Shown: positions 1-64,000 of the stretch, in pieces
Layout: every line of letters starts with the position of its first letter
Numbering within the stretch: position 1 is the first letter of the stretch
The notes under the pieces: generated by a model
What the model saw: the letters and a program-made list of their open reading frames with translations, nothing else
Database searches by the model: none
Told to the model about the DNA's origin: nothing
NCBI RefSeq assembly: GCF_002846395.1
Contig: NZ_PJMU01000001.1
Location: 434,001 to 498,000, forward strand
Source: Pontibacter ramchanderi
Lineage (GTDB): Bacteria; Bacteroidota; Bacteroidia; Cytophagales; Hymenobacteraceae
Length of the DNA: 64,000 bases
Direction of reading: 5' to 3'
Translations under genes and position numbers: made by a program

Positions 1-660
1 GTAAAGTGCCTGGCCGGCAATTACCAGGCCCGCTTTGTGATCAGTGGCATTCCGCTCAATGATACTTTCCAGTTGTTTCAAGAAACAAAGGTGAAGCAAA
101 AGCTGAAGCCATACCTGTTGCCCTCCGGAAAACTGAACGGGGCTTTCACGATGGCCATTGTGCTCCGCAACGCGCCGGCTATACCTGTGCTGCATCACCA
201 GGTACACATGCCTGAGGGTTTACCAGTAATTGGCAGCAAGAGCTTTTTTGTTAGCTATAGCCACCCAAAGGACAAGGTAAGGGCAGGAGAGGGCGAGCGA
301 GTAGTGGCAGTGAGCACACATGTACCAGATCCGGCTAACTTAAAAATTGAAGATAAGCACATAATTGAAGAGGCGATCATCAGCAGAATGGAAAAGTCAA
401 GTATGCTGCACCGATCGGATATCCTGCACCTGGACTCTGCCACGCCTGGCGCCTGGATCTTCTGGACGCAGCGAGCCTATGGTATGGTGGGGGGCTACCC
501 TCACTACCGCGACATTAAACCCTGGCAAATGAAAGACGCGCGCCTGGACCACAAAGGAGCTTACGTTTGCGGCGACTCTGTATACCCGGGTCAGGGCATT
601 GTCGGCGTTTGCCTGAGTGGCATCATCGCAGCAAACAAGCTCCTTCAGGATCACTTTTAA
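1..660 (+). CDS. FAD-dependent oxidoreductase, C-terminal part (phytoene desaturase / carotenoid isomerase-like)
   Basis: The reading frame is open from the first base of the window, so this is the last 219 residues of a longer gene whose start and N-terminal dinucleotide-binding fold lie upstream. The C-terminal stretch GDSVYPGQGIVG near residue 190, followed by a helix (LSGIIAANKL), is the FAD-binding end typical of the phytoene desaturase/CrtISO branch of flavin amine-oxidase-like proteins. Those enzymes desaturate or isomerise carotenoids, or oxidise other polyprenoid substrates; the substrate cannot be told from this fragment. The gene stops at 658-660, about 190 bp before the nuclease gene. 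Family is fairly sure, specific function is not. Confidence 0.75.
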   Translation, partial: VKCLAGNYQARFVISGIPLNDTFQLFQETKVKQKLKPYLLPSGKLNGAFTMAIVLRNAPAIPVLHHQVHMPEGLPVIGSKSFFVSYSHPKDKVRAGEGERVVAVSTHVPDPANLKIEDKHIIEEAIISRMEKSSMLHRSDILHLDSATPGAWIFWTQRAYGMVGGYPHYRDIKPWQMKDARLDHKGAYVCGDSVYPGQGIVGVCLSGIIAANKLLQDHF

Positions 661-847
661 AGTATTCGATTTAGGGAAATGCTTCATCATTCTGTTTTGC
701 GGTTCAACAGGCAATTTGTGATTATAACAGGGTGGTCTATACCTGATTAATGAATTTACATTCACGTATGAAAATATAATAATCTGATAATGTTTGAATG
801 AAGCTGGTGTTGCATCTTTGCTTTGTAAAACATATAAACTTAAAGCT

Positions 848-1735
848 ATGCTAACACACTTAAAACGCATCCTATACCTATCGATGGTTGGCTGGATGCT
901 GGTTTCCTGCTCGGAAGAATCTGTAATCTCGCCAAAGGATGAGGCCAATGTTGGTACGCCTGACAGCATTGCCAATGCCACTGCCACGAAAGATGGTAAC
1001 CTGGCAATGGGCAACCCAAGCGGGGCCAACACCAGTTACTCCAATTACCTGATCAACAAGTCGCAGTTTTCGATGTCCTATAACTCTTACCGAGGCACAC
1101 CAAACTGGGTTAGCTGGCACCTGAGCAGTGCCTGGTTGGGCAGCACACCGCGCCAGGATGATTTCCGGGCGGATAACTCCCTGCCAAGTGCTTTCTACAG
1201 GGTTCAGCCGTCCGACTACACTGGTAGTGGTTTTGATCGTGGCCACAATACACCTTCAGCTGATCGTACACTTACCGTGTCGGACAATTCGGCCACATTC
1301 CTGATGTCGAACATGATTCCGCAGGCACCTACCAACAACCAGCAGGCCTGGGCGAACCTGGAGAACTATTGTCGCAAATTGGTCAGTCAGGGCAATGAAC
1401 TCTATATCATCATGGGGCAGTACGGCAAAGGCGGCACAGGCAGCAATGGCTATAAGGAAACCTTGGCCAATGGAAAGGTAACAGTGCCGAACCGTATCTG
1501 GAAGGTGATTGTAGTATTGCCCGTAGGCACTAGTGACGTAAGCCGGGTGACCACCAGTACCCGTGTCATCGCGATTGATACGCCCAACTCCAACAATATC
1601 AGCACCAGCTGGGGAACGTACCGCACCACCGTGGACGCTATCGAAGCCAAAACAGGCTATAACATCCTCTCCAATGTATCCTCTTCTGTTCAGAGTGTAA
1701 TCGAAGCGCGGGTAGACAACGGACCAACATCTTAA
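848..1735 (+). CDS. Exported DNA/RNA non-specific endonuclease (NUC1/NucA family lipoprotein)
   Basis: The protein has 295 residues. I chose ATG 848 because a lipoprotein signal starts exactly there: a basic start, a hydrophobic core, then LVSC with Cys21. The frame is open back to a TTG at 794, which would wrongly place the signal internally. The catalytic signature DRGH is at residues 130-133 in the context SGFDRGHNTPSADR, followed by an Asn- and Glu-containing segment (MSNMIPQ, then AWANLE). These are the conserved parts of the metal-dependent NUC1 family, which cuts DNA and RNA without sequence preference. The lipoprotein signal places it in the envelope or on the cell surface, with a likely role in nucleotide scavenging, defence or competition. 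Its convergent neighbour encodes a NuiA-type inhibitor of this enzyme family. Confidence 0.93.
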   Translation: MLTHLKRILYLSMVGWMLVSCSEESVISPKDEANVGTPDSIANATATKDGNLAMGNPSGANTSYSNYLINKSQFSMSYNSYRGTPNWVSWHLSSAWLGSTPRQDDFRADNSLPSAFYRVQPSDYTGSGFDRGHNTPSADRTLTVSDNSATFLMSNMIPQAPTNNQQAWANLENYCRKLVSQGNELYIIMGQYGKGGTGSNGYKETLANGKVTVPNRIWKVIVVLPVGTSDVSRVTTSTRVIAIDTPNSNNISTSWGTYRTTVDAIEAKTGYNILSNVSSSVQSVIEARVDNGPTS

Positions 1736-1760
1736 GGTATAGCTTGATAAGCTATATAAA

Positions 1761-1791
1761 AAAATCCCCGGCTGCTCTAGTCGGGGATTTT
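1761..1791. terminator. Bidirectional terminator between nuclease and inhibitor genes
   Basis: Perfect 10-bp stem AAAATCCCCG (1761-1770) with CGGGGATTTT (1782-1791) and an 11-nt loop; T-runs follow on both strands. It lies between two convergent genes. A smaller hairpin, TATAGCTT/AAGCTATA with a 3-nt loop, sits just before it at 1738-1756. Confidence 0.85.
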
Positions 1792-1800
1792 GCTTTTTTC

Positions 1801-2205
1801 TCAGGTTTCCACCACCATTGTTTTGAGGCCGGCTATCTCGCCTCCCGGTGTGCGGCCAAGTATGAGCACCAGTTTCTGGGTTTCACCAATGCGGTACACC
1901 TTCACGCCCTGCAGGAGCTCCTGTAGTTTTTTCTCCAGGTTCTGAAAACGGTTGGCCTGCTGCAAACCCTTTTCGCCCGCGTCCGGTCTGGCTTGGGTCA
2001 TATTTCGAAAAAAATACCCTAGTTCCATTTCCTCATAAGGATAATCGGCAGGCATGCCGGCCAGTTTGAGTACCGTTTCTTCATTCAGTTCTTCTCCCTG
2101 GAAATTCTCGGCTAAGTAAAATTCAAAAGGAGCGTCGGTCTCACTCAACATGAGCAGTCCGTCGGTCGCCGCTTTCAGTTCAGTTTCAATTTGTTTTAGA
2201 TCCAT
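1801..2205 (-). CDS. nuiA: Nuclease A inhibitor family protein (NuiA-like)
   Basis: The 134-residue protein has no signal peptide. Its length and ends match the Anabaena nuclease inhibitor NuiA as I remember it: an N-terminal run DGLLMLSE-x-PFE and a C-terminal run VYRIGET...GxTPGGEIAG..VVET. NuiA binds and blocks NucA, a DRGH-type non-specific nuclease. The neighbouring convergent gene (848-1735) encodes exactly such a nuclease, so the pair is very probably an enzyme and its dedicated inhibitor. The nuclease is predicted to be exported, whereas this protein looks cytosolic. It would therefore protect the cell from unexported or re-entering enzyme. The start ATG is at 2203-2205. Confidence 0.9.
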   Translation of the reverse strand: MDLKQIETELKAATDGLLMLSETDAPFEFYLAENFQGEELNEETVLKLAGMPADYPYEEMELGYFFRNMTQARPDAGEKGLQQANRFQNLEKKLQELLQGVKVYRIGETQKLVLILGRTPGGEIAGLKTMVVET

Positions 2206-2327
2206 AGTTTTAAATGCTTCAGCAAAAGAATGCTTCTTTTACTCTTATTTTCGCCGTAGGTTCTTATCTTTAGCTAGTCAGCCCTGACAATTATACGTTA
2301 GCTTTTTAAAACATACAAAATAAGACC

Positions 2328-3197
2328 ATGAAGGCAGAACCAATGCTGAAAGAAGGTGCCCTGAGGGGCAAAACCATTGTGGTAACGGGTGGCGGCACCG
2401 GCCTTGGCCGCTCTATGACAAAGTATTTCCTTGAACTCGGCGCCAATGCCGTGATCTGCAGCCGCAAACAGGATGTGCTCGAAAAAGCCGCCGATGAACT
2501 GATGCAGGAAACCGGCGGGCAAGTGCTCCCAGTTGTCTGTGATGTGCGCAAGTACAGCGAAATTGAAGCCATGCTGCAAGCTACGCTCGACAAGTTCGGC
2601 AGGGTAGATGTGCTCGTCAACAATGCTGCCGGTAACTTTGTGAGTCCCACAGAGCGCCTCAGCCATAAAGCCTTTGATGTGATCACCGATATAGTACTTA
2701 AAGGCAGCTACAACTGTACGCTGGCGTTGGGCAAATATTGGATAGAACAGAAGCAGGAGGCAAGCATACTCAATATCGTAACCACTTACGCCTGGACCGG
2801 TTCCGGCTACGTAGTGCCCTCCGCCTGCGCAAAAGCCGGTGTGCTCGCCATGACGCGCTCGCTGGCTTCTGAATGGGCCAAGTACGGTATCCGCTCCAAC
2901 GCCATCGCACCCGGCCCTTTCCCTACAGAAGGCGCCTGGACCCGACTATTTCCAAAGCAACTTGCTGATAAGCTGGACCCGGTGAAGCGTATACCTGTCG
3001 GTCGTTTCGGCGAGCACCAGGAACTGGCCAACCTGGCTGCCTACCTGGTGTCCGACTACGCCTCGTTCGTGAACGGCGAAGTGGTGACCATAGACGGCGG
3101 CGAATGGCTCTACGGTGCCGGTGAGTTCAACGCCTTTGATCAAATTCCGCAGGAAATGTGGGACGCGATGGAGAAGCAGATGCGAGGGAAGGGGTGA
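2328..3197 (+). CDS. SDR family oxidoreductase, 2,4-dienoyl-CoA reductase-like
   Basis: A 289-residue Rossmann-fold short-chain dehydrogenase/reductase. The cofactor motif TGGGTGLG is at residues 20-27 and the NNAAGNF motif at 98-104. The usual YxxxK catalytic pair is changed: Lys169 is present but Ser165 stands at the Tyr position. This substitution and the PGPFPTEGA segment at about 195-203 are typical of the peroxisomal/mitochondrial-type 2,4-dienoyl-CoA reductase branch. That branch uses NADPH to reduce dienoyl-CoA intermediates during oxidation of unsaturated fatty acids. The gene seems monocistronic. Met6 (2343) is a possible alternative start. No beta-oxidation partner lies next to it. 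Confidence 0.85.
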   Translation: MKAEPMLKEGALRGKTIVVTGGGTGLGRSMTKYFLELGANAVICSRKQDVLEKAADELMQETGGQVLPVVCDVRKYSEIEAMLQATLDKFGRVDVLVNNAAGNFVSPTERLSHKAFDVITDIVLKGSYNCTLALGKYWIEQKQEASILNIVTTYAWTGSGYVVPSACAKAGVLAMTRSLASEWAKYGIRSNAIAPGPFPTEGAWTRLFPKQLADKLDPVKRIPVGRFGEHQELANLAAYLVSDYASFVNGEVVTIDGGEWLYGAGEFNAFDQIPQEMWDAMEKQMRGKG

Positions 3198-3203
3198 TTA
3201 AAT

Positions 3204-3240
3204 TAGTGAATGAGTGATTTAGCGAATGAGTGAGTGATTA
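3204..3240 (+). repeat. Degenerate walking repeat (GTGA/ATGAGTGATT type)
   Basis: Directly after the SDR stop, the sequence cycles through variants of (A/T)GAGTGAT with 7-9-nt spacing. The 15-mer AGTGAATGAGTGATT at 3205-3219 recurs exactly at 25717-25731 after ccoI. It is not coding in any frame. Confidence 0.7.
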
Positions 3241-3290
3241 AACCGTTGATTGTTAAATTGTTGTTGTAGGGATTAGTCGTGCCCCTTTTT

Positions 3291-3372
3291 TGTCATCTCG
3301 ACTATAGAAGAGATCCGGGGCATTTTGGTACCTGAACAATACTCCAGATTTCTCCCTAGGGTCGAAATGACA
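3291..3372. repeat. REP-like palindromic intergenic element
   Basis: An 82-bp imperfect palindrome. The outer arms TGTCATCTCGAC (3291-3302) and GTCGAAATGACA (3361-3372) pair at 11 of 12 positions, and the inner arms (AGAGATC near 3309, AGATTTCTCC near 3346) pair in part. A related element lies at 9307-9406. There is no open reading frame inside, so it may be a REP- or MITE-type element. The surrounding gene-free stretch 3198-3512 holds only this, the walking repeat and a terminator. Confidence 0.7.
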
Positions 3373-3450
3373 GGTAAGTGCTTATGTTGGCGGCATCAGA
3401 AGGCAGGGGCTCTCATTATCGTGAACATTCTGAAGCAATGTATTTGCAAA

Positions 3451-3496
3451 CAAAAAATCCCTGGACTGCATGCAAATGCATCGTCCAGGGATTTTG
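3451..3496 (-). terminator. Terminator of the nirK-SUMF1-SCO operon
   Basis: Strong stem-loop just downstream of the SCO stop (leftward transcription): AAAATCCCTGGAC (from 3454) pairs with GTCCAGGGATTTT (3483-3495), with a T-run on the minus strand. The loop itself contains the palindrome TGCATGCAAATGCA. Confidence 0.85.
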
Positions 3497-3512
3497 GTTT
3501 ATGAGCTATACT

Positions 3513-4169
3513 TTAAATTTTCTGCAACAGGCTCTTGATCGCGTTGACGGTTTCGTCAGGTTCAACGCCTAAACCTTCTGCCTGGTGGATGATCTCACCA
3601 TTTTCATTCAGCACAGAAATGATGTTGGAGTGAGAGATTTCGCCGTCCAACTCCATTTTGTACTTCATGTTTAGGAGGGCGGCCAGCTCCCGGATGTTAT
3701 CCTGCTCGCTTGTAAGTAGCGTCCAGCGTTTTGGGTTTAAGTTGTTGGACTCCGCAAACTGCAGCAAACGCGCTGGTGTGTCGCGGGCAGGGTCCATGGT
3801 TACGAGCACAATCCCGATATCTTCCTGCTTGTACTGTTCCAAACCCATTTCGATGCGCTTTAAGTCGGCGACAATACGCGGACAGGCGTAGCTGCAATGG
3901 GTATAGACCATGGCCACTAGCTGCACTTTGCCCTGGAAATTCTGCAACTTAAGCTCTTCACCGCGTTGGTTCTGCCAGTCCGAATCGAGGTTATAAAGCG
4001 ACATATCGGTTAGGGCAGCTGCAGGTATAGCAAGCGTACCGGTGCCATCAGGCAGGCCTTCAGCAACTGGCTTTGCGCAGCAGCTGTCATCTTCGTGTGC
4101 CACTTCCTGCTGGCAGGCAGTCAGGCCAAGCGCGATAAGCGTGAACAGGTATAAGGTAAAGCGTTTCAT
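3513..4169 (-). CDS. SCO1/SenC family copper-chaperone lipoprotein
   Basis: The protein has 218 residues from ATG 4169, the start that gives a proper lipoprotein signal ending in LTAC (Cys19). It has a thioredoxin-like fold with the copper-binding pair CSYAC (Cys92, Cys96) and the third ligand His180 in the ISHSN segment, all as expected for Sco proteins. Sco proteins deliver copper to, or reduce cysteines in, CuA oxidases and some other copper enzymes. Here the gene is last in a leftward operon after nirK and a SUMF1-like gene, 10 bp from the latter. No CuA oxidase gene is in the window, so I infer a role in supplying copper to the nitrite reductase. Confidence 0.9.
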   Translation of the reverse strand: MKRFTLYLFTLIALGLTACQQEVAHEDDSCCAKPVAEGLPDGTGTLAIPAAALTDMSLYNLDSDWQNQRGEELKLQNFQGKVQLVAMVYTHCSYACPRIVADLKRIEMGLEQYKQEDIGIVLVTMDPARDTPARLLQFAESNNLNPKRWTLLTSEQDNIRELAALLNMKYKMELDGEISHSNIISVLNENGEIIHQAEGLGVEPDETVNAIKSLLQKI

Positions 4170-4179
4170 AAGATTCGAA

Positions 4180-4986
4180 TTATTTTTTGGCTGTAGTCTG
4201 TACGGGTACGTCCTGCACGCATCGGAAGCCCAGGTTCGCCACGGTGTAGTTGGCCTTAAGGCTGGAGCGGAAGGCGTAGCGCATAAAGGCCACATAGTTT
4301 TTCACGTCACTGGCTCCGGTAGATCCGGCACCGCAGAACAATTGCCTGTCCAGGCTGGCATTTTGTCTCGACTCGCCTACGATCAGGGCAGAGTTAAAGT
4401 CAGAGGTCCATTCCCATACCAACCCGATCATGCCGTAAAGACCATAGTAGTTTTTAAAGGCGCTCTGCACTGGAGGCAGGTACTTGGGGTTGGGCTGGCT
4501 GTACCAGTCGAGGCTGCGCTGGTAAAAGCTGGGCTCACTGGAGGCGTCCTTTTTCGTTTCGCTGGCCAGTGCGGCAAACTCCCATTCGTTTACGGTTGGC
4601 AGTCGCTTGCCCTGGCACTCGCAATAGGCCTTGGCCGCAAACCAAGATACATTGATCACAGGGCTGTCTTTCAGCTTATCTGCTGCAGGGCCCACGCCCA
4701 GCGGGCTGGCCCAGTGCTTCAGGTAGCCGGCGTCGGCAAACAGTGCTTTCACCTCCGACTTCCGCCATTTTGGATATTTGGCTAAAAAGTCCTCATATTG
4801 GGCATTCGTGACCGGGTATCTGTCCATCCGGAAACTCTGCACAGTCACGGTTTGGTTGTTGCTGCCGTACAGCGGCACAAAAGTGCCCCCCTTTACAGGA
4901 ACCATATCGGTCGGGGTGCTCTTTTGTGCTTGTGCTATACTGCAAGCTCCGATCACCAAAACTAGGGTCAGAAGTCGTCGGAACAT
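4180..4986 (-). CDS. SUMF1/formylglycine-generating-like protein, NirV type
   Basis: A 268-residue exported protein. The N-terminus has a signal sequence ending near AQA-Q at residue 21; IGAC at 12-15 could alternatively be a lipobox. The rest is an FGE-sulfatase domain: MVPVKGGTF, YPVTNAQYEDF, PVINVSWFAAKAYC, RLPTVNEWEFAA, GLVWEWTSDF and the terminal NLGFRC. The segment that holds the second active-site cysteine in true formylglycine-generating enzymes reads NYVAFMRYAFR here, so the cysteine pair appears incomplete and formylglycine formation is doubtful. It sits 18 bp after nirK, the position of the gene called nirV in other organisms. Its function in nitrite reduction is unknown. Confidence 0.85.
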   Translation of the reverse strand: MFRRLLTLVLVIGACSIAQAQKSTPTDMVPVKGGTFVPLYGSNNQTVTVQSFRMDRYPVTNAQYEDFLAKYPKWRKSEVKALFADAGYLKHWASPLGVGPAADKLKDSPVINVSWFAAKAYCECQGKRLPTVNEWEFAALASETKKDASSEPSFYQRSLDWYSQPNPKYLPPVQSAFKNYYGLYGMIGLVWEWTSDFNSALIVGESRQNASLDRQLFCGAGSTGASDVKNYVAFMRYAFRSSLKANYTVANLGFRCVQDVPVQTTAKK

Positions 4987-5004
4987 GGTACTAAGTATTA
5001 AGGA

Positions 5005-6483
5005 TTAGTGCTTATACTTGTCTTTGGCTTTCTTCACCTGCTCAGGTGTTACTTCGCCGCCTTTGTTGCTCCAGCTGTTGAGCACATAGGTCATTACATT
5101 GGCAATTTCCTCGTCACTCAGTTTCAGCTTTGGCATGGTGCTGTTGTATACCTCTCCATTTACTTTGATCTGACCTTCCAGACCGTGTGCCACCACCCCG
5201 ATAGAGCGATCCACGTCAGCGTTCAGGTAGTCAGACTTGGCAAGCGGCGGGAAGGCGCCTTTTATGCCTTGGCCTTCGGCCTGATGACAAGCCTGGCAGT
5301 TTTGGGCGTACAGTGTCTTACCCAGTTCCAGGCGCATGTCCTTGTTATTGGCAATGGCAGCTTTCGGAGCGTTAGACTTTGGCATTTCCTGTACCACTGA
5401 GCCCTCTGGGAGGTATATTTTCTGCTCGGTCTGTCCGGAGAAGATGGCCAGGTTGTCCGGGCCTTCTACTTTAAGCATGCCCAGGGCACCCTTGTTGAAA
5501 GTACGGAAGATGGAGTGGTCCACGAGCACGTAGTTACCCGGAACGTCTACTTTAAACTCTGTGATGGCAGAACCACCGGCAGGTACAAGGGTTGTCTGAA
5601 CGTTCTTATTCACGTTTGATCCGCCCTCTACATACACATTGTCGAAGATCTCACCGATCACGTGGAAGCTCGATACCAGGTTTGGACCGCCGTTACCAAC
5701 AAACAGACGCACTTTGTCGCCTACTTTGGCAGTGATGGCATTGTCGCCTGTCATAGAACCTACAGAACCGTTGAACACCACATAAGAGGGTTTCTCGTCA
5801 AGGGCTTTTTCCATATCGAATGGTTGCAGGCCAGGGGCACCGAAGGCTCCTTTGGTGTAAAAGTCACCCTGCATCACGTAGTATTCTTTGTCAACCGGCT
5901 CCATACCTTCTTCCGGCTCCACCATGATCAGGCCGTACATACCGTTGGCGATGTGCATACCTACCGGTGCTGTAGCGCAGTGGTATACATACAGGCCAGG
6001 GTTGATCGCTTTGAAATTAAACACCGTCTCCTGACCAGGTGCTGTAAAAGTAGCGGCTGCGCCACCACCTGGGCCTGTTACGGCGTGCAAGTCAATGTTG
6101 TGTGGGTTTTTACTGTCAGGGTGGTTCATCAGGTGAAACTCCACCTCATCGTTCTGGCGCACGCGGATAAATTTACCCGGCACCGAACCACCGAAGGTCC
6201 AGAAGGTATAGTCCACGCCGTCAGCAAGCTTTTTCACCACTTCGGTTACTTCCAGGCGTACCACTACTTTAGCAGGGTGCTTGCGGGTGATCGGGGCGGG
6301 AACAAGGGGAGCGTCGGTCAACTCAGCCTCGATAACAGGCATCTCCGCGGGAGCGGCCGTTTCGTTGAGGGAGTTGAGTATCTCGGCATTTGTGGTCTTG
6401 GTACCACAGGAAGTAGCCATTCCGAGGCAGAATATGCCTACTATGGCCAGCCGTATTGCTTTTGGTAAATGTGACCGTTTCAT
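5005..6483 (-). CDS. nirK: Copper-containing nitrite reductase with C-terminal cytochrome c domain
   Basis: The 492-residue lipoprotein (ATSC, Cys26) starts at ATG 6483. Two cupredoxin domains carry type 1 copper ligands His128, Cys169, His177 and Met182 and type 2 ligands His133, His168 and a C-terminal His, with His323 the best candidate. Catalytic Asp131 and His274 are also visible. The [10 protein letters not shown] pattern is the one I associate with class II NirK. A third domain has a haem c site CQACH (396-400), giving a cytochrome-fused enzyme that could take electrons directly from respiratory donors. It reduces nitrite to nitric oxide outside the inner membrane. The gene leads the nirK-SUMF1-SCO operon and is preceded by a double Crp/Fnr-type operator. 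Confidence 0.96.
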
Positions 6484-6514
6484 AAGAATTGCTGTTAGAG
6501 TGTCTTTATGGTTA

Positions 6515-6579
6515 CAAAAGAACACCACACACTCTTTTATTTTTATGACTGTAGTCAGTCGCAGAAGTGACTTTCATCA
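6515..6579 (-). promoter_or_regulatory. nirK promoter with tandem Crp/Fnr-type dyads
   Basis: Two TGA-N6-TCA dyads lie at 6568-6579 (distal, within the perfect inverted repeat AAGTGA-N6-TCACTT) and 6546-6557 (proximal). Their centres are 22 bp apart. On the minus strand a TTCTTTTG element (6515-6522) matches TAnnTTTG at 7 of 8 positions, and its last base is 36.5 bp from the proximal dyad centre. That geometry fits class II activation. The start codon is 31 bp further on. The same layout recurs before ccoI, ccoNO, ccoG and the universal stress gene. Confidence 0.85.
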
Positions 6580-6825
6580 CTTGGGTTATAACGCCTATTC
6601 TAAATGGGTCTGTTTTTAGAAATTAGCTGCATTCCCTGCAGCGAGTATTGCTAGTCAAATCAAATTTGGGCTTTATTATAGGGCAAAAGTAGGTATAAAA
6701 TATGCATCAGCGCAGATTAATACTTACCAAAGTTATAAGCCTCTGTATTTGCTTATTATAATTTGACTCCGGTGCAAGCGGCAAAATAGGTGAAGGCATG
6801 ACCCTGGGAGGTATAAGGCCCAACA

Positions 6826-6859
6826 AAAAGCCCCATCTGGTTAAGCAGACAGGGCTTTT
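6826..6859 (-). terminator. Terminator downstream of the S46 peptidase gene
   Basis: Stem AAAAGCCC (6826-6833) with GGGCTTTT (6852-6859), plus inner TCTG/CAGA pairing. It lies just past the stop of the leftward peptidase gene. The rest of 6580-6825 is AT-rich with nothing else recognisable. Confidence 0.8.
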
Positions 6860-6883
6860 GAATAATAAATATAATGACTGAGA

Positions 6884-9211
6884 CTAGTTTACAACCTCTG
6901 CAGCTTCTTTCTCTTTCTTTTTAGCAGCTTTTTTAGCGGCTTTCTCGGCTTTGCGCTGCTCCTTTTTGGAGAGTTTCGTAGCTTCTGCCGGTATTTCGGA
7001 TTTGCGACGGGCATCGATCTGCGGCAGACCGGAAGTGTTGTCCGTTACCAGTGTCATCTCTTTTACGAGGTGACCGGCACCAGCAAACTTGTCTACAATA
7101 AAAAGCATGTAGCGCACGTCCACGGAGATGTTACGAACCTGATCCGGGTTGTAAGTCAGGTCACTCATGGTGCCTTCCCAGTTCCGATCGAAGTTCGTTC
7201 CGATCAGCTGACCGTTAGCGTTGATTACCGGTGAGCCGGAGTTACCGCCAGTGGTGTGATTCGATGCGATAAAAGCCACCGGAAGCTGACCGTTCACGCC
7301 ATAAGGGCCGTAGTCCTTCTTGTCGTACAGCTCCTGCAGACGGGCAGGTATAGCATAGTCTTCGGCGGCACCAGAGGCAGCTTTTTCGATAATGCCTTCG
7401 AGGGTAGTAAAGTACTTATACTTCACGCCATCCACAGGTTCGTATGGCTCCACTTTGCCGTAAGCCACACGCAGGGTCGAGTTGGCATCCGGGTAGAACT
7501 TACGGTCCTGCTGCATCTCGCGTAAACCGGTCATGTAGGTTCTATAGAGCAGGTTTAGGTTATCGTTCACCTTGTTGTAGGTAGGGAGCACATTGGCACG
7601 GTAATAATCGTTTATGCTGCTTGCCAACTGGAAGCCCGGGTCATTTTTCAGTGGGTTTGGCTTACCTGCTTTTATATCGGCTATAGCCTTGCGCACACCC
7701 GCTTCAGAAGTGAAAAGCGACTTGCTGTATACTTCATCTGCATACTTCGAGAAATCACCCTTATATTTCTGGCGTACTACTGCAAAGGCCGCCGGATGCA
7801 ATTTCTGATCCAGGTTCTCGTAATACATAATCAGCAGGGCAGCAAACAGCTTCTTGTCGGTAGGGGCATTGTAGTTCTTAAAGTAGCCCGCTACGCCTTT
7901 CTCCAGACGGTCGAGTTGTGCGTTGATCTCCTGTTGCGGAGCCTTGGCTTCGATCAGCTCGTTCAGCCTTATGAAGTCATTGGCATAGCGCACCAGTTCC
8001 ACGCCCCAGGCGGCTTCCATAATATAATCACGGGCAATGGTGATGCCTTCCAGCTGCCTGTAATTCTTTTCAAATTCGGAGATCAGGTTTCCATAGGTCT
8101 GTTTGCGGCTCGCATCGGCATTAGCCCAGGCGGTAAACTGCTTTTCGAGCTCCTGCTTGCGTGCAATGGTATTGGCTTTGCGGAGACCACGGCTCTCACC
8201 GATCCATTTCTTCCAGGCATTGGCTACGCTCGCGTGCTTGGCGGCATACTGGATGCGCACAGCGTCTGAGGCTTTCATGTCCTCGTCCAGCACGGCCAGT
8301 TTCGTGTCGCGTATCTTAATTTTGTGCGGGTTGGAGGTTTCGTAGATTTCCTGGATGGCGTGTGAGGTCAGGTACTCGTTCGTGCGGCCCGGGAAGCCAA
8401 ATACCATCGTAAAGTCATTCTCCTGCACACCACTCAGCGAAATAGGCAGGTGGTGCTTCGGCTTGTAAGGCTTGTTGTTCGGAGAGTATTCGGCCGGGTT
8501 GTTGTTCTCGTCGGCATAAATGCGGAACATGGCAAAGTCGCCGGTATGGCGTGGCCACATCCAGTTGTCGGTATCGCCACCGAATTTACCGATAGATGAT
8601 GGGGGAGCACCCACCAAACGGATGTCGCGGAAAGTCTCCGTCACATACATGTAATATTCGTTGCCGTAGAAAAACGGGCGGATAATGGCGTCGTAGTGCG
8701 TGCCTGCAATGGCCTGCTGACGCACCTTGGCGATGTTCTGCTGCACCATTTTCTCGCGTTCGGCTTCTGCTACATTGGCCGGTATACCTGCCAGCACCTG
8801 CTGCGTCACGTCTTCCATGCGCACGATAAAGGTAGCGAAAAGGCCTGGGTTCGGAAGCTCCTGTTCACGATTCATGGCCCAGAAGCCATTGGTCAGGTAG
8901 TCTTTCTCAACGGAGCTGTGGCTCTGAATCTGGCCGTAGCCGCAATGGTGGTTGGTAAGCAGAAGACCTTCAGAAGAGATCATCTCGCCGGTACAAAAAC
9001 CGCCAAACGAAACAATGGCGTCTTTCAGGCTCGACTGGTTGATGCTGTAAATGTCTTCGGCAGAGAGCTTCATGCCCTTTTTCTGCATTTCCGCCTCGTT
9101 GAGCTGCTTGAGGAGCATAGGCAGCCACATCCCTTCGTCAGGCTTGGCCGTGCTTATACCCAGACTCAGGCAGGCGGCAGCAAAAAATGCTATAATGCGC
9201 TTACTGATCAT
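6884..9211 (-). CDS. S46 family dipeptidyl-peptidase, probably DPP11-type
   Basis: A 775-residue secreted serine peptidase with a signal peptide of about 22 residues (ending near STA). The catalytic triad context is visible: His in LLTNHHCGYG, Asp in GGDTDNWMWPRH and Ser658 in GGNSGSP. Eighteen residues after this Ser is Arg676 in NFDRN. In Porphyromonas enzymes the matching residue (673, with Ser655) is Arg in DPP11, which cuts after Asp/Glu, and Gly in DPP7. So acidic P1 specificity is likely. These enzymes take dipeptides from extracellular oligopeptides in the periplasm for amino-acid-based growth. The C-terminus is a lysine- and alanine-rich tail (residues about 745-775), which is unusual and of unknown use. 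Confidence 0.93.
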   Translation of the reverse strand: MISKRIIAFFAAACLSLGISTAKPDEGMWLPMLLKQLNEAEMQKKGMKLSAEDIYSINQSSLKDAIVSFGGFCTGEMISSEGLLLTNHHCGYGQIQSHSSVEKDYLTNGFWAMNREQELPNPGLFATFIVRMEDVTQQVLAGIPANVAEAEREKMVQQNIAKVRQQAIAGTHYDAIIRPFFYGNEYYMYVTETFRDIRLVGAPPSSIGKFGGDTDNWMWPRHTGDFAMFRIYADENNNPAEYSPNNKPYKPKHHLPISLSGVQENDFTMVFGFPGRTNEYLTSHAIQEIYETSNPHKIKIRDTKLAVLDEDMKASDAVRIQYAAKHASVANAWKKWIGESRGLRKANTIARKQELEKQFTAWANADASRKQTYGNLISEFEKNYRQLEGITIARDYIMEAAWGVELVRYANDFIRLNELIEAKAPQQEINAQLDRLEKGVAGYFKNYNAPTDKKLFAALLIMYYENLDQKLHPAAFAVVRQKYKGDFSKYADEVYSKSLFTSEAGVRKAIADIKAGKPNPLKNDPGFQLASSINDYYRANVLPTYNKVNDNLNLLYRTYMTGLREMQQDRKFYPDANSTLRVAYGKVEPYEPVDGVKYKYFTTLEGIIEKAASGAAEDYAIPARLQELYDKKDYGPYGVNGQLPVAFIASNHTTGGNSGSPVINANGQLIGTNFDRNWEGTMSDLTYNPDQVRNISVDVRYMLFIVDKFAGAGHLVKEMTLVTDNTSGLPQIDARRKSEIPAEATKLSKKEQRKAEKAAKKAAKKKEKEAAEVVN

Positions 9212-9260
9212 GGTTTATTATTAGAGTTGGTTTTGTGAGCCGAAGATACGGAAGAAATAT

Positions 9261-9508
9261 GAGTTTAGGAGTTTGGGAGTTGGGGAGTTGGCGAGTTAAA
9301 CAAATATGTCATTTCGAACTGGGCGTAGGGGCCCTCTATTAGAGAGAGAAATCTGAATTATTGCCATTGCTCTAAATTGATCCAGATCTCTCCATTCTGT
9401 CGAGATAAAAAATTGGGAATGTTGTTGCTTAAGTTGACGGCATTGAGTCAAGACCTGTCCTTACAATTTAAACTCCTTACCTCATCAACTCTCAAACTCC
9501 TAAACTTT
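9261..9508. repeat. Composite intergenic repeat: walking-repeat arms around a REP-like core
   Basis: The left arm (9261-9297) is a run of GGAGTT/GGGAGTT variants. The right arm (9481-9508) carries the complement, AACTCTCAAACTCC. Between them is a core at 9307-9406 with TGTCATTTCGA, AGAGAAATCTG, CAGATCTCTCC and TGTCGAGAT, related to the element at 3291-3372. The whole spacer between the S46 and YkvA genes is thus repeat DNA able to form a large imperfect stem. No gene is present. Confidence 0.65.
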
Positions 9509-9956
9509 AAAGCGTTCCCATTGTCGGCTCGAACCCCTTGTTGCTTTCCCAGGTTTTAAAATTGGTAATCTCTTTCTGGAACGAGTCGATGAACCAGGCC
9601 ATCAGGCTAATATCGTCGAGGAAGCCGATGACAGGTATAAAGTCAGGGATCACGTCGAGGGGTGTGACCAGGTATAGCAGCACGGCTACGCCCGCGAGCA
9701 GCGACTTATTGGAAACCTCCCGGTACGAACCGTTGATATAGGCTTTTACCAAACGGATGAACGTCTGCATTACTTCCTTTACCTGGGCGAAGCCGCTTTT
9801 ATCACTCTCTACATCCACTAATTTGCCATAGGCCGTGGTGAGCAGCATGCCCAACTTGACAGGTTTGGAGACAAGACCACCCGCCTTGCCCAAAAAACGC
9901 TTGAAGATAGTGTGCTGCGATAGCTGCAGCCCTTTATTTATAAGATCCTGAATCAT
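9507..9956 (-). CDS. YkvA/DUF1232 family protein
   Basis: A 149-residue protein with the DUF1232 signature: a hydrophobic segment (residues about 85-98), then PLDVIPDFIP (99-108), then GFLDDISLMAWF. It is probably a small membrane-associated protein. The molecular function of the family is unknown. The first 60 residues are amphipathic and basic. The gene is on its own; its end lies against the right arm of the composite repeat, and it is followed leftward by the S46 peptidase gene. Confidence 0.88.
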   Translation of the reverse strand: MIQDLINKGLQLSQHTIFKRFLGKAGGLVSKPVKLGMLLTTAYGKLVDVESDKSGFAQVKEVMQTFIRLVKAYINGSYREVSNKSLLAGVAVLLYLVTPLDVIPDFIPVIGFLDDISLMAWFIDSFQKEITNFKTWESNKGFEPTMGTL

Positions 9957-10154
9957 GTTTTTGTCTTTAGTTTGGCCCTTATACGGCTAAAAGCTACGAA
10001 ATGGTGTTGAGCCGGACAACAAGGTATGGACCATCAGGACCTGGCCAAAAAATAATCTTGGCAGCTTGCTTGACAGTGATGTTTTTTCTCCTTTAAATTG
10101 GTGTACCTTTAGCATTAAATTATCCCATACACATTCAGGCATGTCGCATCGTTT

Positions 10155-10736
10155 ATGAAAGCGCCACACTTCGTGCTGGTGTCGTTGCTGGTAGCTTCGG
10201 CCGCAGTTTATTTTGGTTCTTTTCTTCTTCCTGACTCCTATGAGGTCAGACGGTCCATTGTCGTTCCTGCCAAACCAGAGCAGGTGTTCCCATACCTGAA
10301 CAACCCAACCGAATGGGAAAAGTGGAACGCCTGGAACAAAGCCTACGACCCTACCATGATCCGACTTTATGGTGGCCCGCTTACCGGCAAAGGAGCCTAC
10401 CAGGAATTAAACGGAGATAAAGTAGGCCTGGTGAAAGTTCACTTTACCGACAGTACACCACCCAGCGAACTTTACTACAAGCAGCTCATCAAAGGAGATG
10501 CGTTTGAAACAACCGGCATCTTCAGCCTCGAACCGCTCGAAGGCGGTACGCGCGTGGTATGGCAGCAACGAACGCGGGTGACAGATGATTTGTATAATAA
10601 GTACAAAGGCTTTTTCAAGAAACTGAAGACGGAGCAGGAAACAGAACAGAGCCTGCTATCACTAAAAAACCTGTTCGACCCCGCTGCTAAATCTGACACC
10701 AATAACCAAATTGCCAATAGAAAAGGCCGCAGCTAG
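10155..10736 (+). CDS. SRPBCC-fold protein with N-terminal membrane anchor
   Basis: A 193-residue protein. Residues 5-25 are hydrophobic (signal or anchor), then come DSYEVRRSIVVPAKPEQVFPYL and NNPTEWEKWNAW, the start of a START/polyketide-cyclase-like (SRPBCC) domain that binds hydrophobic ligands. The ligand is unknown. The lysine-rich C-terminus ends inside the stem of the terminator shared with the convergent PhoH gene. Confidence 0.82.
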   Translation: MKAPHFVLVSLLVASAAVYFGSFLLPDSYEVRRSIVVPAKPEQVFPYLNNPTEWEKWNAWNKAYDPTMIRLYGGPLTGKGAYQELNGDKVGLVKVHFTDSTPPSELYYKQLIKGDAFETTGIFSLEPLEGGTRVVWQQRTRVTDDLYNKYKGFFKKLKTEQETEQSLLSLKNLFDPAAKSDTNNQIANRKGRS

Positions 10737-10753
10737 GTATAGCAGCGGCCTTT
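10722..10753. terminator. Bidirectional terminator overlapping the SRPBCC gene end
   Basis: A 9-bp stem AAAGGCCGC (10722-10730) with GCGGCCTTT (10745-10753). The loop includes the stop codon and one AGGTATAG word. It serves two convergent genes. Confidence 0.75.
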
Positions 10754-10772
10754 CGCTTTCATACAGGTATAG

Positions 10773-12188
10773 CTAGAGCAGTTCGTTCGCCAGATTGGCC
10801 AGTTCAGACCGTTCCCCCTTCAGCAACGTGATGTGTGCATACAACGGGTGGTTTCGTGCCCGGTCGATCAGGTATGAGAGGCCATTGCTCTGCGAATCGA
10901 GGTAAGGCGTGTCGATCTGGTAAATATCACCTGTAAACACAATCTTAGTGTTCTCGCCTGCTCTGGAGATAATGGTCTTCACTTCATGTGGGGTCAGGTT
11001 CTGCGCTTCGTCCACAATGAAATAAATGTTTGAAAGGCTGCGCCCCCGGATGTAGGCGAGCGGCGTGATCACCAGTTTCTCCAGTTCCACCAGTTCCCGG
11101 ATCTTCTGGTACTCTTTGCTGTTCTCCGCATATTGATTCTGAATGTATTTCAGGTTGTCCCAAAGCGGCTCCATGTACGGGTTCAGCTTCGACTTGATAT
11201 CGCCGGGCAGGTAGCCGATATCTTTGTTGCTGAGCGGCACAATAGGACGTGCGAGGTATATCTGTTTGTAATCCCGGCGCTGCTCCAGGGCACTGGCCAG
11301 TGCCAGCAGCGTTTTGCCTGTTCCGGCCACGCCCTGTATACTTACCAGCTTGATGCGCGGATTTAACAAAGCATGCATGGCAAAAGTCTGCTCGGCATTG
11401 CGCGGCTTCACCCCATAGGCACTCTGCTTGTCTACCCGCTCAAATTGGTCCTCGGCTGGGTTATAATAGGAGAGGATCGAATTCTTAAAGCTCTTGAGGA
11501 CATAAAAGTGGTTGTCGGCGGGCGTTTCCTTAATAACCTTGCCACTTTCCGAGCTTCCCTTATCATATAGATCATTGATCACACCCGGATCAATTTCTTC
11601 GAGTGTATCGCTGCCGGTATAGAGCCCCGCCACGTCCTGGATCTTACCGGTTTCGTAGTCCTCTGAGATCAGATTAAGTGAGCGGGCCTTCAGGCGCAGG
11701 TTAATGTCCTTGGTAACCAACACAACTTTGCTTTTAGGAAAATCCTGTTGCATCTGCAGGGCAGAGTTAAGAATGTGATGGTCGTTCTTGTCGCCGAAAA
11801 TCTTGGTGGCATCCAGCTTGGCGCTGCCATTCATCATCACCTTAAACTTGCCTTTGGTCTTACCGTTGAGCGGGATCCACTCCTGTAGCATGTGCTCCGA
11901 AGAGAGTTTATCTATAAAACGGATAAATTCACGGGCCTCAAAATTTTTAATATCGTTGCCTTTTTTGAAGTTATCGAGCTCCTCCAACACGGTGATAGGT
12001 ATGGCTACGTCATGCTCCTGAAAGTTCTGCACCGCGCTGTGGTCATACAAGATAACCGAAGTGTCAAGCACGAATATCTTTTTACCTTTCGAGTCAGCTG
12101 CTTTACCAGGTGCCGGTTCTTTTACCTTACTGGCGGTGCGGGATATTTTTTCTGGTTTGTCTTGTGCGGTCTTCGTTTGTTTGGGCAT
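10773..12188 (-). CDS. PIN-domain plus PhoH ATPase fusion protein (PhoH2 / YlaK type)
   Basis: A 471-residue cytosolic protein. After a charged 36-residue leader comes a PIN nuclease domain (KIFVLDTSVILYD from residue 37, acidic Asp42), then a PhoH-like P-loop ATPase with Walker A GVAGTGKT at 286-293 and Walker B IVDEAQNL. In mycobacteria this two-domain protein has been reported as an RNA helicase and RNase. A role in RNA quality control or stress is plausible, but the bacterial PhoH family is poorly defined. The gene stands alone: I see no small antitoxin gene beside it. Confidence 0.92.
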   Translation of the reverse strand: MPKQTKTAQDKPEKISRTASKVKEPAPGKAADSKGKKIFVLDTSVILYDHSAVQNFQEHDVAIPITVLEELDNFKKGNDIKNFEAREFIRFIDKLSSEHMLQEWIPLNGKTKGKFKVMMNGSAKLDATKIFGDKNDHHILNSALQMQQDFPKSKVVLVTKDINLRLKARSLNLISEDYETGKIQDVAGLYTGSDTLEEIDPGVINDLYDKGSSESGKVIKETPADNHFYVLKSFKNSILSYYNPAEDQFERVDKQSAYGVKPRNAEQTFAMHALLNPRIKLVSIQGVAGTGKTLLALASALEQRRDYKQIYLARPIVPLSNKDIGYLPGDIKSKLNPYMEPLWDNLKYIQNQYAENSKEYQKIRELVELEKLVITPLAYIRGRSLSNIYFIVDEAQNLTPHEVKTIISRAGENTKIVFTGDIYQIDTPYLDSQSNGLSYLIDRARNHPLYAHITLLKGERSELANLANELL

Positions 12189-12354
12189 AAGGGTAGGGCT
12201 AAAGAGGTGTATTTAATCTTTTTACGCAAATACATAGCGCTCAGTCTATCTATAGAATCAGCACAAAGTGGTTTCACACAACTTATGTTACTGCTATAAA
12301 TTCAAACAGAAAATTACTGCCTTGATTAAGAACAATTTACAATATTTATGAGTA

Positions 12355-12396
12355 CAACTAATTAATTAGTTGAAACAAAAAATATTTTTATATTTG
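12355..12396 (+). promoter_or_regulatory. Putative promoter with a perfect 18-bp palindromic operator
   Basis: CAACTAATTAATTAGTTG at 12355-12372 is its own reverse complement over all 18 bases. Its last three bases form a TTG that could be the -33 element for a perfect TAnnTTTG (TATATTTG, 12389-12396). The 16-bp gap is slightly short for the usual spacing. A dimeric repressor bound here would block the promoter of the YwqK-like gene, which starts 56 bp later. Confidence 0.65.
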
Positions 12397-12452
12397 CCAG
12401 GCTGCATCTGCTTCGGCCAACTATGAGTTAACCTATCACTTAGCTATCGTCT

Positions 12453-12932
12453 ATGAAAGTCAGCTATACCTTGTATTTTCTTTTGCTCTTCTTCATCCCA
12501 TTCAATTCGCAGGCACAGACCAAGTCTAAAAAAGGAATATGGCCCTTCCAGATCAATCGCTTTGATAAAGAAGGGCGGCATCATGGTCGCTGGAAACTAT
12601 ACCTATCGGATAATACCACCTTGTTGCGTGACGGAAGATTCAAACACGGCGAGGAGCGGGGCAAATGGCGCTACTACTATCCGGACGGCAGCATCCGTAA
12701 GATCGAATACCACAAACCAAACAAAGAAGAGTTTTTGGTAAAAATCTTTCATGACAATGGACAACTCCAAAAGCAGGGTATGGCCAGAACAGAGGAGACG
12801 GAGCGCGTAATTCACTATTATTGGTTTGGTACTTGGCAAGTATACAATCGCGCCGGACAGCCCACCCACACCGAATACTATGAAAAGGGAAATGAAAAGA
12901 CACTTGACTTGAGCAGGAGTTTCAGGGAATAA
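12453..12932 (+). CDS. Exported YwqK/MORN-like repeat protein
   Basis: A 159-residue protein with a clear signal peptide (residues 1-21, ending SQA-Q). The mature part has short repeated turns of the YwqK/MORN-variant type: HHGRWKLY, LLRDGRFKHGEERGKW, YPDGSIRKIEYH, HDNGQLQKQG, YNRAGQPTHTEYY. Database entries call such proteins antitoxin repeats, but I see no toxin gene and the protein is exported, so that label should not be taken as function. A palindromic operator lies upstream. Confidence 0.8.
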   Translation: MKVSYTLYFLLLFFIPFNSQAQTKSKKGIWPFQINRFDKEGRHHGRWKLYLSDNTTLLRDGRFKHGEERGKWRYYYPDGSIRKIEYHKPNKEEFLVKIFHDNGQLQKQGMARTEETERVIHYYWFGTWQVYNRAGQPTHTEYYEKGNEKTLDLSRSFRE

Positions 12933-13424
12933 GGAAGCGGCTGATATACTTTTGTCTTAATAATCCGCTTTTGCAGGGGGATTCCAGCTCCAAAATCAAG
13001 GGAAGGAACTGTGCTCGATTAACATACCTCGTTCCCTTCTTAGTTGAGGGCCCAAACCCCCAAGGGGAACTTCTGCTATTACCATTTCCAAGGTATAAGA
13101 TCTGTTGCACATGACCACTGGCAGGTATAGCAGACTAACTTGTCCCTTGAGCAATGAAATAAGTAGCTGTGCCAATTGCACGAATGACGATTTTTTTTGA
13201 GCGGTCAGCGAGTGGGAGTAGGGGCAATCTTTCTTTTCATCAAGGAGAAAAGTAAGTGCCCGCCCGGCCAAGCTATAAAGCAAAAAAGCTTAAGATATAG
13301 AAAAGCTGAAGCTACGCTTGTATAGGTATAGCCATGTGGCCAGGTATACCTGGGGCAGAGGCCTCTCTATACCTGGCACAAGTGAGGACGATCGCGTCAT
13401 AACCATCAAAATACTTCAACACGA
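12933..13424. other. Gene-free stretch rich in AGGTATA words
   Basis: I see no credible gene; the overlapping minus-strand frames have low-complexity, unrelated translations. It holds five or six copies of AGGTATA/TATACCT. They include the perfect palindrome CCAGGTATACCTGG (13340-13353) and a hairpin with 10-bp arms GCCAGGTATA (13339-13348) and TATACCTGGC (13368-13377). Confidence 0.6.
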
Positions 13425-14045
13425 TTAACTTAAGGTATAATATTCCTCCTTCTCCTTATCATGCAGCCGCAAATACCCATGAATCACCAGCTTCACCAGC
13501 ATCCGGTACGCCCGTCTTTCAGATAGATTCGCGATCTTCATATACTGACGGAGCGTAACGCGGCGGTTGAGCGCCAGATAGTCCAGCACGGCACGCTCGT
13601 GGCGGTCCAATGGGATGCGCTCGAAAGTAGGTTCCTCAGCCAGCATCGACTTCTCCACCATTTTGCTTGTCTGCACACTGGTATCCTTTACCCGCACGTA
13701 GCCACGCCAGTCATCATCCTTCACTTTGGCAAAGTGGGGCTTACGGTCACTTTCTGGCACAGTCACCTTCAGGATGGTATGGTTGTCCAGTTCTACTTCT
13801 TCATAAAGGAGTTGCAACGGCGGATCGCAGTAAAAACTGGCAGCCAGTTCCAGGGTATGCTTCTCTTCATCCGGATCGATGCCAACCACTTTGCCATCGT
13901 CTTTGACGCCGATGAGGATGGTACCACCACGGGTATTAGCGAAGGAGACCAGGGTGCGCGCAATTTTATCGGGCTGCGTGACGCGTTGTTTGAAATCAAC
14001 CTGATCGTTCTCACCCTGCCAGATCAGGCGCTGTAAATCGTCCAT
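13425..14045 (-). CDS. AlbA_2 (Schlafen-like) domain protein with C-terminal winged helix
   Basis: A 206-residue protein. Residues about 10-130 form the AlbA_2/divergent-AAA_4 domain: EN-DQVDFKQR, then LVSFANTRGGTILIGVKDDGKVVGID, and GYVRVKDTS near 120. Residues 145-206 form a winged helix (RAVLDYLALNRRVTLRQYMKIANLSERRAYRML). Related proteins are often called ATP-binding or transcriptional regulators. The target is unknown, and the gene is not in an evident operon. Confidence 0.85.
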   Translation of the reverse strand: MDDLQRLIWQGENDQVDFKQRVTQPDKIARTLVSFANTRGGTILIGVKDDGKVVGIDPDEEKHTLELAASFYCDPPLQLLYEEVELDNHTILKVTVPESDRKPHFAKVKDDDWRGYVRVKDTSVQTSKMVEKSMLAEEPTFERIPLDRHERAVLDYLALNRRVTLRQYMKIANLSERRAYRMLVKLVIHGYLRLHDKEKEEYYTLS

Positions 14046-14144
14046 AGTCAGAAGGCTTCAGGTATAGTGGCTATACCTTGTTACAGTATAAGAAGAGCAG
14101 GAAGCCTCATTTTGTTTAGGTCCGCTCACAAAAGGCATAAAAAA

Positions 14145-14166
14145 AGCGAGCCTGTGGGGGCTCGCT
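14145..14166 (-). terminator. Terminator of the DUF3127 gene
   Basis: Stem AGCGAGCC (14145-14152) with GGCTCGCT (14159-14166), with an A-run on the plus strand serving as the U-run for leftward transcription. It is about 20 bp past the stop. Confidence 0.85.
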
Positions 14167-14186
14167 CTGTTTATACGCAATATATA

Positions 14187-14564
14187 TTAGAAAGGCAGAT
14201 CGTTGTCTGCATCGCTGCTGTAGAAAGAAGGAGCTGCTGATTCCTGAGCAGGAGCACCAGCCGGAGCGCCATAGCCACCAGAGGCAGCGGCACCCTCAAC
14301 ACGCCAAGCCTGCAGGTTGGTGAAGTACATGGTCTGGCCATTCTTGGTGAAGGGCTTGCCCGTCAGGTTGAAAGTAACTTTCACTTCGTCGCCTTGCTTG
14401 TAATTGTCGATCAGGTTACACTTGTCTTGCGTGAGCTGGAACTTGCAGTATTGCGTGAAAGAACCGTCCGGAATCTCCAGCACAAACTCACGCTTTCTGA
14501 ATTTTTCACTTACCTGCTGTTCCTCAAACACTTCGTACAGCTTTCCTTGAATATCAAACGACAT
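14187..14564 (-). CDS. DUF3127 domain protein with an SSB-like acidic tip
   Basis: A 125-residue protein. I chose ATG 14564 because the conserved domain begins there (MSFDIQGKLYEVFEEQQVS); the longer frame adds 13 unlikely residues. The domain is a small OB-fold-like beta protein (KREFVLEI, FQLTQDKCNLID, EVKVTFNLTGKPF) known as DUF3127. It is followed by a flexible Gly/Ala/Pro-rich linker and the terminal DADNDLPF. This layout of OB-like core, linker and acidic-LPF tip copies single-stranded DNA-binding protein, whose tip recruits repair and replication partners. A nucleic-acid role is inferred, not shown. Confidence 0.85.
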   Translation of the reverse strand: MSFDIQGKLYEVFEEQQVSEKFRKREFVLEIPDGSFTQYCKFQLTQDKCNLIDNYKQGDEVKVTFNLTGKPFTKNGQTMYFTNLQAWRVEGAAASGGYGAPAGAPAQESAAPSFYSSDADNDLPF

Positions 14565-14732
14565 AAAATAAACTTTATAATGAATACATTGATCTAAGGA
14601 CAAATATACGAAATCTTTGGTTTCGGCGGGGATGAAAAATGAAGTCCTTTTTAAATCTTTACTCTAAAATCAAGCTGGCAAAACAGCTGAGGCCCTGCAG
14701 GCGTAGGAGTTATTTTAACGCACCCAAACCCT

Positions 14733-15659
14733 ATGCAGAACCTAGCCATTGCCATACACGGTGGGGCAGGCACCATTACGCCCGCCTCTATGACCCCAGA
14801 ACTAGAAAAAGCCTACAAGCAGGCGCTCTCCAAGGCCCTCAACCAAAGCTACGAAGTACTCGAAAAAGGGGGCACCGCGCTCGATGCCGTGGAGTTGGCC
14901 GTTGTGCTGCTGGAGGATTCACCTTTGTTTAATGCAGGTCGTGGCTCTGTATTTACAAAAGAGGGCAAGCATGAAATGGACGCTGCCATTATGTGCGGCA
15001 GAACGCTGGAGGCCGGCGCGGTAGCAGGTATACGGAACATCCGCAACCCGGTGCGTCTGACACGCGCCATCCTGGAGCACTCCGACCATGTCTTCCTGAG
15101 CGGCTATGGGGCAGAGGAATTTGCCCGAAAGTATCAAATCGACTTTGAGCCGGAGGAGTACTTTTACGACCAGCACCGCTATAAGCAATGGCGAGAGGTG
15201 CGCGACACCGACATCTTCATGCTCGACCACACCGAGGAGCGGAAGTTCGGCACAGTAGGCGCCGTTGCCCGCGACGCGAACGGCGACCTGGCCGCTGCGA
15301 CCTCTACCGGCGGTATGACAAACAAAAACTACAACCGCATCGGCGACAGCCCCGTGATCGGCTCCGGCACTTACGCCAACAACAAAACCTGCGCTGTTTC
15401 CTGCACCGGGCACGGTGAGTATTTCATACGAGCGGTGGTTGCCTACGATATCTCGTGTCTGATGGAGTACAAAGGCTATACCTTGCAGCAGGCCTGCAAC
15501 GAAGTGGTGATGAACAAACTCGTAAAATTTGGGGGAGAGGGAGGTCTGGTTGCTGTTGACAGCAAAGGAGAACTGGCCCTGCCTTTTAACTCTGAAGGAA
15601 TGTACAGGGGTTACCGCACCAGCGGCAAAGAAGGTATCGTGGCGATTTACAAATCTTAA
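14733..15659 (+). CDS. Isoaspartyl peptidase / L-asparaginase (Ntn-hydrolase)
   Basis: A 308-residue enzyme without signal peptide. The plant-type asparaginase family self-cleaves before a Thr nucleophile, here Thr174 in FGTVGAVA. Other family landmarks are IHGGAGT (8-14), NAGRGSV (67-73) and the ATSTGGM(T)NK substrate loop at about 189-198. It releases aspartate from beta-aspartyl dipeptides and can hydrolyse asparagine. Its stop codon overlaps that of the convergent cyanophycinase gene, which produces beta-Asp-Arg, the natural substrate of this family. The two enzymes would complete cyanophycin breakdown to Asp and Arg. Confidence 0.94.
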   Translation: MQNLAIAIHGGAGTITPASMTPELEKAYKQALSKALNQSYEVLEKGGTALDAVELAVVLLEDSPLFNAGRGSVFTKEGKHEMDAAIMCGRTLEAGAVAGIRNIRNPVRLTRAILEHSDHVFLSGYGAEEFARKYQIDFEPEEYFYDQHRYKQWREVRDTDIFMLDHTEERKFGTVGAVARDANGDLAAATSTGGMTNKNYNRIGDSPVIGSGTYANNKTCAVSCTGHGEYFIRAVVAYDISCLMEYKGYTLQQACNEVVMNKLVKFGGEGGLVAVDSKGELALPFNSEGMYRGYRTSGKEGIVAIYKS

Positions 15660-16552
15660 CTGCGCGACTCTGAGGCCAGTTCGTTCTTCTCCACGTCTTG
15701 CATGTCTTTATAGAAAGCGCGTGAGTTGATGTTGAACACGTTTCCTTTCGCCAGCACATGCATCATCATGCCGGCGATGGCCACCGGTCTTCCGGGTTCT
15801 ATATCATTTATGTTGGTATACTCCACACCATAGCCGTCTACGATCACAACCAGGTTCGAACCGATGGTCTCGATCATGTGCCCCTCCGTGATCAGTACAC
15901 CTGTGTCTTCGCCCAAGCCGATACCGACTGTTTTGGGGTGAGAAACAACCGCTTCCATTAACCGGCCGAAACGACCCCGGATCACAAAGTGAGAATCGAT
16001 GATAACGCCATTAATGAGGCCAAAGCCATGACCTATTTTAACGGAACCGCGCAATAGCGATTCCGTGGAGCTACCGCCCTTGATCATAACCTCCGACATG
16101 GCCATAGCCCCGGCACTGGTTCCGGCCACTACAAAATCTTCGTTCCAATACCTGTCATGAACGATCTGCAGAAATTCCGTGTCTCCGAAGATGCGGGTTA
16201 AACGGGACTGGTCTCCTCCGCTAAACATAATTCCGTCGGCTTTGCGGATGCGCTCCAGGTATTCAGGCTTCAGGGCATCTTCTTCTTCGCGTATGTGCAT
16301 CATGTTCACGTTCTCACAACCCAAAATGCCGAATGCACTCTCGTAGCGCTCGCCTACTTCTTCAGGTATAAGCGAAGCAGTGGTGATGACTTCGATGGTG
16401 GGATTGGAAACAGGTATCTCGTTCAGGAAACGCTTAAGTATACCCAGCTCAAAGAAATCCAGGTAGTATTTCTTTTTGTGTTTGGGGTTTGGGTATGAGC
16501 CTTTGTCTTCATTTCCGCCAATGGCAATGAGCTTTCCTTTTGGTTTATCCAC
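15656..16552 (-). CDS. Cyanophycinase (peptidase S51 family)
   Basis: A 298-residue cytosolic protein with the cyanophycinase pattern: GKLIAIGGNEDKG at the start, MFSGGDQSRLTRIF (109-122) and the nucleophile Ser146 in AGTSAGAMAM. Later come GHGFGLINGVIIDSHF and the GIGLGEDTGVLI segment. Cyanophycinases are serine exopeptidases that split the storage polymer cyanophycin into beta-Asp-Arg dipeptides. No cyanophycin synthetase is in the window, so the substrate may come from the environment or from a distant locus. The stop codons of this gene and the isoaspartyl peptidase gene share the palindrome TTAA (15656-15659). Confidence 0.93.
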   Translation of the reverse strand: MDKPKGKLIAIGGNEDKGSYPNPKHKKKYYLDFFELGILKRFLNEIPVSNPTIEVITTASLIPEEVGERYESAFGILGCENVNMMHIREEEDALKPEYLERIRKADGIMFSGGDQSRLTRIFGDTEFLQIVHDRYWNEDFVVAGTSAGAMAMSEVMIKGGSSTESLLRGSVKIGHGFGLINGVIIDSHFVIRGRFGRLMEAVVSHPKTVGIGLGEDTGVLITEGHMIETIGSNLVVIVDGYGVEYTNINDIEPGRPVAIAGMMMHVLAKGNVFNINSRAFYKDMQDVEKNELASESRS

Positions 16553-16902
16553 GGGTGCTTCAGTTTTATGCTAATTTGTATACTTACACTTTCGGAACGA
16601 TGTCGAATACCAAAACATCATCCCCACTAAGATTACCTATATTTTTGAAAATCGTTACGGAAGAGCAGTCATTATTATGATTTAAGGTATAATATACCCT
16701 AGCTGAAAATTGCATAGTAAAGCGAGATAAGTGGAAACTGAGATGAAAATTATAGAAATTATATATTTAACTGCTAGGCAAATTCACTATATATATTTTA
16801 TCTAATAAAAATTATATTTTTAAACCTCCGCCACATCATCCCGTATAGTAATCACACAAGCTTAGGCTTGCAATTATGTACGACGCTAAACCTTTCCAAG
16901 CT
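16553..16902. other. AT-rich promoter region, no gene
   Basis: About 350 bp between divergent genes, with long A/T runs (16740-16830), TATATTTT-type boxes near 16790-16820 and one double AGGTATA...TATACC word near 16685. It is probably the promoters of the cyanophycinase and YciE-type genes; I cannot fix a start site. Confidence 0.5.
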
Positions 16903-17406
16903 ATGAAACTTAACAACCTGAACGACTTATTCATCCACGAACTCAAGGATATTTACAACGCTGAAAAGCAGATCACCAAAGCGCTTCCTAAAATGATGAA
17001 GGAGGCTTCTTCTTCACAGTTGAAGAAAGCATTTGAGATGCACCTCAGCGAAACAGAAAAACAAATTGAGCGACTGGAGCAAGTCTTCGACCTTTTGGGC
17101 ATGAAAGCCTCCGGAGAGAAGTGTAAGGCGATGGAAGGCATCATCAAGGAGGCGCAGGACATGATGTCCGAAAACGCTGACTCTGATGTAATGGACGCCG
17201 CCCTGATCGCTTCGGCCCAGCGTGTGGAGCACTACGAAATTGCCGGTTACGGCACTCTTTGCACCTATGCCAAGCAGCTAGGTCACAAGGAGATCCTGAA
17301 ATTGTTGCTCATGACACTGGAGGAAGAAAAAGCCACAGACTTAAAACTGACTGATCTGGCAGAGAGCAAGATCAACGTGAAAGCTGAACACAAAGGGGCA
17401 AAGTAA
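16903..17406 (+). CDS. Ferritin-like DUF892/YciE family protein
   Basis: A 167-residue all-helical protein. I prefer ATG 16903 because the family begins with the pattern MKLNNLNDLFIHELKDIYNAEKQI, as here; an in-frame ATG at 16876 would add nine residues. Helices with spaced Glu/His (HELKDIYNAEK, HLSETEKQIERLEQVF, AAQRVEHYEIAGYG, LEEEKATDLKLTDLA) are typical of the YciE branch of ferritin-like proteins. The family is linked to general and osmotic stress. The conserved Glu/His suggest metal binding, but the reaction is unknown. Confidence 0.9.
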   Translation: MKLNNLNDLFIHELKDIYNAEKQITKALPKMMKEASSSQLKKAFEMHLSETEKQIERLEQVFDLLGMKASGEKCKAMEGIIKEAQDMMSENADSDVMDAALIASAQRVEHYEIAGYGTLCTYAKQLGHKEILKLLLMTLEEEKATDLKLTDLAESKINVKAEHKGAK

Positions 17407-17425
17407 GCCTTTTAAAGACATAAGG

Positions 17426-17484
17426 AAAAAAATCTGTCCTTTCCCCATGCTAACCAAGCTGGCCAGAAGGAGACAGATTTTTTT
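17426..17484 (+). terminator. Terminator after the YciE-type gene
   Basis: A 13-bp stem AAAAAAATCTGTC (17426-17438) with GACAGATTTTTTT (17472-17484), with a long loop, 20 bp past the stop. Confidence 0.75.
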
Positions 17485-17503
17485 CTTTTATACTTATGCC
17501 AAC

Positions 17504-17535
17504 AAAAAAGCCCCGCATTGCTGCAGGGCTTTTTT
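17504..17535 (-). terminator. Terminator of the M1 aminopeptidase gene
   Basis: Stem AAAAAAGCCC (17504-17513) with GGGCTTTTTT (17526-17535), extended by GCA/TGC. It lies 18 bp downstream of the leftward gene's stop. Confidence 0.85.
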
Positions 17536-17553
17536 GTTTAGGTATGTCTATAC

Positions 17554-19455
17554 CTATTTGAGCATAGCATCCAGTGTGTTGGTTGATACAGCATGGTAGT
17601 TTGGTTTGGCCCGCACGTAAATTTCCTGCGCCTTTTTCTTACCGGCAGGCGTAGCCACCAGCGTCTTGTAAATCGGCACCAAAAACTTGCGACGCCCCAC
17701 ATTGGTAAGGAAGTTATCGAGCGCCTGGTCTGCCGCAGCATAATTATTGCGGATCGTATGGATGAACCAGGCAGCCAGTACCTCAGAGTTACCGGACTTC
17801 GTAAAGCCAAAGGCCTTGTCCAGGTCCGCCATTTGCTGTTGGCTCATTTGCTCAGGCAGCATACGGATAAAGTGCAGCCACTCGTGGCTCGACCAGTCTT
17901 TGGTCTGTAGTTGGCTCGCTGGCTTACCGCCCTGCCATGCCTTAAAGGATTCTTCTACCTGGGCAAAACGCTTGGAAGTCGGCTTCTGGTGATCTTCCGG
18001 AAGACCTGGCGTATAGACCCAACCTTCAATATTGATTTGCTCAGCTATTTTCTCATCGCCCTGTATGAGCTCTTTTCGCAGAAAATCCAGGAAGAGGTCT
18101 GTGTTCGTGCTTTGGAAAGCGAACGTCTGGAAATACTTGTTCAGGAACTGATCGAAGCGCTCACGGCCCACTACGCGCTCTATGTTCTGCAAAAAGAAAT
18201 TGCCTTTCTCGTATGCGATATCCGTAAGCCCTTCATCCGGGTCACGGCCTTCCAGGTCAAGTTTCAGGCGGGTATCGTCGCTCTCAGGTCCAATTTCCTG
18301 CAGCGTGTTCTGTAAGTCCTGGTAGCCCAAAACGTTGAGCATGTCTGCATAGTCTTTTCCGTAAATCTCTTCCATTATGCGGCGCTCGAAGTAAACGGTA
18401 AAGCCTTCGTTCAGCCAGAAATCATCCCAGGTGGCGTTGGTCACGAGGTTGCCGCTCCAGCTATGCGCCAGTTCGTGCGCGATCAGGCTGGTAAGCGAGC
18501 GGTCTTTGGCCAGCACGGTAGGCGTCACGAACGTGAGGCGCGGGTTTTCCATACCTCCGAACGGAAAGGAAGGAGGGAGCACCAGCAGATCGTAGCGATC
18601 CCAGCGGTATTTGCCATAAAGTTTTTCAGCGGCAACCAGCATTTTATCCATCTCCGCAAACTCGTACACGGCAGCATCAATAGTGGCTGGCTCGGCGTAA
18701 ATACCCGTCTGCTGTCCGATCGGCTTAAATACCATATCACCCACAGAAAGGGCCATGAGGTAGGAAGGGATTGCCTGGCGCATTTCGAAGGTATAGCTGC
18801 CGGTGTTGTTTCTCTGCTGCGGGTTTTCGGCACTCATCACGGCCATCAGCTCCTTGGGCACCTGCACGTTGGCACTGTATGTAATGCGTATGCCTGGGCT
18901 GTCCTGTATCGGAATCCAGGTACGGGCCAGGATCGCCTGCGACTGTGTGAACAGGAACGGGTACTTTTTGCCGGCGGTCTGCTGTGGGTTGAGCCACTGC
19001 AGGGCATCTGCATTGGCCGTGGTGCGGTACTGGATGGTCACGTAATCTGTCTCCGGCTGAATATCGATGATCAGCGGACGACCCAAGAATTCCTTTTCGT
19101 CACCGAGCCTGAAGGTAGTAGGCGTTTGCTCCTTGCCCAGGAATACCTGCTCAATCTCAAGCCCGCGGGTGTCAAAAACAATCTCGTTGCCTTTGGCAAG
19201 GTTCTCGATCTGGTACGAGGCCTTACCGGAAATCACTTTTTTGTCGAAGTTCACGGCGATGTCCAGGTCGAGGTGACGCGCTACCGCCTCAGTTGGCTTA
19301 GCGTAGCTGTGTACGTCGGCTGGCGTGTTGGCCATACTTTGTTGTTCTGCTGTCATAGTTTCATCTGTCGTAGTGGTGGTTTGGGTGGAGCAGGCGCCAA
19401 GCTGCAGGCTGCCGGCCAAGCCCAGTCCAAGTAAAATTTTACGGTATGGAGTCAT
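17554..19455 (-). CDS. M1 family metallo-aminopeptidase, leukotriene A4 hydrolase-like lipoprotein
   Basis: A 633-residue lipoprotein (LGAC near residue 22) followed by a Thr-rich linker. Motifs: exopeptidase loop GGMEN near residue 300, and the zinc site HELAH (His327, Glu328, His331) with the third ligand Glu350 in WLNEGF, giving HExxH-x18-E. A candidate catalytic Tyr is in DIAYEKGN. PFGGMENPRLTF and the helical C-terminal domain resemble the LTA4-hydrolase branch rather than PepN. It probably trims peptides in the periplasm, complementing the S46 dipeptidyl-peptidase encoded nearby. The gene is monocistronic. Confidence 0.93.
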   Translation of the reverse strand: MTPYRKILLGLGLAGSLQLGACSTQTTTTTDETMTAEQQSMANTPADVHSYAKPTEAVARHLDLDIAVNFDKKVISGKASYQIENLAKGNEIVFDTRGLEIEQVFLGKEQTPTTFRLGDEKEFLGRPLIIDIQPETDYVTIQYRTTANADALQWLNPQQTAGKKYPFLFTQSQAILARTWIPIQDSPGIRITYSANVQVPKELMAVMSAENPQQRNNTGSYTFEMRQAIPSYLMALSVGDMVFKPIGQQTGIYAEPATIDAAVYEFAEMDKMLVAAEKLYGKYRWDRYDLLVLPPSFPFGGMENPRLTFVTPTVLAKDRSLTSLIAHELAHSWSGNLVTNATWDDFWLNEGFTVYFERRIMEEIYGKDYADMLNVLGYQDLQNTLQEIGPESDDTRLKLDLEGRDPDEGLTDIAYEKGNFFLQNIERVVGRERFDQFLNKYFQTFAFQSTNTDLFLDFLRKELIQGDEKIAEQINIEGWVYTPGLPEDHQKPTSKRFAQVEESFKAWQGGKPASQLQTKDWSSHEWLHFIRMLPEQMSQQQMADLDKAFGFTKSGNSEVLAAWFIHTIRNNYAAADQALDNFLTNVGRRKFLVPIYKTLVATPAGKKKAQEIYVRAKPNYHAVSTNTLDAMLK

Positions 19456-19785
19456 GGTTAACTTTAGTTATGGAGGGGTAAGATACATTTTTTGTCTGCA
19501 ACTGAAAAGTAGCGGCACATATATGAATCGGCAGTTGAAGCCCATACGTAGAATGTTATAGTAGTATTCACTGTCATTCCAATGAACCTACCTCACACTA
19601 TTGAACTGCGCACTGGTGTATCCGACGCGCTTCGGAGACATGTATACAACATTTTGTGCCAGATTAAAGTACATAAGCAAAATCGAAGCGAGAAGGTATA
19701 GACTACAGAGAAATAGCACAATTTTAAGCGAGACTTAATATAGCCTCTTTCCAACCGATCGCCCTAAGCCATTAAACCAACAAAC
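19456..19785. other. Intergenic region, no gene seen
   Basis: A 330-bp divergent spacer. It contains one AGGTATAG word (19695-19702) and an AT-rich stretch before the transpeptidase start. No promoter matches well enough to call. Confidence 0.4.
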
Positions 19786-21525
19786 ATGAACCCTTTCATC
19801 CAAGAGAAGTTACGACCAATAGCTTTGGTCATACTCTGTCTTACAAGCCTTGCCTCCTGCAACAAAAGCGGTGATAAAAAAGAAGAAGGCGGTGTAAAAG
19901 AAATACTGGGCCTTAACACGCTGGCTGCCAGTGAAACAGACAGTCTGTACATAAAGAATTACATCAGCAAGCACAAGCAGTTTAAAGAGCACGAAGACCT
20001 GATCTACCTCTTTTACGGCGACCGGGATTACAAACTGGGCTGGTTCAAGGGCTCGGACCTGGTGCCTGAGTCAGAGAAGCTCATCTCGACACTGGACAAC
20101 GCCGCCCAGGAAGGACTTGACCCGAAAGAGTACAAAGTAGTCGCCCTCGACGAAATGATCAGCCGGTACAACGAAATGGGCCGCAAGGACTCAGCCCGAT
20201 TGGACCTACAGCAGCAAATCGATATCGCCCTGACGGCTACCTATTTTAATTACGCCTCAGACTTTTATAAGGGGCGCATTAACCCGAATGATGTGAAACA
20301 GGTGCAGTGGGGCGTTCGCAACAACAAAATAAAACTGCATAAAGCCCTGCAAACCATCCTGAAAGAGCGGGAGAGCACATATCCGTACTACGAGTTTGAA
20401 GCGCTACACAAAGGCTATGCTGACCTCCGGAATGCCCTGCAGCAATACCGCGCTTTAGAAGAAAAAGGAGGATGGGCCAAAATAGAACTGGGCAACCGCA
20501 AAATGCTTGAGAGGGGCGACACCGGAACAGTAGTGTTGTCGCTGCGCAAGCGCCTGAACCCAGATGCACAGATCAATGCCAACGATCCGGCCATGCGCCA
20601 ATATGACGACAAGCTGGTAGCACAGGTAAAAACGTTTCAGGAACTACATGGCATTGTGCCAGATGGCAAAGTGGGCGGCAACACGCTGCGCATGATGAAT
20701 GTACCGGTAGAGGACCGCATCCAACAGATCATGATGAACATGGAGCGCTGGCGCTGGATACCAAAACGCCTCGTTCCCAAAAGTTTGGATCAGAAATACA
20801 TCTGGGTAAACATACCGGAGTATAAGCTCTACGTGTACGAAGACCCAAGCAACAGCCCGGAGGCAGAACGCTCATACAAGAAGACACTGGAAATGAACGT
20901 GATCGTGGGGAAGACCATGCACTCCACGCCCATTTTCAGCGATAAGATGGAATATGTGGTACTGGCTCCTTTCTGGAACGTGCCCAACAGCATCGTAGAA
21001 AAAGAGATCGCCCCAGCCATGCTGCGCAACCCCGGCTATCTCGCCGGGCAGAACATGGAGGTGGTCACCAAAGAGAAAAACCCGAAGCAGATTGATCCTT
21101 CGTCCATCGACTGGTCTTCAGTCACGGAAAAGGACTTTCCGTATATGGTCCGTCAGCGTCCGGGACCAAAGAATGCGCTGGGTACCATGAAGTTCCTGTT
21201 CCCAAATGAGCACGCCGTATACCTGCACGACACGCCTTCAGGCTCTTTGTTCAGCCAGACCCAGCGCGGGTTCAGCCATGGCTGCGTCAGGCTGGAGCGC
21301 CCGATGGACTTGGCGCAGTATGTGCTGAAAGACATGCCTGAGTGGAACGAAAGCCGCATTCAAGAGACAATCCGTGGAGGAGAGGAGATCTGGATTACCT
21401 TACCGAAGAAGGTGCAGGTATACCTGGTTTACTTTACCAGCTGGGTTGACGATGACGGGAACGTGCATTTCCGGGATGACATCTACGGCCATGACAAGCG
21501 GTTAGAGCAGGAGCTTTTCAGCTAA
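19786..21525 (+). CDS. L,D-transpeptidase (YcbB/LdtD-like) lipoprotein
   Basis: A 579-residue envelope protein. The signal ends in LASC (Cys25). A scaffold region follows (residues about 50-250), then a peptidoglycan-binding-like helical segment (VVLSLRKRL... FQELHGIVPDGKVGGNT, about 245-305) and the YkuD catalytic domain from about 330 (YIWVNIPEYKLYVYE). The catalytic motif is SHGCVRLE with His498 and Cys500. This architecture is that of the large YcbB-type enzymes, which form 3-3 peptidoglycan cross-links or attach proteins to peptidoglycan. The short gap of 37 bp to the next gene suggests a shared transcript. Confidence 0.93.
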   Translation: MNPFIQEKLRPIALVILCLTSLASCNKSGDKKEEGGVKEILGLNTLAASETDSLYIKNYISKHKQFKEHEDLIYLFYGDRDYKLGWFKGSDLVPESEKLISTLDNAAQEGLDPKEYKVVALDEMISRYNEMGRKDSARLDLQQQIDIALTATYFNYASDFYKGRINPNDVKQVQWGVRNNKIKLHKALQTILKERESTYPYYEFEALHKGYADLRNALQQYRALEEKGGWAKIELGNRKMLERGDTGTVVLSLRKRLNPDAQINANDPAMRQYDDKLVAQVKTFQELHGIVPDGKVGGNTLRMMNVPVEDRIQQIMMNMERWRWIPKRLVPKSLDQKYIWVNIPEYKLYVYEDPSNSPEAERSYKKTLEMNVIVGKTMHSTPIFSDKMEYVVLAPFWNVPNSIVEKEIAPAMLRNPGYLAGQNMEVVTKEKNPKQIDPSSIDWSSVTEKDFPYMVRQRPGPKNALGTMKFLFPNEHAVYLHDTPSGSLFSQTQRGFSHGCVRLERPMDLAQYVLKDMPEWNESRIQETIRGGEEIWITLPKKVQVYLVYFTSWVDDDGNVHFRDDIYGHDKRLEQELFS

Positions 21526-21562
21526 TCTAAAGGTATAGACTGTACCGCTTAACACACGCATT

Positions 21563-22096
21563 ATGAAAATATTAAATATGTTATATATAGTTCCTATAGT
21601 CCTGCTGACTTGCTCATGCGGAGGAGAGACGGGAACAGGAGAGAGTCAGGAGAAAATAACGGACCAACCCCTGACACAGCAAGAGGAAACGCAAGACACT
21701 ACGCTGCAGAATGTGGCGGAAGTTAGCATCCGGGCTACCGGGGGCGAAGAACTGGAGAGCATGGACTATGACCAGGACACCATTGAGGTAAAAACCGGGA
21801 CATTGGTTAAACTAACCTTCACAAACGAAGGCAAAGACCCGAAGATGATCTATAACATGGTGTTTACCAAAGAAGGGTATTCCGCTCAGGCAGCCCAGAA
21901 AGGAGGGAGGGCAGGCGCCTCTGGCAACTACCTGCCCGACAGTTCGCTTCTGCTGGCAGCTTCCCCACTCGCTTTGCCTGGGCAGACGGTGACAATGGAG
22001 TTCACAGTGCCCGACACAGCCGGTGTTTTCGAATTCGTGAATACTTACCCAAGCGAAACACCCCTGATGAAAGGAAAGCTCATTGTTAAAGAGTAA
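21563..22096 (+). CDS. Azurin/plastocyanin-like lipoprotein lacking copper ligands
   Basis: A 177-residue lipoprotein (Cys17 or Cys19), then a Glu/Gln/Thr-rich linker and a cupredoxin-like domain from residue 50. The opening (EVSIRATGGEELESMDYDQDTIEV) and ending (FEFVNTYPSETPLMKGKLIV) follow azurin closely. Yet the copper ligands are replaced: azurin His46 aligns with Tyr97, Cys112 with Asn160 and His117 with Glu165; only the axial Met (Met169) remains. So it is probably not a blue-copper electron carrier. It may bind another ligand or serve as a structural or assembly protein. It is probably co-transcribed with the L,D-transpeptidase. Confidence 0.78.
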   Translation: MKILNMLYIVPIVLLTCSCGGETGTGESQEKITDQPLTQQEETQDTTLQNVAEVSIRATGGEELESMDYDQDTIEVKTGTLVKLTFTNEGKDPKMIYNMVFTKEGYSAQAAQKGGRAGASGNYLPDSSLLLAASPLALPGQTVTMEFTVPDTAGVFEFVNTYPSETPLMKGKLIVKE

Positions 22097-22122
22097 GCAC
22101 GACGTCAGGAATAGCAAACTGC

Positions 22123-22156
22123 AAAGCCTCTGCCCACCAGCGGGGGCTTTCTTTTT
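22123..22156 (+). terminator. Terminator after the azurin-like gene
   Basis: Imperfect stem AAAGCCTC (22123-22130) with GGGGGCTTT (22142-22150), followed by CTTTTTG. It lies 26 bp past the stop. Confidence 0.7.
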
Positions 22157-22241
22157 GAAGACTAAACACTTACACGTATAACCTTAGAACGAATTGCAAA
22201 AAAAGCATGTTGTAAGGCATACGATATAGCAGGCGATTGCA

Positions 22242-22249
22242 TACTTTTG
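22242..22249 (+). promoter_or_regulatory. -7 element of the Crp/Fnr regulator gene
   Basis: TACTTTTG is a perfect TAnnTTTG match, 17 bp before ATG 22267. No TGA-N6-TCA dyad lies at the spacing used by the five target promoters, so this gene does not appear to control itself in the same way. Confidence 0.6.
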
Positions 22250-22266
22250 TAGCATCCTGATTGCTT

Positions 22267-22971
22267 ATGAAATTCACTAACCCTGACTGTCTGAACTGTT
22301 CGAGCCGCGCACACTCCCTGATGAGCTGCTGCAGGGCTTCTGAATTGTCGCACCTTTCTGAAACAAAATCCTGTTTCGCCTACAAGAAAGGGCAGATGAT
22401 CTTTCATGAGGGAGGCAAGCCCACAGGACTTTACTGCATTAACTCGGGTAAGATCAAAATAGGCAAGTTAGGAAGCGACGGCAAGGAACAGATCGTGCGC
22501 CTGGCCAAACCCGGCGATCTGATCGGTTACCGCGCCCTGATGGCCGACACGAACTACTCTGCGTCTGCTGTCGCGCTGGAGGATGCTGTGATCTGTTTTA
22601 TTCCGCGTTCACAGTTCCTGGAGCTGATCAGCCAGAATGTGGAGTTTGCTGGTGGCCTGATGAAGCTGATCTCGAATGCCTTGGGTGAGGCAGAGGAACG
22701 TATGGTGCAAATGGCCTACAAGCCGGTGCGCGAGCGATTGGCAGAGGCCCTGCTGCTTCTTCAGAAAACGTACCAGGAACGGGAAGGCGACGACCAGTTC
22801 ACCATCTCCATTTCACGCGAAGACCTGGCTTCCATCGTCGGCACAGCCAAGGAAACCACTATCCGACTGCTTTCGGAGTTCAAAGACGAAGGTCTGATTT
22901 CCGCCAAAGGCAGTTCCATTACCATTCTGGACCAAGAAAAGCTGTACAAGATCAGCCACATGTACGATTAG
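22267..22971 (+). CDS. Crp/Fnr family transcriptional regulator with FNR-like N-terminal cysteines
   Basis: A 234-residue protein from ATG 22267; an upstream in-frame TTG at 22261 is less likely. The N-terminus has Cys8, Cys11, Cys21, Cys22 and Cys36, close to the spacing by which FNR holds an oxygen-sensitive [4Fe-4S] cluster. A cNMP-binding-type barrel follows (IFHEGGKPTGLYCINSG, GDLIGYRAL), then a winged helix with recognition helix KETTIRLLSEF. Its Glu and Arg sit where FNR and CRP read the G:C pair of TGA half-sites. The gene directly precedes the ccoI promoter, and five promoters in the window carry matching tandem dyads. It is the likely oxygen-responsive activator of the cbb3 and nirK genes. 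Confidence 0.9.
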   Translation: MKFTNPDCLNCSSRAHSLMSCCRASELSHLSETKSCFAYKKGQMIFHEGGKPTGLYCINSGKIKIGKLGSDGKEQIVRLAKPGDLIGYRALMADTNYSASAVALEDAVICFIPRSQFLELISQNVEFAGGLMKLISNALGEAEERMVQMAYKPVRERLAEALLLLQKTYQEREGDDQFTISISREDLASIVGTAKETTIRLLSEFKDEGLISAKGSSITILDQEKLYKISHMYD

Positions 22972-23008
22972 GCGTCTAGCGCTTTTTAAACAGGTATAGG
23001 CAATAAAA

Positions 23009-23035
23009 AACGGCAGCCGTATGACGCCTGCCGTT
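23009..23035 (+). terminator. Terminator after the Crp/Fnr gene
   Basis: Stem AACGGCAG (23009-23016) with CTGCCGTT (23028-23035), 38 bp past the stop. The rest of 22972-23193 is AT-rich, with ACTAAAC repeats near 23075 but no gene. Confidence 0.75.
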
Positions 23036-23193
23036 ATTGTAGCTCAGTCTCTCCTCTAAGCTAAATCACCTTATACTAAACACTAAACTTTAATCACAAA
23101 ACATTATCTTAAAGAGGCTCGCAGCGCTTTGCCGCCTGCCTTATTTGTCATTCTTGATGATACAAAGGTCGAGCATCGGGCCGGTCTTTGCAC

Positions 23194-23258
23194 TGAGGTA
23201 TATCAGTTCAGAAAGTGACATGCATCATCTTTTAGGCTATACCCGCCAATTACCTTTG
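23194..23258 (+). promoter_or_regulatory. ccoI promoter with tandem Crp/Fnr-type dyads
   Basis: The distal dyad TGAGGTATATCA (23194-23205) and proximal dyad TGACATGCATCA (23216-23227) are 22 bp apart centre to centre. A perfect -7 element, TACCTTTG (23251-23258), has its last base 36.5 bp after the proximal centre. The ccoI start is 28 bp further on. Confidence 0.88.
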
Positions 23259-23286
23259 TACCAGACATTAATAAAGGATAATTGTG

Positions 23287-25695
23287 ATGGAAGCCGCACT
23301 CCAAACCAATATTCAGAACTGCTACCACTGCGGGGATTCCTGCGGTGACGAGCCCATCATAGCACATGAAAAAGCTTTCTGCTGCAATGGGTGTAAAGCT
23401 GTTTATGAACTTCTCGAAGAGAACAACCTCTGTACATACTATAACCTGGAAGAGAGCCCGGGCCTGTCTGGCAAAAAGCCAGTTTCGGAAGCTCGTTTTG
23501 CTTACCTGGATGACCCGGGTGTAGAAGCCCAACTGATCAATTTCCGCAGCGACAAGATCTGCAAACTGACCTTTTACATTCCGCAGATGCACTGCAGCTC
23601 CTGTATCTGGCTGCTGGAGAACCTGTTTAAGCTGAACCCAGGTATAGCCGATACAACGGTGAACTTCATGCGCAAGGAAGTAGCCTTGACCTATTTTCAC
23701 GAGAAGACCTCGTTGCGCGAAGTAGTGGAGTTACTCACCCGCATTGGCTATGAGCCTGCTATAACGCTGGCCGATACCGACGGCAAGAAAACCACTAAAA
23801 AAAGCCGTACCATTATCTATAAGCTAGGTATAGCCGGTTTTGCCTTTGGTAACGTCATGCTGCTGGCCTTCCCGGATTACCTGGACTTTACGCAGGGGCT
23901 ACAGCACAGCTTCGGTTCCTTCTTTGGATACCTGAGTATATTGCTGTCTATACCTGTTTTCTTCTACAGCGCCCGCGGGTTTTTCACCTCTGCCTGGGAG
24001 GGTATCAAGCAGCGCATGGTCAACATCGACCTGCCGATCTCAACCGGCCTGTTGGCGCTTTTCTTCGTATCGCTGTTTGACATCATTACCGGCCGCGGCC
24101 CGGGCTACCTGGACTCATTTACCGGTCTGGTTTTCTTTATGCTGATAGGTAAATATTTCCAGCAGCGCACTTACGACACACTCTCTTTCGACCGCGACTA
24201 TACCTCTTATTTCCCGGTTTCTATTACTGTGCTGAAAGAGGACGGAGAAGAGTCCTCCACAGCTGTACGAAACCTTCAGGTAGGCGACCGCATCCGTATT
24301 CGCAACCAGGAACTTATACCTGCCGACGCTATCTTACTTCGTGGTAGAGCCATGATCGACTACAGTTTTGTGTCGGGTGAGTCGGAGCCTGTGGAGAAGG
24401 TAGTGGGAGAAGTGATTTATGCCGGTGGTCGCCAGGTGGGGGAGAGCATTGAGCTGGAAGTAGTCAAAGAGGTGTCGCAGGGTTATCTGACACAACTTTG
24501 GAACGACACTGTCTTCTCAAAGAACGAAGAGCAGTACCTGCATACTTATTCCAACATTGCCGGCAAGTGGTTTATCATCGTAACCCTGATGGTGGCTGCC
24601 GGAGCCCTGATCTACTGGGTGCCCCGCGACATGGACATTGCCATGAAAGCCTTCACATCGGTGCTCATCATTGCGTGTCCTTGTGCCCTGTCGCTGGCCA
24701 CGCCCTTTGTGCACGGCCATACCATGCGGGTATTCGGGCGTAACAAGTTCTACCTCAAAAACACCGGCGTAGTAGAGCGACTGGCCAAAATTGATACAGT
24801 GGTATTTGACAAGACCGGTACGCTGACAGAGCCAAGCGAAGCTGAAGTAACCTACACAGGCAAAGCCCTTTCAGATGAGCAGGAACAAGCGATATTTTCA
24901 GTCCTGCGTCACTCTACACACCCGCTCAGCCAGCGCATCAGCGCGAATATGAAGGGCAGCACAGCACCGGTTTCCGCATTCCAGGAATTTACGGGCAAGG
25001 GTTTGGCTGGCGAGGTAAATGGGAAACTGGTACGGGTCGGTTCTGCCGCCTACCTGGGTGTGCCTGCCGATAAGCAGAAAGATACGCTCAAAACCACTGT
25101 TTATGTCTCTATCGATGGGGTAGTGCTCGGCTACTATACCTTCTTTAACGTGTACCGCGAAGGGTTGAAAAAAGTACTGAGCGATCTGAACGACAAGAAA
25201 ATAGCAGTACTCTCCGGAGACAATGACCATGAGGCCGCCCGTCTGCGGGAGTTACTTGGTAACGAGGCCGAGCTGAGTTTCAACCAGTCGCCTGTTCAGA
25301 AACTGGAGTACATCCAGCGGTTAAAGGAACAGGAGCATCGCCAGGTGCTCATGGTAGGGGATGGCCTGAACGATGCCGGCGCCCTGAAGCAAAGCGATGC
25401 AGGTATAGCGCTGAGCAACAGCGTGACTAACTTCTCACCGTCCTGCGACGCCATCCTGGATGCCAGTTCTTTTGACAAGCTGAGCACGTTTCTGAACTTC
25501 TCCAAGAAGACCATGACGCTCATCCTCCTGACCTTCGCTGTATCGCTGGTTTACAACGTGGTGGGTCTGACTATGGCTGTTATGGGGCTCTTCACACCGA
25601 TCGTATCCGCCATCCTGATGCCGATCAGTACGCTCAGCGTGATGACCTTCGCTACACTTTCCGTGAAGTACGCCGCCAAAAAAGCGGGGCTTTAA
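23287..25695 (+). CDS. ccoI: cbb3 oxidase maturation copper P-type ATPase
   Basis: An 802-residue P1B-type ATPase. The N-terminus has a cysteine-rich zinc-finger-like segment (CYHCGDSC...CCNGCKAVYELL) and a ferredoxin-like metal domain with HCSSC. Then come membrane helices with the transport motif CPC (464-466), the phosphorylation site DKTGTLTE (Asp508) and the hinge MVGDGLNDAGAL. This combination is the CcoI/FixI type, which exports copper for assembly of cbb3 oxidase. The next gene, ccoS, supports this. ATG 23287 is preferred to the GTG just before it. Confidence 0.95.
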   Translation: MEAALQTNIQNCYHCGDSCGDEPIIAHEKAFCCNGCKAVYELLEENNLCTYYNLEESPGLSGKKPVSEARFAYLDDPGVEAQLINFRSDKICKLTFYIPQMHCSSCIWLLENLFKLNPGIADTTVNFMRKEVALTYFHEKTSLREVVELLTRIGYEPAITLADTDGKKTTKKSRTIIYKLGIAGFAFGNVMLLAFPDYLDFTQGLQHSFGSFFGYLSILLSIPVFFYSARGFFTSAWEGIKQRMVNIDLPISTGLLALFFVSLFDIITGRGPGYLDSFTGLVFFMLIGKYFQQRTYDTLSFDRDYTSYFPVSITVLKEDGEESSTAVRNLQVGDRIRIRNQELIPADAILLRGRAMIDYSFVSGESEPVEKVVGEVIYAGGRQVGESIELEVVKEVSQGYLTQLWNDTVFSKNEEQYLHTYSNIAGKWFIIVTLMVAAGALIYWVPRDMDIAMKAFTSVLIIACPCALSLATPFVHGHTMRVFGRNKFYLKNTGVVERLAKIDTVVFDKTGTLTEPSEAEVTYTGKALSDEQEQAIFSVLRHSTHPLSQRISANMKGSTAPVSAFQEFTGKGLAGEVNGKLVRVGSAAYLGVPADKQKDTLKTTVYVSIDGVVLGYYTFFNVYREGLKKVLSDLNDKKIAVLSGDNDHEAARLRELLGNEAELSFNQSPVQKLEYIQRLKEQEHRQVLMVGDGLNDAGALKQSDAGIALSNSVTNFSPSCDAILDASSFDKLSTFLNFSKKTMTLILLTFAVSLVYNVVGLTMAVMGLFTPIVSAILMPISTLSVMTFATLSVKYAAKKAGL

Positions 25696-25700
25696 TTATT

Positions 25701-25910
25701 TGTGAGTGAGTGATTGAGTGAATGAGTGATTAATGAATAGTGCATAATAAGGAGATAAATGATTGGTAAGCCGCAGCCGGGAACATTGAGTCAGGGATCT
25801 GCTTTACTAGCCACATCACACCCATTAATCATTAATCATTAATCACTACTCATTATTAATTCACAAACTCAATCGCTAACTCTCTCATTCGCTAACTCAC
25901 TAAATCCCAA
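25701..25910. repeat. Inverted walking-repeat arms between ccoI and ccoS
   Basis: The left arm 25701-25731 runs GTGAGTGAGTGATTGAGTG. The right arm 25861-25908 runs as complementary CTCTCATTCGCTAACTCACT-type sequence. Between them, the 7-mer ATTAATC occurs three times in tandem (25824-25844). It could fold into a large imperfect stem in the ccoI-ccoS transcript. No gene is present. Confidence 0.65.
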
Positions 25911-25916
25911 ACTCCC

Positions 25917-26096
25917 ATGTATATCATCTTTATTCTTATCGCCATTAGTGTGCTCGTAGCAGCTGGATTTCTGGCAGCTTTCCTGTGGGCGGTCCGATCC
26001 GGGCAGTACGACGACGACTATACCCCGGCAGTTCGCATGCTCTTCGAAAACGAGGTGAGTGGCGGACCGAAAACCAAGAAACCAGGACAGAAATAG
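25917..26096 (+). CDS. ccoS: cbb3 oxidase assembly protein CcoS
   Basis: A 59-residue protein. It has one N-terminal membrane helix (IIFILIAISVLVAAGFLAAF), then WAVRSGQYDDDYTPAVRMLF, which is the conserved CcoS signature of an aromatic-Gly-Gln/Gln-Tyr-Asp-Asp block after the helix. CcoS is needed for cofactor insertion into cbb3 oxidase. It lies between ccoI and the ccoNO promoter and probably shares the ccoI transcript. Confidence 0.92.
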   Translation: MYIIFILIAISVLVAAGFLAAFLWAVRSGQYDDDYTPAVRMLFENEVSGGPKTKKPGQK

Positions 26097-26116
26097 CCTT
26101 AAGCCCCTTAGATTAC

Positions 26117-26181
26117 TGATGACTATCACCTGGAAGAGTGACATTGGTCATCTTTTGGGAGAGGCTGATTTATCAATTTTG
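26117..26181 (+). promoter_or_regulatory. ccoNO promoter with tandem Crp/Fnr-type dyads
   Basis: The distal dyad TGATGACTATCA (26117-26128) and proximal dyad TGACATTGGTCA (26139-26150) are 22 bp apart. The -7-like CAATTTTG (26174-26181) ends 36.5 bp after the proximal centre. A 35-bp block, 26122-26156, is identical at 34 positions to 29988-30022 before ccoG. Confidence 0.87.
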
Positions 26182-26246
26182 CACATGATTAACAAGCAAA
26201 CAAACAGTATTACAAACCACATCTTAACAAATGGAGGACACCGCAC

Positions 26247-28430
26247 ATGTCAACTAATGTAGGAACCGTCTTAGAGCCGAACCCGAAGCGGGTAGGGCAG
26301 GACACCGGGGGTACAGAATCCTTCTTCTACGACAACAAGATCGTTCGCGACTTTGGTATTGCCACCGTGTTCTGGGGCGTAGCCGGTATGATCATCGGTA
26401 CCCTGATCGCGTTCCAGCTTGCCAACCCGGATGTGAACATGGGTAACCAGTACACAACTTTCGGCCGTATCAGGCCACTGCACACCAATGCGGTGATCTT
26501 TGCCTTTGTTGGTAACGCCATCTTTATGGGGGTGTATTACTCGCTGCAGCGCCTTTGCAAGTCACGCATGTACAGTGACTTACTGAGTAAAATAAACTTC
26601 TGGGGCTGGCAACTCATTATTGTAGCCGCTCTCATTACCCTTCCACTGGGTATCACAACATCTAAAGAGTATGCCGAGCTGGAGTGGCCAATCGACATCG
26701 CCATCACCCTGATTTGGGTGGTATTCGGCTGGAACATGTTTGGCACCATTGCCAAGCGCCGCGAAAAGCACATGTACGTAGCCATCTGGTTCTACATTGC
26801 CACGTTCCTGACAGTAGCGGTGCTGCACATTGTAAACTCTTACGAACTGCCTGTTACCTTCTGGAAAAGCTACTCTGGCTATGCCGGGGTGCAGGATGCG
26901 CTGGTGCAGTGGTGGTATGGCCACAATGCGGTGGCGTTCTTCCTGACCACGCCGTTCCTAGGCCTGATGTATTACTTCCTGCCAAAGGCTGCAAATCGTC
27001 CGGTATATTCTTACAGACTATCCATTATCCACTTCTGGTCGCTGATCTTCATCTACATCTGGGCTGGTCCGCACCACTTGCTGTATACCTCTCTGCCTGA
27101 CTGGGCACAGTCACTGGGCGTTGTGTTCTCGGTGATGCTGATCGCTCCAAGCTGGGGTGGTATGATCAACGGTCTGTTGACACTGCGTGGCGCCTGGGAC
27201 AAGGTGCGTGAAGAGCCGGTGCTGAAATTTATGGTAGTAGCAGTTACTGCCTACGGTATGGCTACTTTCGAAGGCCCGATGCTGTCTTTGAAAAACGTAA
27301 ACGCCATTGCGCACTTTACCGACTGGATCGTAGCGCACGTGCACGTAGGTGCTCTGGGCTGGAACGGCTTCCTGACATTTGCCATGCTGTACTGGTTATT
27401 CCCACGCCTGTACAAGACGCAAGGTTTATACTCGAAAAAACTGGCGAACGCTCACTTCTGGCTGGGCACACTGGGTATCCTGTTCTATGCTATACCTATG
27501 TACTGGGCTGGTTTCACCCAAGGCTTGATGTGGAAACAGTTCACACCGGAGGGTACCCTGCAGTACTCTAACTTCCTGGAGACTGTAATCCAGATCATCC
27601 CGATGTACTACCTGCGTGGTATTGGCGGTGTGCTATACCTGAGCGGCGTGTTCCTGATGATCTTCAACCTCTATAAAACAGCCAAAATGGGCTCGCTGGT
27701 AGCGAACGAAGCCGCTGTGGCGCCTCCGGTTGTAAAAGAGCAGAGCCACAATGCCGGCCACTGGCACAGCTGGATCGAGAAGCGTCCTACCCAAATGGCT
27801 ATCTGGGCAACGGTAGCGATCCTGATCGGTGGTCTGGTAGAGTTTATACCTGCCTTCGTGATCAAATCGAACGTACCAACCATCGCTAGTGTGAAGCCTT
27901 ATACCTCGCTGGAGCTACAGGGACGTGACCTGTACATCAAAGAGGGTTGTGTGAACTGCCATACACAAATGGTTCGTCCGTTCCGCTCCGAGACAGAGCG
28001 TTATGGTGAGTACTCCAAGGCAGGCGAGTTCGTGTACGACCACAACTTCCTGTGGGGCTCCAAGCGTACCGGTCCGGATCTTCACAGAGTGGGCGGTAAG
28101 TACCCGCACAGCTGGCACTACCACCACATGCTCGACCCGACTTCCATGTCGCCTGGCTCTATCATGCCGGCTTACCCATGGTTGTTTGAGCAGGACGTGG
28201 ACCTGACCACGACAGAGGCTAAACTGAAAGTTCTGAAGCAACTGGGAGTGCCTTACGAGGACGAATACATCGCCAACGCAAACCAGGAACTGATGAAGCA
28301 GGCCCGTGAGATCACCGCCGACCTAGCAAAAGAAGGACTCGAAGTGCGTCCTGAAAGCGAAATCGTAGCCATGATCGCCTACCTGCAGCGTCTGGGTACG
28401 GACATTAAAGTGAAGGAAACACAGGAGTAA
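26247..28430 (+). CDS. ccoNO: Fused cbb3 cytochrome oxidase subunits I and II (CcoN-CcoO)
   Basis: A 727-residue fusion. Residues about 30-480 are the CcoN haem-copper core with many membrane helices, including HTNAVIFAFVGNAIFMG (haem b ligand region), WWYGHNAVAFFLT, a PHHLLYTSLPDW segment and HVHVGALGWNG. After a linker and one helix (about 515-535) comes CcoO with haem c site CVNCH (568-572), MVRPFRSETERYGEYSKAGEF and HHMLDPTSMSPGSIMPAYPW. It is the catalytic unit of a high-affinity oxidase that reduces O2 at low tension and pumps protons. The N/O fusion is common in Bacteroidota. It leads the ccoNO-ccoQ-ccoP transcript. Confidence 0.97.
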   Translation: MSTNVGTVLEPNPKRVGQDTGGTESFFYDNKIVRDFGIATVFWGVAGMIIGTLIAFQLANPDVNMGNQYTTFGRIRPLHTNAVIFAFVGNAIFMGVYYSLQRLCKSRMYSDLLSKINFWGWQLIIVAALITLPLGITTSKEYAELEWPIDIAITLIWVVFGWNMFGTIAKRREKHMYVAIWFYIATFLTVAVLHIVNSYELPVTFWKSYSGYAGVQDALVQWWYGHNAVAFFLTTPFLGLMYYFLPKAANRPVYSYRLSIIHFWSLIFIYIWAGPHHLLYTSLPDWAQSLGVVFSVMLIAPSWGGMINGLLTLRGAWDKVREEPVLKFMVVAVTAYGMATFEGPMLSLKNVNAIAHFTDWIVAHVHVGALGWNGFLTFAMLYWLFPRLYKTQGLYSKKLANAHFWLGTLGILFYAIPMYWAGFTQGLMWKQFTPEGTLQYSNFLETVIQIIPMYYLRGIGGVLYLSGVFLMIFNLYKTAKMGSLVANEAAVAPPVVKEQSHNAGHWHSWIEKRPTQMAIWATVAILIGGLVEFIPAFVIKSNVPTIASVKPYTSLELQGRDLYIKEGCVNCHTQMVRPFRSETERYGEYSKAGEFVYDHNFLWGSKRTGPDLHRVGGKYPHSWHYHHMLDPTSMSPGSIMPAYPWLFEQDVDLTTTEAKLKVLKQLGVPYEDEYIANANQELMKQAREITADLAKEGLEVRPESEIVAMIAYLQRLGTDIKVKETQE

Positions 28431-28434
28431 ACCT

Positions 28435-28520
28435 GACAAAGGACATGGTGACAAAAGACAAAGGAGAATTCGAATAAGAAAACCTGGTCTTTTGTCCTTT
28501 GTCTCAAAGTCACAAAGTCT
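28435..28520. repeat. GACAAAAG/CTTTTGTC walking repeat with inverted arms
   Basis: Between ccoNO and ccoQ, runs of GACAAAGGACA, GACAAAAGACAAAGG (28435-28464) face their complement CTTTTGTCCTTTGTCTC (28489-28505). A similar arrangement occurs at 63810-63925. It is non-coding and may form a stem inside the operon transcript, tuning ccoQP relative to ccoNO. Confidence 0.6.
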
Positions 28521-28526
28521 AAGACA

Positions 28527-28721
28527 ATGTACAAGAACGTGTTACAAGCCATAGAGGGCATCGAAATATATCCGCTCATTTCATTTACTATCTTCTTTGT
28601 GTTCTTCCTAGGGCTGTTAGTGTATGTGGCCCTGATGAAAAAGGAGTATGTGAGCAGCATGAGCAGCTTTGCCTGCACAGACGAGGATCAAGATCAAACA
28701 ATAGGAGGGAACAGACAATGA
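28527..28721 (+). CDS. ccoQ: cbb3 oxidase subunit CcoQ
   Basis: A 64-residue protein with one membrane helix (residues about 17-38, LISFTIFFVFFLGLLVYVAL) and a short acidic tail. It lies between the CcoNO and CcoP genes and overlaps the ccoP start by 4 bp (ATGA). CcoQ stabilises the oxidase. Sequence similarity is weak in such small proteins, so position is the main argument. Confidence 0.85.
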   Translation: MYKNVLQAIEGIEIYPLISFTIFFVFFLGLLVYVALMKKEYVSSMSSFACTDEDQDQTIGGNRQ

Positions 28722-29914
28722 AATCTCCCATGGAAAAACTGAGACAGCTGGCCCTGGCGGCTGGTTTTGTCCTGATGACGGGCGCCTCGGCATTCGCGCA
28801 GGATGCGGTGCAGGGTAAGAAAATATTTGAAGGCAACTGCGCCGCCTGCCACAGCATGGACGCTGATGTGGTAGGGCCCGCCCTGAAAAATGTGCACGAG
28901 CGCCGTGGAGATGAGTGGCTGCATAAGTTCATTAAAAACTCCCAGGAGCTGGTCGCCTCAGGTGATGCCGATGCGGTAGCCGTTTACGAGAAGTTCAACA
29001 AAATGCCAATGCCGGCTTTTGGTGGCTCTTTGAACGATGACGACATCAACCATGTGATCGCTTACATTAAAGAAGCCAGCGCCGCTGCACCTGTCGTAGC
29101 AGCAGAACCGGCAGCAACAACCACCGCTGAAGCTGCAGCACCGGCCGCTGCTCAGGAGGTAGCTTTCATGGACCTGCCACCAATCGTGCATTTCATCTAT
29201 GGTTTGGTCGGCCTGATCATTCTGTTGATTATTGTGGTGCTGGTGATGCTCTTCCGTGTGATCGTGCCGATGATGGGCGATTCGCTGAAAGACGAGGAGT
29301 TCCAGACTACTTTCTCAGGTCGCGTGTATGCCTTGGTGAGTGGTGATGCCACCGTAATGACAGGTAAGGCCAAAGATGAGATTCACTCTAACCACGATTT
29401 CGACGGGATACAGGAGTACGACAACGACCTGCCACCCTGGTGGAAGTACATGTTCTACGTAACCATCGTGTTTGCTGTAGGCTACATGCTGCACTACCAC
29501 GTGTTCCGCACAGGCGCCCTGCAGACAGAGGAGTATGAAATGGAAATGGCGCAGGCAGCCCTGATTGCAGCCCAGAACGTGGAAGACCCGAATGCCGTGA
29601 CCGATTACGAAGTGCTGACAGACGCCGGAGCGCTAGAGTCTGGTAAGGCCATCTACCTGCAGAATTGCGCGGCCTGCCACGGCCAGGCCGGTGAAGGCAC
29701 CGTGGGTCCGAACCTAACCGACGAATACTGGCTGCACGGTGGCGACGTGAATGACATCTTCAAGACGGTGAAGTTTGGTGTACCAAGCAAAGGCATGGTG
29801 CCTTGGCAGGGTAAGCTGACCAAAGACCAGATGCTGGAAGTGAGCAGCTATATCCTGTCGCTGCAGGGCTCCAACCCGCCCAACGCCAAGGAGGCGCAGG
29901 GCGAAAAACAGTAA
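28718..29914 (+). CDS. ccoP: cbb3 oxidase subunit CcoP with rearranged haem domains
   Basis: A 398-residue protein. A signal peptide (about 1-28, ASAFAQ) is followed by a first haem c domain with NCAACH (Cys41, Cys44, His45), then an Ala/Pro-rich linker. Two membrane helices follow (about 165-190 and 240-262), with the CcoP stretch NHDFDGIQEYDNDLPPWWK between them, then a second haem c site NCAACH (Cys317, Cys320, His321). Classic CcoP has both haems after the membrane part. Here one is in front of it, fused to a signal peptide. It carries electrons to CcoO/CcoN. ATGA overlap with ccoQ indicates translational coupling. Confidence 0.94.
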   Translation: MKSPMEKLRQLALAAGFVLMTGASAFAQDAVQGKKIFEGNCAACHSMDADVVGPALKNVHERRGDEWLHKFIKNSQELVASGDADAVAVYEKFNKMPMPAFGGSLNDDDINHVIAYIKEASAAAPVVAAEPAATTTAEAAAPAAAQEVAFMDLPPIVHFIYGLVGLIILLIIVVLVMLFRVIVPMMGDSLKDEEFQTTFSGRVYALVSGDATVMTGKAKDEIHSNHDFDGIQEYDNDLPPWWKYMFYVTIVFAVGYMLHYHVFRTGALQTEEYEMEMAQAALIAAQNVEDPNAVTDYEVLTDAGALESGKAIYLQNCAACHGQAGEGTVGPNLTDEYWLHGGDVNDIFKTVKFGVPSKGMVPWQGKLTKDQMLEVSSYILSLQGSNPPNAKEAQGEKQ

Positions 29915-29931
29915 ACCAACCCTTTTTGATG

Positions 29932-29965
29932 AAAAGGCGGGCGCTCGAAAGGGTGCCTGCCTTTT
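29932..29965 (+). terminator. Terminator of the ccoNOQP operon
   Basis: Stem AAAAGGCGGGC (29932-29942) with GCCTGCCTTTT (29955-29965), one mismatch, followed by T's, 18 bp past the ccoP stop. Confidence 0.85.
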
Positions 29966-29982
29966 TTCATTTGCGGTATTAC

Positions 29983-30047
29983 TGACCACTATCACCTGGA
30001 AGAATGACATTGGTCATCTTTTAACAGACCGCAAATCAGGAATTTTG
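29983..30047 (+). promoter_or_regulatory. ccoG promoter with tandem Crp/Fnr-type dyads
   Basis: The distal dyad TGACCACTATCA (29983-29994) and proximal dyad TGACATTGGTCA (30005-30016) are 22 bp apart. The -7-like GAATTTTG (30040-30047) ends 36.5 bp after the proximal centre. The ccoG ATG is 87 bp further on, so the leader is long. Confidence 0.87.
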
Positions 30048-30134
30048 TATCAGCAAAGAGCAGCACCGAGCGGCTTCAGGCAACCAATTTATCTTTCAAC
30101 CGGCAGGATTAATATCCGCACAAATTAAACTGCC

Positions 30135-31541
30135 ATGGCAACAAAATTGCACACCGCCCCGGACGAATTCCGGGACCACATCTCGACTGTAGACGAGCAT
30201 GGAAAAAGAGTATGGGTATACCCTAAAAAGCCCAAGGGCAAGCTCTATGACTACAGGAATTGGGTAAGCTATGGCTTACTTGCATTTTTATTTGTGGGGC
30301 CTTTCATCAAGATCAATGGATTGCCTCTGCTGATGCTCAACATCGTGGAGCGCAAGTTCGTGATCTTCGGCATCCTCTTCTGGCCGCAGGACTTTTTCAT
30401 CCTGGTACTTGCCTTCCTGGCCATGGTGGTGTTCATTATACTGTTTACAGTGGTGTATGGCCGCTTGTTCTGTGGCTGGATCTGTCCGCAGACCATATTT
30501 CTGGAAATGGTGTTCAGGCGCATCGAATACCTGATAGAGGGGGACTACACCAAGCAGCGGGCACTGAACAAGATGCCCTGGAACACGGAGAAGGTCTTAA
30601 AGAAAGGGGCAAAGACACTTGTGTTCCTACTGATTTCCTTTGTGATAGCCAACGTGTTCCTGGCTTATGTGATCGGGATAGACGAACTGAAAAAAGTGAT
30701 CTCGGAAGGCCCGATCAACCACATGGCGGGCTTTGGCTCACTGCTTGCTTTTACAGGCGTTTTCTATTGGGTGTTTGCCTATTTTCGTGAGCAGGTCTGT
30801 ACCATTGTTTGTCCGTATGGCCGCCTGCAGGGCGTGATGCTTGACAAGAAAAGCCTGACAGTGGCCTACGATTATGGGCGTGGCGAGCCGCGTGGCAAGC
30901 TGCGCAAAGGCCAGGAGCGCACCGAAGGCGACTGTATTGACTGCCACCAGTGTGTGCAGGTATGCCCGACAGGTATAGACATCCGCAACGGAGCGCAGCA
31001 ACTTGAATGCATCAACTGTACTGCCTGCATTGATGCCTGCAACGACATCATGCGCATGATCGATAAGCCGGAAGGCCTGATCCGCTACGATTCGGAAGAG
31101 GCCATCGCCGAGGGGCGCCAGTGGAAGCTGTTTACGCCGCGTGTAATGGGCTACAGTGCAGTACTGATGCTGCTCCTGGTGGCACTCACCACACTGCTCC
31201 TGACGCGCGACGATGCACAGGCCACCATTCTGCGCACACCGGGTCAGTTGTACCAGAAAACTGAGCAGGGCACCGTTAAGAACCTTTACAACATTTCTGT
31301 CATTAATAAAACCAATACAGAAATGCCATTGATTCTGAAATTGCACAACACCGACGGCACGATTAAAATGGTTGGCAGTGAGTTGGTGTTGCCAGCGCAG
31401 GGCAAGGCAGATGGTGTGTTCTTCGCTGAGATTCCACAAGAACAACTGACCGGCATGAACGCCAAGATTGAGATTGGGGTGTACCATGGCGACGAACTGA
31501 TCACATCGCAGGACACCAAGTTTCTGGCTCCTGCCAAATAA
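30135..31541 (+). CDS. ccoG: cbb3 oxidase accessory protein CcoG (RdxA/FixG)
   Basis: A 468-residue membrane iron-sulfur protein. Helices lie in the first 215 residues, including CGWICPQTIFLEMVFRRIEY and VCTIVCPYGRLQG. A 2x[4Fe-4S] ferredoxin domain follows, with CIDCHQCVQVCP from Cys267 and CINCTACIDAC, then a last helix and an Ig-like C-terminal domain (about 375-468). CcoG reduces copper so it can be inserted into the cbb3 active site. It starts its own transcript with ccoH and a SafE-type gene. Confidence 0.95.
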   Translation: MATKLHTAPDEFRDHISTVDEHGKRVWVYPKKPKGKLYDYRNWVSYGLLAFLFVGPFIKINGLPLLMLNIVERKFVIFGILFWPQDFFILVLAFLAMVVFIILFTVVYGRLFCGWICPQTIFLEMVFRRIEYLIEGDYTKQRALNKMPWNTEKVLKKGAKTLVFLLISFVIANVFLAYVIGIDELKKVISEGPINHMAGFGSLLAFTGVFYWVFAYFREQVCTIVCPYGRLQGVMLDKKSLTVAYDYGRGEPRGKLRKGQERTEGDCIDCHQCVQVCPTGIDIRNGAQQLECINCTACIDACNDIMRMIDKPEGLIRYDSEEAIAEGRQWKLFTPRVMGYSAVLMLLLVALTTLLLTRDDAQATILRTPGQLYQKTEQGTVKNLYNISVINKTNTEMPLILKLHNTDGTIKMVGSELVLPAQGKADGVFFAEIPQEQLTGMNAKIEIGVYHGDELITSQDTKFLAPAK

Positions 31542-31582
31542 CAACAGCTTAGTTAGTAAGCAAACATTCAAGCGCATTCATC

Positions 31583-32050
31583 ATGAAAACTGATAAAGAT
31601 AAAAAATTCACTTTCTGGCCTTATGCTATCGTAATTGGGCTGCTGTCCTTTATGGGCTACATCATCTACTTTGTGATCCAGGCCATGAACCAGGACGTGG
31701 ACCTGGTTAGCAAAGACTACTACGCTCAGGAGATCGCCTTCCAGGATCAAATTGACCGCGTGCGTCGTACCCAGGCCCTGGGCGATGTAATGCTGCAGTA
31801 CAGCGAAGAATCCGGTAACATTCTGCTGCAACTTCCGGCCACTTACAAAGACAAAGACCTGAGCGGCACCATCACCCTGTTTCGTCCTTCCGACGACAAG
31901 CTCGACAAACAGCTGCCGATGCAGCTTGGCCGTGACCATAGCCAGTTGATTGAGGTAAGAGATCTTGAGAAAGGCCTCTGGAAAGTTCGTGTGAACTTCA
32001 GTGATGGTGAAGAAGCATATTATTCAGAGAAAACGATCCAAATAAAGTAA
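31583..32050 (+). CDS. ccoH: cbb3 oxidase assembly protein CcoH/FixH
   Basis: A 155-residue protein with one N-terminal helix (FWPYAIVIGLLSFMGYIIYFV, about 11-31). The FixH-typical DLVSKDYYAQEIAFQDQIDR comes next, followed by a small beta domain ending DGEEAYYSEKTIQI. It assists assembly of the oxidase complex. The gene is 41 bp after ccoG and 4 bp before the next gene, clearly in the operon. Confidence 0.93.
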   Translation: MKTDKDKKFTFWPYAIVIGLLSFMGYIIYFVIQAMNQDVDLVSKDYYAQEIAFQDQIDRVRRTQALGDVMLQYSEESGNILLQLPATYKDKDLSGTITLFRPSDDKLDKQLPMQLGRDHSQLIEVRDLEKGLWKVRVNFSDGEEAYYSEKTIQIK

Positions 32051-32054
32051 GGCC

Positions 32055-32771
32055 ATGATCTGGGCAGGATTTCTATTTGGTTTATTAGGCAGTTTCCATT
32101 GTGTCGGGATGTGCGGCCCTATAGCAATGGCGCTACCATTTGTCGGGAGTTCCGGTTGGCGTTACTACGCTGGTCGGCTCCTGTACAATGGTGGTCGCAT
32201 CGTAACGTACGCATCGTTGGGCGCGCTCGCAGGCGCCTTCGGTCAGTCTTTGGAAATGGCTGGCCTGCAACAGACTGTTTCCATCGTCTCGGGGGTGCTG
32301 ATTCTGCTGCTGCTCGTTTTGCCGACCGCATTCAAGGGCAAAGCCTCCCATGTAATGGGAACAGATAAAATTATGGCCTGGGTTCGCCGTAAACTGGGTT
32401 ACTATTTTCAGAAAAACTCCCTTGGGTCGCTTTTCATGGTGGGCATGCTCAACGGGCTCCTGCCATGCGGATTTGTGTACATCGCCCTGGCCGGTGCCAT
32501 CAGCGCGCCAGGTATAGGAGGAGCCATGCTTTATATGGCGCTGTTCGGACTGGGCACTTTCCCGCTTATGTACATTGTCTCCCTATCAGGAAAACTCATC
32601 AGCCTGAAGGTGCGTGGCATGTTTAACCGGGCTGTGCCGTATGTGGGTATGGTGCTGGCTGTCCTGTTCATTGTGCGAGGCCTTGGCCTGGGAATCCCAT
32701 ACCTTAGCCCCAAAGTAGTGCAAACCGCGCAGTATACAACCGAAATGAGCTGCTGCTCAAAGCCAAAATAA
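32055..32771 (+). CDS. SafE/UreH-like (DsbD_2) membrane protein of the cco operon
   Basis: A 238-residue polytopic membrane protein with about six helices. It has the signature GSFHCVGMCGPIA at residues 13-25 and a second NGLLPCGFVYIALAGA near 135-150, pairing cysteines across two half-repeats. Such proteins regularly follow ccoH in Bacteroidota and Proteobacteria and are thought to move copper or reducing power for oxidase maturation; some are annotated as sulfite exporters by similarity only. The C-terminus has CCSKPK, possibly metal-binding. Confidence 0.88.
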   Translation: MIWAGFLFGLLGSFHCVGMCGPIAMALPFVGSSGWRYYAGRLLYNGGRIVTYASLGALAGAFGQSLEMAGLQQTVSIVSGVLILLLLVLPTAFKGKASHVMGTDKIMAWVRRKLGYYFQKNSLGSLFMVGMLNGLLPCGFVYIALAGAISAPGIGGAMLYMALFGLGTFPLMYIVSLSGKLISLKVRGMFNRAVPYVGMVLAVLFIVRGLGLGIPYLSPKVVQTAQYTTEMSCCSKPK

Positions 32772-32787
32772 ACAGTAGGCTCAATAA

Positions 32788-32852
32788 TGTTATAAATCAC
32801 TTTTTGGGGTGATGCAGCTCACTGTGGCCGAACCGATCTACCTATACCTTTA
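32788..32852 (+). promoter_or_regulatory. Universal stress gene promoter with tandem Crp/Fnr-type dyads
   Basis: The proximal dyad TGATGCAGCTCA (32810-32821) is perfect. The distal TGTTATAAATCA (32788-32799) has one mismatch and is again 22 bp upstream. The -7-like TACCTTTA (32845-32852) ends 36.5 bp after the proximal centre. ATG 32864 would leave a leader of only a few bases, so ATG 32873 may be the true start. Confidence 0.75.
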
Positions 32853-32863
32853 CTATACTAATC

Positions 32864-33781
32864 ATGACGACTATGACAACGCTATCGGAGACGAAACGCA
32901 TTCTGGTTCCGCTGGACCTCAATGAAACAGGGGAGGACCTGTTGTACTATGCCGGGCAACTGGCCCATACACTGGGCGCGGAGCTATACCTGTTTCATGC
33001 CTGCAAAACGAATGACCTGACGTTTACGCAGCAGAGCAACTGTATACAAAAGCTCCGCTCTTTCGCAGAACGCGTGTTCAGCCGTGAATTCAATGCCTCC
33101 AAAGTCGCCGCGCCTTTCGACTGTGTTGTGCGCCCGGGGCAAATAAGTGATAGCATACAGGCTGTTGTGCAGGATTACCAGATCGATCTGGTGCTGATGG
33201 ATGCGGGGACACACGACAGCAAAGGTCTTACCGGCGAAGCAGCCGAGCGCACGGCAAAAATCATGGACCTGGTGTCGTGCCCGGTTATGGTGCTTCCAGC
33301 CGCCGTGCGATACAAAAAGCTCAAGAATCTGGTGTTCGCCACTGACTTTACAGATCAGGACCAGCGCGTGCTATTCCGTATTGCTGACTTCGCGCAGCAG
33401 CTTAAAGCACGGCTGACGCTGGTGCAGGTATACGGAGAGGAGGAGCGGTCCCAATTGTGTACCTACAAATCTGCCATGCTGGCTCTTGAGAAACAGCTGA
33501 AAGGCCGTGAAGTGATTTTTCGTCTGCTGGAAGAGGAAGACGTATTGGAAGGCATTAGCGAATTTTCAGAAGCGACAGCCACAGACCTGCTCATACTGGC
33601 CACACAGGACAATTACCTGATGGAACGCCTCTTCAGCACGAACTACATGAAGACCATGGCCTTCCACACACGCATACCGCTGGTCACCTATCGGCAGCAT
33701 AAAAAGAAGCCCTGCTCTGGTTGCTGTATGAATTGCAAAAACAAGCAAGAACAGCCACAACCAGAGGCTACCATACAATAA
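32864..33781 (+). CDS. Double universal stress protein with cysteine-rich tail
   Basis: A 305-residue cytosolic protein with two UspA domains. The first starts KRILVPLDLNETGEDLLYYAG (about 12) and the second LKNLVFATDFTDQDQRVLFR (about 151). The end carries CSGCCMNC at 284-291, four cysteines that look fit to bind a metal or cluster; ordinary Usp proteins have no such tail. A double Crp/Fnr operator upstream suggests induction at low oxygen, as for many Usp proteins. The next gene follows after 12 bp. An in-frame ATG at 32873 is an alternative start. Confidence 0.88.
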   Translation: MTTMTTLSETKRILVPLDLNETGEDLLYYAGQLAHTLGAELYLFHACKTNDLTFTQQSNCIQKLRSFAERVFSREFNASKVAAPFDCVVRPGQISDSIQAVVQDYQIDLVLMDAGTHDSKGLTGEAAERTAKIMDLVSCPVMVLPAAVRYKKLKNLVFATDFTDQDQRVLFRIADFAQQLKARLTLVQVYGEEERSQLCTYKSAMLALEKQLKGREVIFRLLEEEDVLEGISEFSEATATDLLILATQDNYLMERLFSTNYMKTMAFHTRIPLVTYRQHKKKPCSGCCMNCKNKQEQPQPEATIQ

Positions 33782-33793
33782 AACCCCACCAGA

Positions 33794-34168
33794 ATGTCAG
33801 TAAGGGATTTCATAGAGAGGGGCCTGCTGCAAGGGCAGACCGAAACGCTGGGGACCGGCAACTGTATTTTCAAACAAGGAGAAAAGATTTCCTTTCTATA
33901 CCTGGTGACGCAGGGCAGTGTGACTCTGGCAGATAACAAAACAGGCATAGACGAGCAGGTTGTGGCCCCGCCCGACTTTTTGCTTGGCATCACCGACCTG
34001 CTACATGATACATACAGTTTCACAGCCCGCACCCTCGAGCCTACGGTTCTGATCAGGTTAAGCAAAGAGAGGGTGCAGCAGGCATTGCAGGAAAACCCGC
34101 TACTGCGGCTCTCGCTGCTTAAAATGATGAGCTGGGAGGCCGGCCGCACCCAGACGGCATTCGAATAA
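33794..34168 (+). CDS. Stand-alone cyclic-nucleotide-binding-like domain protein
   Basis: A 124-residue protein equal to the sensory barrel of a Crp/Fnr protein (GTGNCIFKQGEKISFLYLVTQGSVTLAD, then a helix), but with no DNA-binding domain; it stops after the dimer-helix region. The phosphate-binding cassette (usual GE...R-[ST]-A) is not preserved: the matching part reads LLGITDLLHDTYSFTART. Cyclic nucleotide binding is therefore doubtful. It is co-transcribed with the universal stress gene. It could sense another ligand or form mixed dimers with a full-length Crp/Fnr protein; both are guesses. Confidence 0.75.
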   Translation: MSVRDFIERGLLQGQTETLGTGNCIFKQGEKISFLYLVTQGSVTLADNKTGIDEQVVAPPDFLLGITDLLHDTYSFTARTLEPTVLIRLSKERVQQALQENPLLRLSLLKMMSWEAGRTQTAFE

Positions 34169-34189
34169 GTTACACATACACTGGTTAGG

Positions 34190-34218
34190 AGCCGGTAGCC
34201 CCAAGCTACCGGCTTTTT
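34190..34218 (+). terminator. Terminator after the stress gene pair
   Basis: Perfect 10-bp stem AGCCGGTAGC (34190-34199) with GCTACCGGCT (34205-34214), a 5-nt loop and a T-run. Confidence 0.92.
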
Positions 34219-34276
34219 GCTTTACAACCTATACCTGTAGCTGACAGTAAACAGTAGAGGTCAACCCACCCCATAT

Positions 34277-35608
34277 ATGAAAAGATTCACAAGCAGGCTA
34301 AAGCTTGTTGCACAGTTCATCTATACCAGCATTGGCTTTTACCCTACTTTGGTCTCCCTGCTCTTTTTCGGAATAGCGGTCCTGATGATTTATTTCGAAA
34401 CCCGCGGCATCAGCAAATCCCTCGAAGACGAACTTCCCTTTTTTATCATAACGCACGGCGAAACAGCCAACATGATCCTGAGTTCGATCGCAACGGGTAT
34501 TTTCTCGCTAATCGTATTCGGCTTTACTATGGTCATGCTGGTGCTCAACCAGGCCAGCGCCAACTTCTCGCCCCGGGTTATTCCGGGGCTAATCACTTCC
34601 AAGTCGAACCAGAAAGTGCTCGGTTTATTCCTGGGAACACTGATCTATACCTTGGTGGTGATGGTGAACGTTCGCTCCGAACACTATGACACTGACCTGC
34701 CGGGTTTGGCCGTGTTCATGGCCATGTGCTTCACCATCTTATGCCTGGCCTTTTTTGTGTATTTTATTCACTCCATCTCCACTGCTATTCAAATCGGCAA
34801 CATTCTCGAAGACATCTATAAACTGACGCTACAAAAGCTGCGCAAAGAACTTGAGCAGGATGAAGGGAAAGAGCTTCCCGCCATTTTTGAATCTGGCGAC
34901 TGGCAACTACTCAACAGCAGCAAGAGCGGCTACTTGCAAAAAGTGGATAAGAGCGCTGTCATTGAGCTTTGCAGGAAACACAATGTGGTGCTGGAGTTTT
35001 TGCAGCCCCTTGGCCATTTCGTAATCAAAGGGCTGCCTTTTGCCAGGGTATCCGGTCAGTTAAAAGATAAAGAGGCATTTTGTGATGAGCTCCATACCCA
35101 GATGAGCTATTATCAGGAGGAGTTGGCGGATATCAATTACCTTTATGGATTCAAGCAAATCACCGAAAGTGCCGTTAAGGCGCTCAGCCCCAGCATAAAC
35201 GACCCCGGCACTGCCATAAAAGCAATCGATTACCTTACCGATCTCTTCATCGTTCGGATGGGGCTCACCGATGAGAAGATATTTCATGACGAGGAAAATG
35301 TACTGCGCCTGCGGCTGGATGAGGTAAACTACCAGGAGCTTCTCAGCCTGTGCCTGGGCCCCATTCGCGTCTATGGCAGAGAAGACCCCGTCATTTTGCT
35401 GCGTTTGCTGAACCTGCTCAAGAATCTGTGTCTTGCGGCAAAATCGTATCCCAAAAGACTGAAAGCGATCACCGCGGAAGCACAGCTGATCGTGGCAGAT
35501 GCAACCAATTTTGTCGAAAACAGGGGAGACCAGGAGAAGATAAATGAGATGATTGAAGCCCTGCAAAAGAACTGCGCACTGCTGCAAGACCTACCGAAGC
35601 TGAATTAA
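34277..35608 (+). CDS. DUF2254 family membrane protein
   Basis: A 443-residue protein with four membrane helices in the first 175 residues (about 22-43, 75-98, 115-133, 145-168) and a large soluble C-terminal part. Motifs include FTMVMLVLNQASANFSPRVI after the second helix and ALSPSINDPGTA near residue 305, both typical of DUF2254. The function of the family is unknown. It is first in a rightward cluster with DUF389 and a voltage-gated channel. Confidence 0.87.
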   Translation: MKRFTSRLKLVAQFIYTSIGFYPTLVSLLFFGIAVLMIYFETRGISKSLEDELPFFIITHGETANMILSSIATGIFSLIVFGFTMVMLVLNQASANFSPRVIPGLITSKSNQKVLGLFLGTLIYTLVVMVNVRSEHYDTDLPGLAVFMAMCFTILCLAFFVYFIHSISTAIQIGNILEDIYKLTLQKLRKELEQDEGKELPAIFESGDWQLLNSSKSGYLQKVDKSAVIELCRKHNVVLEFLQPLGHFVIKGLPFARVSGQLKDKEAFCDELHTQMSYYQEELADINYLYGFKQITESAVKALSPSINDPGTAIKAIDYLTDLFIVRMGLTDEKIFHDEENVLRLRLDEVNYQELLSLCLGPIRVYGREDPVILLRLLNLLKNLCLAAKSYPKRLKAITAEAQLIVADATNFVENRGDQEKINEMIEALQKNCALLQDLPKLN

Positions 35609-35665
35609 TAATCGTAAACTTAAGCAGGAAAAGGTTATTTTTACAGCAACTGCTACTGCCTGTTT

Positions 35666-37054
35666 ATGATTTTTAACTCGCTAAAGAAAGCACTGGACAG
35701 TGTGCTCAACATCATCCACGAGACTGATGAGCCCGGCACCATCCGCGAAATATACGATAAGATACCGGTACGCGGCAACAATACCTGGATGCTGATCTGC
35801 TCGGCCATGCTGGCCTCCATCGGTTTGGATACGGGCTCCGGAGCCGTTATCATCGGGGCCATGCTTATCTCGCCACTCATGTCGCCCATACTTGGGGTAG
35901 GATTGTCAGTCGGTATCAACGACCGCGAAATGTTGTGGGCCTCCGTCAAGAACCTGTCCATTGCAGCGGCCGCTGGCCTGATCGTGAGTACGTTTTACTT
36001 TATGATCACACCATTGGGTGAACCAACCAACGAACTACTGGCCCGCACAAAACCCACCCTGCTTGATGTAATGGTCGCCTTCTTTGGCGGTGTGGCCGGT
36101 ATTGTCTCCATCTCAAGGTCCGATAAGTCAAACGCTATACCTGGTGTGGCTATCGCCACCGCGTTGATGCCACCGCTCTGCACAGCCGGATACGGACTCG
36201 CTCTGGGTCGCCTCGACTTTTTCTTCGGAGGGTTTTACCTTTTCTTTATCAATGCCGTTTTTATCAGCCTGGCCACTTTCCTGATCGTGAAGTATCTCAA
36301 ATTCGACACGAAGCACTACGTGGACAAAGCCACGGAGCGCCGCGTAGCCCGCATTATGGCTGTGGTGCTTTTTGTAGTGGTTTCGCCGAGCGCCTATTTT
36401 CTTTACAACATCTACATGAGCGTGCAGACCAAGAAAAAGATTGAGAACCTGATCGTACGTGATTTTGCCAGCCGCAACAACGAGATCATCAAGTGGGAGG
36501 TAACCGATACGGATTCGCTGAATATCATCAAGATATATAGCGTCGGAAATCCAGTGCCAGACTCGCTCGTTGTCTACTACAACACCTTGCTGGCCAACAA
36601 CTCCCTTTCGAAGCACCAGGTTAAACTGGTGCAGCTCGATGTGTCGGCAGAGGATGTGCGCCGCATGGCTTCTGATATAACCAATAACCTGACAAAAGAC
36701 TTCCTGCGGACAATCGAGATCCAGAAGATGCAGAGCCAGCGAGCCGATAGCCTGATGCGCCTTGCTAATAGCTTTACACCGGTCAGTGCCAGTCGCGAGC
36801 TGAAACTCATTTTTCCGGAAATAGACAAGGTGGAAGTGGGAGAGATCGTGTCGGTAGCCGAAAACAAAGCCAGGCTCGACACAGTTATGTTAGTTATGAT
36901 CGGGTGGAAAAAACCGCAGCCAGCCAATCCGGCGAAGAAAACAGCTGGCGTATTTGTAGACCCGGCCAAGGTAGCCGAATATGAGCAGCGTATACAACAA
37001 TATATGGCCAGCCGTTTCCGCCGCGACTCAGTAAGAGTATCATCTTCCTTATAA
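35666..37054 (+). CDS. DUF389 family membrane protein
   Basis: A 462-residue protein. About six helices lie in residues 45-265, with the DUF389 motif SGAVIIGAMLISPLMSPILG near 63-82 and ATALMPPLCTAGYGLALG near 165-182. A soluble C-terminal domain follows (about 265-462). Proteins of this family are of unknown function, although the repeated glycine/proline helix breaks suggest a transporter. The gene is 57 bp after DUF2254 and 7 bp before the channel gene, so the three are probably one transcript. Confidence 0.88.
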   Translation: MIFNSLKKALDSVLNIIHETDEPGTIREIYDKIPVRGNNTWMLICSAMLASIGLDTGSGAVIIGAMLISPLMSPILGVGLSVGINDREMLWASVKNLSIAAAAGLIVSTFYFMITPLGEPTNELLARTKPTLLDVMVAFFGGVAGIVSISRSDKSNAIPGVAIATALMPPLCTAGYGLALGRLDFFFGGFYLFFINAVFISLATFLIVKYLKFDTKHYVDKATERRVARIMAVVLFVVVSPSAYFLYNIYMSVQTKKKIENLIVRDFASRNNEIIKWEVTDTDSLNIIKIYSVGNPVPDSLVVYYNTLLANNSLSKHQVKLVQLDVSAEDVRRMASDITNNLTKDFLRTIEIQKMQSQRADSLMRLANSFTPVSASRELKLIFPEIDKVEVGEIVSVAENKARLDTVMLVMIGWKKPQPANPAKKTAGVFVDPAKVAEYEQRIQQYMASRFRRDSVRVSSSL

Positions 37055-37061
37055 AAAGTTT

Positions 37062-37916
37062 ATGCCGAATCAGAAGAGAGACAGTCTAAAGCGAAGGCTA
37101 TACAGCATCATATTTGAAGCAGAAACTCCGGCAGGCAGGGCTTTTGATGTTGTGCTGCTCATTTTGATCATGGCAAGTGTAGTGGTGGTGTCATTAGAGA
37201 GTGTAGTCAGTTTCAGGAGGAGTTACCTCCATGTTTTTCAAGCACTTGAATGGACTTTCACGATCTTATTCACAATCGAGTATCTGTTGCGCATTTACAG
37301 TTCAGCAAAACCTATCCGGTATATTTTCTCTTTCTTCGGCATCATTGATTTACTGGCTATCATTCCGACCTACCTGAGTTTGTTTGTGTTGGGTTCACAA
37401 TACCTGTTGGTCATACGCGTGTTCCGTTTGCTCCGCATTGCCAGGGTATTCCGCCTGACGCGCTTTGTTAACGAGGGACAGGTACTGTCAAAGGCTTTGC
37501 GGGCCAGTTTAACCAAGATAACCGTTTTTCTGGGGGTGGTGCTGATGATGGTGATCGTAGTGGGCGCCCTTATGTATGTGATAGAAGGCCGGCAAAGCGG
37601 CTATACCAGTATCCCGATCAGCGTTTACTGGGCCATTGTTACGGTTACGACCGTTGGATTCGGGGATATAACGCCAGTAACGCCAATTGGCCAATTCCTG
37701 GCGAGCTGCTTGATGATCACAGGTTATGGCATCATTGCCGTGCCCACCGGCATCGTATCGGTTGAACTGGCCAATGCAGAACGCATGGATACGAACACCC
37801 GCGTTTGCCCGAATTGCCACAAAGAAGGCCACCCCAAAAGCGCTAACTTTTGTGACAATTGTGGCTATAAGCTTCACAGTGACCTGGAGCCAGTAGGTAA
37901 TAGCGCTAATCTATGA
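37062..37916 (+). CDS. Voltage-gated potassium channel with C-terminal zinc ribbon
   Basis: A 284-residue six-helix channel. The voltage-sensor helix S4 carries regularly spaced arginines (VIRVFRLLRIARVFRLTRF, about 115-133). The pore has the selectivity filter TTVGFGD at 196-202, diagnostic of K+ channels. After S6 the cytosolic tail has a four-cysteine zinc ribbon: Cys249/Cys252 (CPNC) and Cys264/Cys267 (CDNC). This small ribbon may be an assembly or regulatory domain. The last 11 bp overlap the 3' end of the convergent alr gene. Confidence 0.93.
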   Translation: MPNQKRDSLKRRLYSIIFEAETPAGRAFDVVLLILIMASVVVVSLESVVSFRRSYLHVFQALEWTFTILFTIEYLLRIYSSAKPIRYIFSFFGIIDLLAIIPTYLSLFVLGSQYLLVIRVFRLLRIARVFRLTRFVNEGQVLSKALRASLTKITVFLGVVLMMVIVVGALMYVIEGRQSGYTSIPISVYWAIVTVTTVGFGDITPVTPIGQFLASCLMITGYGIIAVPTGIVSVELANAERMDTNTRVCPNCHKEGHPKSANFCDNCGYKLHSDLEPVGNSANL

Positions 37917-39057
37917 TCTTTCGGGGGATATTGAGGGGGAGCCTCGTTAGTAACTCGTAATTAAGCTGGGTGCTCAGTTCGGCAAAAGAAGCAACCGTGA
38001 TGTGCTCATCCCCTTGTTTGCCGAGCAGTACCACTTCATCTTTGAGTGCCACATCCGGTATACCAGTCACGTCCACCATCAGCACATTCATATTCACAAT
38101 GCCCACCACCGGTGCTCTATGCGCTCTGACCAGCACCTGGCCCTGGTTGCTCAGGCTGCGACTAAAGCCCCAGGAGTAGCCAACAGGTATAGCCGCGATG
38201 AGCATATCGCTGTCGGCCTGAAAGCTTTTCCCATAACCAATAAACTCCCCTGCCGGTACTGCCTTCAAACTCATGACATGGCTTTTCCAATTGATCAGGC
38301 GCCTCAAGGGGTCGGTGCGGTCGGTGCTTACCCCCATGTAGCGCTGGTAAATCTCCGGGCTCGGCCAGAAACCATACTGCATGATCCCCACCCGCACCAT
38401 ATCCAGGTGCGTTTCAGGGTATGCCATGGCTGCTGCTGAGCAAGCTGTGTGCAGTGTTTTTATTTTCAGACCCAACTGCTTCAGGGTTTGCACCGCCTGG
38501 TGGTAGCGGTTTAACTGGTTTGTCACACGGTCGTGGTTCTGGCTGCTTTCAGCTCCGGCAAAATGCGTCGAAACACCTACTACATCAAATGCACCTGGCT
38601 GCTTCAGAATAATGGCGGCGGCTTTTTCCAGCTCCCCGGTATCTAAGCCGATGCGATTCATCCCTGTTTCCAAATCCAGGTGGATGCGGGCTGGTTTCTG
38701 CAAACGCTGGGCGGCTATACCTGCTGCCTCTAGTCTGTCGAGCGAAAATACATAGAACTCAATATCGTGCGCGATGGCCCAATCCAGTTGTTCATCATCG
38801 ATGTAACCCATAATGAGTATGGTGGCCTTTTGCGCCAGAACCTGGTATAATCGGTAGGCCTCATCTGCACTAAATACCGAAAAATGATCGACCCCGCAGG
38901 TATAGGCCAGCTCCCCGAACTCCTCTATACCATGGCCATAGGCATTGCCCTTGATCACAGAAGAAAAGCGGGTACCCGGTTTAAGCTGCGCCTTAAGAAA
39001 AGCCAGGTTATGCTTTAGGGCGGAGCGGCTTATTTCGATATAGGAGCTATGGAACAT
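37906..39057 (-). CDS. alr: Alanine racemase
   Basis: A 383-residue PLP enzyme. The PLP lysine is Lys36 in SVIKGNAYGHG. The second catalytic residue is the Tyr of EFIGYGKSF (near residue 260), and other family blocks are LDLETGMNRIG and VRVGIMQYG. It interconverts L- and D-alanine for peptidoglycan. The start ATG is at 39055-39057, 7 bp after the upstream M20 hydrolase stop, so the two are probably co-transcribed. The 3' end overlaps the channel gene. Confidence 0.96.
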   Translation of the reverse strand: MFHSSYIEISRSALKHNLAFLKAQLKPGTRFSSVIKGNAYGHGIEEFGELAYTCGVDHFSVFSADEAYRLYQVLAQKATILIMGYIDDEQLDWAIAHDIEFYVFSLDRLEAAGIAAQRLQKPARIHLDLETGMNRIGLDTGELEKAAAIILKQPGAFDVVGVSTHFAGAESSQNHDRVTNQLNRYHQAVQTLKQLGLKIKTLHTACSAAAMAYPETHLDMVRVGIMQYGFWPSPEIYQRYMGVSTDRTDPLRRLINWKSHVMSLKAVPAGEFIGYGKSFQADSDMLIAAIPVGYSWGFSRSLSNQGQVLVRAHRAPVVGIVNMNVLMVDVTGIPDVALKDEVVLLGKQGDEHITVASFAELSTQLNYELLTRLPLNIPRKIID

Positions 39058-39064
39058 GAGCCAC

Positions 39065-40252
39065 TTAAGGGTTTAGAACGCTTTCCGCGATTCTATAAAA
39101 CAGGGAGGCTCCGGCAGGTATAAGCTCGTCCGGAAAATCATAATCGGCGTGGTGCAACTGAGGTTGGTCTATACCTGAGCCGAGTCCAAACAAGGCGCCG
39201 CTATACCTGTTCGTCAAATGGCCAAAATCTTCTGACCAACGCATTGGCTGCTGAGACCGCTGGAGTTCCATACCAAGTGATTGAGCAGCTTGCTCCACCG
39301 TGTTCACGGCTTCAGTATGGTTGCGCGTGGCAGGAAACTCTTCTACCCATTCCAGTTCGAACTTTAACCCATACTTCACACATATTGACTTAACAGATTC
39401 TGTTGCAATACTTTTCAGGTTATTTAGGTCTTCCTGCTCAAAAGCACGGAGAGTTGCCATAACAGTGGCAAAGCCGGGATTGGTACCAAAGGCCACTTCA
39501 CCCAGCCGGGCATGTACCACTGTAAGCAAAGTGAGATCCTGGAAGTTTTGCTGGTCTCGCACCAGTCCGTTGAAAGTCTGGATCAGCTCACTCATAGCTT
39601 GTCCGGGGTTCAGCCCGTTTTCAGGCTCCGCCGCATGCGACTCCTTTCCAAAAAGGTTGACTTTAAGCCCTACCGATGCTGCTGCGAAAGTGTGGGGCTT
39701 TGTCAGTACCTGCCCCATGGGGAGGCCCGGTATATTATGCAGGGCAAAGACTAAATCTGGGTTCAGCTTCTGAAAAGCAGGTGATTGCAGCACGGCCCTG
39801 GCGCCTGCACCATTTTCCTCCGCTGGTTGAAAAAGTAACACAGCGCGTCCTTTCGCAAGTGGCTGGTGGTGCAGCATGCTGGCGAGTGCAACCAAGATAG
39901 CCATGTGCCCATCGTGACCGCATTTGTGACTCACGCCCTTGTGAATGGAGGTATAGGCGAGCTCGTTTTGCTCTATGATCGGGAGTGCATCCAGCTCAGC
40001 TCGGAACAGCACAGTCGGTCCGGCACTTGTTTCTTGGCCTTCAAACACAACCGCAAAACCTGTACCTCCCAGGTCTTGCAGCATGTCATGGGGTTTGTAT
40101 TGTCGTAAAAATTTCTGCAGGGTATGGCTTGTCGCTTCCTCGAGTCCGGATAGCTCAGGGTGTTGGTGCAGGTGGTGGCGCAGCGCGACGATTGCTTTCA
40201 GGTCAGGTATGGCGATAGGGGCTAGGGTAGGGGGCATAGGTATAAATGGCAT
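39065..40252 (-). CDS. M20 family amidohydrolase
   Basis: A 395-residue metallo-hydrolase of the IAA-amino-acid/N-acyl amino acid amidohydrolase branch. Motifs are LRHHLHQHPELSGLE (26-40), RAELDALPI, the metal site HKCGHDGHMA (about 108-117), FQPAEENGAGA with the catalytic Glu, and a final HHADYDFPD metal ligand. It removes N-acyl groups or cleaves amide-linked amino acids; the exact substrate is unknown. It is translationally close to alr. The N-terminal proline-rich residues make a start slightly downstream possible. Confidence 0.92.
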   Translation of the reverse strand: MPFIPMPPTLAPIAIPDLKAIVALRHHLHQHPELSGLEEATSHTLQKFLRQYKPHDMLQDLGGTGFAVVFEGQETSAGPTVLFRAELDALPIIEQNELAYTSIHKGVSHKCGHDGHMAILVALASMLHHQPLAKGRAVLLFQPAEENGAGARAVLQSPAFQKLNPDLVFALHNIPGLPMGQVLTKPHTFAAASVGLKVNLFGKESHAAEPENGLNPGQAMSELIQTFNGLVRDQQNFQDLTLLTVVHARLGEVAFGTNPGFATVMATLRAFEQEDLNNLKSIATESVKSICVKYGLKFELEWVEEFPATRNHTEAVNTVEQAAQSLGMELQRSQQPMRWSEDFGHLTNRYSGALFGLGSGIDQPQLHHADYDFPDELIPAGASLFYRIAESVLNP

Positions 40253-40293
40253 GGCTGTTTAAGGGCTTACGGAGGTTTTGCTCAAAGCTTTAC

Positions 40294-40335
40294 AAAAAAA
40301 CCTGTCCCGCAGCAGCAACATGCTCGCAGGACAGG
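40294..40335 (-). terminator. Terminator of the hybrid histidine kinase gene
   Basis: Stem CCTGTCC-GC (40301-40310) with GC-GGACAGG (ends 40335), and an A7 run on the plus strand that becomes the U-run for leftward transcription. Confidence 0.8.
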
Positions 40336-40359
40336 CCAATTTTATACTTCTTTACGTGA

Positions 40360-43300
40360 CTACGAGCTTATTTCAGCACAAATTTCGTCAACCACCAGCA
40401 GGAGTACCCGGCTTAGCTGGGCAACACCCTCACGCACCGCGGCCAGGTTGGTTTCCTGTTTGGCATTTGTCTCTACAAAACGAACGACCTCCTTCAACGA
40501 CTCGATCTTCATGGTGTCAATCGTGGACTTCACTTTATGTGCCAGGGCGCTGACCGTTTTCCAGTCTTCCTGCTCCAGGGCCTTTTGCATATCGCGCACC
40601 GTTACAGGTATAGTATCAGCAAAAAGCTGGCGGGCACGGTTCATGAAAGCCTCGTTGTTGTGCGACATTTTCTGGATCACCTCCATGCTGTACAGCGGAG
40701 CAGCTGGCTCGGGAGCTTCAGGCATAGGATTGGCTGAACCTTTTCCGTGCGATTCACTGCTATTGCGCTTTTCCGGCACCAGACTGGCTATCTTAGCGTA
40801 CAGCACCTCCGATTCAAATGGTTTGGAAAGGTAATCATTCATACCAGCACTCATGTATTTTTCGGCATCCCCTTTTAAGGCATTGGCAGTCAGGGCGATA
40901 ATGGGAATGCCTGCTTTTCTCGGGTCAGGCATGGCCCGTATCTGCATGGTCGCGTCGATGCCGCTCAGCTCAGGCATCTGAATGTCCATCAGGATAACAT
41001 CGTAGTCAGCCTGTTCTACCATCTCGATGGCTTCGAGCCCATTCATGGCCACATCCAGCTGAAAGCCCCATTCCTCCATAATCGCCTGAGCCAGGAAAAT
41101 GTTCACTTCATTGTCCTCTGCCAGCAGTACTTTTAAAGCACCCAGACTGGAGTAGTCTATCTCAACCGTTTCACTTACGGGGAGCTGCTCCATTTCACTT
41201 TTGGGGTATGTGATCATAAAGCGGAAAATACTGCCCCCATCCGGGTTGTCCTCCGCCCAGATGTCACCGCCATGGCGCTCTACCAGGTTTTTGCAGATGC
41301 TCAGCCCCAGTCCGGTGCCGCCGTACTTGCGGGTGATGCTGGAGTACGCTTGCGTGAAGCCCTCAAAGATCAGGTCCTTCTTGTCGGCCGGCACACCTAT
41401 ACCTGTGTCGACCACCGCAAATTCAATGGTGAGGGTAGAAGGCGTTTCCTCCAATGTTTTGGCATGCAGGGTCACGCTGCCTTCCTCGGTAAACTTAATG
41501 GCATTGTTGAGTAGGTTGAGCAGGATCTGATTCAGGCGGTATGGGTCTCCCTGCAGCAGGGTATGCGGCAGGTCCAAAGTGCCAAGTTGCAGGGCAATAT
41601 CCTTCTCTTCCGCCTTGTACTTCAAGGTTTGGTAAGCTGCCTGCACCGTCTCTTCAATCCTGAACGGGATCGACTCCAATTCCAGCTTGCCGGCTTCGAT
41701 CTTGGCCACATCCAGAATATCGTTAATGACCACCAGCAGGTTATCAGCCGACTGGTTAATGATTTTAAGGTAGTTGAGTTGCGTTTCGTCCAGCTGGGTT
41801 TTGTGTAGCAGGCCACTCATACCCAATATACCATTCAGCGGCGTCCGGATCTCATGACTCATGTTGGCCAGGAAATTCTCTTTCACCCGGGCCGACTCTT
41901 CTGCAGCTTCCTTGGCTTTCTTGAGTTCTCGCTCAGTCTGAATGCGATCAGTTACATCCTGCGCAATACCGATCACGTAGGGTTCCTGCCCGTCTTCACT
42001 TACTTTATAGTTCTGATAGCTCAGGAAGCGTTCTTCTTTGTCCTTTCGAAGTACACAGAGGATGCCCTTTGCCACAGCTTTCTCCTCAAACTGCTTCAGG
42101 TAATCCGGGAAATACTGCCGGTGAAGCAGCGGGAAGAATTGTTTCAGCTCTTTGCCGATAATCTCTTCCTCGGCATAACCCAGCATTTCGACCAGGTAAG
42201 GGTTTACGGAGAGAATAACGCCCTGCATATCGTGCGTACACATATAAGCCTGGCTGTATTTGATCAGCTCGCGGTACTTCTTCTCGCTTTTCTTTAGTGC
42301 TTCCTCTGCCAAGCGGCGTTCTGTGATGTCGCGGGAAGAGGACTGAATTTTGACAACATGATTAGCGCTGTCTGTAATAGGTTTAATACTGGTTTCAACC
42401 CAAATGTAATAGCCATCGCGGTGCATTTTGCGGTGTTGCACGGTTGTGTTGTGCTTCTGCTCCAGGGCTACTTTGTGCCCCATGGTCTTCACCTTGTGCG
42501 CGTCATCCGGGTGAATGATCTCGTAAGCAGACACGCCGATCAGCTCTTCGGGCTTGTAACCGAGCATTTCTTCCACGGCATTGGATACGTACAGGTAGTT
42601 ACCCTCCGCATCATGCAGGCACACCAGGTCGCGCGAGTTCTCCGAAAGCAATCGGTGTAGTTCCTCGCTCTCCTCCAGGCGCTTGTTGGCAGTGTACTGC
42701 TCCGTCACGTTGGTCGATATAGCAAGCACATGCACTTCGCCATCCTTGGTGATCAGGGGCTTTTTGATGGTGTTGAACCAGACCACCTGTCCGTCCGGTA
42801 AGGTATAGCTGTCTTGCGAGCGTAATTCCTGGCGCGTTTCGATTACTATTCGGTCGTTTTGGCTATCATGCTGCAGCTCCTGCGGCACATCATGCAGATC
42901 CGGTGCTGTTAGATGGAGTAAATCTTCCGGCTTTAAGCCGAACAATGCCGCACATTCCTGGTTGGCCAGCGTAAATCTGCCTTCACTGTCTTTCACATAA
43001 ATGAGCGTAGGGCTTGTATCGAGCACCAATCTGATGAAGTCGTTCTTTTCTTTTACCTCAATGGCTGCCTTGCGCTCTTCGGTCACATCGCGCACAATGA
43101 TGAGCACTTTCTCCTCATTATACTTCACAATGCGCCCCTCGTAGTAACGGTCGTGCAGCTCATAGTTGATGGATTGGAGTTGCCCTGTTGCGAGCACCTG
43201 CTGTATCAGCTCAAAGGCTTTATCACTCAGGGAGGCGGGGAGCATATCGAAAAGCGTTTTGCCAATGACTTCAGTTGCGTGCACCACATCAAACTGAGCG

Positions 43301-44322
43301 TGCTCGTTGTGCATCTCCAGGTATACGCCCTGCTTGTCAATGATAAACATCAGGTCAGGTATGGCATCCAGTATGGCGCGAATTTTTGCCTCACTGTTTC
43401 TGATCTCTTCCTGGGCCTTGTGCAGATCAGTGATGTTGAGCCCGTGCCCGATTACCAGCCTTACCTCGCCCTGCTCATCTAACACGGGGTTTAGCTTGCG
43501 GATATGGTAGCTCACATTACCCTGTTTATCGATGAGCTTTTCCTCAAACGATACCTGCCGGCGCTCTTTCAGGGATTTCTGCAACTGCTTGCCACGGTTT
43601 TCTATGCGGTGCAAGGGCACGTTGCGGTAGGCGCAGTACTCTTCGTTGGTTTTATTCAGAATCCATTCGCGCAGGTGAGGGTCCGACACGGCGGCAGGAT
43701 TCACGAAAATGTAGCGCAGCTTGTTGTCGTAGACGGCTACATCGGAAGGAAGATTATTCAGGATTGCTTCGTAGAATTCCTTCTGCTCAGCCAATTGCTT
43801 GTTTTTAAGTCGCAGCTTGGTGGTATCTTCTGCCGAGCCAATGATTTGACTGACTTTGCCATCGGCATTGCGCTTGAAAATAGACTCACGGCAGCACAAA
43901 ATCCGGCTGGAGCCATCGCTGGCCCGCACGCTATAGGTAATTTCCCGTACCTCGCCATCCTGTGCGCTTAGCATACCCGAAGAATGCTGCAACAGCAGGA
44001 CCTTGTCTTCCTCTTGCACCACAGACATAAAGAAGTGACCAGCCATGGCGTCCAGGTCCTGCTGCGTATACCCCAGAATTGTTTTGATGCCGTTGTTGAG
44101 GTAAATGCTCTTGTTCTGGTCCAGGTCGTAGATGTACACAATCCCCGGCACCATGTTCATGACATTTTGCACAAGCTCGGCTGTGGTACCAGGCTGGGCT
44201 GTACGGAGTGATGCAAGCTCGCTGGCAAGTGAAGAAGCCTTTAACTCTGCTTCCTGCCGTGCTTTTTTTTCTTTTTCGAGCTCCTTTTGCAATACTTGCA
44301 GCTCGTGTGAAGTATCCATCAT
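40360..44322 (-). CDS. Six-PAS hybrid histidine kinase with receiver and Hpt domains
   Basis: A 1320-residue soluble protein without membrane helices. An N-terminal coiled coil is followed by about six PAS domains (starting near 50, 185, 315, 430, 555 and 685). Next are HisKA with His823 (MSHEIRTPLNG), HATPase (N/G boxes LLNNAIKFTEEG, GTGLGLSICKNLVE), a receiver with Asp1113 (LMDIQMPELSG) and a C-terminal Hpt with His1262 (LAHKVKS). So a full internal phosphorelay is in one chain, but no output domain. A partner regulator must receive the signal; a sigma54-type regulator is encoded nearby. PAS signals could be redox, haem or ligand and are unknown. Confidence 0.95.
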   Translation of the reverse strand: MMDTSHELQVLQKELEKEKKARQEAELKASSLASELASLRTAQPGTTAELVQNVMNMVPGIVYIYDLDQNKSIYLNNGIKTILGYTQQDLDAMAGHFFMSVVQEEDKVLLLQHSSGMLSAQDGEVREITYSVRASDGSSRILCCRESIFKRNADGKVSQIIGSAEDTTKLRLKNKQLAEQKEFYEAILNNLPSDVAVYDNKLRYIFVNPAAVSDPHLREWILNKTNEEYCAYRNVPLHRIENRGKQLQKSLKERRQVSFEEKLIDKQGNVSYHIRKLNPVLDEQGEVRLVIGHGLNITDLHKAQEEIRNSEAKIRAILDAIPDLMFIIDKQGVYLEMHNEHAQFDVVHATEVIGKTLFDMLPASLSDKAFELIQQVLATGQLQSINYELHDRYYEGRIVKYNEEKVLIIVRDVTEERKAAIEVKEKNDFIRLVLDTSPTLIYVKDSEGRFTLANQECAALFGLKPEDLLHLTAPDLHDVPQELQHDSQNDRIVIETRQELRSQDSYTLPDGQVVWFNTIKKPLITKDGEVHVLAISTNVTEQYTANKRLEESEELHRLLSENSRDLVCLHDAEGNYLYVSNAVEEMLGYKPEELIGVSAYEIIHPDDAHKVKTMGHKVALEQKHNTTVQHRKMHRDGYYIWVETSIKPITDSANHVVKIQSSSRDITERRLAEEALKKSEKKYRELIKYSQAYMCTHDMQGVILSVNPYLVEMLGYAEEEIIGKELKQFFPLLHRQYFPDYLKQFEEKAVAKGILCVLRKDKEERFLSYQNYKVSEDGQEPYVIGIAQDVTDRIQTERELKKAKEAAEESARVKENFLANMSHEIRTPLNGILGMSGLLHKTQLDETQLNYLKIINQSADNLLVVINDILDVAKIEAGKLELESIPFRIEETVQAAYQTLKYKAEEKDIALQLGTLDLPHTLLQGDPYRLNQILLNLLNNAIKFTEEGSVTLHAKTLEETPSTLTIEFAVVDTGIGVPADKKDLIFEGFTQAYSSITRKYGGTGLGLSICKNLVERHGGDIWAEDNPDGGSIFRFMITYPKSEMEQLPVSETVEIDYSSLGALKVLLAEDNEVNIFLAQAIMEEWGFQLDVAMNGLEAIEMVEQADYDVILMDIQMPELSGIDATMQIRAMPDPRKAGIPIIALTANALKGDAEKYMSAGMNDYLSKPFESEVLYAKIASLVPEKRNSSESHGKGSANPMPEAPEPAAPLYSMEVIQKMSHNNEAFMNRARQLFADTIPVTVRDMQKALEQEDWKTVSALAHKVKSTIDTMKIESLKEVVRFVETNAKQETNLAAVREGVAQLSRVLLLVVDEICAEISS

Positions 44323-44884
44323 GCAATCAATAAAACCCGTGAAATACCAAGCGGATTTACTCGCAAATTATCGCTTTTCAGTGAGGTAACAATCAATTAT
44401 AGAAGATAATTTAGGTTCAACACGAATATTTTTTGTATAAAAACCTTATACCTAATTCCAGGATTAAAAGAGAAATCTATTAATTCATAGGCACCTTGGG
44501 GTATGTTGCCTGCCAGAAATGGTATTTTATAAAGCCTGCAGCTTATGTTATAATTAAACATTTAAGCGACCTTTGCTAACCAAAACAATAAATCAAGGTA
44601 TAGCTAACTTATTTGCACTAAATTCTTCGGCATTTCAAGGTATAGTTTATCTGTTAAGTAGATTGTGCAGTACTTCCGAATTTATACTAATCCAACAACG
44701 ACTACCGCGTTAGCCTGATGCGCTCTATATAAGCCCGTTATGGGGCTCAGACTTCCGACTGGTGAAGAAAAGCTACCGTTTACGGAAAAACTGGAGCTTT
44801 AGACAGGAACTATAAGTCAATTCCGGTCTGAAGCCGTACATAATCATACGTCCTTATCCTACTTTTTCGATTATCCTTTATCTA
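44323..44884. other. Long divergent intergenic region between two kinase genes
   Basis: 562 bp with no credible gene. It holds at least three AGGTATA/TATACCT words (near 44446, 44598 and 44639), long AT-rich runs (44390-44480) and probably the promoters of both kinases. Confidence 0.5.
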
Positions 44885-45988
44885 ATGGATATAAGCAAAG
44901 AACTAGAACTGTATCAGTTTGAAAAACTTAACGAGGCGCTTTTTCTACATCATCCGGATGCCATATTCCTGCTCGATCTTCAGGGCAAATTCCGGATGGT
45001 AAACGAGAAAGTGTGCGAGATTACCGGGTATACCCGCGGGCAGCTGATCGGCGCGAGCTTCGACCTGCTCATGGAGGCAAGCATGAAAGCCCATACCTGG
45101 GCACGCTTCCGAGAAACCACGCAGGATAAACCGCAGCGCTACGAAACAGCTGTTCTTACCAAGGAAGGTGTCCGGCACCTGGACGTTACCAATTTCCCGT
45201 TGAAAAACGATAGTCGCGTACTAGCCGTATTTGGCATCGCCAAAGACATTACAGCGAAAAAGCAAAAGGAGATGGAGCTCGAGCGGTATGCGACTTTACT
45301 AGAAAACCACAACGACGAGCTTGAAATATTCCGGAAGATTCTTGCCCATGACATGCGGAAGCCTGTCGCAAATGCGCTCGGCTTTGCAAGACTTTTGCAG
45401 GGCACACTAAACGAAAGCAAGGAAAAAGAGATCAAGCACTACCTGCTGCATACTGTGGAATTTGTCGATGTGATGCTGCGCGACCTCAATGAATTAATAG
45501 CGCTGCAGTCGGCTGGCCATATGAGCAAAGAGGTAGTCGACGTTGGCAAAGTCTTAAAGCGGACCGTCAACTTTTTCCAGGAAGAGATCAGGCAAACGGG
45601 GACTACCGTAGCGTGGCATGTTGCCGAAAATACCCGGATCTGTACCATTAAGGCATACCTCCAAAGTATCATCCGCAACCTGATCTCTAATGCATTGAAG
45701 TACAGAAGCACAGAACGGAAACCCACAATTGAAGTGGTAGCACAGTTGCAAAAGGACGTCCTGATCATTCAGGTTACAGACAATGGCATTGGTATGGACC
45801 TGCACGCCATGGGGCAGGAGTTGTTCCAGATGCATCGCCGTTTTGCCCCCAAAGCGGCAGAGGGCAATGGGCTTGGCCTCTACATCGTAAAGCAGCAAGT
45901 TAAATTGTTGGGCGGCCAGATCACCGTCAAGAGCGAAATAGACAAAGGCAGTACCTTCACCATTACACTCCCCGACAAGGAATCCTGA
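44885..45988 (+). CDS. PAS-domain sensor histidine kinase
   Basis: A 367-residue soluble kinase. One PAS domain spans residues about 15-125 (PDAIFLLDLQGKFRMVNEKVCEITGYTRGQLIG), then a short coiled coil, the H-box with His155 (LAHDMRKPVANALGFARLL) and an HATPase domain (N-box NLISNALKYRS, G-boxes TDNGIGMD and GNGLGLYIVKQ). The H-box is the HPK variant AHDMRKP common in Bacteroidota. The sigma54-type regulator gene lies convergently 39 bp away and is a possible partner. Confidence 0.93.
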   Translation: MDISKELELYQFEKLNEALFLHHPDAIFLLDLQGKFRMVNEKVCEITGYTRGQLIGASFDLLMEASMKAHTWARFRETTQDKPQRYETAVLTKEGVRHLDVTNFPLKNDSRVLAVFGIAKDITAKKQKEMELERYATLLENHNDELEIFRKILAHDMRKPVANALGFARLLQGTLNESKEKEIKHYLLHTVEFVDVMLRDLNELIALQSAGHMSKEVVDVGKVLKRTVNFFQEEIRQTGTTVAWHVAENTRICTIKAYLQSIIRNLISNALKYRSTERKPTIEVVAQLQKDVLIIQVTDNGIGMDLHAMGQELFQMHRRFAPKAAEGNGLGLYIVKQQVKLLGGQITVKSEIDKGSTFTITLPDKES

Positions 45989-46027
45989 CTAACTCCCGAG
46001 ATACCGGAAAATAAAAACCTGATACTA

Positions 46028-47386
46028 CTACTTTACTGTGAGTTCCTGACTCTGGATCATCCGGTAAATTGTCGATTTGCCAATGTCGAGTTTATCTGCC
46101 ACGAGGAGCACATTGTAATCATACCGGTCCAGGAAGCGCTGAATTATGGCTGTGGTATACTCTTTCAGGCTGCGCTCTTCGGCCAGAAAATCTTTGTCGG
46201 TATGGCTGGCGGAGAAATTGATGTCCTGTTCCTGTATAGTGTCTTCATCGGCCAGCACCACGGCCAGCTCCACCAAGGCCTTCAACTCGCGCACGTTGCC
46301 CGGGAAAGCGTAGGAGAGGAGCTTTTGCTGCGCTGCAGGCGACAAATGCTTGCGGCCCAGTCCATTCTCTTTGGCAAATGCGTCGATAAAAAACTTGGCC
46401 AGCACCAGAATATCACTGCCTCTTTCGCGCAGCGGCGGCAATTGGATGGGCAGTCCCAGCAGGCGGTAGTACAGGTCTTCCCGAAAACGGCCCTTTTTCA
46501 CTTCTTCTGCCAGGTTTTTGTGGGTAGCAACAATTATACGCACATCCACTGGCACTACCGAGTTGCCGCCCACTCGGGTGATCTCTTTTTCCTGGAGAAC
46601 ACGCAGCAGCTTGGATTGCAGACTAATGTCCAATTCACCAATTTCATCCAGAAAGAGGGTGCCTTTGTTGGCTTCCTCGAACTTTCCTAAACGACGGGAC
46701 ACGGCACCGGTAAAGGCGCCTTTTTCATGACCGAACAGTTCGCTTTCGATGAGTTCGCGCGGGATGGCTGCCACGTTCACAGCCACATAGGGCGCTTTCT
46801 TGCGGGGACTATTGTAGTGAATGGCCTTGGCAACAAGTTCCTTGCCCGTTCCTGTCTCGCCGTGTATCGATACCGTGATATTGGTTTTAGAAGCTTTGTC
46901 CATCAGGTTGAACACCTTTTTGATAGCGTCGCTGTTACCAATGATCACTTTGCCGAAGTCGTATTTCTGACCGATCTCTTCTTTCAGGTGGTCAATCTCC
47001 TCACGCAGCGACACATTCTCCCTTATCTTGTTGATCGTGTTCCAAAGCCGCTCCGGCGTGTCTTCGTCTTTAACTATGTAATCGTAAGCGCCTAGCTTGA
47101 GCAGGTCCACGGCTGTGGCTACATCTTCCTGACCAGAAATGACTACGACCTGAACATCCGGGCTCATTTCCTTGATGCGACGGAGCACTTCCGCCCCGTT
47201 TTTGTCTGGAAGGGAGTAATCCAGCGTTACGACATTGGGCCGCAGGTGCATGTTGGCCAGACAGTCATTGGCAGAGTGAAACTTTTTGATTTCATAGTCC
47301 GGGTTTAACGAGAGGTGGTACTCGAGCAGCTCGCTATACCATATATCGTCATCCAGGATAAATATTTTAAATGAACCGTTTGTCAT
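46028..47386 (-). CDS. Sigma54-dependent NtrC-family response regulator
   Basis: A 452-residue protein. I place the start at ATG 47386; an in-frame ATG at 47419 would add 11 residues. The receiver domain has Asp56 (VTLDYSLPDKNG), then an AAA+ domain with GETGTGKE, the sigma54-contacting GAFTGA loop and the LFLDEIGEL Walker B. The C-terminal Fis-type helix-turn-helix is YNVLLVADKLDIGKSTIYRMI. It activates sigma54 promoters when phosphorylated. Likely kinases are the two encoded to its left. I found no convincing -24/-12 promoter in the window, so targets lie elsewhere. Confidence 0.95.
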   Translation of the reverse strand: MTNGSFKIFILDDDIWYSELLEYHLSLNPDYEIKKFHSANDCLANMHLRPNVVTLDYSLPDKNGAEVLRRIKEMSPDVQVVVISGQEDVATAVDLLKLGAYDYIVKDEDTPERLWNTINKIRENVSLREEIDHLKEEIGQKYDFGKVIIGNSDAIKKVFNLMDKASKTNITVSIHGETGTGKELVAKAIHYNSPRKKAPYVAVNVAAIPRELIESELFGHEKGAFTGAVSRRLGKFEEANKGTLFLDEIGELDISLQSKLLRVLQEKEITRVGGNSVVPVDVRIIVATHKNLAEEVKKGRFREDLYYRLLGLPIQLPPLRERGSDILVLAKFFIDAFAKENGLGRKHLSPAAQQKLLSYAFPGNVRELKALVELAVVLADEDTIQEQDINFSASHTDKDFLAEERSLKEYTTAIIQRFLDRYDYNVLLVADKLDIGKSTIYRMIQSQELTVK

Positions 47387-47784
47387 CAGGCAGTCGGATA
47401 GTTCCAAAATTTGAGTCAAATATAACTGAAAAGTTATATCCTATTAACAGAATCCGGTTCAAATTTGGTTTAACCGTTTCGCTCAATTAACATTTCGAAA
47501 TAATGTTATAATCTGCCACGGTTCAGTACTTACCACTTCGTAGATGTGCCTACTTATCCCTTATTTCCACGTCTAAAAAAGTTAATGCTGCATTTGGATC
47601 TGCTTCCCTTTTCAAGCCCTTTCCCAGTATGTTTAGATGATCATGACTTTTAGCGCAAACGTTCAGGTATAGCCAGGGCAGAAGTTTTAAAGATCAGGAA
47701 GCGATCAGGTGCCGCCAAAACAATAAGCTATTATAGCAGACGATATTTTAGACAAGTAGCCGAACATGCATAGACGAAACCAGG
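47387..47784. other. Intergenic region, no gene
   Basis: About 400 bp, AT-rich. It has two AGGTATA/TATACCT words (47666 and 47785 regions). It probably contains the response-regulator promoter. Nothing else is recognisable. Confidence 0.4.
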
Positions 47785-48630
47785 CTATACCTTGGCACTG
47801 ATCACCTCGCATTTGGCTCTCACGAACATAAACACCCCATAACAGATCAGCCCTAAGGCCAGGATTCCCAGCAGGTAAGATCCGTAGGAGGCCTCTTCCA
47901 GAAACTGAAAAGCCTGTGAACTGCTGCCAGCTTCGCGGAAATTGGACTTCAGGGCGGCGCGTAAGAGCAGGAAACCGATGATCAGCCAGACTGTGCCCCT
48001 CGCGATATAACCTACTAACCCGGCACGAACCAAGGATTTCCTGATTTCAGGTTTCAGTTTCTGTGCCTGCACCTTCTTCATGTACTTACCCGAATAGGCC
48101 CGGTAGAACTGGTAAATTCCCATAATCATGGTCCCGATCGCCACTGCCCCCAGCAACCACTGCCCAAAAGGCTGCGACAGCAGCTCGCGGGCCAGCGTCT
48201 GACGGGAGTCTGTGCCACTTCCTCCGCCACCGTTGCCAAGCAGCAATTGGCCAGCCGTGAAAGCGAGTGCTCCGTAAACCGCACCGCTAAACGCATAGCC
48301 GATACGCTTGCCAATCCCTTTCGCGTCAGTGCCTTTTTCCTCGGTGTCGCCAAAGGCCTGAATAAAGCGCCATAAGGTATAGCACAGCATGCCGACGACC
48401 ACAATGGCGAGGAGTACCTTGCCGTAAGGCTGCTCCAGTATAAATTGAAAAACACCGGTTTTACCGGCACCTTGCTCGGTCTGGCCACCCAGCTCGAAAG
48501 CCGCCATAAAGGCCAGCGCCCCAACCAGGCAATAAACTATTCCTTTAGCGATCAAGCCAACACGGGCGAAGCGCACCACCCATTCAGGACGGGGGGTAGG
48601 TATACGGGAAGGTGAGATAGAAATATCCAT
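47785..48630 (-). CDS. DUF1206 family membrane protein
   Basis: A 281-residue protein from ATG 48630. It has six predicted helices arranged as three repeats, each opening with a pattern like RVGLIAKGIVYCLVGALA or RAGLVGYIARGTVWLIIGFLLLRAA. This is the DUF1206 repeat. A glycine-rich loop (GNGGGGSG) lies near residue 130. The function is unknown. The gene is monocistronic. Confidence 0.9.
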   Translation of the reverse strand: MDISISPSRIPTPRPEWVVRFARVGLIAKGIVYCLVGALAFMAAFELGGQTEQGAGKTGVFQFILEQPYGKVLLAIVVVGMLCYTLWRFIQAFGDTEEKGTDAKGIGKRIGYAFSGAVYGALAFTAGQLLLGNGGGGSGTDSRQTLARELLSQPFGQWLLGAVAIGTMIMGIYQFYRAYSGKYMKKVQAQKLKPEIRKSLVRAGLVGYIARGTVWLIIGFLLLRAALKSNFREAGSSSQAFQFLEEASYGSYLLGILALGLICYGVFMFVRAKCEVISAKV

Positions 48631-48689
48631 AAGACATATACTTAACCTTCCCATACACGCAAACCCGAAACGAAGGTTTAGTATCGAGC

Positions 48690-49979
48690 CTATAAGTTTT
48701 TGAACCGCTTATACGCTTCTTCTTCCAGCCGGTCGCGATGATCCGGGTGGGCGATCCCGATCAAGGCTTTGGCGCGCTGCCGCAGGTTTTTGCCATACAG
48801 GTAGGCCACGCCGTATTCCGTTACCACATAATGCACGTGGGCGCGGGTCGTCACAACACCTGCGCCCTGGTTAATATAAGGCGTGATGCGAGAAATCCCT
48901 TTGTTGGTGACCGAGGGCAGGGCAATAATCGGCTTGCCGCCTTTAGATAGCGCCGCGCCGCGGATAAAGTCCATCTGCCCACCTATACCTGAAAACTGGT
49001 AAGTGCCAATAGAGTCAGACACCACCTGGCCTGTCAGGTCGATCTCGATGGCACTGTTGATGGCGGTGACTTTCGGGTTGGAGCGGATCACGGTCACGTC
49101 GTTCACGTAATCAGAGCTCAGCATGGTGATGAGCGGGTTGTCATCCACAAAATCATAGAGCTCGCGGTTACCCACAATAAAGCCGGTTGCAATCCGGCCG
49201 GGGTGCTTCTTTTTAAATTCGTTTGTAATGACTCCTTGCTGCACCAGCGGCAATACCCCGTTCGAAAACATCTCGGTATGGATGCCCAGCCCTTTGTGAT
49301 TGGTCAGGCTCTTGAGCGTAGCGTCAGGTATAGCACCAATACCCATCTGCAAAGTTGCGCCGTCTTCCACCAGCTCCGCAATATAGCGGCCGATCGTTTC
49401 CTCGGTACTTGTGATACGCGAACTGTAGTCTACTTCCGGCAGCGGTTCGTCCACAGCCACCAGTGCATCGAAACGGCGAATGTTGATGAGGGCATCGCCG
49501 TGGGTGCGCGGCATTTGGGGGTTTACCTGCGCGATAACGTGCTGCGCGCTGATAACGGCCTGGCGGGCAATGTCTACCGAAACACCGAGCGAGCAAAAAC
49601 CGTGGCGGTCAGGCGGCGAAACGTGTACAATGGCTACGTTGAGCGGCATGATGCCGGAGCGGAACAGGTTAGGGATTTCGCTCAGGAAAATAGGCACATA
49701 GTCGCCACGTCCACTGTTGACAGCTTCGCGCACGTTCGCAGACACAAAGAGCGAATTGATATAAAAAGCATCGCTGCACCGTTCGTCGGCGCAAGGCATG
49801 TCTCCAAAAGTAGAAATACTCACCAGCTCCACATTCCGTAATTCGTCTGCCCGCTCGGCCAGTTTGTGCAGCAAATACTGTGGCGTGGCAGCGCTGCCAT
49901 GTACAAACACGCGGTCGCCGGATTTGATCACGGAAAGCGCTTCTTCAGCAGAGGTGTACTTCAAAACAGGTTGATCCAT
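48690..49979 (-). CDS. Acetyl-CoA hydrolase / 4-hydroxybutyrate CoA-transferase family enzyme
   Basis: A 429-residue cytosolic enzyme from ATG 49979. It has the two-domain CoA-transferase I fold: VFVHGSAATPQYLL at the N-terminus, VHVSPPDRHGFCSLG, QMGIGAIPDA, the glycine loop FSGIGGQMDFIRGA and VTEYGVAYLYG near the C-terminus. The family moves CoA between acyl-CoA and a free acid, or hydrolyses acetyl-CoA; the donor and acceptor are not clear from sequence. No CoA pathway genes surround it. Confidence 0.9.
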   Translation of the reverse strand: MDQPVLKYTSAEEALSVIKSGDRVFVHGSAATPQYLLHKLAERADELRNVELVSISTFGDMPCADERCSDAFYINSLFVSANVREAVNSGRGDYVPIFLSEIPNLFRSGIMPLNVAIVHVSPPDRHGFCSLGVSVDIARQAVISAQHVIAQVNPQMPRTHGDALINIRRFDALVAVDEPLPEVDYSSRITSTEETIGRYIAELVEDGATLQMGIGAIPDATLKSLTNHKGLGIHTEMFSNGVLPLVQQGVITNEFKKKHPGRIATGFIVGNRELYDFVDDNPLITMLSSDYVNDVTVIRSNPKVTAINSAIEIDLTGQVVSDSIGTYQFSGIGGQMDFIRGAALSKGGKPIIALPSVTNKGISRITPYINQGAGVVTTRAHVHYVVTEYGVAYLYGKNLRQRAKALIGIAHPDHRDRLEEEAYKRFKNL

Positions 49980-50198
49980 GGTTTCTTTGTTTTTGAGTGT
50001 CATTTTTGGGCGTATCGCTTAACTTACGGCATGCCTGACGCTCGGTTTGAATTGCCTCCAAAATCGGGGACATGTTTATTTATTCGCAAAAGAATATATA
50101 ATTTTGAAAGTAAGCTATGATTATTGTCATCCTTAAACCCAGGCACCCGTAAGGAGGGGAGAAAAGAAGCCCCTGCCAATTCACACCCAACATCATCT

Positions 50199-50807
50199 AT
50201 GAAAAACATGAACCTGAAACTGTCATCGGCGCTATACTTCATGCTGGGCGCTATCCTTTTAAGCAGCTGTGTCGCCACTTCCGGCATTGACCACACCACA
50301 AGCATCAGTTCATCTGAAGGCGTATTGTCAAACAAAACAACCTACGCCTGGTACCAGCCTAAGCCGACAGCGACGGCCGCCTATGGTCCTGGTTTCGACA
50401 AAAGCCTGCACGAGCACCTTTTAAAAGCGGTAGAAGAAGAATTGCAGGCCAAGGGCTACACCAAGACTTCTGTAAACCCTGACATGCTAGTGGCTTACGA
50501 TGTAAGTGTATCGGTGCCGGATGCCATGGACAAACCGGAGCTTTACGGACCCGGATTCGGGTATAGCTATGCCTACATGAGTGGCTACAGGTATAGCTAT
50601 GGCAATGCTGCCCTGCCTGGCCACCGTGCCGTAGACCTTTTTAAGCAAGGAACACTTATATTGGATATAATCGAACCACGATCGAAGCAACTACTGTGGC
50701 GCGGCTGGACGGAAGGAGCCTTTAATAGTTTCGATGCAGGCTATGGCAAGGTCAAGAGCCAGGTCGAGCGAATCGTAAACCGCATGCCGAACGCCGCAAA
50801 GCCGTAG
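50199..50807 (+). CDS. DUF4136 family lipoprotein
   Basis: A 202-residue lipoprotein from ATG 50199, which gives a good signal ending LSSC (Cys24); the longer frame has no sense as a signal. The mature region follows DUF4136: KTTYAWYQP near 45, LLKAVEEELQAKGYTK near 75, PDMLVAYDVSV, and a C-terminal LDIIEPRSKQLLWRGWTEG. A Tyr/Gly-rich insert lies near 117-137. These lipoproteins are envelope proteins of unknown function. Confidence 0.88.
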   Translation: MKNMNLKLSSALYFMLGAILLSSCVATSGIDHTTSISSSEGVLSNKTTYAWYQPKPTATAAYGPGFDKSLHEHLLKAVEEELQAKGYTKTSVNPDMLVAYDVSVSVPDAMDKPELYGPGFGYSYAYMSGYRYSYGNAALPGHRAVDLFKQGTLILDIIEPRSKQLLWRGWTEGAFNSFDAGYGKVKSQVERIVNRMPNAAKP

Positions 50808-50934
50808 TCTACACTCGGATATTTAAGCCTGCTTGCGGTACAGCTGGACCGCAGCATTTAAAAGGAATAGCTTTTTTTCCTGACTAACTTTACCCTATAT
50901 TTAATCCACTTAACAGAATAAAGCCCTATACCTC

Positions 50935-51729
50935 ATGAAACAGTACCTAGACCTGATGCAGCATATCCTCGACAAAGGGGTGAAGAAAGAAGATAGAACC
51001 GGCACGGGCACACTGAGTGTATTTGGCTACCAGATGCGTTTCAACCTGGCAGATGGCTTTCCGTTGGTGACCACAAAAAAGGTGCACCTTAAGTCCATAA
51101 TACACGAGCTGCTCTGGTTCCTGAAAGGGGAAACGAACATTGCCTACCTGAAGGAGAACGGGGTTACGATTTGGGATGAGTGGGCAGATGCAAACGGCGA
51201 CCTGGGACCGGTGTACGGCTCGCAGTGGCGCAGCTGGCCAACGCCTGACGGCCGCCATATCGACCAGATCACGCAAGTATTGAACCAGCTGAAAAACAGC
51301 CCGGACTCGCGACGTATCATAGTAAGTGCCTGGAACGTAGCCGAGATCGAAAACATGAAACTACCGCCTTGCCATGCCTTCTACCAGTTTTATGTTGCTG
51401 AGGGCAAACTGAGTTGCCAACTATACCAGCGCTCCGCCGATGTATTTTTGGGCGTACCTTTCAATATTGCCTCATATGCGCTGCTGGTGCTGATGATGGC
51501 GCAAGTGACTGGGCTGGAGCCAGGGGAGTTCATCTGGACAGGAGGGGATACGCACTTGTATCTGAACCACCTGGAGCAGACGCAATTGCAGCTGACGCGT
51601 GAGCCGCACCAGCTGCCCACCATGCGCCTAAACCCGGACGTGCAGGATATCTTCGACTTCAAATTCGAGGACTTTCAACTGGAGAACTATGTATCGCACC
51701 CCAGCATAAAGGCACCTGTTGCGGTATAA
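50935..51729 (+). CDS. thyA: Thymidylate synthase
   Basis: A 264-residue protein, the same length as the E. coli enzyme. The nucleophile is Cys146 ([10 protein letters not shown]). Other conserved blocks are [32 protein letters not shown] and [20 protein letters not shown]. It makes dTMP from dUMP using methylene-tetrahydrofolate. The start MKQYLDLM is standard. No dihydrofolate reductase gene follows; instead a strong bidirectional terminator and a convergent SDR gene. Confidence 0.98.
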
Positions 51730-51753
51730 CCAGCTAAGGTATAGCCAGATAAT

Positions 51754-51788
51754 ACAAAAGGCCCGAAGTTAAACTTCGGGCCTTTTGT
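51754..51788. terminator. Bidirectional terminator between thyA and the SDR gene
   Basis: A 17-bp perfect inverted repeat with arms ACAAAAGGCCCGAAGTT (51754-51770) and 51772-51788, and a minimal loop. It serves both convergent genes and is the strongest terminator in the window. Confidence 0.93.
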
Positions 51789-51791
51789 GTG

Positions 51792-52508
51792 TTACGGATT
51801 TGTAGACCAGATGCCGGCCTCTTTGATAAACACGCGGCGGTTGAGTTTCAGCTGCGCCACGATCAGTTCGGCAAAATCCTCTGGCTGCATAACGCGGTCC
51901 GGATTTCCGTCTGTTAGTTTCAGCTCGAGGGCCATGTCGGTAGCCACCGTGCTCGGTGTGAGAGTGGTCACGCGAATGTTGTGCTTGCGCACTTCTTGCA
52001 TCAGCGATTCTGACAAACCGATCAATCCAAATTTTGATGCGCTGTAGGCACTGGTTAGCGGTGCTCCACGCTGACCGGCAGTAGAAGAAATGTTGATGAT
52101 ATCACCGGTCTGACGCTCGATCATTTCTGGCAGCACGGCACGGGTTACATAGTACACACCCATCAGGTTAACGCGGATGATGTTTTCCCAGTCTGTAGGC
52201 TCCAATTCCAGGAACTTGCCAAACTTAGCTATACCTGCGTTATTGATCAGAATATCGATCGGGCCAAGCTCAGCACCAAGCTGCTTTACCGCCTTGTTCA
52301 CAGACTTCAAATCTGTTACATCAGCAGTAGCCACGGCCGCTTTAACACCCGCTTGACGAACTTCTGCTGCTACCTCTTCGAGTTGCGCCGTGGTGCGGGC
52401 CACCAGCCCTACGTTTACGCCTTCGTTGGCCAATGCTATGGCTATAGCACGACCTATACCTTTACCTGCGCCTGTGATCAGGGCAGTTTTTCCTTTTAGT
52501 GATTCCAT
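51792..52508 (-). CDS. SDR family 3-ketoacyl-(ACP) reductase-like oxidoreductase
   Basis: A 238-residue classical SDR: cofactor motif TGAGKGIG (12-19), NNAG (89-92) and catalytic Ser142, Tyr155 and Lys159 (YSASK). It resembles FabG-type reductases. Since the fatty-acid genes are not near, it may act on other ketones. The leftward start is at 52508. The gene is single. Confidence 0.9.
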
Positions 52509-52596
52509 AATGAAAGCTAATAATGTTTGTAGCTACAAATATACTACTGAAAGTGGTAAAGGTTGGTATACTATACCTGAAAGCACAATACGATTG

Positions 52597-53664
52597 TTAC
52601 AGGTTGAAGGGAAGAACACGCTTCTCTTGGCTGCTTTGCATGGCCAGTTCAATTACCCGGATGGTATTTCGGGCCTGCTCCGGTTTTACTTCCAGCTCAG
52701 CTATACCTTTTATGGCATCGCGCACACTCTCATAAAAACCACGGTAGTCGCCGACCTCACTTTGAATCTTGCCCACCAGTCGCTGCCCCTGCACCTCAGT
52801 GTCCAGCTTCCCCCAGATTTCTTCCGGTTCAGTACCCCAATCAGCGGAGGCGGCAGGCGAGAGCCCCTGTTTAAGCGCGGCTTCCTGTACATCCAGGCCG
52901 TACTTTACAAAAGAGCCTTTGTCGCCTGAGAGGATAAAACGTGGTCCCGGTTGCCTCACCAGCATGCCTGCCTTTAAAATTGCTTTCAAGCCACTCTTAT
53001 AATAGAGTGCCACATCGAAGCTGTCGATAATCTCACCGCCGCTACGCTGTGCGCGCAAATCTGCATAGATGGACTCCGGAGTTCCGAAAAGCACCAGAGC
53101 CTGATCGATCAGGTGAGAACCCAGGTCATACAGTATACCTGTGCCGGGCTGCGTTTCTTCTTTCCAGGTGCCAGTGGCAGGTATAGGACGGAACCGATCG
53201 AAATGGGCCTCATACTCGACCAGACGACCTAGTAGTTCGCTTTTGAGCAGTTTCTGAATGGTTCTAAAATCGCTGTCCCAGCGGCGGTTCTGGTAGGCAG
53301 TTAGCAGTTTTCCCTTCCCTTTGGCTAGATCTATCAGCTCGGTAGCCTGTCGGGAAGTGACGGTAAACGGCTTCTCCACCACCACATGCTTACCGGCCTG
53401 CAGAGCGGCTTTGGCTAGATCGTAATGTGTTTCGTTGGTGGTGGCTACGATAACCAGGTCGATGTCAGGGGCATGCAAGATGCTGGCAGTTTCTGAAACC
53501 ACCTCTGTAGCAGGGTATAGCTCCCTGGCCAGCGAAACGCTTTCCGGTCTATTGGCTTTAATTTTGCTGAGTTTGAGGCCTTCAACGGCCGATAGGATCG
53601 GGGCATGAAACACCCTGCCCGCCATACCAAAACCCAATACTCCAACTGATAATTGTCTTTTCAT
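52597..53664 (-). CDS. Gfo/Idh/MocA family oxidoreductase
   Basis: A 355-residue NAD(P)-dependent enzyme with the Rossmann start VGVLGFGMAGRVFHAPI, the EKPFTVT motif near residue 96 with the family Lys, and the C-terminal alpha/beta domain (FDRFRPIP, LYDLGSHLIDQAL). The family acts on sugars and sugar-like compounds; the substrate is not known. The gene ends 89 bp from the SDR start on the same strand, so co-transcription is possible. Confidence 0.92.
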   Translation of the reverse strand: MKRQLSVGVLGFGMAGRVFHAPILSAVEGLKLSKIKANRPESVSLARELYPATEVVSETASILHAPDIDLVIVATTNETHYDLAKAALQAGKHVVVEKPFTVTSRQATELIDLAKGKGKLLTAYQNRRWDSDFRTIQKLLKSELLGRLVEYEAHFDRFRPIPATGTWKEETQPGTGILYDLGSHLIDQALVLFGTPESIYADLRAQRSGGEIIDSFDVALYYKSGLKAILKAGMLVRQPGPRFILSGDKGSFVKYGLDVQEAALKQGLSPAASADWGTEPEEIWGKLDTEVQGQRLVGKIQSEVGDYRGFYESVRDAIKGIAELEVKPEQARNTIRVIELAMQSSQEKRVLPFNL

Positions 53665-53959
53665 GATGTTATGTTCAACTTAAACAACGCGACTATCTAG
53701 TAGAAGTTTGATGGACTGAACCTGAAAGATCCGTTAAACTTACTCCAGCTACAAAGTAGCCACTTGTACACTACCTCAAAGCCATACCTTTATCATAGAT
53801 ACTGCTCTCCGTCTATACCTTCTGAATGTTCAGGGGCATACCAGTCCTTCTAGAGCGTTATAGCTGATTCGGTTGTTAGATGCCTATTAATTTAAATAAT
53901 GTGATTGATATCTAGAAAAAGCTATTTTAGTAAAATATTCGATACTTAAATCTAAATTC

Positions 53960-56593
53960 TTGAAACAACCTTTACTATCCTTTACCAAATTAATAAAGGT
54001 CGGGGGAACTGCGATAGCTACCTTATGGGCCGTAAGCTCCCATAGCCAGTCCGCTTTGCCGGACTCTGCTAATACAAGCCAAGAGACCAGAAGCTCGGCA
54101 ATAGCACAACAGGTGCCGAAAGAACAGCTCAACAAGGGGTTGGTCTATAATACAGAGCAGTTGCTGATAGGGCAGTTTGCCGGGTTACGCCTTGTGCCTT
54201 CCGGAGGATCACCTGGTACGGGAGCGGAAATGGTAATGCGATCAGGCACTTCGCTGCTTGGCAACAATAGCCCTTTAGTTGTTATTGACGGTGTTTTACT
54301 GGATCCTTTTAGTCATTCGCTTCATGCAAGCAACCTGAGTTGGCTGAATGCCGAGGATATTGCTACTGTTTCGCTGTTGAAAGATGCCGCTGCGACAGCT
54401 CTTTACGGCGGAGCAGCCGCCAATGGTGTCCTGATAATCACGACAAAATCAGGGAGAACGAGTGATAAAATGCGGCTACTATACAACGCAACGGGTTCGG
54501 TGTCAAGCCTGCGTAAGAAAGCTGACATTTTTTCTGCGGCGGATTTCAGAGAACTGATTCGTGAGCGATACACGGACCAACAGCACCTGCTGGGCGATTA
54601 TGACACAGACTGGCAGGACGAGATTTACCGGACTGGCTTCAGCATGATGCACAACCTGAACCTGAGCGGTGCCTTAGGCACCGTTCCGTATCGCATAGCA
54701 GCCGGTCAGGTAAACCAAAATGGTATTTTAAAGGCCACTCGGTATAAGCGCAACTCACTGGCAATCAATCTGCAGCCTAGCCTGTTACAGAAGCACCTGA
54801 CCTTCAACCTTTCGTTGCACAGCTCCGGGCAGGCGTTACGTTTGGCAGATGAGCGGGCTATACCTGCAGCGATGGCTTTTGATCCCACTCAGCCCGTGTA
54901 TGCTGATAACAATTTTGGGGGCTATTTTACGCACACCCGTCCGGATGGCTCTGCCATTGGCAGCCAGATCAACCCGGTAAGTTTGCTGGAGCAGAAGGAG
55001 AACAGGGAAGAAATTCAAACGCTCTATGGTCAGGCACATATGCAGTACCGCCTTCACTTCCTACCTGTATTAACAACCAATTACAGGTATGCTCACGTCA
55101 AATCAGCAGGTGATTACCGTAGCGAGGTCTATCCTGAAATGGCCTACCGTCAGAATAGTCCTATTGATCTAATTACGCATCGCCTTAAATCAGATGTTAC
55201 TTATTATGAAACATTTGTCACCCTTGATCAGGCTATACCAGCTATAAGCAGCATGCTCGATTTGAAAGTTGGCCTATTAAAGACCAAGCGGGAGAATGAA
55301 TCGAAATCTACAGAAGAAAACAAGAATGAATTAATTTATTCTCGTGGAAAGCGTATCACTACAAAGCAGGAAAACCTAAGTTATTATGGCAGCCTAGGCT
55401 ATACCTTGCATAGCCGCTATACCTTAAAAGGTTCTTTCCGGAACCTGTCTGATGTAAATTATGACGAGGACATTCTTCGCCAACGGTCAATAGCGCTTGG
55501 TATTGACTGGGACATAAAGAAAGAGTCTTTTTTAGCGAGTACTGACGTCATTTCACTTCTCAAATTTAGATTGGACGTAGGTTGGTTCAGCAAAGTGGAT
55601 GAACCCAATAGATTTAGAACTGCCTTATGGACGCCGGTGCAGGGCAACCCGATTGACTACGGATTTGCTGGTCCGCAAAGTTTGGTGGACACAGAAAGAA
55701 CACGCCAAAAGAGCATAGGGCTTGACTTTGGTCTGATGGACAACAGGCTATCAGGTAACCTCGGTTATTTCCAAACTAAGTCGAGTGACCTTTTTATACC
55801 ATTTAGATATTCAGTAGGCAGTGGCTACGGCTCCAGTTACCTGGCAGTTGGAGGCCTCAGCGTAAGCGTTTTAGAAACAGCTCTCCATTATCATGTTGTT
55901 CAGAAAGGCAGTGCCAACTTGAAGCTGGGGTTGCATACTACAGTTGCCAGAAACGAAGTGACCAGCATCGGGGATTTCGTGCATAAGTATACTTTCTCTG
56001 ACAATGATTATGGCCTGGCACTTGTTAAGGGTGAGCCCGCCCAAGTGTTTGATTTGTATAGACACCTCTATGATAGCAATGGCAAACCCATACAGGGAGG
56101 CTATGACAGGAGCAAATATGGTTATGCTATAAAGTATCCAATGGGCTCGAGCCAACCTAAGCTATACTATGGCATTAGTTCCGAGGGCGCCTATGGAAGG
56201 TGGGATATGTCTTTGCTTTTGCGTGGTGCGGCTGGTAACCAGGTGCATAATCGCGCGAATGCCCAACGCAGTTGGCTATACGCCAACGATCAAATGGAGT
56301 ACCTGTCCAATGCTAACAGAAGTTATCTGGCGACAGGTTTGATCAGTGCACATACTGAATCAAGCCATTTTCTTGAGAAAGCCTCTTTCCTTCGCATGGA
56401 ATATTTGCAACTTGGATACAACGCTGGGAGAGTTCTAGGCAATAAAATGGAAATGCGGGTTAATGCCACGGCACAAAATGCCTTTGTACTGGCCAGGTAT
56501 AGCGGGCAGGATCCGGAAGTCGCCAATGGCATCGACAGAGGTCACTATCCACAGCCCCGCACCTTTTCACTTGGCTTAAACCTAACACTTTAA
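53960..56593 (+). CDS. SusC/RagA-like TonB-dependent outer-membrane receptor, orphan
   Basis: An 877-residue receptor. A signal peptide ending near SHS-Q is followed by a short linker and a SusC-type plug (MVMRSGTSLLGNNSPLVVIDGVLL, split here as MVMRSGTSLL then NSPLVVIDGVLL), then NAEDIATVSLLKDAAATALYGGAAANGVLII and a beta-barrel up to the terminal aromatic strand. No in-frame ATG gives a signal, so translation seems to start at TTG 53960. The N-terminal carboxypeptidase-D-like domain normal for SusC is missing, and no SusD gene follows, so the substrate and partner are unknown. The upstream 295-bp spacer is AT-rich. Confidence 0.88.
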   Translation: MKQPLLSFTKLIKVGGTAIATLWAVSSHSQSALPDSANTSQETRSSAIAQQVPKEQLNKGLVYNTEQLLIGQFAGLRLVPSGGSPGTGAEMVMRSGTSLLGNNSPLVVIDGVLLDPFSHSLHASNLSWLNAEDIATVSLLKDAAATALYGGAAANGVLIITTKSGRTSDKMRLLYNATGSVSSLRKKADIFSAADFRELIRERYTDQQHLLGDYDTDWQDEIYRTGFSMMHNLNLSGALGTVPYRIAAGQVNQNGILKATRYKRNSLAINLQPSLLQKHLTFNLSLHSSGQALRLADERAIPAAMAFDPTQPVYADNNFGGYFTHTRPDGSAIGSQINPVSLLEQKENREEIQTLYGQAHMQYRLHFLPVLTTNYRYAHVKSAGDYRSEVYPEMAYRQNSPIDLITHRLKSDVTYYETFVTLDQAIPAISSMLDLKVGLLKTKRENESKSTEENKNELIYSRGKRITTKQENLSYYGSLGYTLHSRYTLKGSFRNLSDVNYDEDILRQRSIALGIDWDIKKESFLASTDVISLLKFRLDVGWFSKVDEPNRFRTALWTPVQGNPIDYGFAGPQSLVDTERTRQKSIGLDFGLMDNRLSGNLGYFQTKSSDLFIPFRYSVGSGYGSSYLAVGGLSVSVLETALHYHVVQKGSANLKLGLHTTVARNEVTSIGDFVHKYTFSDNDYGLALVKGEPAQVFDLYRHLYDSNGKPIQGGYDRSKYGYAIKYPMGSSQPKLYYGISSEGAYGRWDMSLLLRGAAGNQVHNRANAQRSWLYANDQMEYLSNANRSYLATGLISAHTESSHFLEKASFLRMEYLQLGYNAGRVLGNKMEMRVNATAQNAFVLARYSGQDPEVANGIDRGHYPQPRTFSLGLNLTL

Positions 56594-56605
56594 GAGGTAT
56601 AGATT

Positions 56606-56635
56606 AGTCTGCCGCTGTTCAGGGGCGGACTTTTT
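56606..56635 (+). terminator. Terminator after the TonB receptor gene
   Basis: Stem AGTC-GCC (56606-56613) with GGC-GACT (56624-56631) and one mismatch, followed by T5. It is also close to the convergent aminotransferase gene. Confidence 0.75.
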
Positions 56636-56652
56636 CTGATTTTATAAGTTGG

Positions 56653-57468
56653 CTATACCTGAAGTTCTGCTCTCATATTTTGCAGCCAGTCGTTGCAGCT
56701 TGGCAGTGTGTGTGTATCTATTTCCTTCATACTTCTTATACCTGTCACATTCGTACTAAATACCATATCGGCTTGCAATAACTCGTCAGGTGCTGCCAAT
56801 ACTTCTTGTACGGCTATACCTTTATTTTGGCACCAGCGCAAAATATTTCTCCTCAATATTCCATTCACGCAGCCAGTGTCTACTGTAGGTGTATAAAGTA
56901 CACCATCCTTTAGCCAGAAAATATTAGAGGAGATTAACTCCGCTACATGGCCTTGTGCATTAAGTAAGAGTATGTCGTCTAAGTTCCTATTCTGCTTCTC
57001 TATTCCTGCCAGTACATAAAGTGGTGCATGAGGGCCTTTAAAATGGGAGAGGGGCGATAAACAGGTTCTTGCCATCTGGCTGATGCCTACTTTTATACTT
57101 GTGTAAGGTATAGGCTGGGTAGGCGCTGCAGTTGCCAGCCATTCGATATCATTTGTATGAGGGGTATACAAACCCTCACCCGCCCGCCATACCTTCAATT
57201 TCAGGCGACCAAAATTGGCTGCATTTCGCTGCCTGGCCAATTGCAACAAATTCTCTTCAAGCTCCTCGCCCCAAAAATAATCAGGTATAGCCAAGTAAAG
57301 AGCCGCCGCCGCTTCTCGTATGCGTGCTTTGTGGTCGTTCCAAAAACGCAGTTTGCCATCCACGACCATGATTGTTTCAAAAAAGCCATCATTGTACTGA
57401 AATGCCCGATTCGAGATAGGCAGCTGCAGATCTTGACGCGGCAGAAAATCATTGTTGAAGAGAAGCAA
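56653..57468 (-). CDS. Class IV aminotransferase (PabC / branched-chain aminotransferase fold)
   Basis: A 271-residue PLP enzyme with the fold-type IV pattern: NRAFQYNDGFFETI (20-33), Lys144 in SHFKGP as the probable Schiff-base lysine, Glu177 in HVAELISSNIFW and GCVNGILRRNIL. The family includes aminodeoxychorismate lyase (folate), BCAT and D-amino-acid transaminase. The short length and lone context favour a PabC-type enzyme but do not prove it. It is followed leftward by the terminator of the TonB gene. Confidence 0.85.
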   Translation of the reverse strand: MLLFNNDFLPRQDLQLPISNRAFQYNDGFFETIMVVDGKLRFWNDHKARIREAAAALYLAIPDYFWGEELEENLLQLARQRNAANFGRLKLKVWRAGEGLYTPHTNDIEWLATAAPTQPIPYTSIKVGISQMARTCLSPLSHFKGPHAPLYVLAGIEKQNRNLDDILLLNAQGHVAELISSNIFWLKDGVLYTPTVDTGCVNGILRRNILRWCQNKGIAVQEVLAAPDELLQADMVFSTNVTGIRSMKEIDTHTLPSCNDWLQNMRAELQV

Positions 57469-57470
57469 GG

Positions 57471-57516
57471 GAGTTTGGAAGTTTAGGAGTTAGAGAGTTT
57501 AAGAATTTGAGAGTTG
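57471..57516. repeat. Walking repeat (GAGTTTGG/GAGTTAG type)
   Basis: Runs of GAGTTT, GAAGTTT, GGAGTT, GAGAGTTT and GAGAGTT with 7-9-nt step, related to 9261-9297. It lies just upstream of the aminotransferase start in the leftward transcript region. Non-coding. The following 57517-57621 shows nothing else. Confidence 0.6.
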
Positions 57517-57621
57517 TTAATCCATACTGTCATCTTGTAAAAAGCTTGGTGGCAAGTTGCAGTGGCTTTTGAAGCTGGCGACCAAGATTCCTACTGAATA
57601 ACATAAGGTTAGAGCTTATTT

Positions 57622-58743
57622 CTATCGTATCAGGGCAAACCGTTTACCTGGCATGGCTTTTACCATCCCTTTAAATTCAAGTGACAGCAGCACGGAGGCC
57701 AGTTGACTTATAGGTACTTGTGATTTCCAGCCCAGGTTATCCATTTGCTCTTCACCGGACTGGATCAGCACTTGCAGCACCTGCATTTCCTCCGCTGTGA
57801 AGTCAGCCGGGTCGAGGGCAGGTATAGCAGCGGCTCGTTTAGAGGCCAGTTTATCTTCCACATCCCAGTTGAGCAACTCAATCAGGTCTTGTGTGGAGGT
57901 CAGCACAGCAGCTTTGTGGGACTTGATCAGCCAGTTGGTCCCCTCCGACATAGGGGAGTTGATGTTGCCGGGTACGGCCATTACTTCCTTGTCGTAGCTA
58001 TGTGCGATGTCGGCGGTAATCAGGGTGCCACTTTTGAAAGCTGCCTCGATCACGATGGTGCAGTCCGACATGCCGGCGATAATGCGGTTGCGGGCCGGAA
58101 AGCGGGGTGCGTCGGGTTTAGTACCAAAGGTGTTTTCGGTGATCACACCGCCCTGCTCCAGCATCTTCTCTGCGTATTTCTTATGTACCCCAGGATAGAT
58201 CGTGTCGGGCCCGGAGGCCATTACGCCAATGGTGGGTAATCCTGCCTGCAGTGCAGCCCGGTGAGCGGCAATGTCAATGCCGTAGGCCAGACCGCTTACG
58301 ATCATGACATTGTAGGGCTTCAGGTCTTCGACAATTCGTTCGGTTATACCTTGCCCATAACTCGTTGGTTTACGGGTTCCTACAATGCTAATAATGCGGC
58401 GATGGTTTAAGTCGGAATTGCCCCGAAAGTAGAGGAGGGGCGGCGCGTCTGGTAATTGCTTTAGTCGATTTGGGTAATGCGGCGAGGTATAGAACAGTAA
58501 TTTTACCTGCTTGTCTGAAGCTTTCTTCAGCACTTCATCCGCTTCCAGCAATGCCTGACGACCGTTATCCCGTATGCTCTTGGCCACTCGTTCACCCACA
58601 CCCGGCACTTTCATCAGCTTCGGCACAGGCGTATCAAACACGGCCTTGGCCGAGCCGCAATAGCTCACCAGCACCTTCGTCAGCTGGTCACCGACGTAAG
58701 GCAAAAACGAAAGGGCAACTTCAAACTGGGCTTCGTGAGACAT
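57622..58743 (-). CDS. dprA: DNA-processing protein DprA
   Basis: A 373-residue protein. A helical SAM-like N-terminal part with GVGERVAKSIR (DNA-binding HhH) is followed by the DprA Rossmann-like domain from about 105: ISIVGTRKPTSYGQ, VSGLAYGIDIAAHRAAL, GVMASGPDTIYP and FPARNRIIAGMSD. The C-terminal winged helix is near 310-373. DprA loads RecA on incoming single-stranded DNA during natural transformation, and many non-competent bacteria also keep it. The gene is 18 bp after the merR gene in the leftward direction. Confidence 0.96.
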   Translation of the reverse strand: MSHEAQFEVALSFLPYVGDQLTKVLVSYCGSAKAVFDTPVPKLMKVPGVGERVAKSIRDNGRQALLEADEVLKKASDKQVKLLFYTSPHYPNRLKQLPDAPPLLYFRGNSDLNHRRIISIVGTRKPTSYGQGITERIVEDLKPYNVMIVSGLAYGIDIAAHRAALQAGLPTIGVMASGPDTIYPGVHKKYAEKMLEQGGVITENTFGTKPDAPRFPARNRIIAGMSDCTIVIEAAFKSGTLITADIAHSYDKEVMAVPGNINSPMSEGTNWLIKSHKAAVLTSTQDLIELLNWDVEDKLASKRAAAIPALDPADFTAEEMQVLQVLIQSGEEQMDNLGWKSQVPISQLASVLLSLEFKGMVKAMPGKRFALIR

Positions 58744-58761
58744 GCACCAAGGTACGCAGGC

Positions 58762-59109
58762 TTAGCTTTTGGTGTTCAGCTGTTCTTTTATACCTACCAG
58801 GAAAGAACGCACTTTTTCGAGCGAATTGATTATCTCGATCTTGTCCTTGGTCTGCACTGATTTGTTCTTCAGAACCTCCTTAGCGCCCTGTATTGTAAAA
58901 CCACGCTCTTTTACCAGATGATAAACCGAACGCAGTTCTTCAATGTCCTTGGCCGTGTACTGGCGGTTGCCTTTTTTATTTTTCTTGGGCTTAAGTTGCT
59001 CAAACTCGGTTTCCCAGAAGCGGATCAGCGAGGGAGCAACGTCAAAGATGGCAGCTACTTCACCGATGGTGTAGTACTGTTTTTCGATTTCTTTCTCTTT
59101 ATAAGGCAT
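58762..59109 (-). CDS. MerR family transcriptional regulator
   Basis: A 115-residue protein from ATG 59109; the longer frame adds 19 unlikely residues. The MerR helix-turn-helix is YYTIGEVAAIFDVAPSLIRFWE followed by the wing KGNRQYTAKDIEEL. The C-terminal helix would dimerise, but there is no metal or drug-binding cysteine pattern. This is the short Bacteroidota MerR type with unknown effector. It probably shares a transcript with dprA. Confidence 0.9.
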   Translation of the reverse strand: MPYKEKEIEKQYYTIGEVAAIFDVAPSLIRFWETEFEQLKPKKNKKGNRQYTAKDIEELRSVYHLVKERGFTIQGAKEVLKNKSVQTKDKIEIINSLEKVRSFLVGIKEQLNTKS

Positions 59110-59312
59110 GGCGTCGGTTTCAAGGTATAGGGGCACAGCACTAATTTTCGGGTATAGCACGCACAATTACGGCTAAAATTGCTACTTTTGCCCTAATGCA
59201 GGCCCGCGTAAGCAATGCCCGAAGGGGCTGTTTCTGTAAGGCAAAAATTCTATATTTTTTGTTATTAAACAACAAGTATAGCAGATTGTATCTAAAGGCT
59301 TAATAATCATAG

Positions 59313-61946
59313 ATGAACTCAGCTGAGATTAGACAAAAGTTTCTTGACTTCTTCGCGCAACGGCAGCACCAGATCGTGCCGTCGGCACCCCTTGTGGTAA
59401 AAGACGACCCCACCCTGATGTTTATCAACTCAGGTATGGCGCCCTTTAAAGACTACTTCCTGGGCAATAAACCAGCACCGTCCAAGCGCATTGCCGACAC
59501 TCAGAAATGTCTGCGCGTATCGGGCAAGCACAACGACCTGGAGGAAGTAGGCTACGACACCTACCACCACACCATGTTCGAAATGCTGGGCAACTGGTCA
59601 TTCGGCGACTATTTCAAGAAAGAAGCCTTGGCCTGGTCTTGGGAGCTGCTCACAGAGGTATACCAGCTGCCGAAAGACAGGCTGTATGTGTCGGTGTTTC
59701 AGGGCGACGATTCGGAGAACCTGCCGATGGACCAGGATGCCTATGACATCTGGAAGTCGATGATCGCGGAAGACCGCATCCTGATGGGCAACAAAAAGGA
59801 CAACTTCTGGGAGATGGGCGATACAGGTCCCTGCGGTCCGTGCTCGGAGATTCACGTTGACTTGCGTACGGCCGAAGAGCGTGCGCAGGTAGACGGCAAA
59901 ACACTCGTGAATGCTGATCATCCGCAGGTTGTCGAAATCTGGAACAACGTATTTATGGAGTTCAACCGTTTGGCGGATGGCTCGCTGGTGAAACTGCCTG
60001 CGCAGCACGTCGATACAGGTATGGGCTTCGAGCGTTTGTGCATGGCCATCCAGGGCAAGCGTTCCAACTACGACACCGATGTGTTCCAACCGCTGATCCA
60101 GTTCATCGCTAAAGAGGCGGGTGTGGTTTATGGCGAAAACGAAAAGACAGACATAGCCATTCGCGTAATGGCCGACCACATACGTGCCATTGCCTTTGCC
60201 ATTTCGGACGGACAGTTGCCGTCCAACAACAAGGCAGGCTACGTGATTCGTCGTATCCTGCGCCGTGCGGTCAGGTATAGCTTCACTTTCCTGGACTTCA
60301 AGAAGCCTTTCCTGTACAAACTGGCTGCCGTGTTAGCGGACCAGATGGAGAATGTATTCCCAGAACTAAAGGCACAGTTGAGCTTTGTGCAGCGTGTGAT
60401 TGAGGAGGAAGAAAATGCTTTCCTGCGTACGCTCGAGAACGGTTTGAAGCGCCTGGATGCTTTAGAAGCTAAATTCAGAGAGAACAATAACACCATCGAT
60501 GGCAAAACTGCCTTCGAACTGTACGATACCTTCGGTTTCCCGCTGGACCTGACTGCCCTGATTGCCCGTGAAAAAGGCCTGAAGGTAGACGAAGCTGGTT
60601 TCGGGGTGGAAATGGAGCAGCAGAAGAACCGCTCCCGCAACGCTTCCGCGCAAGAGCAAAGCGACTGGGTGATCATTCAGCCGGACGTGGAAACAGAGTT
60701 CCTGGGTTACGAACATGACATAGCGGACTCGCATATTGTGCGCTACCGTCAGGTGAAAACTAAGAACAAGAGCGAGTACCACATCGTGCTGGATCGCACG
60801 CCTTTCTATGCCGAGAGCGGCGGACAGGTAGGAGACACAGGCTACCTGATTTCTGCGACCGAGCAGATCGAGGTACTGGACACCAAAAAGGAGAACGACC
60901 TGATCCTGCACATCACTTCTAAATTGCCACAACATGTGGAGGCTACTTTCAGAAGCGAAGTGGACTTTGAGCGCCGCAACCTGATTCGTAAGAACCACTC
61001 GGCTACACACTTATTGCACGCCGCTTTACGTAAAGTTTTAGGTGAGCACGTGCAGCAGAAAGGATCCCTGGTAAACGAAAAAGTACTGCGCTTCGACTTC
61101 TCACACTTCTCTAAAGTTACTGACGAGCAGCTGCGTGAAGTAGAAACGATCGTGAACCAGCGTGTGCGCCAGGCAATCCCTTTGGAAGAACAGCGGAACA
61201 TTCCGATTGCCGAGGCCAAAGAGATGGGCGCCATGGCGCTCTTCGGTGAGAAGTATGGCGAGTTTGTACGTGTGATCGCTTTTGACCGTGACCACTCCGT
61301 AGAGCTTTGCGGCGGTACGCACGTGTACAATACCGGCGAGATTGGCTATTTCAAGATACTCTCTGAAAGCTCTGTAGCTGCAGGCGTGCGCCGTATTGAG
61401 GCTACCACAGCAGCATCGGCCGAGGAATACATGCAGCAACAGTTGAACGAGCTGAATGCGGTACGCGAAGTGCTGGGCACACACAGTAACATATCCGGTG
61501 CTGTGCAGAAGCTGCAGGAAGACAACAAAGCCCTGCAGAAGCAGCTCGAGCAATTTGAGCTGAAGCAACTGACTTCACTTAAAGAAAGTCTGGTGCAGAA
61601 AGCACAGTCCATCGACAGCGTGAACTTCGTGGCCGAGAAAGTAGATGTCAGCACAGCTGACTACCTGAAGAAATTGGCATTCGACATGCGTCAGGCAATA
61701 GAAAACCTGGTGCTGGTGCTGGCCGCTGAAATCGACGGTAAGCCACAGATTGCGGTGATGCTGTCAGACAACCTGGTGTCTGACCGTAAGCTGAACGCTA
61801 GCCAGATGGTGCGTGAACTCGCCAAGGAGATTAAAGGCGGCGGTGGCGGACAGCCGTTTTATGCTACGGCCGGTGGTAAGGAAGTTGCTGGCCTGCAGGC
61901 AGTCCCTACGAAGGCGCAGGAGCTCGTTAAAAGCTTGTTGGCATAA
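59313..61946 (+). CDS. alaS: Alanyl-tRNA synthetase
   Basis: An 877-residue protein, standard family length. Aminoacylation domain from residue 1 (SAPLVVKDDPTLMFINSGM, ETLGNWSFGDYF-type motif as EMLGNWSFGDYF). The zinc-site editing domain has HSATHLLHAAL and CGGTHVYNTGEIG. The C-terminal domain contains KGGGGGQP. It charges tRNA-Ala and clears mischarged Ser/Gly. It is transcribed divergently from merR. The next gene begins 10 bp after its stop. Confidence 0.98.
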   Translation: MNSAEIRQKFLDFFAQRQHQIVPSAPLVVKDDPTLMFINSGMAPFKDYFLGNKPAPSKRIADTQKCLRVSGKHNDLEEVGYDTYHHTMFEMLGNWSFGDYFKKEALAWSWELLTEVYQLPKDRLYVSVFQGDDSENLPMDQDAYDIWKSMIAEDRILMGNKKDNFWEMGDTGPCGPCSEIHVDLRTAEERAQVDGKTLVNADHPQVVEIWNNVFMEFNRLADGSLVKLPAQHVDTGMGFERLCMAIQGKRSNYDTDVFQPLIQFIAKEAGVVYGENEKTDIAIRVMADHIRAIAFAISDGQLPSNNKAGYVIRRILRRAVRYSFTFLDFKKPFLYKLAAVLADQMENVFPELKAQLSFVQRVIEEEENAFLRTLENGLKRLDALEAKFRENNNTIDGKTAFELYDTFGFPLDLTALIAREKGLKVDEAGFGVEMEQQKNRSRNASAQEQSDWVIIQPDVETEFLGYEHDIADSHIVRYRQVKTKNKSEYHIVLDRTPFYAESGGQVGDTGYLISATEQIEVLDTKKENDLILHITSKLPQHVEATFRSEVDFERRNLIRKNHSATHLLHAALRKVLGEHVQQKGSLVNEKVLRFDFSHFSKVTDEQLREVETIVNQRVRQAIPLEEQRNIPIAEAKEMGAMALFGEKYGEFVRVIAFDRDHSVELCGGTHVYNTGEIGYFKILSESSVAAGVRRIEATTAASAEEYMQQQLNELNAVREVLGTHSNISGAVQKLQEDNKALQKQLEQFELKQLTSLKESLVQKAQSIDSVNFVAEKVDVSTADYLKKLAFDMRQAIENLVLVLAAEIDGKPQIAVMLSDNLVSDRKLNASQMVRELAKEIKGGGGGQPFYATAGGKEVAGLQAVPTKAQELVKSLLA

Positions 61947-61956
61947 CAGATAAAGC

Positions 61957-62277
61957 TTGGAAGCTCCTTATTTACATAAAGCAAAAGCACTATACAAGGT
62001 CATTTGGTATTCCTTTGGAGCGGCCGTCCTTATGTCTATAGCCTTAAGGGCCTTCGACTTGCAAGGGTATTACTTAATGGACTTACTAGTGGGAGTACCT
62101 GCTTTACTGGCGTTTGCCATTGCACCAGTAGGTTTGATTTATATTGTGAAGAGTTACCTTAAAAAGGAGAGTTATAAGAATCAGAAACTTTTATACCTGT
62201 TCGGTATGCTATTCTTTAATCTTATTGTTGTTGCAATGGTTTTCGTGATCATTTCAGACATAAGTAAGCTATTCTAA
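61957..62277 (+). CDS. Small membrane protein of unknown function
   Basis: 106 residues with three predicted helices (about 17-35, 42-66 and 82-104), separated by a short Lys-rich loop (KSYLKKESYKNQK). No family is recognised. Translation must use TTG 61957, since the next in-frame ATG (62032) would cut into the first helix. It sits 10 bp after alaS and 60 bp before gatB, so it likely shares their transcript. The AT-rich codons are unlike its neighbours, which could mean a recent or weakly expressed gene. Confidence 0.65.
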   Translation: MEAPYLHKAKALYKVIWYSFGAAVLMSIALRAFDLQGYYLMDLLVGVPALLAFAIAPVGLIYIVKSYLKKESYKNQKLLYLFGMLFFNLIVVAMVFVIISDISKLF

Positions 62278-62337
62278 TAGCAGTAGCAAAGATAAATAGT
62301 CATATTCATCAGGATAAGTATTCTTGCGATAAGCATC

Positions 62338-63795
62338 ATGGATAAAGAGATAAGAGACAAATACCAGGCAATCATCGGTCTGGAAGTACACGCCCAGCTG
62401 TTGACGGAGAGCAAGGCCTATTCGTCGGACTCTACAGAGTATGGCGTGATGCCGAATACCAACCTAAGCGTGATCACACTGGGCCACCCGGGCACCTTGC
62501 CGCGCATCAACAAAAGCGTGGTGGAGATGGCCGTGAAAATGGGTTTGGCAACGAACTGCGAGATTACCCGCTACAACATCTACGCCCGCAAGAACTACTT
62601 TTACCCGGACCTTCCGAAGGGCTACCAGATCACGCAGGACAAAACACCTGTTTGTACGGCTGGTCACCTGGTGGTAAAAGACGCAGAAGGCAATGACAAG
62701 CGCATTGGCATCACACGCATCCACATGGAAGAAGACGCGGGTAAGTCCATGCACCTGGCAGGCGAGACGGAAACGCTCATCGACCTGAACCGTGCTGGTG
62801 TCCCTTTGATCGAGATCGTTTCGGAGCCGGACATCCGTGATTCGGAGGAAGCTTACAACTACCTGACGGAAATTCGCCGACTGGTGCGCTACCTCGAAAT
62901 TTGCGACGGTAACATGGAAGAAGGCTCGCTGCGCTGTGACGCCAACATTTCGGTGATGCTGAAAGACTCTCCGCTTTGGGGTACCAAGGTGGAGGTGAAG
63001 AACATGAACTCGTTCCGCAACGTGCAGCGTGCCATCGAGCATGAAATAGAGCGCCAGATCATGGTGATCGAGAATGGCGGCAAGATCGATTCTGAGACAC
63101 GCAACTTCGACGCGAATACAGGCACAACAACAGCCATGCGCTCTAAGGAGACGCTCAACGACTATCGTTACTTCCCCGAGCCAGACCTGCCGCCATTGGT
63201 AATTGAACAGGAGTGGTTGGAGCGTATCAAAGCCACCATGCCGAGCCTGCCACAGGAGCTATACAAGCGCTTTACGCAGGAGTTTGGCTTGTCAGAGTAT
63301 GACGCAGGTGTATTGACCGACGCAAAAGAAATTGCGCTCTACTACGACGAGCTGTGTAAGCACACCAAGAATTATAAAGGTGCCGCCAACTGGGTAACGG
63401 GTCCTGTGAAGTCATACCTGAACGAACTGCAACTGCACATTAAGGACTTCCCGCTGCAGCCGCACGCCATTGCCGAGATCATCACGCTGGTGGACGAGAA
63501 CAAGGTAAGCCACTCTGTAGCTGCCAAGAAGATCTTCCCATACATGCTGGAAAACCCTGGTATACCGGCACACCAGGTAGCGGAGGAGCAGAACCTGCTG
63601 CAGGAATCTGATTCTGATGCACTAAAAGCGATCGTAGCTGAAGTACTTGCTGCCAATCCTCAAAAAGTGGAAGAGTACAAGGCTGGAAAGCAGTCGCTTA
63701 TTGGTATGTTCATGGGCGAGATCATGAAGAAAACCAAAGGCAAAGCCGACCCGAAAGCGGCAAACAATTTGTTGCAGGAAGGACTCAAAGCTTAA
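62338..63795 (+). CDS. gatB: Aspartyl/glutamyl-tRNA amidotransferase subunit B
   Basis: A 485-residue protein of the expected length. The start has EVHAQLLTESKAYSSDS and the GHPGTLPRINK block, then ARKNYFYPDLPKGYQITQ and YRYFPEPDLPPL in the middle. The C-terminal YqeY-like helical domain (VSHSVAAKKIFPYML onward) contacts tRNA. GatB transfers amide from GatA-made ammonia to misacylated Glu-tRNA-Gln or Asp-tRNA-Asn. gatA and gatC are not in the window. Confidence 0.98.
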   Translation: MDKEIRDKYQAIIGLEVHAQLLTESKAYSSDSTEYGVMPNTNLSVITLGHPGTLPRINKSVVEMAVKMGLATNCEITRYNIYARKNYFYPDLPKGYQITQDKTPVCTAGHLVVKDAEGNDKRIGITRIHMEEDAGKSMHLAGETETLIDLNRAGVPLIEIVSEPDIRDSEEAYNYLTEIRRLVRYLEICDGNMEEGSLRCDANISVMLKDSPLWGTKVEVKNMNSFRNVQRAIEHEIERQIMVIENGGKIDSETRNFDANTGTTTAMRSKETLNDYRYFPEPDLPPLVIEQEWLERIKATMPSLPQELYKRFTQEFGLSEYDAGVLTDAKEIALYYDELCKHTKNYKGAANWVTGPVKSYLNELQLHIKDFPLQPHAIAEIITLVDENKVSHSVAAKKIFPYMLENPGIPAHQVAEEQNLLQESDSDALKAIVAEVLAANPQKVEEYKAGKQSLIGMFMGEIMKKTKGKADPKAANNLLQEGLKA

Positions 63796-63809
63796 CTAGT
63801 TCGGACACA

Positions 63810-63925
63810 AGATGTTTTGACAAAAGATGAAGGAGGCGCTTTCTTAAAGCTTCAACCAAAGATGTCAAAACACAGGGTTTTCAGATTTTAATAGAAAACC
63901 TGACTTGATCCTTTGTCAAACAGTC
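63810..63925. repeat. GACAAAAG/CTTTGTC repeat with inverted arms
   Basis: Downstream of gatB, TTTTGACAAAAGATGAAGG near 63825 and CCTTTGTCAAACAGTC near 63910 are complementary in part, with GTCAAAACACAGGGTTTTC between. The form resembles 28435-28520. No gene is seen. Confidence 0.5.
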
Positions 63926-63926
63926 A

Positions 63927-64000
63927 ATGAATAAACATATGAACCTAAAGAAGTATGTAGTACTGGCTTCAGCGGCTGCGCTTATGGCCAGTTGCCAGGG
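63927..64000 (+). CDS. Start of a lipoprotein gene (partial)
   Basis: The frame opens at ATG 63927 or, four codons later in the same frame, ATG 63939. It runs off the window. The translation NLKKYVVLASAAALMASCQ is a typical lipoprotein signal with the lipobox MASC. The product cannot be identified. Confidence 0.7.
   Translation, partial: MNKHMNLKKYVVLASAAALMASCQ

Follow-up and report, generated by a model that had tools for sequence, protein, structure and literature searches.

A NucA-NuiA nuclease-inhibitor gene pair in a Bacteroidota genus and its probable role in self-protection

The pair formed by the non-specific nuclease NucA and its inhibitor NuiA was first described from cyanobacteria. 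In Anabaena, where NucA corresponds to All7362 (PMC4390845), the inhibition of NucA by NuiA is established (PMC4890671, PMC5758888), and another described nuclease inhibitor, Nin, bears little structural likeness to NuiA (PMC5758888). The NucA-NuiA system is hence a known one, and what is new here is a Bacteroidota pair, found in a stretch of 64,000 nucleotides from Pontibacter ramchanderi that is called the window in what follows. The locus is made up of three features:

848 to 1735, forward strand: putative DNA/RNA non-specific endonuclease of the NucA type, a predicted lipoprotein of 295 amino acids with the lipobox LVSC followed by SEES
1761 to 1791, both strands: predicted bidirectional intrinsic terminator common to both genes, a 14-pair hairpin with T-runs on either side
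1801 to 2205, reverse strand: predicted NuiA, inhibitor of the NucA-type nuclease, 134 amino acids, with a C-terminal Thr and without a signal peptide

We consider it very likely (with a probability of roughly 0.9) that this locus is a NucA-NuiA pair in which NuiA protects the cell from the broad nuclease that it exports.

The nuclease reading frame runs from an ATG at 848 to a stop codon at 1735 and contains the DRGH motif. Its product matches the Pfam model Endonuclease_NS (PF01223) with E=3.9e-55, and its best match among all solved structures is Anabaena NucA (1zm8/2o3b; E=1.8e-77), with which it shares 53% identity and behind which EXOG, EndoG and the Serratia nuclease rank far back. The catalytic residues that were checked (R93, D121, R122, H124, N155, W159, E163 and R167, in NucA numbering) are all kept. 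With domain, motif and catalytic residues in place, the protein is, as far as its sequence can tell, a NucA-type endonuclease, and the DRGH nuclease lipoprotein proposed in the first-pass annotation is borne out by these matches and by the lipobox. No other gene of the Endonuclease_NS family is found in the genome, and the pair lies near genes for an SDR dehydrogenase, an SCO1-like protein and a nitrite-reductase-like protein. As regards the reference structure, the D121A change of PDB 2O3B is placed in NuiA by PMC5374557; chain A of the entry reads ARGH in place of DRGH, so that the change lies in NucA.

The LVSC lipobox belongs to a lipoprotein signal that predicts an exported protein, and it is kept among the relatives of the genus. 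In the nucleases of many close relatives, the lipobox Cys is followed by Ser-Lys-(Asp/Glu)2 (i.e. C-S-K-(D/E)2), a sequence that fits the published export signal of Bacteroidota surface lipoproteins, C-X-K-(D/E)2 (PMC5080379). The SEES that follows the lipobox in the window is without the Lys of many relatives and stands nearer to the Bacteroides and Flavobacterium variants of this signal. The nuclease is predicted to be anchored in the envelope, probably on the outer membrane and facing outwards.

The second gene (ATG at 2205, stop at 1801, minus strand) encodes a protein that covers the entire Pfam NuiA model (PF07924; E=1.8e-36), matches the NuiA chain of 2O3B (2o3b_B) with E=2.5e-18 and shares 35% identity with Anabaena NuiA. 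An AlphaFold model of the protein (mean pLDDT 91) superposes on that chain of the NucA-NuiA crystal with a TM of 0.95 and an rmsd of 1.1 Å. Judged by profile and model, it is a full-length NuiA with the predicted NuiA fold, as its noted resemblance to the Anabaena protein had suggested. Glu24 and the C-terminal Thr135, two NuiA residues that reach the active-site metal of the nuclease in the 2O3B complex, are both represented in the window protein, by Glu22 and Thr134 respectively. The two window proteins fall into the same families as Anabaena NucA and NuiA, and the functional coherence attributed to their pairing is supported as well. On reading its N-terminus, MDLKQIETELKAATDG, no signal peptide is visible; because of this, and because its HIT-fused relatives (see below) are of a cytosolic enzyme type, NuiA is predicted to be cytosolic. 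The NuiA family, too, is represented in the genome by exactly one gene. A search for NuiA in 14 control genomes returned no match, and none was found in phage records.

The distribution of the two genes shows that their pairing is not a matter of chance. Within the window's genus, NuiA is present in all 50 genomes and the nuclease in 46 of them; four genomes have NuiA without the nuclease and none has the nuclease without NuiA. The two genes are adjacent in 40 of the 46 nuclease-bearing genomes, against about 0.1 expected by chance, so that the rarity of adjacency in relatives, which would have spoken against the pair, is the opposite of what is seen. Across the order (291 genomes), NuiA occurs in 100 genomes and the nuclease in 182, the latter being present in 98 of the 100 genomes that bear NuiA versus 84 of the 191 that do not. 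The inhibitor is hence not always needed, since those 84 of the 182 nuclease genomes have Endonuclease_NS but no NuiA. Elsewhere in the phylum, the nuclease is present in all 16 NuiA-bearing genomes that were checked. In the genome G696 (L316), nuiA is broken into two reading frames, by a frameshift or an assembly error, beside an intact nuclease gene.

Of the 47 NuiA genes in the window's family, 40 are found no more than about 7 kb from a nuclease gene, and in the order's remaining families a single genome has the two linked. Where NuiA is unlinked, a search for some other conserved neighbour yielded only ordinary local synteny. That NuiA stands apart from the nuclease in most of these families, is retained without it in some genomes and is fused to HIT enzymes in relatives might be taken to mean that the window NuiA has another target, and that the two genes are chance neighbours whose adjacency is a relic. 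We find such a reading hardly credible in view of the 40 linked genomes, of the presence of the linkage in two phyla and of the fact that linked copies keep the inhibitory C-terminus exactly.

This last point emerges from the comparison of linked and unlinked copies. In a diverse alignment of 26 NuiA sequences, Ser-Glu and the terminal Thr are invariant, and the terminal residue is exactly Thr in 94 of the 101 NuiA of the order survey. All 27 nuclease-linked copies examined in the genus end in Thr and carry an SE[TS][DE] motif, versus 6 of 23 unlinked copies with the terminal Thr (p=1e-8, a value that ignores kinship). A set of unlinked paralogues in the window's genus (L148, L154 and L298-L311) has lost this residue, mostly with an acidic tail (e.g. 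QDEATIKEQEE) replacing the Thr end, and the nuclease-free genome G705 has Asn in its stead. Since L148 and L154 group together in the NuiA tree, the paralogues appear to form mainly one clade, which implies few independent events of Thr loss. The preservation of Thr in linked copies and its loss in unlinked paralogues make up a natural experiment on the importance of individual NuiA residues.

The fusions to HIT domains come in two kinds. In the first, NuiA is C-terminal to a HINT-type HIT domain with an intact HxHxH motif, an architecture found at 35 loci (L105:7583-8416, L119:7305-8174 and 33 more) in two genera, g2 and g5, of the window's family. Where this was examined, at L105 and L119, the fusion gene sits downstream of a greA-like gene, and in most of the loci a larger nuclease lies convergent to the fusion at a distance of 0.6-6.5 kb. 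In the second kind, encountered in another family of the phylum (L170, L171:979-1881 and L173), NuiA is joined to an Ap4A-phosphorylase-like HIT domain; at L172, a HIT gene (1899-2501) adjoins nuiA without being fused to it. The fusion has apparently arisen twice independently, the two kinds falling into different regions of the NuiA tree and involving two HIT subfamilies. That NuiA is attached to the end of a HIT enzyme in g2 and g5 also argues for a cytosolic location. The two fusions, the Thr-less paralogue and the retention of NuiA in a few nuclease-free genomes also point, if tentatively, to a wider cytosolic job of Bacteroidota NuiA than guarding one neighbouring nuclease. We deem this broader role unlikely; if true, it would suggest that the control of nucleases is linked with nucleotide chemistry.

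The stop codons of the two window genes, which converge, are 65 bp apart, and the hairpin between them is predicted to fold at -28.6 kcal/mol on one strand and at -21.2 kcal/mol on the other (z against shuffles of -4.6 and -4.8), in agreement with the first-pass description of convergent genes with one common terminator. Equivalent hairpins, differing in sequence, are found in nearly all the convergent relatives of the genus; a promoter scan at the locus gave no signal above chance. The genus has 43 linked copies: 27 are arranged convergently, 16 are codirectional, with the nuclease gene first in 13 cases, and a divergent order does not occur. Convergence also prevails in 70 of 80 named NuiA loci, an uneven sample that is nearly all cyanobacterial because the close-NuiA pattern with which it was found favours SES(D/E)(Y/E)P types, and annotated convergent pairs are plasmid-borne in Nostoc PCC 7524 and Trichormus variabilis. 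Convergence is thus the usual cyanobacterial layout and nothing special to the window genome; the NuiA tree (125 columns) leaves many forks open as to whether this order arose once. On a plasmid of Nodularia spumigena, a nuclease reading frame adjoining nuiA (L166:4390-5037, minus strand) is absent from the gene table; it may be a pseudogene, or the table may be incomplete at this point.

Convergent order had led to the proposal that transcription of one gene might regulate the other through antisense read-through. The mRNAs would indeed overlap at some cyanobacterial loci, such as those of Gloeothece, where the two reading frames are only some bases apart or run into each other, but here and in nearly all convergent relatives of the genus a strong bidirectional terminator stands between the genes, and with 16 of 43 linked copies codirectional the orientation is not kept, relatives switching between convergent and nuclease-first arrangements. 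The proposal does not stand up well to these observations, and we regard antisense control as quite improbable.

Protection of the exporting cell by NuiA offers a more satisfactory account of the locus. The nuclease would be synthesised in the cytosol, leave it by the lipoprotein route and become anchored in the envelope, where it may degrade extracellular DNA and RNA for nutrients. NuiA would remain in the cytosol and bind any nuclease folding or leaking there before export, plugging the active site in such a way that Glu24 and the C-terminal Thr extend to the catalytic metal, as seen in the Anabaena crystal, and this blocking would spare the cell's own nucleic acids. The mechanism is suggested by the Anabaena system (PMC4890671, PMC5758888) and by the conserved residues. 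The NucA-NuiA guard, studied in one cyanobacterium, proves to be a standard linked pair across a Bacteroidota genus and in related genera. The pair also hints at how cells produce and export an enzyme destructive to DNA as well as RNA without harm to themselves.

The first-pass annotation had left the choice between self-protection and an effector-immunity pair, in which the nuclease would attack neighbouring cells while NuiA, as the immunity protein, shielded sister cells. Polymorphic toxin systems do employ NucA-fold domains as toxins (PMC3482391), and here an inhibitor gene adjoins that of the nuclease. Nonetheless, the window nuclease is a short lipoprotein of one domain and lacks delivery, repeat and pre-toxin domains, NuiA is absent from the immunity families given for Tox-NucA (Imm36, SUKH and NTF2; PMC3482391), the neighbouring genes include no secretion system, and the pair is near-universal and stable in the genus rather than polymorphic. 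Self-protection fits these data, and the effector-immunity half of the suggestion, lacking a toxin-delivery architecture, seems to us very improbable. A search of the locus for defence systems gave no match, and one against NCBIfam no assignment above chance. With no secreted carrier and no listed immunity family, the pair falls outside the polymorphic toxin-immunity systems, and the export signal of the nuclease and the terminator between convergent genes likewise set it apart from type II toxin-antitoxin systems.

Among described systems, the polymorphic toxins that combine Tox-NucA with Imm36, SUKH or NTF2 likewise consist of a NucA-fold nuclease and a neutralising protein, but the window pair has neither trafficking domains nor a variable toxin tip, and its inhibitor is of another family. 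Bacillus subtilis NucA/NucB and Nin also join a non-specific His-Me finger nuclease to a neighbouring inhibitor gene, although their proteins have no significant sequence homology to those of the NucA-NuiA pair (PMC5758888). The closest counterpart is the NucA-NuiA pair of Anabaena sp. PCC 7120 (PDB 2O3B, 1ZM8, 1KTU/1J57), with which the window pair shares both families, the inhibitor fold, the checked catalytic residues, and the Glu24 and C-terminal Thr of NuiA. Its convergent gene order is that of the cyanobacterial relatives, including those on Trichormus and Nostoc plasmids. On the other hand, the window pair lies on a Bacteroidota chromosome instead of a cyanobacterial plasmid, has diverged to 53% (nuclease) and 35% (NuiA) identity, has a terminator between its genes, and comprises a nuclease that is predicted to be a lipoprotein with a signal resembling those for surface export.
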